A stretch of DNA of 36,636 nt from Candidatus Bathyarchaeum sp. (GTDB lineage: Archaea; Thermoproteota; Bathyarchaeia; Bathyarchaeales; Bathyarchaeaceae), in assembly GCA_016930555.1 (NCBI GenBank), contig JAFGGM010000035.1:1-36636 (forward strand). Reading direction: 5' to 3'. Below are positions 1 through 36,636 of this stretch, piece after piece. A model generated the notes under the pieces. The model ran no database searches, was not told the origin of the DNA, and worked only from the letters and a program-made list of their open reading frames with translations. Position numbers and translations under genes: made by a program. Every line of letters starts with the position of its first letter. The stretch's first letter is position 1.

Positions 1-70
1 ATTTACTTTTAGATAATCCAATGGCTCAAAGGCACCTACATCTCATGAATGAGACCAGCTTCGGTCTTCA

Positions 71-125
71 AATTTTTCTGAAAAAGCTATTTTTCAACAA
101 TGAAGTAGTATTAGAAGCCTAATAC
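71..125. repeat. Dispersed intergenic palindrome-core element, copy A
   Basis: Reverse complement reads GTATTAGGCTTCTAATACTACTTCATTGTTGAAAAATAGCTTTTTCAGAAAAA, matching copies B-D with variation. Confidence 0.5.
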
Positions 126-139
126 GAAAGGCTTCAGAC

Positions 140-616
140 TTACTTCATTGTTAGATACAGCAGCACAACTAGGGCAAAGCTTGTGAAGAGGTCAGGCAAC
201 ATTGCAAAGGGTCCAAGACCAGTTCCCCAATAACCCAAAAACTGTTGTAGTATGGGATTTGATGAAACTGCATAGAGAAGTAGAATCAACGAGAATAGTA
301 TTAGCCCAAGTGTGAATTCTGATTTAAATTTTCTGTATATGTCAATGTAGGTTCCCAGCAGCAGAACCAGGAGAGTGGCGTTGATTGTTGAAAGCATTGT
401 CTTGAATTTGTAGAACAACTCAAGGTCACCTATACTGATTCTGTCAGGAGGAACCTGATGTGGGTCAAAGAGGGGTGTGTGAGAGGTGAAATGCTGAGTA
501 GCAAGCAAGTCTGCGAGAATAGCCACTAATACCAAAACTAAAAAGAATAACGCGATTTTTATGTATTTGTTCATATTTAGCTTCACTTCTTTTTCTCCCT
601 TTTTTGTTTTTTCCAC
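140..616 (-). CDS. Small multi-pass membrane protein, unknown function
   Basis: ORF track; about four hydrophobic segments; its 5' end overlaps the upstream wHTH gene (583-906), suggesting co-transcription. Confidence 0.65.
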   Translation of the reverse strand: MEKTKKGEKEVKLNMNKYIKIALFFLVLVLVAILADLLATQHFTSHTPLFDPHQVPPDRISIGDLELFYKFKTMLSTINATLLVLLLGTYIDIYRKFKSEFTLGLILFSLILLLYAVSSNPILQQFLGYWGTGLGPFAMLPDLFTSFALVVLLYLTMK

Positions 617-906
617 AATTTGTTCAGAATCTCCTTGAAGATATCGTAATTTTCCTCCATTTCTACTGTCAAGAAGTAGGTTGTGCCATAACCATCTCCA
701 GCGGTGGTGATTATTCGGTTCTTTTGTAAAATTTTAAGATGGTGCCGTATTGTTCGGTAATCCATCCCAAGAGTGTTGGCCAGCTGATTTGCGTTTTGTG
801 GATTCTCCAATAACGCTTCAATTATTTTTGCACGAGTTACGCCGCCTCTAGTTCCCGCAATAAGCCAACCAAGCAAATATTTCAATGGACGAACACCAAT
901 GGCCAT
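583..906 (-). CDS. Winged-helix (ArsR-like) transcriptional regulator
   Basis: Motif 'AKIIEALLENPQNANQLANTLGMDYRTIRHHLKILQKNRIITTAGDGYGTTYFLT' is a classic archaeal wHTH. Confidence 0.8.
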   Translation of the reverse strand: MAIGVRPLKYLLGWLIAGTRGGVTRAKIIEALLENPQNANQLANTLGMDYRTIRHHLKILQKNRIITTAGDGYGTTYFLTVEMEENYDIFKEILNKLWKKQKREKKK

Positions 907-1061
907 TCAAACCGCTCCAGGAAACAGAGGATAATAATGAAGAAGAAATGAAAACCACATAATAACTTTCGCTGTAGTCCAGATATGTTACATCCAGTTA
1001 TTGTGGCAAATTCTGGGAACGGATGGCAAGTTTCTGATGGATAGTTGAATAGACCTAGTCT

Positions 1062-1586
1062 CTACGTGTATTCCTTTTTTGATACAAAATTCAGTAGTAT
1101 GCTCATGACCGACAGCATTGCGGTTGCTACTTCAGCGAATATCAAGATATCTGTGAATCCATAGTTATATTGTTGAATGCACAGGAAAGTGACAAAAACT
1201 GAAGCTAATGGAAAGATGGTTCCAATCATTGAAAATATAAACAATTTCTTTTTCAATATGAAGAATGCTCCTGCTAAAGCAAATGCTGCGGCGATAAGCC
1301 CGTCAACCCCGAAAATCAAAAATCCGACCACGTCTGAAGCTATACTAGGACCGTAGTAATCAATCAATGCAAAGTATTGGTATACGCCAAGATATCCAAG
1401 GCTCGCGACAAAAGTGGCTGAAATCATCGTAAAAATGGCTGCTGCAAGCTTCAAGTCGGTTTGTTTCAGCGGCGTCTCGACGACTTCTTGTTGTGTTTTA
1501 TCTTCGGCAGTAAGGGATTCGCCACAGTTGGGACAAAAAGTGACATCTTCAGACTCTAATTCACTACCGCAGTGGGGACAATTCAA
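1062..1586 (-). CDS. Zinc-ribbon membrane protein
   Basis: N-terminal MNCPHCGSELESEDVTFCPNCGESL zinc ribbon followed by about four TM segments. Confidence 0.75.
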   Translation of the reverse strand: MNCPHCGSELESEDVTFCPNCGESLTAEDKTQQEVVETPLKQTDLKLAAAIFTMISATFVASLGYLGVYQYFALIDYYGPSIASDVVGFLIFGVDGLIAAAFALAGAFFILKKKLFIFSMIGTIFPLASVFVTFLCIQQYNYGFTDILIFAEVATAMLSVMSILLNFVSKKEYT

Positions 1587-1828
1587 TAAGCTCTCAACCT
1601 TCAGAGTTGTTATCTTCAGCGAATGGTAACCACGTTCACTTTCCTTTGTATTTAAATCTATTTCAGAATTTGTTAAAATAACTCAGTGAATGTGCAGAAA
1701 AGGCGCGGGAAATTAGGGCATTGCTCTGCTATGTGCTTATAAAAAATATAGTCTAACTCAATATTTTCATTTCATAAGCCAATTATATGCTAAAAACACT
1801 AATTCAGAATAAAAATTGGGGAGAAAAA

Positions 1829-2005
1829 ATGACGGATATTCATTTCATGGAACAACGACAAAGTCTTCAAAAAGTTATGATTGAAACATTCGAGAAAGAA
1901 ATGGGAACACTAGACCTCGAACTGCAAACAGTGTTAGTTGATGACATGATAACTGCTTTCTTCAATCGAGTAAGAATAATGAAGAGAATGCAGAAAAGAC
2001 AATAA
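1829..2005 (+). CDS. Small hypothetical protein (~58 aa from internal ATG)
   Basis: ORF 1787-2005; ATG at 1829 preceded by GGGGAG Shine-Dalgarno-like sequence. Confidence 0.5.
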   Translation: MTDIHFMEQRQSLQKVMIETFEKEMGTLDLELQTVLVDDMITAFFNRVRIMKRMQKRQ

Positions 2006-2019
2006 AGAAAGTATGTAAC

Positions 2020-2316
2020 ATGCGAAGATCAAAATTTGAAATGCATTTGGACATTATTAGAACTTTAGCTCAAAAAGGACCACTGAAGCTAACTCACATC
2101 ATGTATAAAGCTAACGTAAACTGCAGCGTTCTAAGAGAACAATTAGATTTTCTCATCCAACAAAAAATTGTCAATGAAAAGACATCAAAAAAAGAGAAGG
2201 TTGTCTTCGAACTAACGGAAAAAGGATTTTCTATACTAAGAACCTTCAGAGAATTACAAACACTGATGCCGGTGGATGATGAAAACACACGGGGAATCCC
2301 TGCAATACTATACTAG
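2020..2316 (+). CDS. Winged-helix DNA-binding protein (archaeal 'GPLKLTHIMYKANVN' type)
   Basis: wHTH motif 'IIRTLAQKGPLKLTHIMYKANVNCSVLREQLDFLIQQKIVNE...YELTEKG'-like. Confidence 0.75.
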   Translation: MRRSKFEMHLDIIRTLAQKGPLKLTHIMYKANVNCSVLREQLDFLIQQKIVNEKTSKKEKVVFELTEKGFSILRTFRELQTLMPVDDENTRGIPAILY

Positions 2317-2356
2317 GGAGAATCTTGTAAATCATGTAACCTTGGAAGGTTAAGAA

Positions 2357-2740
2357 TTGTATAACTCAAAACTGCACATGTATATTGAGACTCTTTGTGC
2401 CGTAGTTTCCCATGGTCCGTTAAAGTTGGCTCAACTGAACGGTAATGTTGAATTGGATAAACCTGCTCTGGTAGAGGTTTTGGATTTTCTTTATGAACAT
2501 TGTCTTGTGGGGGAACAGAACTTGGATGAACCTCAAAAGGCTTATTATGTGACAGAAAGAGGCATATCTGTGCTTAAGGTGGTTACTCCCCTAATCAAGG
2601 AGGCTCAAAAAATACAAATGCAGAATTTCGAAATAACTTCCAACGCACTTTCAACAATCAATTGTGGAACAAAAAAACAAAAGCGAAATAGGTTTTACTT
2701 AAAAAAGAGTCTATTCCGTCAACGAACACAAAAAATGTAA
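2357..2740 (+). CDS. Winged-helix DNA-binding protein, paralog of 2020-2316
   Basis: 'IETLCAVVSHGPLKLAQLNGNVELDKPALVEVLDFLYEHCLVGEQ...YYVTERGISVLKV' aligns by eye with the preceding ORF. Confidence 0.7.
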   Translation: MYNSKLHMYIETLCAVVSHGPLKLAQLNGNVELDKPALVEVLDFLYEHCLVGEQNLDEPQKAYYVTERGISVLKVVTPLIKEAQKIQMQNFEITSNALSTINCGTKKQKRNRFYLKKSLFRQRTQKM

Positions 2741-3041
2741 ATTTATGTATCTCTTAAATTGTGTTACAAATTATCTTTAACAAATTCTCTAATTCAACTA
2801 GTTACATCTTTACTGCAACCTACAACCACACCCAGAGCACAATTTTTTGCTGCTCTTGCAAGCGCATAATCAATTTTTTTATAAATTCCAGACATTTGAA
2901 AGAAGACTCTGAACGGGTTAATTTCACTCGGTTTCCTGAGTGTTGAAGAATAAATAAATTCGGGTATAATTCTGAAAAATGTTTTTATGTATCACAGAGA
3001 TTGTTGGCCCAAAAATAGTGCAGACTAAGAGCAAAAATTGA

Positions 3042-3341
3042 ATGGAGGCAAGAAAAGTTTTGATTTGTGTAACTAGAAAAACATCCTCTCAAAGACTGAC
3101 TAGCGCTTTCCTTGTTTTACTTCGAGACACCACATGGAAATGCGGAACAGTAGAGCGGCTTGTAGTGAATTATTTGCGACGGCAGATTCGGTATTGCAGA
3201 AGAACTCATTTTGCGGTAGAGGAAATAATGGAAAATTTTGAAGTGAAGAAACATCAGCAGCGCCGATTCTTTGATGCCATAGAAAGACTAGAAAAACGTG
3301 GCATAATTAAAATAGTCTTCAACCCTTTTTTTATCCAGTGA
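3042..3341 (+). CDS. Possible winged-helix protein
   Basis: C-terminal half 'FAVEEIMENFEVKKHQQRRFFDAIERLEKRGIIKIVF' has wHTH character; N-terminus uncertain. Confidence 0.45.
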   Translation: MEARKVLICVTRKTSSQRLTSAFLVLLRDTTWKCGTVERLVVNYLRRQIRYCRRTHFAVEEIMENFEVKKHQQRRFFDAIERLEKRGIIKIVFNPFFIQ

Positions 3342-3367
3342 ATTTGTCTAGTGATTAAATAGGAGGA

Positions 3368-4618
3368 GTGTTGTTGGAGGTTTCTGAAAAACCTAAAAAT
3401 ACACACACCGTAACAATGCTTGCAACAATTGTGGTTATAAGCAGCCTAATTTCGGCAGGACTGTTTGGGTATCTGATTTGTTATTCCACTACTTCAGGAG
3501 ACGTTGCTGACCTACAAAATCAGGTTACGTCACTCCAAGAACAGCTTACCCAACTCGAGTCAACACAGAATCCAAATTCCCAAAATACCACAGTATTAAT
3601 AGAAGAGAAGAACGTTTCAGTTTCCGAGTTATATGCACAGGTTGCAGACTCAGTTGTCATAATCCGAGGAATGGTGTTTTCCTATTATGACTTTTTTGGG
3701 CGCCGATACTACTCCCAAGTTCAAGGCTCAGGTTTCGTCTCTAACTTCACAGGGGAGGCTGTGGTTGTCACAAACTATCATGTAATAGGTGACGCAGTCA
3801 ACATCACAGTAACTTTCTCAAACGGCAACAGCTACCCAGCAGAGGTTCTTGGCTCAGATCCTTACGCGGAACTGGCAGTGATTTCTGTAGTAGCACCCGA
3901 GGACGAGTATGTGCCTCTTGAAATTGTCAGCTCATCAAATCTGCAGGTTGGTGACCCCGTTATGGTGGTCGGCACACCCTACGGATTAGCGGGCTCAATG
4001 AGCACAGGCTTTGTAAGCGCCTTAGGCAGAACATTGACTGCGGAAACTACAGGAGGATACGTCATACCAAACGTCATCCAAACCACCGCGCCCCTTAACC
4101 CAGGCAACTCTGGAGGTCCAGTACTGAACTATCAGGGTCAGGTTGTGGGCATAGCCACAGCAATTGTTGAAGATTCACAAGGAGTAGGTTTTGTTATACC
4201 CTCAAACACGATCTTGAGAGAAATCAGCGACCTAATAAGTAAAGGCTCCTATGATGACCATCCTTGGCTAGGTGTCTCAGGAACTGACATGAGTTATGAA
4301 ATCGCTGAAGAAATGGCCGTCGATGTAACTTATGGTTGGCTGATTGCAGAGGTTGCAAGCGATGGCCCAGCAGACAAGGCAGGCTTGCAGGGTGGAACAG
4401 AGCAGATCCAAATCAATAACGAGCTTGTAGTAGTTGGCGGGGACATAATCATCGCGATTAACGGAACACGAATAACCAGCATAGATGACATGTCGGCTTA
4501 TCTTGAAGAATACACTTTGCCAGGAGAAACAATCAACATTACAATAATACGCGCCAACAAAACAGATAATATTGTCCTTGAACTAGAAAGCCGTCCCGCA
4601 GCAACAAGCGCAACATAG
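3368..4618 (+). CDS. Membrane-anchored HtrA/DegP-like serine protease with PDZ domain
   Basis: N-terminal TM and coiled coil; catalytic triad motifs 'VVTNYHVIG', 'DPYAELAVI', 'NPGNSGGPVLN'; C-terminal PDZ 'GDIIIAINGTRI'. Confidence 0.93.
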   Translation: MLLEVSEKPKNTHTVTMLATIVVISSLISAGLFGYLICYSTTSGDVADLQNQVTSLQEQLTQLESTQNPNSQNTTVLIEEKNVSVSELYAQVADSVVIIRGMVFSYYDFFGRRYYSQVQGSGFVSNFTGEAVVVTNYHVIGDAVNITVTFSNGNSYPAEVLGSDPYAELAVISVVAPEDEYVPLEIVSSSNLQVGDPVMVVGTPYGLAGSMSTGFVSALGRTLTAETTGGYVIPNVIQTTAPLNPGNSGGPVLNYQGQVVGIATAIVEDSQGVGFVIPSNTILREISDLISKGSYDDHPWLGVSGTDMSYEIAEEMAVDVTYGWLIAEVASDGPADKAGLQGGTEQIQINNELVVVGGDIIIAINGTRITSIDDMSAYLEEYTLPGETINITIIRANKTDNIVLELESRPAATSAT

Positions 4619-4642
4619 CTGCCACAGCGATTATCCCCATTT

Positions 4643-5518
4643 TTAGTTGCCTATGGTATTCAGTAGAGCCAAAGAAGCATACAAGGCCTCTTCGGTTCTG
4701 ATTGTTTCAGTTCCCTGACCTAGAATAGTGTTAACTGTGAAGTCGGCAACTTTGTCTAAACTAAGGTTCTCTTTTGCCACAATCTCTTGAAGCCCTTGAG
4801 CTGGTGCACCAAAAGCTACTAAGATTTTACCAGACTTTTTCCACCGTTCTGCTAGCTCATCAGTGATCCCAGCTAGGGGTGTTCCTAGCTTGGATGTAGC
4901 AATTACAAGGTCATAGTGATATATTTTGGTTAGATGCCCGAAAGAAGCTTTTGAGGATTTTACAATATAACCCCAATATGATGGAATTTCCTCACGCTTC
5001 GCCAAAGCAAGTTCAGGATGCTTTCCAGTCTTCGTTATTTTCACAGTGACCCTTCTGTTTACAGACAATTGTACATGAGGAAGTGGCAACGGACGCTCTA
5101 CACCCACGTCTACCATGGACCCTGCTTGCGTAAATGACACTACAGCGCCTTCTCTGTATTCTCCCAACTGCAGCTTCCGTGCTCTCCGTTCCAGAGGATG
5201 ATGAGGCGTACGCAGAGGCGGAAGAATTCCCGCATACCGTAACTCAGGCTTGAGTTTGAATAGCCGTTTCCGCAGATACTGGGGCGTCTCTGCATAGGAC
5301 AACAAGGTAACAATCAGATTTCTGTCACGGTTCTGGCTGGCTTCAGCATTGTCCGAGAAGACAAGAATTTCGTTGACGCGAAAGATGGCTGCTGCTCTTG
5401 CAATCAAACCAATTTCCAAGGTTTTCTCTCGTAGGTGAGGAATATCAGAGATTACGGAAACGGGTATTGCTATTGCAAGCTTGCGGTCACGTCGTTGTGT
5501 CATTTTAGGTTCACTCAC
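4643..5518 (-). CDS. SPOUT-class RNA methyltransferase with internal OB-fold (SPOUT1/C9orf114-like)
   Basis: 'KLAIAIPVSVISDIPHLREKTLEIGLIARAAAIFRVNEILVF...' and 'RYAGILPPLRTPHHPL' plus C-terminal 'ILVAFGAPAQGLQEI..FTVNTILGQGTETIRTEEALYASLALLN' knot. Confidence 0.85.
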   Translation of the reverse strand: MSEPKMTQRRDRKLAIAIPVSVISDIPHLREKTLEIGLIARAAAIFRVNEILVFSDNAEASQNRDRNLIVTLLSYAETPQYLRKRLFKLKPELRYAGILPPLRTPHHPLERRARKLQLGEYREGAVVSFTQAGSMVDVGVERPLPLPHVQLSVNRRVTVKITKTGKHPELALAKREEIPSYWGYIVKSSKASFGHLTKIYHYDLVIATSKLGTPLAGITDELAERWKKSGKILVAFGAPAQGLQEIVAKENLSLDKVADFTVNTILGQGTETIRTEEALYASLALLNTIGN

Positions 5519-7119
5519 GAGTTTAACAGAAATCGCAGTATGAATATCCGGCGAGGGGAAGTTCCCAATTCTTTTTCGACCGTGAATCTGTTTGTGTCAA
5601 GCATAGCATTTAGCACATCAGAGTATCGTAGGTTTGAATCATAATATGTTATGTTACCGTGCTCAAACAACAGCAGATACTTAACGCTGATGGCTTCTGA
5701 TGTTTCAATCAAGTAAGTGTAATTGAAGTCTGGCTTGTATGCATCAATAGGCAAGTCAGGATACTGCATTGGCTGCTCCTGATTTGGGTCATACACCAGC
5801 AGATAATACTCTACCATATCTGCGCTGAAGTAGTTACCTCCGCAAAGGACGATTACGTTTTCTTCGGGGGTTAAATGCTCAACCACATACTTGCTTGCTT
5901 CATCAATTGGGATGTTAACGTGGTCAAACTCCACCCACAAGTAGGCTTCCCATACACTGTAAACTAGGGAGATACCTACAAACAATGCCAATGCAGCGGC
6001 AGCAACTTTAGTAAGGTTCTTGCTGGGAAAGCTGATGTGGTTATTTTTCAGTCTGTCTATAGCTTTGTCCAGGAGAAACACAAGCATTTCTGAAGCAGAA
6101 ACAGCCAAGACTGGAAAAATCAGGGTTATATAGCGCCAATCCTTGCTGGTTATAACAGTAAAGACGACATAGACGGTGGCGAAACTAATTAAAGAAAATT
6201 TGTCGCCTTCATTTCTTCGCCACATCCAGAGCCCTAAACCAGCCAAAGCAAGGAGGTAAAGAGGAAGAGCAATCGGGTGTCTGTGGAGATAGGGCTGAGT
6301 CATTTCGATTAGATAAAAGATGGGCGTTGGAAATCGTGTACTATATGCAAGTCGTTCCTCGTTACCCATGCCCATTACATAAATCCATTTACCTAGCATG
6401 TCTGAGGCATACTGCTGATAGACAAGAATAACCCACGGCGAGATAACAGCTACTGCAACAATCAGAACAAGCAAAAATTTGCTAAGCTTGACCGAAAGAC
6501 GCTGCTTGACAAAATAGAGTAGACTAATAAGGATAACTATGCCGCCTATAACAATCTGATATTTGACAAGAAAACCTAAACCAAGAGTTATGCCAGCAAA
6601 AATTAGGAGCTTGTCCTTTTTTGTGCGCAACCATGAAAAAAACAGAAACAATGAGATAGAGAAAAAGAACATCAACATGGTTTCGATTAACGCCATTCTA
6701 CACAATATAACAAAGCCGGGCATCGCAGCCAAAAGAACGGCTGAAATCAGGGCAGTTCTTGGTCCATACAACTTTTTGGCGTACTCAAAAACAACCCATA
6801 ATGAAAGAAGCCCAAAGGTGACTGCCACCAATCTGGCTGAGAGCAAGCTTACTCCGATTGCCTTAAAGAAAAGAGCTGTCGTAACATCGAATAGTGGCGG
6901 ATAGAAGGCGTTTTCATGCAGGAAGTCGTCGACCTGTCCACGGCTCAGCAGGAGTCCGCCATAGAGGTGGGGGGTTTCGTCCCAGCGAACTGGAGCATAG
7001 TCAAGATACAGCAGAATGAGGGCAGCAAAGGCTACAATAAAAACGAGAAAGGCCAAATGCCATCTATCGAATCGGGAAACAAGATTAGAGAGAGCCGAAG
7101 CCAAACTGTAGCCATCCAT
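5515..7119 (-). CDS. GT39-family (ArnT/PMT-like) membrane glycosyltransferase
   Basis: Multi-TM; 'RWDETPHLYGGLLLSRG' with acidic residues in first loop; 'MPGFVILCRMALIETMLMFFFSISLFLFF'. Confidence 0.85.
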   Translation of the reverse strand: MDGYSLASALSNLVSRFDRWHLAFLVFIVAFAALILLYLDYAPVRWDETPHLYGGLLLSRGQVDDFLHENAFYPPLFDVTTALFFKAIGVSLLSARLVAVTFGLLSLWVVFEYAKKLYGPRTALISAVLLAAMPGFVILCRMALIETMLMFFFSISLFLFFSWLRTKKDKLLIFAGITLGLGFLVKYQIVIGGIVILISLLYFVKQRLSVKLSKFLLVLIVAVAVISPWVILVYQQYASDMLGKWIYVMGMGNEERLAYSTRFPTPIFYLIEMTQPYLHRHPIALPLYLLALAGLGLWMWRRNEGDKFSLISFATVYVVFTVITSKDWRYITLIFPVLAVSASEMLVFLLDKAIDRLKNNHISFPSKNLTKVAAAALALFVGISLVYSVWEAYLWVEFDHVNIPIDEASKYVVEHLTPEENVIVLCGGNYFSADMVEYYLLVYDPNQEQPMQYPDLPIDAYKPDFNYTYLIETSEAISVKYLLLFEHGNITYYDSNLRYSDVLNAMLDTNRFTVEKELGTSPRRIFILRFLLNS

Positions 7120-7241
7120 GGATTGTTGTGTCTAACTCTGTTAAAGCAATATTAAATTTTTTCATACCATCCAACAAAAAAGATAACATAAACAGCTTCT
7201 CGACAATTTATTACGTCTTGGTGCGGCAGCTGAATTCTGTT

Positions 7242-7949
7242 TCAATTTGAAAGAATTTTCTTCAACTCAAGAATTCCACGCACGTTTTGTATGGCAACAG
7301 CAGTAACCATCTTAAAGGAGCTTGTGTTTTTCTTTTTTTCTTCCCATTTAACTGGAAACTCAACAATCCTGTAGTTACGATGGATGCTTCGGATGATGAT
7401 TTCTGTGTCCCAAAACCATCCAGTGCTAACACAGTCGTTTAGTACATCTTTGATTAGGCGACTTGAAAAAGCCTTGAATCCGATTTGATGATCCTGTACC
7501 GCGTCTTTGAACAATATTCTGATAAGAGCATTGTAGACTCTTGAGGGAAAATCACGTAAAACTGCACGATTAGCTGCTGCGCCTTTAATGTATCTTGATC
7601 CTAGAGCTAAATCGTTTCCTTTCCGTATTAAGTTGATTAGTTTGGGAAAAAATTTCATGTCTGTTGCAAGGTCACAGTCAATAAATGTGTAGATATCACC
7701 GTCCACTTCATTGAATGCCTGCTTCAAGGCTAATCCTTTTCCTAGTTTGTTGGGTGAATGCAAGTGGATGACTTGGGGGTATGCTTGTTCTAGTTCTTGT
7801 GCGATAAGGTCGGTTCCGTCTGTGCTTCCGTCTTCGGCTATTATAATTCGGAAGTCTTCTCCTAACAGAGGGACTGTTTTTATGAGGGTTTCTATGCAGG
7901 TCCGCAGGTTTTTGGATTCGTTGCAGGCTGGGACCGTTATTATAATCAA
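7242..7949 (-). CDS. Family 2 glycosyltransferase (dolichyl-phosphate hexose synthase-like)
   Basis: 'ITVPACNESKNLRTCIETLI...IIAEDGSTDGTD...KLGKGLALKQAF..DGDIYTFIDCDLATDM..ALGSRYIKGA' GT2 motifs. Confidence 0.88.
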   Translation of the reverse strand: MIIITVPACNESKNLRTCIETLIKTVPLLGEDFRIIIAEDGSTDGTDLIAQELEQAYPQVIHLHSPNKLGKGLALKQAFNEVDGDIYTFIDCDLATDMKFFPKLINLIRKGNDLALGSRYIKGAAANRAVLRDFPSRVYNALIRILFKDAVQDHQIGFKAFSSRLIKDVLNDCVSTGWFWDTEIIIRSIHRNYRIVEFPVKWEEKKKNTSSFKMVTAVAIQNVRGILELKKILSN

Positions 7950-7952
7950 CGA

Positions 7953-8321
7953 TTATCTACCTGCTTGTGTCGCAATAAGGGCGACTCCCAACAAAATGAA
8001 GAATACTCCTGCCCAACTGGTTAAGGTCAATGTCTCCTTTAGGAAGACGTTAGAGAATATCATTGTCCAGATGTATGATGTAGCAATTATGGGGTAAAGG
8101 ATGGACAAATTTCCCTTACTTAGGGCATGAACGTACAGAAGAGTAGATAAGGCATACACGGTGACTGCAAGTATCAGGTCATGGTTTGTAAGCAATGCTT
8201 TAAGGTCCCACTGGAGATTGTTTGCCCCCCGCTTAAATTCCAGTTGCCCAATGGCGCCCATAAATGCAGCCACTGCAGTCAACACAATTATTTTCCAATC
8301 CACTGTCTTCACTCTACCCAT
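7953..8321 (-). CDS. EamA/SMR-type small multidrug-resistance-like transporter
   Basis: Four-TM, 122 aa; 'GNLSILYPIIATSYIWTMIFSNVFLKETLTLTSWAGVFFILLGVALIA'. Confidence 0.82.
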   Translation of the reverse strand: MGRVKTVDWKIIVLTAVAAFMGAIGQLEFKRGANNLQWDLKALLTNHDLILAVTVYALSTLLYVHALSKGNLSILYPIIATSYIWTMIFSNVFLKETLTLTSWAGVFFILLGVALIATQAGR

Positions 8322-8372
8322 CCCCTTTTCCGCAGTTTAACAGATAAAAGCCTTATGTTTAGATGGGAATAC

Positions 8373-11300
8373 CTAAGATGCTGTTTCAGTTTTTTTGTTT
8401 CGCTTTTTCTTTAATACAACAACTGCTGCCAACAAAACTATTGCTGATACAATTGCCACATAAAGTATGGTGTTTGCGACGTGAATGTTCGTTGAGATCA
8501 GAGTGGCTTGCTCAAAGTCTGGAGTATCCACCTCAACAAGTAGATTCTGGAATGACCCCCAGTAATTCAGTTCACACGCGTATACGCCCTCTTCGATCTG
8601 ATTGCATGTTCTTCCATTCACTATGACTGTTGCGTCGACCACAGGATTCATTGTGTAATCGTAGGCAACTTGAACTCTTGTGTTAGTTACTCCCAAGGAG
8701 TTGGTCTCAAATTCGGTCTTTCTTATCTCAATTTTGTCCCAAGTCACGTCTACACTCATGTCTTGATTGTTTATGGCATTAAGCCCAAAACGTTCATCCT
8801 CAACTGATGACGCTTCATACACTTGGGAACCAAGGGCATCTGCTGTTGCAGTATACTCCCATCTTGAGTGGCTACTGGACCATGTCATGGGTTTGTTATC
8901 AAGGAAAATTGTTCCCGCCACTTCGTTGAAGACTTTAGAATCGTATTCATACTCGGCGGTCAGCCACAGAGTCTTTGATGAATCTGCCTCAACAACAGAA
9001 TCAATTACGCTACGATCTGTGATTTTAATCCTGTCCCAGATTATGGATGGGTCAATGATGGATTTTGCATAATCGGTTATATCCTCGTATTCTACGCCTG
9101 TAACATTCCAGACACGGATGCCAACACCGTCATAAGTAACGTCAAAAGTCGCCCACCCTGTTTGGTTTGCCAAGTATTCGACCCCATTAACTTCAACGGC
9201 TGCACCTTCAATATCGGTATGGTTGCACATCCACTGAACATGAAAGCCAACAGTCTGGACACTACCGACATCAACCCGTGAATCACTAATATACAGGACA
9301 TCTACTTCAATCTGCTTGAAGCCGAAAACGAGCTCAAGAGGTTCGTTTGATAGCAGAAAAGTGGCGGACAGAATGCCCGTTGAGGTATCATAGCTCCATG
9401 TTGACTTCTCGCTTCCATCAACCATAAAGTAATAGGGCACGGCTCCTCCAGTCTGCAGCTGTATAGAGGCTTTTTGTCCCCCAGAGCCGTTAGCAAAAAC
9501 ATTGAGGGTTCCTCGGGTTTCATTCCATGAAACATCAGTTAAGGGAACAGAAGATTGGGTCACATACACGTCAGTTGTGTTTTCCCACCCAGCAGTAAAG
9601 TTTGAGGCGGAAACGAAAGTCAAAACTTTGTTTTTTGGGTTATAGCTTTGTGTTAAGTTGAATTGGGTTCCAAGGATATAGCTGGGGCGGTCAAATTCTG
9701 CGCAATAAATCTTGGTTATATTTGTTGCTTGTTCAATCCCATTAAGGAAAACTGTGAAACGGCTGTCATTTAAGCTTGGATTGTCAGTTAAAATAGCGTC
9801 CGAGGATAACACTCTGGGTGCATCATCATTTTCTAGGAGTAGGAAAAGTTTTGCTTCATCTGGCGCCAAGGTTACTTCAAGAGGAACAGTGATTGTTTCA
9901 GTGACCCAATAGAAGTCGTTATGGATGTACTCAAAAATTATATAATTTTTGTTAATGTTCAAAGTGGTATCCAAAGCCCTGACGTAATACGTGAGAGTTT
10001 CAGTGCTCGTGGAGTTGTCATGGAGAAGGTAGACGGCTCTGTCAGCCTGTCCCTGATTCAGCCAATATTCTTCTTCAGGATACGGCACATAAACCATGGG
10101 TCTCACGTAATATGCGCAAAGGAAATGAATGAACTCTGTTAGAACATCAGTCAAAACGCCATGCGGCAGAGATTTAGGGTTACGTGTGTTGACAATGTAG
10201 GTGTATCCTGAACCTTTCTTGTTCTCAATAATGAAGGCATTATGCTCGGTTTGGATGTTGTTAACCCAAGCTAGTACCTTTGTGTTTTCGCTATGAGATA
10301 GTTCATACTTGAATTTCCAGAACCATGAGCCTAGTTCCTCAGAGCCTGAGTAAGTGTAGGTTATTCCTTCCCATGGATACCAGAAAGTGTCTTCAGTGAA
10401 AGTGACGTTGTGCAGGTACATGTCAGCCGTTATTTCCCCTTGACTTGCTTCAGGGGGACTCACGTTAACCCCAAACAGGGAAGCATAGCTCTTGGTCCAA
10501 GCATAAGCGTCCTCAAGGTCGTCTACAGCGTTGTTGCCATGGGTAAATGTTAGCAATGAGAAAAAGATTCCGCCATTCTCAACATAATCTTCAAGGTTAC
10601 CAGCAATTGTATCGTTTATCAGGCTCCAACCCAAGCCAACAATCAGTTTATACTGCTTTAGCACAGATGGGGGCGCATAAACGGAGATGATATCTACCAT
10701 CCCAAAGGGTAACCCAGTGAACTCCTTTCCAGTTAAGGCACCACCAATCTGCCAATTGTCACCTATTCCCGGAAAGAAAAGATTCAGAAGTTCATAATCA
10801 AAGTCTCCCTGCCTGTCTGTCTGGTCCCAGAATCCCCAGTTGGGTCCTCGACTGCTCCATCCGCTCTGCCCAATCATCACTGCAATAGATGAACTGTAAT
10901 CTGGCTGCTCGTATCCCAGCTTTTCCCCATTCTGCAAAAATGTATAGAATCTCTGAATTGCTCGTCCAAACTCAGTTAGATTGCCCTCCTCGTCCAGAAT
11001 GATGTATTTGTTGTCCCAACCTGTGCGGTTAAGTGTTCCAAAAAAATTGCCCTGCTCAAAGAAGAAGTATTTTGCTCCATAAAACCAGGCTTCATAAAGC
11101 GCCCGCTCTACGTCGCTTCCCGTGAAATCTGCTGGAGGAACTTCCCACTCTCTCCAAGTGTCTACAAATAGTCCCCAAGCAGGAATATTGTAAGTTTTTT
11201 GCATTCCTCGGGCTAAGCCAATCATCAACTCTGTGTTTGGGGCATTGAAAACCTTGCTTAAAAAAACGTCACAATTAGATGTGTTTGCTGCTGCATAACC

Positions 11301-11879
11301 AATAACGTTTTCTTGAAGAAATATTCTGGCGCCCTTAGCCTTGAATTCTGCCAACTGCATTCTAGAGATTATAGTCTCGACTAATGCTTCTTCTGCCTGA
11401 AGCCTTGTGCTGATGGTTCCAGTTGAGTTGTCTACCCACATACTCATGTCGGACTGTTTTCCTGTGATTTCTGCAACCATTATTCCTAGAAGATGTGGAT
11501 ATTTTGCTTGCCATTTAGCGAACTGGTCAGGAGAGATTCGTATTTCATGGTCTGAAAAATTGAAGGGTTCAAACATGGTGTAGATTCCCAGACTTTCAGC
11601 CACACTTATTGCCTCTTCAACCAGAGTTAGGTCCCATCCTTGGTCCATGGGATGAAGAATCGCTAAGTTGCCGAGCTGAAGTTCTTTCATTGTTCTTATG
11701 CTGTTCAAGATTTGTTCTTGCTCGCTTTCGAGGATCAGCATTCCCATGAAATAGTTAGGGTCTGTATCAAAGGTTTCAGGCTGCAGAGACTTAGAGGAGG
11801 CAGATGTGAAGGAGACGGTGAGAAGAATAGCTGAAACAAAGAGGACCAATAGCTTAGATGTTCTGCCATATTGTTTCAT
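8373..11879 (-). CDS. Large secreted/cell-surface multidomain protein; possible TIM-barrel glycoside hydrolase-like N-terminus with Ig-like repeats and C-terminal TM anchor
   Basis: Signal peptide at N-term (MKQYGRTSKLLVLFVSAILLTVSFTSASS); many NxS/T sequons; C-terminal TM 'ILYVAIVSAIVLLAAVVVLKKKRNKK'. Confidence 0.8.
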   Translation of the reverse strand: MKQYGRTSKLLVLFVSAILLTVSFTSASSKSLQPETFDTDPNYFMGMLILESEQEQILNSIRTMKELQLGNLAILHPMDQGWDLTLVEEAISVAESLGIYTMFEPFNFSDHEIRISPDQFAKWQAKYPHLLGIMVAEITGKQSDMSMWVDNSTGTISTRLQAEEALVETIISRMQLAEFKAKGARIFLQENVIGYAAANTSNCDVFLSKVFNAPNTELMIGLARGMQKTYNIPAWGLFVDTWREWEVPPADFTGSDVERALYEAWFYGAKYFFFEQGNFFGTLNRTGWDNKYIILDEEGNLTEFGRAIQRFYTFLQNGEKLGYEQPDYSSSIAVMIGQSGWSSRGPNWGFWDQTDRQGDFDYELLNLFFPGIGDNWQIGGALTGKEFTGLPFGMVDIISVYAPPSVLKQYKLIVGLGWSLINDTIAGNLEDYVENGGIFFSLLTFTHGNNAVDDLEDAYAWTKSYASLFGVNVSPPEASQGEITADMYLHNVTFTEDTFWYPWEGITYTYSGSEELGSWFWKFKYELSHSENTKVLAWVNNIQTEHNAFIIENKKGSGYTYIVNTRNPKSLPHGVLTDVLTEFIHFLCAYYVRPMVYVPYPEEEYWLNQGQADRAVYLLHDNSTSTETLTYYVRALDTTLNINKNYIIFEYIHNDFYWVTETITVPLEVTLAPDEAKLFLLLENDDAPRVLSSDAILTDNPSLNDSRFTVFLNGIEQATNITKIYCAEFDRPSYILGTQFNLTQSYNPKNKVLTFVSASNFTAGWENTTDVYVTQSSVPLTDVSWNETRGTLNVFANGSGGQKASIQLQTGGAVPYYFMVDGSEKSTWSYDTSTGILSATFLLSNEPLELVFGFKQIEVDVLYISDSRVDVGSVQTVGFHVQWMCNHTDIEGAAVEVNGVEYLANQTGWATFDVTYDGVGIRVWNVTGVEYEDITDYAKSIIDPSIIWDRIKITDRSVIDSVVEADSSKTLWLTAEYEYDSKVFNEVAGTIFLDNKPMTWSSSHSRWEYTATADALGSQVYEASSVEDERFGLNAINNQDMSVDVTWDKIEIRKTEFETNSLGVTNTRVQVAYDYTMNPVVDATVIVNGRTCNQIEEGVYACELNYWGSFQNLLVEVDTPDFEQATLISTNIHVANTILYVAIVSAIVLLAAVVVLKKKRNKKTETAS

Positions 11880-12048
11880 TTTGGTTCACGTCCTTTTTGT
11901 CAGTTAAGGGTTGTTTATCATAGTCTATATGAAATTTGTTTTGGAAATTCACAGTATATCTTTCGTTGCTTTCCATAAATTCTTTATCTAAATCCATCCA
12001 AGTTATGAGCATAAAAAATGCCGTAAACAGGATAAAAAGAATTAACAC
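11854..12048 (-). CDS. Possible small single-TM protein
   Basis: ORF with N-terminal hydrophobic helix 'MLILFILFTAFFMLITWM'; overlaps the start of the 1168-aa ORF by 26 nt. Confidence 0.3.
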   Translation of the reverse strand: MLILFILFTAFFMLITWMDLDKEFMESNERYTVNFQNKFHIDYDKQPLTDKKDVNQNETIWQNI

Positions 12049-12067
12049 CTCTATATACTGAGAAGTT

Positions 12068-12742
12068 TTATCTCACATCTGCAGCGTTGGGGTATCCTAG
12101 GCGCTCCCAGGTGCCCAAATAACCTTCGTTGTCTGACAACTCAATGCTGGTCAACCACTTTATCCACTTGTAGCCCAATTTATTCTCCGCCACAAGCTCG
12201 AAAGGAAAGCCCCTTTCGGGGGGAAGTGTCACGTTATTCATTTTGTATGCAATCATTATGTTGTTATCGATTATGAAGTCCAGCGGCAACGCCGTCGAGT
12301 AGCCATCATATGCATAAAAGATTACCGTGGTTGCGTTCGGGTTAATGTCTGTGGCTTCAATCAAGTCTTCAACCAGAAAGCCTTCCCAGAAGATTGTTAC
12401 ACTCCAGCCCTCTACGCAATGTAGCGTGATGACCTTTTTTTGAAGCGGAAAACTGTTGAGTATTTCATCATATGTGTATGTCAGGTTGTTGTTTACTAGA
12501 CCTGTGACGTTGAGGCGGTAATTAGCTATGTTGATTTGTTGTGGCCCTTTTATCGAGTTTTCTCTGAAAGCAGTGATTGATGAGAGGTCTTTTCCTTCGT
12601 ATTCTCTGATTTCTACTTGAACGTAGTCGGGTTTATCTACTGTTGTGGTCCACCAGACCATAATCGCAACAGACACTACTACAAAAACAATCAGTACGAG
12701 GAAGGCTGCACCAATGAGTTTTTTATCGGATATGCGAACCAT
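12068..12742 (-). CDS. Membrane-anchored molybdopterin-dependent oxidoreductase (sulfite oxidase/YedY-like fold)
   Basis: 'VITLHCVEGWSVTIFWEGFLVEDLIEA' with the Moco-ligand Cys context, 'LPPERGFPFELVAENKLGYKWIKWLTSIEL'; N-terminal TM. ORF extends to 12763, but ATG at 12742 is better placed relative to a TATA-like box. Confidence 0.85.
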   Translation of the reverse strand: MVRISDKKLIGAAFLVLIVFVVVSVAIMVWWTTTVDKPDYVQVEIREYEGKDLSSITAFRENSIKGPQQINIANYRLNVTGLVNNNLTYTYDEILNSFPLQKKVITLHCVEGWSVTIFWEGFLVEDLIEATDINPNATTVIFYAYDGYSTALPLDFIIDNNIMIAYKMNNVTLPPERGFPFELVAENKLGYKWIKWLTSIELSDNEGYLGTWERLGYPNAADVR

Positions 12743-12748
12743 ACTAAA

Positions 12749-12764
12749 TATGACATATGTCATA
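12749..12764. promoter_or_regulatory. Perfect 16-bp palindrome TATGACATATGTCATA, candidate operator
   Basis: Self-complementary sequence lying between the ATG at 12742 and a TATA-like box (minus-strand CTATATAAAT, 12765-12774). Confidence 0.5.
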
Positions 12765-12815
12765 ATTTATATAGGTTTCACTTTTTGCACACAAAACTCA
12801 AAAAATACCCGAAAA

Positions 12816-13373
12816 TCAGCTTTCTGTTCCTAACAGAAGGTCGACTAGAGCTTTCTGGTCAACCTCTGCCCGTGTTCTCCAGTCCAAGTAAAGCATGTTG
12901 TTTTCGTCCTCAGCCAAGTATCCAGCCCTGATGTAGCGGTTAAGGTTCATGTCAACTCTCCATCCTGGCAATTTACTACGAAGCAAATCACCCACTTGCT
13001 CGCGGGGAGCCTTTCCCTTTTTGGAGATTACGTAGGAGATAGCAGTAGCCAAACCAGCAATATCGTCGATTCGCCAGCCCATCATCTTAGAATCCTTAGA
13101 CGGCAAACCGCCCCTGAGAGTGACAAAAAATCTTGCCTTGTTAAGCTCTTCAACAGTGGGTTTCTCTTTGGGTTCTTCGCCTTCAAAAACTGTTTTCACC
13201 TGCAGGTCCAGCTTCTCAAGATGGTCATCCAGAACCTTGAGGATTTTTGGGTAATCGGAACCCAGTGCGTTCTTTAGTTCCCATCCCTTCACGCCAGGCT
13301 TCATGTGCCTTTTGTAGAATAGTAGCTGTGCTGCTCTCTTGATTTTTAGTGCATAGTAAGCTTTTCGTTTCAT
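12816..13373 (-). CDS. KITE-family tandem winged-helix protein resembling MAGE/Nse3
   Basis: ORF to 13403; the internal ATG at 13373 overlaps the upstream stop (ATGA). 'AQLLFYKRHMKPGVKGWELKNALGSDYPKILKVLDDHLEKLDLQVKTV...ARFFVTLRGG...GLATAISYVISKKGKAPREQVGDLL...YIRAGYLAEDENNMLYLDWRTRAEVD' follows the order of MAGE homology domain motifs, including a counterpart of the terminal 'YEFLWGPRAxxE'. Confidence 0.7.
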   Translation of the reverse strand: MKRKAYYALKIKRAAQLLFYKRHMKPGVKGWELKNALGSDYPKILKVLDDHLEKLDLQVKTVFEGEEPKEKPTVEELNKARFFVTLRGGLPSKDSKMMGWRIDDIAGLATAISYVISKKGKAPREQVGDLLRSKLPGWRVDMNLNRYIRAGYLAEDENNMLYLDWRTRAEVDQKALVDLLLGTES

Positions 13374-14182
13374 GTTTGGTTCTCCTCTTTCCAGCGTATC
13401 CAATCTTCGTGGCTTACTGAGATAGGAACAGAAACCATTTGCTTGTCAGACAGCCCTGATCGGGGTTCTTTGAGGGGTATGATGAAAATTTCTTCTTCTA
13501 GGGGGTCTAGCTTTAGTGTTGCGTAACCGTATGTTACAAGAAAGCTTGTCATGTAAGCATTGTCTAATGTTTCGGAGTAGGTGTCGGCGCCAACAAAGTC
13601 CCAGTAAAGAATTTTTTCGTTTTTGCCCACCTTCTGCTTCAGTGTCTGCCAGAAGGCTTCCAATTCCTCAAAAAAGGTTTTTTCAGCCAAAATCTTTTGT
13701 CTAATCAGTTCTTCACGGGTTGTGGCTCCAGTCATTACCGCTGTGGGATCAAGTCTTTGCCATCTTTCATCGATGGGAGGAAGGTCGTTCCAGTATTTCA
13801 TAGCTTCAGCTATGCTTGGGATTGAAAGCTGTTCCAGTTCGATGATTGGGTTCCATACTTTTGTGAAAAGCGTGACGAGCCCTTCTTTGTCTAGTCTTTG
13901 AAGTTTTTCTTCAATCAGGAAAGGGTCAGTGTAAAGAGAGGTGGAGCGGTGTTTCACCCAGTCCCCTTGGTTTTGTATAACTGACGCAAGGTACTGGACA
14001 GCTTCTGCGTCCAGAGCCAGTTCTTCTGGCGATTCCCAATCACTGAAACATTTCTTGAGAGTGGCTATTATGTGGTCAACGTCCACAGCAAATGGGTCAA
14101 CTCCCTTATCTTCAACAGATTTGCATAATTCGATGACACGTTGAAGGCGTTCACTACTATGTTTCTTTTCTTGTGCGGACAA
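13370..14182 (-). CDS. Kleisin-like protein resembling Nse4
   Basis: TTG start abutting the SMC stop. N-terminal 'LALDAEAVQYLASVIQNQGDWVKHRSTSLYTDPFLIEEKL' and C-terminal 'ILYWDFVGADTYSETLDNAYMTSFLVTYGYATLKLDPLEEEIFIIPLKEP' resemble the Nse4 N- and C-terminal domains as recalled. Confidence 0.7.
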   Translation of the reverse strand: MSAQEKKHSSERLQRVIELCKSVEDKGVDPFAVDVDHIIATLKKCFSDWESPEELALDAEAVQYLASVIQNQGDWVKHRSTSLYTDPFLIEEKLQRLDKEGLVTLFTKVWNPIIELEQLSIPSIAEAMKYWNDLPPIDERWQRLDPTAVMTGATTREELIRQKILAEKTFFEELEAFWQTLKQKVGKNEKILYWDFVGADTYSETLDNAYMTSFLVTYGYATLKLDPLEEEIFIIPLKEPRSGLSDKQMVSVPISVSHEDWIRWKEENQT

Positions 14183-16228
14183 TTATGTTACCTCTTTAAT
14201 GAGCGAAACCCCTTCAACGTTCTGGACAGTTATTAAGTGAACGTCCTTTCCTGTGAAGGTGAGCTGGCTGGGAGTAATAGCTAAGTATTGGGTGTCTAAC
14301 CCGGTGACTGAAGAAACAATGAGGTTAGCGATGATTTCCCTGTTTTTTGGGTCCATGTGAACGTCGTATTCGTCAACTGCACGGAAGGGAGAGTGAACAT
14401 GCTGCTGTAGCGCAAGAAGGAAAGTTATGGTGGCGGTGCTTCTTTCTCCTCCACTTTGGGTGTAAGAGTTAAGGGGAACAGGGTTTCCTCCCTTGAAACC
14501 CACAAAAATTTCGAGACCAGCATCTTCTATGTCAACCTCGCTTGTCAGCTTAACTTCCCCGACGGCGTAGGCTTGAGCGAGAATCTTCCTGTATTTGGTG
14601 TTAACTTGGTCTAGAAGCTTGTGGATAATTTTGCGCCACGCATCCATTCGAGTGTTTACTTCTTCTAGGGCTTTTTCGCGGTTTTGTGCAACCAAACAGG
14701 CTTTCTCTTTGAGTTCTAGGTACAGTTTGGAGTAGGATTCGTACATTCGTTCTATATCTTCAGAAACGTCTGCAAGGGCAGCTAAGTGACCGTCAGTTAC
14801 TCGGAGTTCCTCAAGAATGTCCATTGTGTTTTTCATTGGCACTAGTCTTTGCCCTACCGACTCAGCCCTTTTCACATACTCATTTAAGTCAACGATGGCC
14901 TGCTGAAGCTCCTTTTCTAAACGTTTCATGGTTCTGGTGAGGCTTTCCCTTTGATAATTCAACAACGCTAAACTAATCTTATTGTCCAGAATTTGGTTGG
15001 TGGCTGCTTCGATTTCCATGTCAACAGAATCTGTCCTAGCTTTGATGCCTGAAATCTGATTACTCAAAATTGTTAGTTGTTCTTTTGAGGTTTCGGCGGA
15101 TTTTTGTAGGCTTGCATTTCGTATATTGAAGCGTTGGGTCCAAGCATCCTGTAGACTGTCGTAGCTTGCCTTGATTTCAGCAAGTTGTGTTGTGAGGTCT
15201 ATGGGGTTTGTTTTTTCTCCGAGGACAGTTTCAAGAGATTTGATGTTGTCTAAGACGTTCTCCATTTCTCTGTGGTGATTGGATGCCCACGATTTTATCT
15301 CTTTTATTGCATAGTCGGCAGTTAGAGCGGCTAATTCAAGTTTAGCTCTTTCCCGTTCCAGCACAAGACAGTCCTCAAAGAGGTTCCTCAACGCAGTTTT
15401 TGACGTTTGAAGCCTACTCTGAAGCAAACTTATTTGACCATTTGTTGTTCCAGTTTCTCTTTCGATTTTTGTCAGCTTGTTCTGGTGCTCCTGAATATGT
15501 TCTTTAAGCTTAGCAACAACTCTTTCCCTTTTCAGCACTTCAGCCCATGCCAACTCCCGTTCAAGAAACCGTCTTTTTAGACGCAACTGCTTCTTCTGCT
15601 GGTACCTGTCATACTGTTCTCGCCAGTAAGAGAGGGTTTGCTCGGCAGACTCCAGAAGTTTCCCAACAGAGTCTCCTTGGCTTAGTATACGGCTCAACTT
15701 CTTTTGAGCCATCACGACATTTTTACGGTAAGATTCAAAGCCAACAGCCGCCTCAACCATTCTCAGTTTCTCTTGAGTTGAAAGCACAGTGAATTGCTCA
15801 ACCATGTTCTGCTGCATGATAATGAGCATGTTGTCGGGGTCAACTTCAAATTTGGCGAGAAGCCTGTTAACTTCTACCTTGTTTGCGGCGCTGTTCTCCA
15901 ACTCGAACCAATATTTGCCGTCCCGCCTCAATCCTCGGGTCAAAAAGATTTGGTCTTTTCTTATTTTTTGAACTGGACGCCGTCCATCCCGTGGCGAATT
16001 GTCCAGAATTAGAGTGACTCGTGCTTCGTCTTTTCCCCGTCTAATCAAGTCGCTTAGGCGCTTGGAGCGTTCAGTAGAGGACTGCCCGAGTGCCACTGAG
16101 ATTCCTATGAGGATTGTTGATTTGCCTGCGCCATTTGGACCGCAGACTACGTTGACGCCCTTCGTGAAGGGTATCCGCGCATACTCATAGGACATGAAGT
16201 TTTCCAAGATAACTTCTCGAATCAGCAC
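14183..16228 (-). CDS. Short SMC-family ATPase, Smc5/Smc6-like
   Basis: Walker A GPNGAGKST (16115-16141), SMC signature 'TQSGGERSTATITFLLALQQ', Walker B region 'HSPFRAVDEYDVHMDPKNREII' and 'TQYLAITPSQL'; two long coiled-coil segments between head halves. Confidence 0.93.
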   Translation of the reverse strand: MLIREVILENFMSYEYARIPFTKGVNVVCGPNGAGKSTILIGISVALGQSSTERSKRLSDLIRRGKDEARVTLILDNSPRDGRRPVQKIRKDQIFLTRGLRRDGKYWFELENSAANKVEVNRLLAKFEVDPDNMLIIMQQNMVEQFTVLSTQEKLRMVEAAVGFESYRKNVVMAQKKLSRILSQGDSVGKLLESAEQTLSYWREQYDRYQQKKQLRLKRRFLERELAWAEVLKRERVVAKLKEHIQEHQNKLTKIERETGTTNGQISLLQSRLQTSKTALRNLFEDCLVLERERAKLELAALTADYAIKEIKSWASNHHREMENVLDNIKSLETVLGEKTNPIDLTTQLAEIKASYDSLQDAWTQRFNIRNASLQKSAETSKEQLTILSNQISGIKARTDSVDMEIEAATNQILDNKISLALLNYQRESLTRTMKRLEKELQQAIVDLNEYVKRAESVGQRLVPMKNTMDILEELRVTDGHLAALADVSEDIERMYESYSKLYLELKEKACLVAQNREKALEEVNTRMDAWRKIIHKLLDQVNTKYRKILAQAYAVGEVKLTSEVDIEDAGLEIFVGFKGGNPVPLNSYTQSGGERSTATITFLLALQQHVHSPFRAVDEYDVHMDPKNREIIANLIVSSVTGLDTQYLAITPSQLTFTGKDVHLITVQNVEGVSLIKEVT

Positions 16229-16411
16229 CGACTTATAACGCCCCTGAACACAGGTAGGAAATAATTTCCTCTATTAAAGGAGTTATGCGAGATAAACGCA
16301 AATAGAAAGAAATTAAGTTTCCGTTTTTTGACACAACCATTAACACCGACAGGCAGGCGCTACAAACCATTTAATATTTTTCTCAATAGATTCATGTACG
16401 GTTACGTAACT

Positions 16412-16795
16412 ATGATAGATAATACAATTTTTCATTTTGATATTCCCGCAGAGAATCCAGAGAAACTGAAAGCTTTCTATTCAAAAGTGTTCAACTGGCT
16501 AATCTATAGATGCCCAGGACCTGAAGAGTATTACATGATTGAAACTGTTCCCGTGGACGAAAAAGGAGCCCCTGTTAGACCAGGAGTAAACGGTGGAATG
16601 CACAAGAAAGACCAGCCTGAGCAGAAGGCTGCCAATTACCTTCTAGTAGACAATATCGACCAGTCCATCCAAAGAATCAATGACTTTGGAGGCACAATAA
16701 TACAACCTAAAGAACAAGTTCCAGGAGTAGGATGGATGACACAAGCCATCGACCCTGAAGGCAACCCCTTTGCGTTGCTGCAAAGCACAAGATAA
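16412..16795 (+). CDS. VOC (glyoxalase/bleomycin-resistance) superfamily protein
   Basis: 'IFHFDIPAENPEKLKAFYSKVFNW...GVNGGMHKK...GWMTQAIDPEGNPFALLQ'; ORF begins 16328, likely start ATG 16412. Confidence 0.88.
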   Translation: MIDNTIFHFDIPAENPEKLKAFYSKVFNWLIYRCPGPEEYYMIETVPVDEKGAPVRPGVNGGMHKKDQPEQKAANYLLVDNIDQSIQRINDFGGTIIQPKEQVPGVGWMTQAIDPEGNPFALLQSTR

Positions 16796-16820
16796 AACCA
16801 GAATTCATTTCTTGCCCATC

Positions 16821-16875
16821 ATGCTAGGATCCTAATAGAGGTTCATTGTTGAAAACAGTATTTTTCTGCTGAATC
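16821..16875. repeat. Dispersed intergenic palindrome-core element, copy C
   Basis: 'GCTAGGATCCTAATAGAGGTTCATTGTTGAAAACAGTATTTTTCTG' shared with copies at 71-125, 22284-22376 and 35695-35760. Confidence 0.6.
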
Positions 16876-16891
16876 ATAGTGAAGTTAATTC

Positions 16892-17434
16892 TTATACTTG
16901 AAGGAGATCGCTGTAGGAATGTGATTCAAGGTTGCTTGGGTCAATTTCCAGTTTTTCCATCAACTTCTGTAGACTCAACCGACTCCTTACAATCGATTCT
17001 GGGGTGTCTGTGGTCTGTTTTTCGAATTCAATGAATTTGCCAAGTTTCTCGACACTATCCAAGTGAATCTGGATTCCACAATGCAAGTAAATTTCCCTGA
17101 CCTTGTCTATAACAATGAGAGGCTTCAATATCTTCTTGAGAATCTTCTTCAGTTCTCCAGGTTCCTGAATCCGAAGGATGAAGGCGTCATCGGTTTTTGG
17201 TCCCGCAATGTCTTCTCTATTATAATAAATCAGCTCTACAGTGCTGTTTGCTTCCACTTCTCGTAGTTTCAATCTTCCTTCAGGAACCTTGAAGTAAAGG
17301 TCTGACTGCTGAAAAGTTCCTTTATATTCCGCTCCTAGAGCAGATAGCTTTTTTCTCAAAAGTTCATGGTCATTAACTCTTGCTTTAATTTCTATCATTT
17401 TGTGCTTGAAGTTGTCCGGTGTTTCGATCTTCAC
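16892..17434 (-). CDS. CYTH-domain protein (class IV adenylate cyclase-like/CyaB family)
   Basis: 'MIEIKARVNDHELLRKKLSALGAEYKGTFQQSDLYFKVPEGRLKLRE' CYTH signature. Confidence 0.9.
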   Translation of the reverse strand: MKIETPDNFKHKMIEIKARVNDHELLRKKLSALGAEYKGTFQQSDLYFKVPEGRLKLREVEANSTVELIYYNREDIAGPKTDDAFILRIQEPGELKKILKKILKPLIVIDKVREIYLHCGIQIHLDSVEKLGKFIEFEKQTTDTPESIVRSRLSLQKLMEKLEIDPSNLESHSYSDLLQV

Positions 17435-17530
17435 TTTGCAGTCAACTCTTGCAAAAAGAAATGCAGATAGGGCTATTTTGTTTTTCTATAGTTGCTGTTC
17501 AGAAGCACTGACGATGTCATTCTTTTTGTC

Positions 17531-17874
17531 CTAGTCTGTGTCTATGAGTTTTTCAAGTCTATCTTGGCATGTTTTTTCAAGCACTTGCCTTAATCGGACA
17601 TATGTGTGTTCGTCAATTTTTTCCTTAGATAAAAGATCGAAAAGCCTCTTTGATTCTGTATTGAAGTTTTTCTCGTATTCTATTCTGCTTCTCGTGTTCA
17701 GATAATTTTTTTATCAAGTTTTCCCGAAAGGAGTAATTGTCTGAGTTTTTTTACTTCTTTTTCGTATGCGTCTTCTTCTTTTCTTGAATACTACAGTATT
17801 ATGGCTACAAGAAAGACCACCAGGAGGGCAAGAGGCATAATTAGGTAAAAGAAGTAGCTGGGTTCCATACTCAT
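17531..17874 (-). pseudogene. Broken small membrane protein gene (in-frame TAG plus frameshift at A7)
   Basis: Manual translation: MSMEPSYFFYLIMPLALLVVFLVAIIL*YSRKEEDAYEKEVKKLRQLLLSGKLDKK, then -1-nt-type shift, NTRSRIEYEKNFNTESKRLFDLLSKEKIDEHTYVRLRQVLEKTCQDRLEKLIDTD*. Confidence 0.55.
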
Positions 17875-18092
17875 CGAATATTTTCTGGAGATAAACGCTT
17901 TATGAACTCTGTATATATACCCTTAATGTTTATTTCCTAGATGAGCTGGATAAGATTCGATTTATTATGATTTAGTGACAAAAATTTTATCCACCAAATT
18001 GACAGAACATCTTTTTATGAGATATTTTGTGCATTATCTACATAAAAACATAGAGCGTTTAATAAAGCAACATATTTTGATTTTAGAGGTGA

Positions 18093-18548
18093 TTGATTTT
18101 GGAAGCTTCATGGAGATTCGAGTATCCAAAACATGTTAGTTTTGGATGCAATCAATGTAGTAGATGCTGTGGAGACACTGAGTATGAAGTTAGGCATATT
18201 CTTCTCTTGAAAAATGATGTTGAACGTATATCAAAAGAAACATTACTTGAAATCAACAACTTTTCTGAGGAAGTTACTGGTTCTAAACCCTACATTTATG
18301 AGATGCGAAAAACGCAAAATGGAAAATGCTTCTTTCTAAAAAATAATCTTTGCACTATCTACAAAATCAGACCATTAATATGCAGATTCTATCCCTTCCA
18401 ACTAAGAAACTTTGGAAATAACAATTACTCTTTTTCTTTTACAGACAGATGTCCCGGTATCGGGATGAAACCTAAACTCAACGAAGAATTCTTTGAAAGC
18501 TTATTCCATCAATTTATGAACGCAATGGAACGCACGCAAATACCTTAA
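18093..18548 (+). CDS. YkgJ-family cysteine cluster protein
   Basis: 'FGCNQCSRCCGD...GKCFFLKNNLCTIYKIRPLICRFYPF' signature. Confidence 0.9.
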   Translation: MILEASWRFEYPKHVSFGCNQCSRCCGDTEYEVRHILLLKNDVERISKETLLEINNFSEEVTGSKPYIYEMRKTQNGKCFFLKNNLCTIYKIRPLICRFYPFQLRNFGNNNYSFSFTDRCPGIGMKPKLNEEFFESLFHQFMNAMERTQIP

Positions 18549-18833
18549 ATTATGCATTTCAAGTATGCACACGCGCACAGCCTACACAAAGGAAGGAACT
18601 AACCAAGACAATTACCCATTAACGAATCCCGTAGATATTGCAACAATTCCAGAGTTTTCATAATAGACTATTCTATCGTTGGTTTTGTCTATCACATTGT
18701 TTTGAGTAATAGTAAAAAGAAGGCTTTGTACTCGTATGTGCAAATCTGGGTGAATTAATTTTACGTTACAATAATGCTTATAGGTTAGCTTTTCTTCTAG
18801 CTTGCTGTCCATTAATAATGAGGAGAATTTAGA

Positions 18834-21044
18834 GTGCCAAAATTTAGGCAAACGCAAGACATCGTTAAGCTCATGAGCAAAAAAGAGGATATCAGAGACA
18901 TTGGCATCATTGCCCACATTGACCATGGCAAAACAACCATGTCCGATTCCCTTTTAGCTGAAGCTGGTCTCCTTTCACCAAAAATTGCTGGAGCCGCTAG
19001 AGCCTTAGACTATCTAGAGGAGGAACAGAAAAGGGGAATAACTATCAAAACAGCAAACATTTCTCTCCTCCATGAAATCGATAACAAATCCCACGTAGTC
19101 AACCTTATAGACACGCCTGGACACGTAGACTTCACAGGTAAAGTAACACGTGCCCTAAGAGCCATTGATGGAGTCGTTGTAGTTGTTGACGCCGTCGAAG
19201 AGGTTATGGTGCAAACAGAAACTGTCACCCGTCAAGCCCTTAACGAGCGTGTGAAACCTGTTCTTTTCATCAACAAGGTTGACCGTCTAATTAAAGAACT
19301 CAAACTTAGCGCAGAACAGATGCAAACTAAACTACTTAGAATAATAAGGGACTTCAACAACCTGATTTCATTGTACGGCGAGAAAGACCAGAAAGACCAC
19401 TGGAAAGTTGACGCAACTAAAGGCACAGTAGCTTTCGGTTCTGCTCTTCACAAATGGGGTTTCACCCTTGATATAGCTCAAGATAAGGGAATCAAATTCA
19501 GTGACGTTGTAGACGCTTACCACAAAGGAACAGAAGAAAAACTTGCAGAAATTGTTCCCCTTCACACTGCAATACTGGACATGGCTGTCGAAAATCTGCC
19601 AAACCCTGTAACTGCCCAGAAGTATCGTGTTCCAAAAGTCTGGAAGGGCGAAGCAGACTCCAAGATTGGAAAGGCTATGATTAACTGTGACGAGACTGGA
19701 CCTACAGTAATCTGTTTGACTTCAGCAATGATGGACCCCCACGCTGGACTAGTTGCTACAGGACGCTGCTTCTCAGGCTGCATTAACGAGGGAGACAGAG
19801 TTTACTTGGTGGGCGCAAAGAAAGATTACCGTGTTCAGCAGGTTTCAATGTACATGGGCGCATACCGAGAAGTTGTTGGCAGCATAGGCGCCGGAAACAT
19901 AGCAGCTGTCCTGGGATTGGATCTTGCTAGGGCAGGAGAAACCCTTGTAAGCATGGACGGCAAGGACGCCATGGTTCCCTTCGAGAACATCCAGTATGTT
20001 TCTGAGCCAGTTATCACCATTGCCATCGAACCTAAACATCCTAGGGAGCTGCCGCGTCTCATCGAATTGATGGATAGGTTAGCCATTGATGACCCGAACT
20101 TGGTTACCAAAATCAACAAAGAAACAGGTGAGTATCTTCTCAGCGGAATGGGTGAACTTCACCTTGAGATTGCCGTCAAGTTCCTTAAGGAGTATGGCGG
20201 AGGCTTAGAGCTCATAACATCTCAGCCGCTGGTCGTTTACAGAGAAACTGCATCTATGCAAGGTGTAGTGGCGATGGCGAAAAGCCCTAATAAGCACAGC
20301 AGATTCTGGATTCAAGTTGAGCCTCTTGACCAAAAGGTTATTGACTTAATGGAGAAGGGGTCCCTATTTGAAGCAATGGGAAACAAGCGCATTAACGAGA
20401 CTCTTAGGGACGAGGCAGGTTGGTCTGCTCAAGAAGCCAAAAACGTTTGGGCTCTAGAAGAACACAGAAACATTCTGCTAGACATGACAAAAGGTATCCA
20501 ATATCTTAGAGAAGTTAAAGAGACAGTTGCATCTGGTTTCAGGTGGGCAGCCAAAAGCGGTCCTCTCTGTGATGAGCCAATACGCGGATGCAAAGTAACA
20601 CTTCTGGATGCAAAACTCCACGAGGACCCTGTTCACCGTGGACCCGCGCAAATTATGCCAGCCATGAAACGGGCGTTCTGGGGTTCATTCCTTACAGCTA
20701 AACCCGTCTTGATTGAACCCATCTACAAGATAGGTGTTTCAGTTCCACAACAGTTCGTCGGCGACGTAACAGGACTAATAACAAGAAAGAGAGGAAGAGT
20801 AACATCCTCAGAACAGAAGGGACCTATAACCAATGTCCAAGGATTCATTCCTGTTTCTGAAACTTTCGGTCTATCCGCTGATATGCGAGGTGCAACTTCT
20901 GGTCACGCATTCTGGCAGACACAATTCGATCACTGGGAAAAGGTTCCTGAAAGCATTTCAATGGAAGTCATAGCAGGCATACGCAAAAGAAGAGGACTGC
21001 CTGAAGAAATACCCAAAGCAAACAAATACATCGACACAGCCTAA
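18834..21044 (+). CDS. fusA: Translation elongation factor aEF-2
   Basis: GTG start; 'IAHIDHGKTTMSDSLLAEAG', 'DTPGHVDFTGKV', 'NKVDRL'; C-terminal 'GHAFWQTQFDHWEKVP' with the diphthamide His context. Confidence 0.97.
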   Translation: MPKFRQTQDIVKLMSKKEDIRDIGIIAHIDHGKTTMSDSLLAEAGLLSPKIAGAARALDYLEEEQKRGITIKTANISLLHEIDNKSHVVNLIDTPGHVDFTGKVTRALRAIDGVVVVVDAVEEVMVQTETVTRQALNERVKPVLFINKVDRLIKELKLSAEQMQTKLLRIIRDFNNLISLYGEKDQKDHWKVDATKGTVAFGSALHKWGFTLDIAQDKGIKFSDVVDAYHKGTEEKLAEIVPLHTAILDMAVENLPNPVTAQKYRVPKVWKGEADSKIGKAMINCDETGPTVICLTSAMMDPHAGLVATGRCFSGCINEGDRVYLVGAKKDYRVQQVSMYMGAYREVVGSIGAGNIAAVLGLDLARAGETLVSMDGKDAMVPFENIQYVSEPVITIAIEPKHPRELPRLIELMDRLAIDDPNLVTKINKETGEYLLSGMGELHLEIAVKFLKEYGGGLELITSQPLVVYRETASMQGVVAMAKSPNKHSRFWIQVEPLDQKVIDLMEKGSLFEAMGNKRINETLRDEAGWSAQEAKNVWALEEHRNILLDMTKGIQYLREVKETVASGFRWAAKSGPLCDEPIRGCKVTLLDAKLHEDPVHRGPAQIMPAMKRAFWGSFLTAKPVLIEPIYKIGVSVPQQFVGDVTGLITRKRGRVTSSEQKGPITNVQGFIPVSETFGLSADMRGATSGHAFWQTQFDHWEKVPESISMEVIAGIRKRRGLPEEIPKANKYIDTA

Positions 21045-21222
21045 ACACGGCAACTAAACATTCAGTAAAAACACTTGAACCCTCTTTCTTTCAACACGTT
21101 TTTCTTTTCGTTTTTTGTAAGTAACCACTACAAACTAGCAAGTGCTGCAGTTATTCGTTCTGTGTAACTGTCAAAAAAACAGTGAAGTAAGAAAGGGAAG
21201 TGTATGGCTGAGCGACCCGCAT

Positions 21223-21492
21223 TTAGCGGGTCATTGCTCTTTTGAAGACTGGCACTGCTATTGCTGTCATGACTGCTCCAAATATTATCAGGATGGAGAG
21301 TTCGGTGGTTAGTGCAGGTATGTCTGCTCCAAGGACCAGATGCGCGTGCGCAATTTTTTTAATATCTGCTTGTAACCTTATTTTGTTGTTGGAAATAGAG
21401 TCATGTTGCTTACTGTTTTTGATCCATGGAAGTCTCAGTTGTGCACTTGCCCAGACAAGTTGACCTTTAATCCTTACACTGGATGTGACCAC
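21223..21492 (-). pseudogene. Possible remnant C-terminal TM segment
   Basis: C-terminal 'LSILIIFGAVMTAIAVPVFKRAMTR' resembles the last TM of an ABC-2-type permease; the rest is not convincing and the ORF overlaps the radical SAM start. Confidence 0.25.
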
Positions 21493-22257
21493 GGCTGCAT
21501 CTACTGCTATGCCTCCTCATACATACCTCGATTCAGTGATTGCAGACCAAAAAAGAACCTGCTGACTAGACTAAAACGGGAAGCAGCAAAGTTGAGGGGC
21601 GAACTGGTATCCATATCCAACTCTTCTGACCCTTATCCGCGGCTGGAACAAAATCAGGGTTTAACCCGAAAATGTTTAGAGATATTGGCAGAAAGCCGGT
21701 GCAGGCTTCAGATAGTAACAAAATCTGATTTAATAACGCGAGACATCGATGTACTTCAGAATGTTCCCTGCGCGGTTTCAGTCACAGTTCTCACCACGGA
21801 TGATAGCCTCTCTGCGAAGCTTGAGCCCAGAGCCCCCGTATCTTCCAGGCGACTTAAGGCAATAAAAAAGCTTGTAAAAGCAGGAATCGCTACTACTGTG
21901 AGAATTGATCCCGTTATTCCCTTTGTTAACGATGAAGTTGGAACGCTTGTGGAAGCTGTTGCAGAATTAGGTGTGCTGCATGTCACCTCTTCAACATACA
22001 AAGTGAAGCCCGACAACTGGAAACGATTCATGGCAATGTTTCCAGAAGAAGCAGAGAAACTGAAGTCACTATACTTCAGTGAAGGCGAGAGAGTTGGACG
22101 TTCCACATACTTACCCAAGAAACTACGGTTCAGTTTAATGAAAAAAATGAAAGAATTGACCGAAGAACACAACATGAAGTTCGGATGCTGCAGAGAAGGA
22201 CTCAACCTGAATTCTGGAGTGTGCGACGGTTCATGGATAATCCCAAAACACACATAG
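21403..22257 (+). CDS. Radical SAM protein (SPL-like/Rv2578c-like)
   Basis: 'FNPYTGCDHGCIYCYASSYIPRF' CxxxCxxC radical SAM motif; 'SNSSDPYPRLEQ', 'VRIDPVIPF'. Confidence 0.9.
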   Translation: MLLTVFDPWKSQLCTCPDKLTFNPYTGCDHGCIYCYASSYIPRFSDCRPKKNLLTRLKREAAKLRGELVSISNSSDPYPRLEQNQGLTRKCLEILAESRCRLQIVTKSDLITRDIDVLQNVPCAVSVTVLTTDDSLSAKLEPRAPVSSRRLKAIKKLVKAGIATTVRIDPVIPFVNDEVGTLVEAVAELGVLHVTSSTYKVKPDNWKRFMAMFPEEAEKLKSLYFSEGERVGRSTYLPKKLRFSLMKKMKELTEEHNMKFGCCREGLNLNSGVCDGSWIIPKHT

Positions 22258-22283
22258 AAAATATATCTCCTAAATGGGGCACG

Positions 22284-22376
22284 TTTTTTCCAGAAAAACC
22301 ATTTTTCAACAATCATCTATTATTAGGCTTCTAATAGAGGTACAATGTTGAAAACAGTCTTTTATCCTGAAAACTG
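22284..22376. repeat. Dispersed intergenic palindromic element, copy B (long imperfect inverted repeat)
   Basis: TTTTCCAGAAAAACCATTTTTCAACAAT...TATTAGGCTTCTAATAG...ACAATGTTGAAAACAGTCTTTTATCCTGAAAA; left and right arms pair. Confidence 0.65.
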
Positions 22377-22429
22377 CAGAAGAACCGTAGGTTGCACTTT
22401 GATAAGGCTTATAGGAGGATGCATCTTTA

Positions 22430-23581
22430 ATGGAAAGAAGATTGGATATGTCCTTGAAATTGATTGTCGTGAAGGTTGGAACCGGAAGTCTAACCAAAAA
22501 CGGTGGAACCCTCGACACGGAACTGATGCAAAAACTGGTTGACCAGATAGCGGAGGCCATAAAGCAGGGCAACAAAATCGTTTTCGTCACCAGCGGAGCT
22601 GTAGCCGCAGGCATATCCGAGCTTGGGATTCCCCCTAAACCTAACGACATCGTCTTCCAGCAGGTTTCAGCCGCAACAGGACAAAGCATAATCATGTCCA
22701 CGTACCGTGAACTCTTTAAGAAGCATGGACTAAAAGTTGCTCAAATCCTTTTGACTGCAGAAGATCTCTCGAACCGAGCTGCCTATCTGCATATATGTGA
22801 TGTTTTGGAGATGACTCTGCAGCTGGGCATTGTTCCCATCATCAACGAGAACGACGTAACATCCACTGAAGAGCTGATTCCCATCACGAAAGGATACAAA
22901 GTGAACTTCAGCGACAACGACATCCTGTCTGTCCTCGTAGCCAACGCCCTAGAAGCAAACCTTGTCATCATATTATCCAACGTAGACGGATTATACACAA
23001 TGAACCCAAAAAAGCGGGACGCAAAACTAATCAAAACAGTTGAAGCGATCACGCCAGAACTTAAATGTGAAGTGGAAGGCAAAAGCCGCCTCGGTAGAGG
23101 AGGCATGAAAACAAAACTGAAAGCCGCAGAAATCGCCACCTCCAGTGGCGTACCCCTAGTAATAGCCAACAGCCAACACGAAAACGTGATACTTGATATA
23201 CTTGCAGGAAAACAGGTAGGAACCATATTCAAGCCCCAGAAGCGGCTGCCTCAAATAAAACGGTGGATAGCTTACGGTGCCTCAGTAAAGGGACAGATTG
23301 TCTTGAATGAGGGCGCAAAAAAAGCGATACTGAAGGGCGCCAGCCTTCTTCCCGTTGGCGTAGTCGAACTCACAGGAACCTTCAATGAAGGAGATGTAAT
23401 CAGCCTCGTGAATCAGGATGGAGTAGAGTTCGCTAAGGGCAACCCCAACTATAACAGCGGCGAAATAAACATCATTAAAGGGCTGAAAACAAACCAAATC
23501 AAAAAAGCCCTCGGCTACATAAGATGCAAAGAAATTATTGCTCGAAAAAACATACACATAACAGAATGTGAAAAAAGATGA
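22430..23581 (+). CDS. proB: Glutamate 5-kinase with C-terminal PUA domain
   Basis: 'IVVKVGTGSLTKNGG', 'VTSGAVAAGISELG', 'IINENDVTSTEE...FSDNDILSVLVANALEANLVIILSNVDGLY', PUA region at C-term. Confidence 0.95.
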   Translation: MERRLDMSLKLIVVKVGTGSLTKNGGTLDTELMQKLVDQIAEAIKQGNKIVFVTSGAVAAGISELGIPPKPNDIVFQQVSAATGQSIIMSTYRELFKKHGLKVAQILLTAEDLSNRAAYLHICDVLEMTLQLGIVPIINENDVTSTEELIPITKGYKVNFSDNDILSVLVANALEANLVIILSNVDGLYTMNPKKRDAKLIKTVEAITPELKCEVEGKSRLGRGGMKTKLKAAEIATSSGVPLVIANSQHENVILDILAGKQVGTIFKPQKRLPQIKRWIAYGASVKGQIVLNEGAKKAILKGASLLPVGVVELTGTFNEGDVISLVNQDGVEFAKGNPNYNSGEINIIKGLKTNQIKKALGYIRCKEIIARKNIHITECEKR

Positions 23582-24819
23582 TAGAAGAAATCTGCAAAAA
23601 AGCAAAAGCCGCCTCATCACAGCTGGCACAAACTTCCACAGAACAAAGAAATAATGCACTATGCAAGATGGCAGACTCTCTTGAAAGAAACTGCACCAAA
23701 ATTCTGGAGGCAAACCAGAAGGATGTCAAAGCTGCCCGAGTCCGCGGCGTAAAAGAGGCGCTGATTGATAGGCTGATTCTGGACAAGCGCCGAGTAATCA
23801 GCATGGCATCTACCCTACGGGAAGTGGCTGAGATGCGTGATCCCCTTAACGAAATCGTGAAGACATGGACAAGACCTAACGGCTTAATCATTGGTCAGCT
23901 TCGTGTGCCTCTTGGCGTAATCGGAATCATCTACGAGTCTAGACCCGACGTAACCTCAGAAGCGTCTGGCTTGTGCATAAAATCTGGAAATGCCATAATC
24001 TTGAGGGGGGGCTCAGATGCCATAAACTCGAACATGGCCATAGGTAACGCGTTACGTGCAGCGCTGGAAGAGGTAGGATTAACGAAGGATATTATACAGG
24101 TTGTTCCCGTAACCGACCGAATTTATGCTGAGCAGCTCATGAGTATGCGGGACTACATTGATGTGCTGATTCCCCGTGGAGGAGCCAATCTGATAAAGAC
24201 TGTGGTGGAGAAGTCTATGGTTCCTGTTATCGAAACGGGAACAGGAAACTGTCACATCTACGTGGAAGAGGATGCTGACTTAACCCGTGCGGCGGACATA
24301 ATAATAAATGCTAAATGCCAGAGACCTGGTACATGCAACGCTGAAGAGAAACTTTTGGTTCACAAGAACATTGCAGAACAGTATCTGCCCACTATAGTTG
24401 AGGCCCTCATCAAAAATGGAGTTGAAGTTAGAGGCTGTAAAAGAACAGTCAAGATAGTTCCGAAGGTGAAACCCGCCGTCGAAGAGGACTGGGGAACCGA
24501 ATATCTTGACCTAATCATCGGCATAAAGGTGGTTGAAGGCATAGACGAGGCAATCGCCCACATAAACAATTACGGCACCAGGCACTCTGAATCGATACTG
24601 ACAGCCGACTTCAATAAGGCACTGAAGTTCATCCGCGAAGTTGATGCCGCGGCAGTTTATTGGAATGCTTCTACTCGCTTCACCGACGGTAACCAGTTCG
24701 GATTAGGAGCAGAGATTGGAATAAGCACCCAGAAGCTCCATGCAAGAGGACCCATGAGCGCCCAGCATCTGACAACAACAAAATTCTTCATCCTAGGCAG
24801 AGGGCACGTCAGACCATAA
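23578..24819 (+). CDS. proA: Gamma-glutamyl phosphate reductase
   Basis: 'RVPLGVIGIIYESRPDVTSEASGLCIKSGNAIILRGGSDA', 'IETGTGNCHIYV'; ATGA overlap with proB. Confidence 0.96.
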   Translation: MIEEICKKAKAASSQLAQTSTEQRNNALCKMADSLERNCTKILEANQKDVKAARVRGVKEALIDRLILDKRRVISMASTLREVAEMRDPLNEIVKTWTRPNGLIIGQLRVPLGVIGIIYESRPDVTSEASGLCIKSGNAIILRGGSDAINSNMAIGNALRAALEEVGLTKDIIQVVPVTDRIYAEQLMSMRDYIDVLIPRGGANLIKTVVEKSMVPVIETGTGNCHIYVEEDADLTRAADIIINAKCQRPGTCNAEEKLLVHKNIAEQYLPTIVEALIKNGVEVRGCKRTVKIVPKVKPAVEEDWGTEYLDLIIGIKVVEGIDEAIAHINNYGTRHSESILTADFNKALKFIREVDAAAVYWNASTRFTDGNQFGLGAEIGISTQKLHARGPMSAQHLTTTKFFILGRGHVRP

Positions 24820-24829
24820 AAAGGGTACT

Positions 24830-26437
24830 TTATTCTGTAGCAATTGGCAGATACCGTATGACGTATATTTGCTGGGGACTGCTCCCAAAAGTTGTCTCCA
24901 GCAGAAAGTTGCCAGAATCAACCAGCATATCTAGGGCGTCATAGGCTTTCATGTCTGTCTGGTAGTAGGTTTTGTTGCCGTTTTCGTATAATAGTAGAAA
25001 TTTCACATTCAAGCTTTCACACTGCTGAATTAGCACAGTCTCATTGAAGATGGGAGTGTAAACGTCGGCAGGGTCTTTGGGATACTCTAAGAGCACTCTT
25101 TTGCTTGAATCGTATTGGAGCAGATAGAAATTCACTGCGTCTGGACTGAAGTAATTCACTGGAAACAAGAGCACTGCTGCCTCATCTTCCCCTGAATTTT
25201 CGCTCACGTATTGGCTTGCAGTTTTGGTACGGACCTGAACATGCTCTTTTTCTACCCAATAGTAGGCATTCATTAGACTGTAGATGACAGAAGTTGCAAT
25301 CAGCACCACAAAGAGGACAGCAGTAATCTTACGCAATAGTATCTTGTTTCCTTTTGTTCGTTGTGCCCTGATAGTCGCTGTTAATTTGTTCCATATGAGC
25401 AGAATGAAATCTGAACCAGAGACGGCCAGTACAGAAAATAGGGGTATAACGTAGCGCCAGTTTCTGTTTGAAATGAAGAGAGTATAGAACACATAGACCA
25501 CGATGAACCAGATTAACGAGAACTTGTCTTCTGGTTTTCTTCGCCATATCCAGTAACTTAACCCAAGAAAGGCAATGATGTAGATGGGCAACGAAATCGG
25601 ATGCAGGTCCATGTACGGGTAAGTCATTTCTACCAGATAGAAAATGGACAGAGGAATCCGTCTACCATACTCAACTCTTTCATCACTGCCCGATGTAACA
25701 GTATAAAACCATCTTGCAATATCCTCAGGAGTAATCTGCTGAGACATAACAAGAAGCCACGGCAAAACAATGGCTGCTGCAACAATTGCCAACAAAACAA
25801 ACTTACGCATATTTCTTGTTAGCCGCTTCCGAAACATAAGGAGCCCACTAACCAGCATAACTACGGCACCGACTATAGTCTGATACTTGGCAAGGACCCC
25901 CAAACCCAGTGTTAAACCGCTTAGAAGCAACATTTTTTCGTTGTTTGTTTGCATCCAAGAGAAAAACAGAAGCAAAGAAACAGAAAAAAAGAACAGCAGC
26001 ATAGTCTCGATTAGCGCCATTCTACAGAGAATAATAAAGCCAGGCATTGTCGCCAACAGAACACTTGACAGGATTGCCTGTTTAGATCCATACAGATGAT
26101 AGGCATACTCGAAGACAGCCCACACTGAAAGGATGCCAAATGCGAGGGAAACAAGTCTAGCTGCGAAGAGGCTTGGACCCATGAGAATGTAGGATAATGC
26201 TGTAGCGGCATCGAATAGGGGAGGATAGTAGGAGAAATGTATGTAATCTTGGAACTGCCCACGGCTTAAATGTAAGCCTCCAACAAGATGTTGTGTTTCA
26301 TCCCATTGAATCAGTGCATAATCCAGGTACAGCGCCAAAAAGGCTGCATACAATAGAAAAAAAAACAGAAGAATAATGCGCCATCTGTTGAAGCGTCCCA
26401 AAACATCAGATAAAACAGAAGCAAACCTACCCGCCAA
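24830..26437 (-). CDS. GT39-family membrane glycosyltransferase, paralog of 5515-7119
   Basis: Extensive by-eye similarity to the 534-aa ORF over full length ('QWDETQHLVGGLHLSRGQ', 'MPGFIILCRMALIETMLLFFFSVSLLLFFSW'). Confidence 0.88.
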   Translation of the reverse strand: MAGRFASVLSDVLGRFNRWRIILLFFFLLYAAFLALYLDYALIQWDETQHLVGGLHLSRGQFQDYIHFSYYPPLFDAATALSYILMGPSLFAARLVSLAFGILSVWAVFEYAYHLYGSKQAILSSVLLATMPGFIILCRMALIETMLLFFFSVSLLLFFSWMQTNNEKMLLLSGLTLGLGVLAKYQTIVGAVVMLVSGLLMFRKRLTRNMRKFVLLAIVAAAIVLPWLLVMSQQITPEDIARWFYTVTSGSDERVEYGRRIPLSIFYLVEMTYPYMDLHPISLPIYIIAFLGLSYWIWRRKPEDKFSLIWFIVVYVFYTLFISNRNWRYVIPLFSVLAVSGSDFILLIWNKLTATIRAQRTKGNKILLRKITAVLFVVLIATSVIYSLMNAYYWVEKEHVQVRTKTASQYVSENSGEDEAAVLLFPVNYFSPDAVNFYLLQYDSSKRVLLEYPKDPADVYTPIFNETVLIQQCESLNVKFLLLYENGNKTYYQTDMKAYDALDMLVDSGNFLLETTFGSSPQQIYVIRYLPIATE

Positions 26438-26846
26438 TGTTCACCCAACCAATCAGCGTATACTCTACAGATATAAAATGCCTAACAGAATATATAAAAA
26501 ACTGCAAAAGCAAAACTCATTTTCCGCTGACCTGAACTTGACCCCGGATAAGCTTAAAATAAAGTTTTTCGACTTATTTTTGTTAGATACCCCAATTCTC
26601 ATGCACCAGGGTTTTGGTCAGCAGTTTTTTGCGTTCTACAAATTCTTTTAGGCAGCATTAGGATGTAGGTTTTATAAGGGGTGCTGAGAACCTCAGAAGC
26701 AGGTGTACACAGCAGTTCCTTTAACATTAGCCGTGTTTTGTTTTAGAGACTGTCTCTATAAGTCTATGTGGAACACTTTCCCATTCGCGTGTGCCCCAAT
26801 CACATCATCATAAACTGATGTCACTTGTCAAATAGGAGGTGAATAT

Positions 26847-27032
26847 ATGCCTTCACATGGTTCGTTATCTAAAGCAGGAAAAATCCGTAACCTAACTCCC
26901 AAAGTAGAAGGAAAAGAGAGACACAACGATGGACCAAGAGTCACCAACCGCAGCAATTACCACAAAAGGTTTGTCCTAGACAGGGGAAATGGGCAATACA
27001 AACCTGGAAACCGCCGCAGACGCCGCAGATAA
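26847..27032 (+). CDS. rps30e: Ribosomal protein S30e
   Basis: 'MPSHGSLSKAGKIRNLTPKVEGKERHNDGPRVTNRSNYHKRFVL...RRRRRR'; AGGAGGTG RBS upstream. Confidence 0.93.
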   Translation: MPSHGSLSKAGKIRNLTPKVEGKERHNDGPRVTNRSNYHKRFVLDRGNGQYKPGNRRRRRR

Positions 27033-27280
27033 TCTAAACACTCAAGTCTAAGCAATCATCGTCACATTTTCCTTTTCTATGACTCTTTCAGAAGAAAGGT
27101 ATTCTTCAGTGGGCGGAATGCTAAAAAAAGCAACTGAAATCACATCATCATATGAAGTATCGAACGACTAAATTTTCTATTAATCACTGACGAATGGACC
27201 TGAACAAATTGGATAGCATGATGAAATAATTTACATATTTTAAATAGTAACAAAATCATAGAATTCGTTGGGAATGGTAG

Positions 27281-27637
27281 TTGACAAAAAAAGTTACAGA
27301 AATGACCCTTGGTGAATTTTTAAAAGAGGCAGAAAAAAAAGACGCTGAACATATTCTGCAAGATGAACACTTTGGCGTGTTGAACGTTTTGAAACGCGAG
27401 GGCTTTACAGGGAGTGAAGCTTTAGATATGAACATGAAAAAAGCATGGGAATTTTATATTAATTGTTTGATTAATAACCCAACTAAAACGTTACATAATT
27501 TCTATTTCGCTTCAGAAGTGGGGAATGAAAATGCTCCAATAATCAGGTTACAGCTGAAAAAAATAACAGACATATATACAGAAATAGAGAAAGAACATGA
27601 CAAGAAAAGTTTTTCCAACAAGAACAATGATGAATAG
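27281..27637 (+). CDS. Hypothetical protein, ~118 aa
   Basis: ORF track; no recognisable motif. Confidence 0.55.
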   Translation: MTKKVTEMTLGEFLKEAEKKDAEHILQDEHFGVLNVLKREGFTGSEALDMNMKKAWEFYINCLINNPTKTLHNFYFASEVGNENAPIIRLQLKKITDIYTEIEKEHDKKSFSNKNNDE

Positions 27638-27747
27638 ATTTTTTTTCTTTTTTCAATCTAATGTTCAATGGAAAAATAGGCACTGGTTACATAATCAAGG
27701 GTTAAATGTTCCGAAAACTCCTTGTATTTGTAGGAGGGCATATCCAG

Positions 27748-28203
27748 ATGAGCGTTTATGTAAACAAAAATTTGGAATGTACTGAATCTTATGTTAAGAA
27801 TCTGTGTAGGTTAATTACTCAGAGAAAACCCCGTTGTTGCATATGCAAAGATGAGGAAGTGAGTGTGTGGATTGTTGATGAAACACGTTTATTGAGTGGT
27901 CTTGTGGTCTATACCAGACTATTTTGTAGAGAACATGAAAAACGCTGGAAAGATGCCGAACGATTAAATTATAAACAACTGAATGGAGTCATGCTTGTGA
28001 ATTTACCTTACCAAATAGCTGTTGGGTTATGGACTAACCTTTCGTGGAGTGATTTTTTGACTTTGTTAACTAACTATTTTGGCGATAGGAACTCTGTTGA
28101 AGAGAAACTTATCCCAGAAATTGTGACGCCCTGCGAAGATTTCCTAAAAAAGAACCCAAAATTTGTTTTAAAAAGCACCATAGACGATTACCTAAAAACG
28201 TAA
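27748..28203 (+). CDS. Hypothetical Cys-rich protein
   Basis: ORF from 27706; ATG 27748 preceded by AGGAGGG; 'KPRCCICKDEEVSVWIVDE...LFCREHEKRW' treble-clef-like Cys/His pattern. Confidence 0.55.
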   Translation: MSVYVNKNLECTESYVKNLCRLITQRKPRCCICKDEEVSVWIVDETRLLSGLVVYTRLFCREHEKRWKDAERLNYKQLNGVMLVNLPYQIAVGLWTNLSWSDFLTLLTNYFGDRNSVEEKLIPEIVTPCEDFLKKNPKFVLKSTIDDYLKT

Positions 28204-28244
28204 TAGGTTTGAGGTAGATTTTGAACTTACACGTATTCTTCCGA

Positions 28245-28532
28245 TTATGCTTTGCCTATGGCTTTGGTCAGCATTTCCATAGTTTTTACTATATGGTCTT
28301 TTGTTTTGGGGCGGATAACTGGACTGAGGCACTTTTTGACGTACATACCATAGATAAGAATTTCTCTGGGGTCAGGCTCAGAGAGGGCTTCAATCAACAA
28401 ATCCAATATCTGCTTCCTTGCTTCATTGTTTTCGATGTTTTTCAGCAGCTCCGCAATCTCTTTTTCTGAATCTTTCTTCTCGACGAGTTTCTTGGGTTTG
28501 TAGCCTAACTCTTCAAGTTTCTTTAGAGCCAA
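28245..28532 (-). CDS. Hypothetical helical protein, ~95 aa
   Basis: ORF 6 bp downstream of the ferredoxin gene on the same strand. Confidence 0.6.
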   Translation of the reverse strand: MALKKLEELGYKPKKLVEKKDSEKEIAELLKNIENNEARKQILDLLIEALSEPDPREILIYGMYVKKCLSPVIRPKTKDHIVKTMEMLTKAIGKA

Positions 28533-28538
28533 TTCTTC

Positions 28539-29033
28539 TCATCTCCACTCTTCTGGAATTAAATGCTTAACTGCAGCTTTTCTGGTTTTCTCCTCAACTT
28601 CTTCTTGAGTCATCAAACTCAAAGCCGATTCAGGACACCATTCAATACACTGAGGAGTGCCATTGCACAGGTTACAGGTCATAACTGTCGTTTTGTCTTG
28701 ATTCAAGAATATGGCGCCATACTTACAGCTTTCAATGCACCAGCCACATAGGTCACATTTATCGTCGTCAACAATAATCACTCCTGTTTCTTCAGACTGT
28801 GTCAACGCTTTTCGCGAACATGAACGAACGCATGGGGCATCTTCACAGAATCTGCATGACATAGGCATGTTAACAAGCAGATGGAACGGTAATACTTTGA
28901 TTCTGGAGAGTTTAGGATCAAAAACGTTCTCATTTTCCAGCGCACAAACAAGTTCACATACTCTACAACCAGTGCACTTGTCAAAATCCGCGCTCACAAA
29001 TTTTCGTTCATTTGCAATCTGCTCGGACATAAA
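28539..29033 (-). CDS. 4Fe-4S ferredoxin-type electron transfer protein (HycB/DmsB-like)
   Basis: Four cysteine clusters: CTGCRVCELVC, CRFCEDAPCVRSC, CDLCGWCIESC, CNLCNGTPQCIEWC; likely start MSEQIANERKF inside ORF 28539-29066. Confidence 0.88.
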   Translation of the reverse strand, partial: FMSEQIANERKFVSADFDKCTGCRVCELVCALENENVFDPKLSRIKVLPFHLLVNMPMSCRFCEDAPCVRSCSRKALTQSEETGVIIVDDDKCDLCGWCIESCKYGAIFLNQDKTTVMTCNLCNGTPQCIEWCPESALSLMTQEEVEEKTRKAAVKHLIPEEWR

Positions 29034-29142
29034 TATGCCACCATTATCTAATTCAACCTGTAACAAGGTGTGAGATACTTATAACTTTTCATTTTCGTGG
29101 ACAAACAACTTTGTAACTGCCATAATGTAGCAAGAGTCTGTT

Positions 29143-30180
29143 TTACCGCATTTGTTTTAGTTTTATCCTGAAATCTTGCACTGTTGATCTGAAGTCATTT
29201 CTCACGAAACCTTTATTGACAAGTTCGAAATCTCTTATGCGTCTCTTGGACTGAAACATGAGCCTCTTCTTCCATATTTCAGGCAAATTTTTAATTGGGC
29301 TAATCAGCCCCTTCAAAGTCGCTTTGGCTTCTTCATTTTTCTTTACAGCAAAAAAACCAACCGAAACAGCAAACGTGAAAAAAGTCAAAACCGAAAACCT
29401 CCACCAAACGTTCCTGAGTTCATAATTTTTTAGGACTGTACGAATCCTGTTCTTGGAAGAATGATAAAGCATCAAGCCACTTACCCCCCGTAGGATGCCT
29501 CCACGATGAATCACCATAGCAGATGAAACATAGAGTATTCGGTATCCCAGCAGCCTCACTCGAAGGGAAAGGTCGGTGTCATCATCATATATGAAATAGT
29601 CGGGGTCAAATCCTCCAGCTTGGTCGAAAATCTCCCGTCGAATAATGCAACAACCCGCAGACGCTGCTAAAATCTCGAAACTTTCTTTAAGATTCTCTGC
29701 TTTTGAGCCATAGTTTGCAGCCCATGTTCCTAAAGCGTCAACATCTACACAAACATAATCTAAACAGTTCTTGTCTTGTGCCAAAACCAGTTTAGCCTGT
29801 GCTGAACCCACGGAGTTATCGTTTTCCATGAATTTGACCAGTTCCCAGAGCCAATTTTCAGCCGTGAATTCTGTGTCACTGTCCAAAAAAACTAGGTATT
29901 TTCCTTCAGTGTTTTTGGCGCCGATGTTACATCCTTCAGCATGCCCCAAATTCTCACTGTTTTCAACAACTGTTATACGCGGGTCTGAACCGAAGGACTT
30001 TCTGATTTCTGTGAGGCTATCATCTGTTGATGCGTTATCGACGACAACAACTTTGTAGTTAGGGTAGTTTGTTTTCGAAAGAGTGAGTAGGCACTGCTTC
30101 AGAAATTCTTTGCCGTTGTAGTTTACGACAACAACTGAAACAAGGGGGCAACTTTCTCTCTTTTCAGACACCCAAACCAT
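29143..30180 (-). CDS. Family 2 glycosyltransferase (rhamnosyltransferase-like)
   Basis: 'VSVVVVNYNGKEFLKQCLLTLSKTNYPNYKVVVVDNASTDDSL', 'VFLDSDTEF', 'GGFDPDYFIYDDDTDLSLRVRLLGYRI'. Confidence 0.92.
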   Translation of the reverse strand: MVWVSEKRESCPLVSVVVVNYNGKEFLKQCLLTLSKTNYPNYKVVVVDNASTDDSLTEIRKSFGSDPRITVVENSENLGHAEGCNIGAKNTEGKYLVFLDSDTEFTAENWLWELVKFMENDNSVGSAQAKLVLAQDKNCLDYVCVDVDALGTWAANYGSKAENLKESFEILAASAGCCIIRREIFDQAGGFDPDYFIYDDDTDLSLRVRLLGYRILYVSSAMVIHRGGILRGVSGLMLYHSSKNRIRTVLKNYELRNVWWRFSVLTFFTFAVSVGFFAVKKNEEAKATLKGLISPIKNLPEIWKKRLMFQSKRRIRDFELVNKGFVRNDFRSTVQDFRIKLKQMR

Positions 30181-30317
30181 TCCCTACAGAACAAGATTTA
30201 GTATGTTTCTGTACATTTTTGCGGTTCATAAAGATGTTTAGGCTGGCTTAAAGGTTTTTTTGGCGTAAGAAATAAATGGTTTTGAGTTGATTCTACGGAC
30301 ATGTAAAAGAAGCGGTT

Positions 30318-31352
30318 TTGATGAAAGACTACGAATCACCTTATTCCGTTACGGTGATAGTTCCTGTGCATAACAGAGAACTAACAATCCAGCCGTTAAT
30401 GGAGTCTCTCCAGAAACTGGACTACGACAGAAACAAAGTAGAGGTGATTGTAGTTGACGGAAACTCCACGGACAAAACTCAGGAAATCGTCAAAAAATAT
30501 CCCGTCAAGTTAATTGTTGAAAAAAGGAAAGGACTGAACCGTGCCCGGAACACGGGAATAAAGTCCAGCAAAGGCGAAATCATAGCCTTCACTGACTCCG
30601 ACTGCATAGTCCCTACCAACTGGATAACAAAAATTGTCGAAAACTTCAAAGACCCCAAAGTCAGCTGCGTAGGCGGAAGCGCCAAAGCCCTTGACAGCGA
30701 CTTCATTTCCCAATATGCCGACAATAGTGTGGTAAGGTTGATGCCTTTCTTCACGAAACGGGAAGAACTCAACGGTGTGAAGCCCTTCTTCAGGCATCCC
30801 GCAGGATGCAACATGGCTTTTAGACGAAAAGTGGCTGAAGAGGTTGGCTATTTCGACGAGAATATCAAATATGGCTTCGATGAAGTTGAGTTTACCGATC
30901 GAGTTTGTAAGGCTGGATACAAAATGGTTCTAGACCCTAATGTTGTGGTCTGGCACAAACATAGGTCAAGCCTCAAAGATTTTCTGAAGCAGAACTTTCA
31001 GTACGGCAAAGGAAGCGGTTTGGTCCTGAAACGGAATAAACTGAAGGACTCTGTTTCTAAATGGTCACTAATGAGCATTATAGGCTTCATAATCTGGATG
31101 ACAGTTGTTGGAGGAACAACATTTCTGACGCTCACAACATCTTCCAGTATCTCCTTATGGATACTATTCGGATTTACTGGGTTGCCTATGATACTATTAG
31201 CGCTAGTCTACGGGTACAGGGCACTGCAAAACAAGAAATTCAGCAGAATTGTCGTGTTCCCATTCATTGACCTCTTCAGGGTCCTATCCTTCTGTGCAGG
31301 CTTAGCATGCCAAGTCATTAAAATAACACAAAATCCTCAAACAATCTCTTGA
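30318..31352 (+). CDS. Family 2 glycosyltransferase with C-terminal TM segments
   Basis: 'SVTVIVPVHNRELTIQPLMESL', 'VEVIVVDGNSTDKTQEI', 'AFTDSDCIVP', 'GGSAKALDSDF', 'GYFDENIKYGFDEVEFTDRV'. Confidence 0.92.
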   Translation: MMKDYESPYSVTVIVPVHNRELTIQPLMESLQKLDYDRNKVEVIVVDGNSTDKTQEIVKKYPVKLIVEKRKGLNRARNTGIKSSKGEIIAFTDSDCIVPTNWITKIVENFKDPKVSCVGGSAKALDSDFISQYADNSVVRLMPFFTKREELNGVKPFFRHPAGCNMAFRRKVAEEVGYFDENIKYGFDEVEFTDRVCKAGYKMVLDPNVVVWHKHRSSLKDFLKQNFQYGKGSGLVLKRNKLKDSVSKWSLMSIIGFIIWMTVVGGTTFLTLTTSSSISLWILFGFTGLPMILLALVYGYRALQNKKFSRIVVFPFIDLFRVLSFCAGLACQVIKITQNPQTIS

Positions 31353-31479
31353 TGTTGTCCAAAAACATCTTCCGTATCCTTGGCACAATATTTCAGATGC
31401 TTGAAATGTCTAACCTCGTAATTGTCCTTAATTAACGTAAAACAGTTTATTCCGCTTTTCAAAGGAGAGAAAAGCCCAG

Positions 31480-31683
31480 TTGGAGCACAATTCTAAGGAA
31501 GGCCACATTCACTGCAGTTCCCAAACAGTATTCCTTGATGACCACAAGAAAAAGACTCAGAGATTAAAGTTAGCCAGATGCATGAAATGCGGTGGTTCAA
31601 ATCCTTTCAGACTTGATCCGATGGCATATAATATATGGCAATCTCATGCAAATGCTATGGTAGTAGAATCTCTTTTTTCTTAA
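31480..31683 (+). CDS. Small hypothetical protein with CxxC
   Basis: 67 aa, TTG start; 'KLARCMKCGGSNPFRL'. Confidence 0.4.
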   Translation: MEHNSKEGHIHCSSQTVFLDDHKKKTQRLKLARCMKCGGSNPFRLDPMAYNIWQSHANAMVVESLFS

Positions 31684-31906
31684 ACACTAAAGATTCTGGC
31701 GTCAGCAAAGTGCCAAAAAATTATGTGAATAATGCAAAAATAATTGCAGACAATGTCCAATAAACAAAATAACTAATGAATATACATTTTCAAGAAAACC
31801 TCACCTCGAATATAAGAGGCCGTTAACCGCAGATTAACTGAGAAAAAAATCTGCTTCAATACAATAATGTGTAATTGAAAAAAGAAAAAGAAAAGAAGAA
31901 GGTACC

Positions 31907-32425
31907 TTAGTATCTTCTTCGCTGGTATCCGCCGCTTCTTCCGCCGCCGCTACGTCCACCATAGCCGCCGCTTCTTCCGCCGCCGCTACGTCCACCATAG
32001 CCGCCGCTTCTTCCGCCATATCTGTTGAAGCGTCTTTCTTGTTCGTATTTTTTGTCTGAAAGATTGTTCTCTGTGTTGACTTCTGCTATTGGCGATTCTT
32101 CTAATACTTCATAGCTGCCGTATTTGCCTATGTTTAGGCGCATGTTTCCTCTGAAGAGGTTAATGTACCCGTTAGTAATTTGTAGAGTGGCTTCGTCGTT
32201 TATTGCATCTATTTTGTCGTCCCAAAGGGTCATGTATAAGCTGGCTGTTTCGTCCCCAACCAATGCGTCTGCAACTCTGCGCACAGAATAGTCGCGACCA
32301 GTTACGCTTCTAACTTCGCCTTTGGATACTACTTTCACTATTGTGTTGACGCCTCTAGAGTTTGGGGTCAACGTTTCTACTTTTACTAGCTCTTCGCTTT
32401 CAGATGATTCTTCTTCAGTCGACAT
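31907..32425 (-). CDS. Single-OB-fold nucleic-acid-binding protein (archaeal SSB/RPA-like) with RGG-type Gly/Arg tail
   Basis: 'VKVETLTPNSRGVNTIVKVVSKGEVRSVTGRDYSVRRVADALVGDETASLYMTLWDDKID' OB-fold; C-terminal (GGYGGRSGGGRS)n. Confidence 0.88.
   Translation of the reverse strand: MSTEEESSESEELVKVETLTPNSRGVNTIVKVVSKGEVRSVTGRDYSVRRVADALVGDETASLYMTLWDDKIDAINDEATLQITNGYINLFRGNMRLNIGKYGSYEVLEESPIAEVNTENNLSDKKYEQERRFNRYGGRSGGYGGRSGGGRSGGYGGRSGGGRSGGYQRRRY
31929..32018. repeat. 36-bp tandem repeat (~2.5 copies) encoding the Gly/Arg/Ser tail
   Basis: CCGCCGCTTCTTCCGCCGCCGCTACGTCCACCATAG repeated exactly at 31929 and 31965, partial at 32001. Confidence 0.9.
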
Positions 32426-32620
32426 GTCATTTACATCCGATTTACATGGTGTTTGGCTAGAGGCGCTTCTTAAAGATTGCGGTTTGGCTAAATAACCTGT
32501 AATGTTTTAAAACCTGAGATTCTGCATCAAGTTCAAAAATGAAAAAGCAACATAGCATATGGAATGCCCGTCATAATTTATAAGTTCCCCACATCAAGTC
32601 TTTACTAAAGGTGTTTTTGT

Positions 32621-34105
32621 TTGCGTGGGCAAAGAAAATTCCGAGATCGAGGACCTCCTGTTCCCCTAGAAAAAATTGATGATTATAGCTGGCGTATACC
32701 CCAAAGCTACAAGTCAGGTATGCGTGTTCCCGGCCTAGTCTTTGCCGACGATCAGCTTATAGAAAAAATGAAAACGGACAGAACGCTTAACCAGTGCGCT
32801 AATGTTGCCCACTTGCCAGGCATCTACAAGCATGCTGTTACATTGCCTGATGGTCATGAAGGATATGGTTTTCCCATAGGAGGCGTCGCCGCTACAGACT
32901 ATGAAGAAGGTGTGATAAGCCCTGGAGGCGTGGGTTATGACATCAACTGTGGAGTCCGCCTAGTAACCACAAATCTTTCTGAAAGCGACGTGAGACCCTA
33001 TCTTGCTGCCCTTACCAATAGCATATTCGAGAATGTTCCCAGTGGACTTGGTAGCAGTCGTAAAGACTTCCGATTGAATTTGCATGAACTTGAACAGTTG
33101 GTCACGGAGGGTGTGCAGTGGGCAGTAAAGAAAGGGTTGGCGCGACCTGAGGACGCCAAACACTGCGAAGAGGGAGGATGCATGGAAGGCGCTAATCCTG
33201 ATAAGGTTTCTTCCAGAGCCAAACAGCGAGGGCTTCCTCAAAGTGGCACCTTGGGCTCAGGAAACCATTTCCTAGAAATTGGAAAGGTTGACAAAATCTA
33301 CGACAAAAAAGTTGCGAAAACTTTCGGTGTCACCCATGAAAGGCAAGTAACGGTTCTGATTCATTGTGGTTCCCGCGGATTTGGACATCAAACATGCTCA
33401 GATTATCTCAGGGTCATGGAGCGAGCTGTCCAGAAATACAACATAGATGTGCCTGACAGGGAACTTGCCTGCGCACCCGCCACAAGCGATGAGGCACAAG
33501 ACTACTATCAGGCTATGGCATGCGCCGTAAACTACGCTTTCGTTAATCGTCAAGTCATCACTCATTGGGTTCGCCAAAGCTTCGAAGAGGTCCTTAAGAA
33601 GCCAGCAGAAGATTTGGGCTTAGATTTGGTTTATGATGTTGCTCACAACATCGCAAAAATTGAAGAGCATAACATAGATGGGAAACGAACCAAAGTTTGG
33701 ACACACAGAAAGGGGGCAACAAGATGTTTTCCGCCAGACCACAAGGATGTCCCCGCTGACTACCGAAGCGTAGGTCAGCCAGTGATTATACCTGGAAGCA
33801 TGGGTACAAGCTCATGGTTGCTGGTTGGAACACACAAGGCAATGGATGTTTCCTTTGGCTCTACTGCTCATGGAGCTGGTCGCATGTTAAGTCGGTCTGC
33901 TGCGAAACGGAGGTTTTGGGGAGGAGACGTAAAAAGAGATTTGGAGAGCAAAGGAATTGTTGTCAGGTCAGCCAGTTCCGTTGTTTTAGCTGAAGAAGCA
34001 GATTCAGCTTACAAGAACGTGGACAATGTGGTAGAGGTAAGTGATCGTGCGGGAATTGCAACCCGTGTTGTTCGGTTAGTTCCACTAGGAGTCGTAAAAG
34101 GCTAA
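32621..34105 (+). CDS. rtcB: tRNA-splicing ligase RtcB
   Basis: 'GVGYDINCGVRL', 'SGTLGSGNHFLEIGKVD', 'HCGSRGFGHQTCSDY', 'YDVAHNIAKIEEH', 'RKGATRCFPP', 'IPGSMGTSSWLLVG'; no intein. Confidence 0.97.
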   Translation: MRGQRKFRDRGPPVPLEKIDDYSWRIPQSYKSGMRVPGLVFADDQLIEKMKTDRTLNQCANVAHLPGIYKHAVTLPDGHEGYGFPIGGVAATDYEEGVISPGGVGYDINCGVRLVTTNLSESDVRPYLAALTNSIFENVPSGLGSSRKDFRLNLHELEQLVTEGVQWAVKKGLARPEDAKHCEEGGCMEGANPDKVSSRAKQRGLPQSGTLGSGNHFLEIGKVDKIYDKKVAKTFGVTHERQVTVLIHCGSRGFGHQTCSDYLRVMERAVQKYNIDVPDRELACAPATSDEAQDYYQAMACAVNYAFVNRQVITHWVRQSFEEVLKKPAEDLGLDLVYDVAHNIAKIEEHNIDGKRTKVWTHRKGATRCFPPDHKDVPADYRSVGQPVIIPGSMGTSSWLLVGTHKAMDVSFGSTAHGAGRMLSRSAAKRRFWGGDVKRDLESKGIVVRSASSVVLAEEADSAYKNVDNVVEVSDRAGIATRVVRLVPLGVVKG

Positions 34106-34122
34106 ACCTGTACAAACAATGT

Positions 34123-35013
34123 TTAGTGTTGTTTTGTCCTTAGATAATGAAAGAGGTACTCTTGGGCGTAGCCTGCATAATTTCCAAAGTATTCTCTTCC
34201 AAACTGGGCAATTGTAGTGTATTCCTTTGGCGTGATTGAGCCCTTGCCAGAGACGCGTTTAATGAAAGAAGAGTCAAAGTGGCTTGCGTACAGGTTTGTG
34301 GCTGCCCTTTTTATCCACACATCTATGGGAAAAGCCTCAAGCTTCTCCAAAGAAAACAGGAGAACACAGTCAGCAACCTTGTGTCCCACCCCAGGTAAAT
34401 CCAATAATTCTCGCTTAGCCTCAACGTAATCCATACGTTTAAGAGCCTCTAGGGACAAGTTTCCGCTGTCAACACGTTTTGAAGTCTCCACAATTCGTTC
34501 AGCCCTGAAGCCTAATCCGCAGCCTTCGAGGTCTTTGCAGGTTAGTTGGGCAAGGGTTGCGGGTTCCGGAAAGGTGTAGAAGTCAATGCAGTTAAAAGTT
34601 AAACGTTTTCCGTAACAACGGGATATGGTGTTGACCATTTTTTTGATGGCTGGAATGCTCTTGTATGTTGCACAGATGTAGGAGATTAGGCACTCCCACG
34701 GTTCCTGCCTGATTAATCTTAATCCACAAAAACGTCTGATTGCCTCTTGAATATGCTCATCTTTACCTATCTTTGAGAAGATAGACGGTAAGTCGTCATC
34801 CAACCGCAGGTAGCCTTCAATAAATCTCCTGTTTGGGGTGTCTGGAAAAGCCTCAAAAATCAGTCCTTCCTCGTTCTGTGTTAGTTTAATTACATTGTCT
34901 GCAGCTACACCATACCACCAGTCACCTATTTTTTGCCATCTGAAAAGCTGACCGCAATCTAGGGTGTGGTCTAAACTGAAAGGAACCTTTTGCTTGTCCA
35001 GCTTAATCTCCAT
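34123..35013 (-). CDS. OGG1-type 8-oxoguanine DNA glycosylase (HhH-GPD)
   Basis: 'LDCGQLFRWQKIGDWWYGV', 'LLDLPGVGHKVADCVLLFSLEKLEAFPIDVWIKR' OGG1-like HhH-GPD with Lys and Asp. Confidence 0.92.
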   Translation of the reverse strand: MEIKLDKQKVPFSLDHTLDCGQLFRWQKIGDWWYGVAADNVIKLTQNEEGLIFEAFPDTPNRRFIEGYLRLDDDLPSIFSKIGKDEHIQEAIRRFCGLRLIRQEPWECLISYICATYKSIPAIKKMVNTISRCYGKRLTFNCIDFYTFPEPATLAQLTCKDLEGCGLGFRAERIVETSKRVDSGNLSLEALKRMDYVEAKRELLDLPGVGHKVADCVLLFSLEKLEAFPIDVWIKRAATNLYASHFDSSFIKRVSGKGSITPKEYTTIAQFGREYFGNYAGYAQEYLFHYLRTKQH

Positions 35014-35033
35014 GGCTGTTCCTCAGCACACTG

Positions 35034-35621
35034 TTAAGTCTGCATAAAGGGGTTGTACAGTTTTTCGTCGCCTATGGTGGTAGCTGGTCCATGTCCACAA
35101 TATACCGTGAAGCTGTCAGGCAAGCACATCAACTTGGTTCTAATTGACTGCATCAGGTCAGTGTAGGAGCCACCAGGAAAGTCGGTTCGTCCTACTGAAC
35201 CTGCGAAGAGTGTATCTCCAGTGAAGACGGCATTGTCTGCCAAGAGCGATATTCCGTCTGGTGTGTGTCCTGGAGTGTGGAGAACAACGAGTTTGATGTT
35301 GCCCACCTGAAGAACGTCTCCGTCGTGGAGTTTTCTGTCAGCATTCAATTTTTCGATTGTGCCTTGGTGGATGAGGATGGGGGCGCCTGTTGCCTTTTTT
35401 ATGGCTTCGTTTCCTACTATGTGATCGGGATGACCGTGAGTGTTGATTATATACTTGACTTTGAATCCATTCTGTTTTATGTATTCTAAAATCTGCTCAG
35501 TTTCCTTTTTGCTTTCCATCCCTGGGTCGATAACGGCTGCTTCTTTTGTTTCTTCGCAGCTTACAATATAGCAGTTTGTGGATAACCATCCAACAGGGAA
35601 ACTTTTTACTTTCATCAACAC
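35034..35621 (-). CDS. MBL-fold hydrolase (glyoxalase II-like)
   Basis: 'INTHGHPDHIVGNEAI', 'LHTPGHTPDGISLL', 'VFTGDTLFAGSVGRTDFPGGSY'. Confidence 0.94.
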   Translation of the reverse strand: MLMKVKSFPVGWLSTNCYIVSCEETKEAAVIDPGMESKKETEQILEYIKQNGFKVKYIINTHGHPDHIVGNEAIKKATGAPILIHQGTIEKLNADRKLHDGDVLQVGNIKLVVLHTPGHTPDGISLLADNAVFTGDTLFAGSVGRTDFPGGSYTDLMQSIRTKLMCLPDSFTVYCGHGPATTIGDEKLYNPFMQT

Positions 35622-35694
35622 TCCTCAGCGAAACTTGGCGATGCTTATCCAAGAGAAAATCAAACTATAAAAGCTATCCAAAATACTGTGCCTA

Positions 35695-35760
35695 GGATTT
35701 CTAGAAAAAAGGTTGTTTTCAAAAATGTACCTCTATTAGGTTCCTAATATGGAGAATAAA
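35695..35760. repeat. Dispersed intergenic palindrome-core element, copy D
   Basis: Reverse complement reads TATTAGGAACCTAATAGAGGTACATTTTTGAAAACAACCTTTTTTCTAG, matching copies B and C. Confidence 0.6.
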
Positions 35761-35810
35761 GAGTTTCTAGTGCATGAAGAAAAAGAAGTTAGTTGGTTGG
35801 AAAAGCAGTT

Positions 35811-35927
35811 TTAGTGGAAGAAGTATTGAAAGAACCAGCCTGTTACGAAAAGGACAACAAGTGTGACCGCTGTTGTCAGTACACGAGACCCAAAGGATTT
35901 CAAAACACATTTATCAACATACCCCAT
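35811..35927 (-). CDS. Candidate 38-aa single-TM small protein
   Basis: Manual translation MGYVDKCVLKSFGSRVLTTAVTLVVLFVTGWFFQYFFH*; below the ORF-track length cutoff. Confidence 0.4.
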   Translation of the reverse strand: MGYVDKCVLKSFGSRVLTTAVTLVVLFVTGWFFQYFFH

Positions 35928-36140
35928 TATTTTTCACGTCCGTTATGATTGTTTTCGAATGTTTCAGGCATTTTTAACTCCACACAGGATTTCTGTAGCA
36001 CCAATATGGACTAAAAAACATTAAAAGAATTATGAATTCAGAATCCATATTTCCTTATATCAAATGAGCTAACAGTAAATGATTGCTCCAGTACAAAAAA
36101 TTGGCAAAGTCACAAAAATGGAAAAATGGAGTTAATATAG

Positions 36141-36518
36141 CTATTTTTTGGCTTCTTGTTTTTTCCGGTAGTCTTTTATGGCTTCATGAAGGGCGTCTGC
36201 AGCCAAGTTGGAGCAGTGCATTTTGATGGGGGGTAATCCGCCAAGGTTCTCTGCCACATTAGCTCGTGTTATCTTCATTGCTTCGTCAATGGTTTTGCCC
36301 ATTGCAAGTTCGGTTGTCATGCTGCTTGTAGCGATGGCTGCTCCACAACCAAAGGTCTTGAATTTTACATCAACTATCTTGTTGTCTTTTACTTTTATGT
36401 ACATTGTCATGAGATCTCCACATACTGGGTTACCGACAGTTCCAACGCCGTCTGCGTCAGGAATTTCGCCTACGTTTCTGGGTCTCATGAAATGATCCAT
36501 GACTTTTTCGCTATACAT
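36141..36518 (-). CDS. iscU: Fe-S cluster assembly scaffold IscU/NifU-like
   Basis: 'NPVCGDLMTMYIKV', 'FGCGAAIATSSM', 'GGLPPIKMHCSNLAADALHEAIKDY' three conserved Cys. Confidence 0.95.
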   Translation of the reverse strand: MYSEKVMDHFMRPRNVGEIPDADGVGTVGNPVCGDLMTMYIKVKDNKIVDVKFKTFGCGAAIATSSMTTELAMGKTIDEAMKITRANVAENLGGLPPIKMHCSNLAADALHEAIKDYRKKQEAKK

Positions 36519-36525
36519 TCAATTT

Positions 36526-36636
36526 TCACCTCAAGATTTCCTTCGGAGTTAAGGGCGAAAGTGCCCGCAATCTTTTCACTACATCTGGCAACACTTCTAG
36601 CACGTGATCCATGTCCTCCTCCTTGGTCTGTTTGCC
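36526..36636 (-). CDS. Cysteine desulfurase (IscS/NifS) C-terminal fragment, truncated by window edge
   Basis: Manual translation GKQTKEEDMDHVLEVLPDVVKRLRALSPLTPKEILR* immediately upstream of iscU. Confidence 0.75.
   Translation of the reverse strand, partial: GKQTKEEDMDHVLEVLPDVVKRLRALSPLTPKEILR

Follow-up and report, generated by a model that had tools for sequence, protein, structure and literature searches.

The window, by which we mean the whole stretch of 36,636 nucleotides analysed here, is contig 36 of a draft genome of 1.14 Mb. It carries a gene for a short SMC ATPase, followed directly by two smaller genes whose products we assign to a kleisin and a KITE subunit (Table 1). A first-pass annotation had placed a short SMC ATPase at this position without giving a strand. 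Indeed, the gene is one exact open reading frame. The same annotation overlooked the two genes directly downstream, which suggest that the SMC is one of the subunits of a ternary complex. The nearest named relative of the SMC protein comes from a Candidatus Bathyarchaeum and is 81% identical. A canonical SMC protein of 1182 amino acids is encoded in the same genome as well. Canonical SMC proteins of Bathyarchaeia (L140:833-4378 and L141:2607-6152) have the ABC signature ASSGERS instead of LSGGE. Elsewhere in the window, positions 8373-11879 encode a protein of 1168 amino acids that is apparently secreted and membrane-anchored and that gave only a weak match to a glycosidase trimerisation domain. 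Positions 22430-24819 hold a glutamate 5-kinase-like gene with a PUA domain and then an aldehyde dehydrogenase-family gene, a proBA-like proline pathway pair.

Table 1. Genes and protein features of the SMC locus, in coordinates of the window.
Feature	Coordinates	Strand	Remarks
Short SMC ATPase with Smc5/6-type heads and no hinge	14183..16228	-	681 aa; GTG start
Head, N-terminal half (residues 1-162)	15743..16228	-	AlphaFold secondary structure; invariant residues
Walker A motif GPNGAGKS in the N-terminal half of the head	~16118-16141	-	conserved residues
Ascending coiled-coil arm (residues 165-338)	15215..15736	-	single continuous predicted helix; AlphaFold
Apex turn KTNPIDL (residues 339-345) in place of a hinge	15194..15214	-	poorly conserved; variable in length
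Descending arm (residues 346-552)	14573..15193	-	break at residues 459-467; AlphaFold
Head, C-terminal half (residues 555-681)	14183..14566	-	signature QSGGERS at ~14438-14458; Walker B/D-loop FRAVDEYDVHMD
Predicted Nse4-type kleisin	13370..14182	-	270 aa; TTG start immediately 3' of the SMC stop codon
Predicted KITE (tandem winged-helix) subunit	12816..13373	-	185 aa; ATG start and kleisin stop codon overlap (ATGA)

A match to the Pfam family SMC_N (E 2e-32) identified the SMC protein as an SMC-type split ATPase. The Walker A lysine K36, Q140, the QSGGERS signature and the Walker B motif FRAVDEYD with D619 and E620 were invariant or nearly so among 60 homologues. Since K36, Q140, SGGER and D619/E620 are conserved throughout this set, the protein should hydrolyse ATP. 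An AlphaFold model, calculated from a 60-sequence alignment, reached a mean pLDDT of 84.8 and resolved into an N-terminal head (residues 3-162), one helix (165-338) that turns through a loop (339-345) into the returning arm (346-552), and a C-terminal head (555-680). In this model the two heads are joined by a plain coiled-coil hairpin with no globular hinge and no strands between N-head and C-head. In agreement, the SMC_hinge profile matched neither the SMC of the window nor six distant short homologues of 576-699 amino acids. As a positive control, it matched the 1182-aa canonical SMC encoded in this genome (E 1.8e-20) and the canonical SMC of a relative (E 9.9e-22). Because 95 homologues all span 576-699 amino acids, the short architecture is not an assembly artefact. 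A CxxC zinc hook was found in the arm of none of 96 homologues, and a CPxC hook was present in most of the Rad50 proteins drawn from the same genome set. The very short arms and the lack of a hinge and of a zinc hook, as described in the first-pass annotation, were thus borne out. That annotation had also placed the apex near GEKTNPIDL, and the modelled turn at residues 339-345 falls inside the segment it had given, GEKTNPIDLTTQL.

It had further suggested that the protein perhaps dimerises at this apex, a proposal that the data did not support. Column entropy, low across the heads and the adjoining parts of the arms, peaked at the apex (residues 321-360, about 30% gaps); no other part of the protein is as poorly conserved or as rich in gaps. 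Since SMC_hinge found no match, the apex is variable and gapped, and the total length varies among homologues, we consider a hidden hinge unlikely and see no support for a conserved dimer interface at the apex. As canonical SMC possesses a hinge and Smc5/6 does too, the simplest account would be that the hinge was lost in the archaeal short-SMC lineage. One alternative accepts the identity of the complex and differs in mechanism only: the hairpin tips might meet, or another protein might join them, so that a closed ring and a short-armed loop extruder would result after all. Dimerisation at the tip is known for RecN and Rad50-type proteins. In a few homologues the Gly/Pro content of the tip equals that of canonical hinges and could mark a small contact site; the sequences themselves look like coiled coil interrupted by a short linker. 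A tip that varies so strongly, in proteins that differ in length by more than a hundred residues, argues against ring closure, as does the lack of a fourth subunit consistently encoded nearby, and we consider such a ring rather unlikely.

We next turn to the lineage of the heads. An alignment profile of the family was compared with PDB sequences and ranked human SMC6 first (1e-57), followed by yeast Smc5 (4e-51), yeast Smc6 (7e-51) and human SMC5 (1e-43); bacterial and archaeal SMC (8e-39) and Smc2 (4e-33) ranked lower. Fold comparison likewise placed Smc6 first. A maximum-likelihood tree was built from concatenated head halves (46 sequences, 377 columns), in which eukaryotic Smc5/6 is represented by only four sequences taken from PDB alignment fragments. 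The human SMC2 and SMC3 head sequences used as queries are almost identical, residue by residue, to the matching PDB chains. In this tree the short archaeal SMCs are monophyletic (support 99.4/99) and form a single clade with Smc5 and Smc6 (100/100). The sister of that clade comprises canonical SMC together with Smc2/Smc3, and Rad50 lies outside. Topology tests gave a graded picture. A placement with canonical SMC was rejected by the AU test (p 0.0125) but not by the SH test (p 0.15), and the same held for a placement with Rad50 (AU p 0.0039, SH p 0.14); SH is the more conservative of the two and rejects none of the tested groupings. All three orders among short archaeal SMC, Smc5 and Smc6 were accepted by AU (p 0.44, 0.57 and 0.50). 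Consequently, the Smc5/Smc6-type head proposed in the first-pass annotation and its grouping with Smc5 and Smc6 stood, and the outgroup position that it had raised is one of the three accepted orders. The two outcomes that it had named as counter-evidence, a modelled hinge in the middle of the protein and a position with Rad50 or ordinary SMC, were not obtained, the latter according to AU and not SH. In a library of defence systems, the best match of the window SMC (residues 375-680) was mad3 from the bacterial MADS system (E 9e-28), clearly ahead of LmuB and JetC. Bacterial Mad3 may possess an Smc5/6-like C-terminal head.

The gene directly behind the SMC gene likely encodes an Nse4-type kleisin. 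The Pfam family Nse4_C was matched by 47 of 56 kleisin homologues (best E 1.8e-6), and in the relatives these matches map to the operon locus. The kleisin of the window itself gave a weak Nse4_C match (E 0.0024), which is below the Pfam cut-off. A profile of the kleisin family searched against the PDB retrieved, up to an E value of 1, only four distinct sequences, each of which is either yeast Nse4 or human EID3. For the third protein, sequence searches returned chance matches only, and no RING or MAGE family match was found. Its AlphaFold model (pLDDT 84) consists of tandem winged helices, and the best PDB folds were Nse1/MAGE-G1 and Nse1-Nse3-Nse4, followed by a JetABC subunit (8dk1_E) and ScpB. 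On the strength of this model we assign it as a KITE protein of the Nse1/Nse3 type.

The three genes behave as a unit. In nearly all of 80 Bathyarchaeia loci the SMC, kleisin and KITE genes are collinear and touch or overlap, and the exceptions partly lie at contig ends. One locus (L017, 4072-9066) has a short SMC without kleisin or KITE within 5 kb downstream, and in another (L021, 7046-9581) SMC and kleisin are separated by a gap of about 2.5 kb. Of 19 loci in further families and classes within the phylum, most had the operon too. We surveyed 400 genomes of this one phylum. All three genes were present in 155 genomes, none in 235 and a part of them in 10; taken singly, SMC and kleisin were each found in 160 genomes and KITE in 159. 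Shared ancestry inflates formal p-values for such co-occurrence. The distribution is all-or-none, as expected of one complex. Four genomes of the same genus that are 95-97% complete lack all three genes and keep the canonical SMC.

Among the neighbours of the operon no conserved fourth gene was found besides an Lhr-type helicase gene. This gene (domains WH_Lhr and DEAD_assoc; L126:5780-8677, L131:5717-8581, L137:5637-8468, L138:1002-3848 and others) lies near the operon in 10 of the 19 distant loci and in 3 Bathyarchaeia loci, often in convergent orientation; most Bathyarchaeia loci have no such neighbour. The Lhr neighbours hint at a function in DNA repair, and we read nothing further into them. 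A family of proteins of about 231 amino acids is encoded on the opposite strand near the operon in about 31 loci, and one member (L035:3436-4167) has no Pfam or NCBIfam match.

Neighbourhood and distribution also bear on the idea that the genes form a Wadjet-like (JetABC) system or another anti-plasmid or anti-phage SMC system. Such a system would have the same three kinds of subunits, the KITE fold does resemble the JetABC subunit 8dk1_E, PADLOC reports mad3 and LmuB/JetC matches for the SMC, and presence is patchy inside one genus. However, neither a JetD-like nuclease nor any other conserved fourth gene was seen in the Bathyarchaeia loci, no gene of the JetD kind was conserved among the neighbours of 99 loci, PADLOC gave no match for kleisin or KITE, the JetC match is weak beside the matches to Smc5/6, and the KITE showed no plasmid match. 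The operon is moreover kept across the order and in several classes, more like a housekeeping set, and we regard a defence system as improbable. That the protein is a stand-alone short SMC of the RecN or ASRP/coalescin kind, dimerising through the arm tip next to unrelated passenger genes, is very improbable in spite of a similar size and hairpin shape and a weak full-length match to NCBIfam ASRP: this match scores 61 bits, far short of the curated cut-off (300), a zinc hook, which most ASRPs have according to PMC9389158, is found in no homologue here, the tip is not conserved, and two partners that resemble kleisin and KITE accompany the SMC almost without exception.

In relatives, the canonical SMC gene is adjoined by its own ScpA gene, and archaeal canonical SMC complexes reportedly have no KITE subunit (PMC7055376). 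The SMC-kleisin-KITE set is therefore a second complex, distinct from the canonical one. Taken together, the computed motifs, lineage, partner identities, operon structure, co-occurrence and absence of a hinge lead us to read positions 12816-16228 as an archaeal SMC-kleisin-KITE complex whose SMC belongs to the Smc5/Smc6 lineage, has lost its hinge and would act as an ATP-gated clamp, likely in repair, and we give this reading a probability of about 0.7. The complex is probably sister to Smc5/6, and in DNA repair it probably serves as a DNA clamp driven by ATP. For the narrower claim that the hinge-free set works as a kleisin-based DNA clamp and is the prokaryotic sister of Smc5/6, we see the balance tilting slightly in favour.

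How such a complex might work can be sketched from Smc5/6 biology and from the parts found. In eukaryotes, Smc5 and Smc6 form a heterodimer. Each genome examined here has a single short SMC locus, the other full-size SMC being the canonical one, and the archaeal SMC should therefore be a homodimer. We infer a working form of two SMC proteins, one kleisin and one or more KITE subunits. In place of the hinge there would be a plain coiled-coil hairpin some 26 nm long (174 residues x 0.15 nm). Upon ATP binding the two SMC heads would engage, the kleisin would link the neck of one head with the other head's cap, and the KITE would ride on the kleisin, such that DNA could be held in a clamp above the engaged heads. 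Since no hinge shuts the far end, it would stay open unless the tips meet, and the complex would act as an ATP-gated clamp or a short-range DNA compactor instead of a closed ring. Its task would likely be DNA repair or the handling of branched DNA, alongside the separate canonical SMC complex.

Some archaeal SMC proteins are already known to cluster with SMC5 and SMC6 (Yoshinaga and Inagaki, 2021, as described in PMC9389158; see also PMC10003631). These "SMC5/6-related" proteins very probably are the family of the window SMC or one that overlaps with it. We found no description of the hinge loss or of the Nse4 and KITE partners in the literature searched, which did not cover Yoshinaga and Inagaki (2021) or van Hooff et al. 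(2024; 10.1101/2024.01.07.573240). Both features hence appear to be new, and the paper of 2021 and the preprint of 2024, which treats the evolution of SMC complexes, may overlap with them.

A natural and widespread SMC complex with kleisin and KITE but without a hinge would allow a direct test of which SMC activities depend on the hinge. To our knowledge, every kleisin-bearing SMC complex characterised so far dimerises through its hinge, and ring and loop-extrusion models depend on it. If our reading is true, SMC complexes can function without a closed hinge ring. The set would also offer an Smc5/6 relative with one SMC, one kleisin and one KITE that can be expressed in E. coli. Finding the Smc5/6 partner set in archaea bears on the origin and age of the least understood eukaryotic SMC complex and, if true, the Smc5/6-Nse4-Nse1/3 module predates eukaryotes.

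Compared with known systems, the SMC of the window shares with ASRP, coalescin and Sph proteins that they too are short archaeal SMC-like ATPases, of about 600 amino acids. For ASRPs, PMC9389158 reports a zinc hook, a separate clade and no consensus neighbours. The canonical archaeal Smc-ScpA complex likewise combines an SMC with a kleisin, but its SMC has about 1180 amino acids and a hinge and is encoded by a separate gene of the same genome. Wadjet JetABC(D) is also an SMC-kleisin-KITE set, yet its JetD nuclease is absent here. JetC has a hinge and long arms. The Smc5/6 complex uses two SMC genes and two KITE genes, whereas the archaeal set has one each, and no genes for Nse2, Nse5 or Nse6 were seen among the conserved neighbours of the archaeal operon. 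Compared to Smc5/6, the archaeal SMC has no hinge and much shorter arms; common to both are SMC heads of the same lineage and, as predicted here, an Nse4-type kleisin and a KITE of the Nse1/Nse3 fold.
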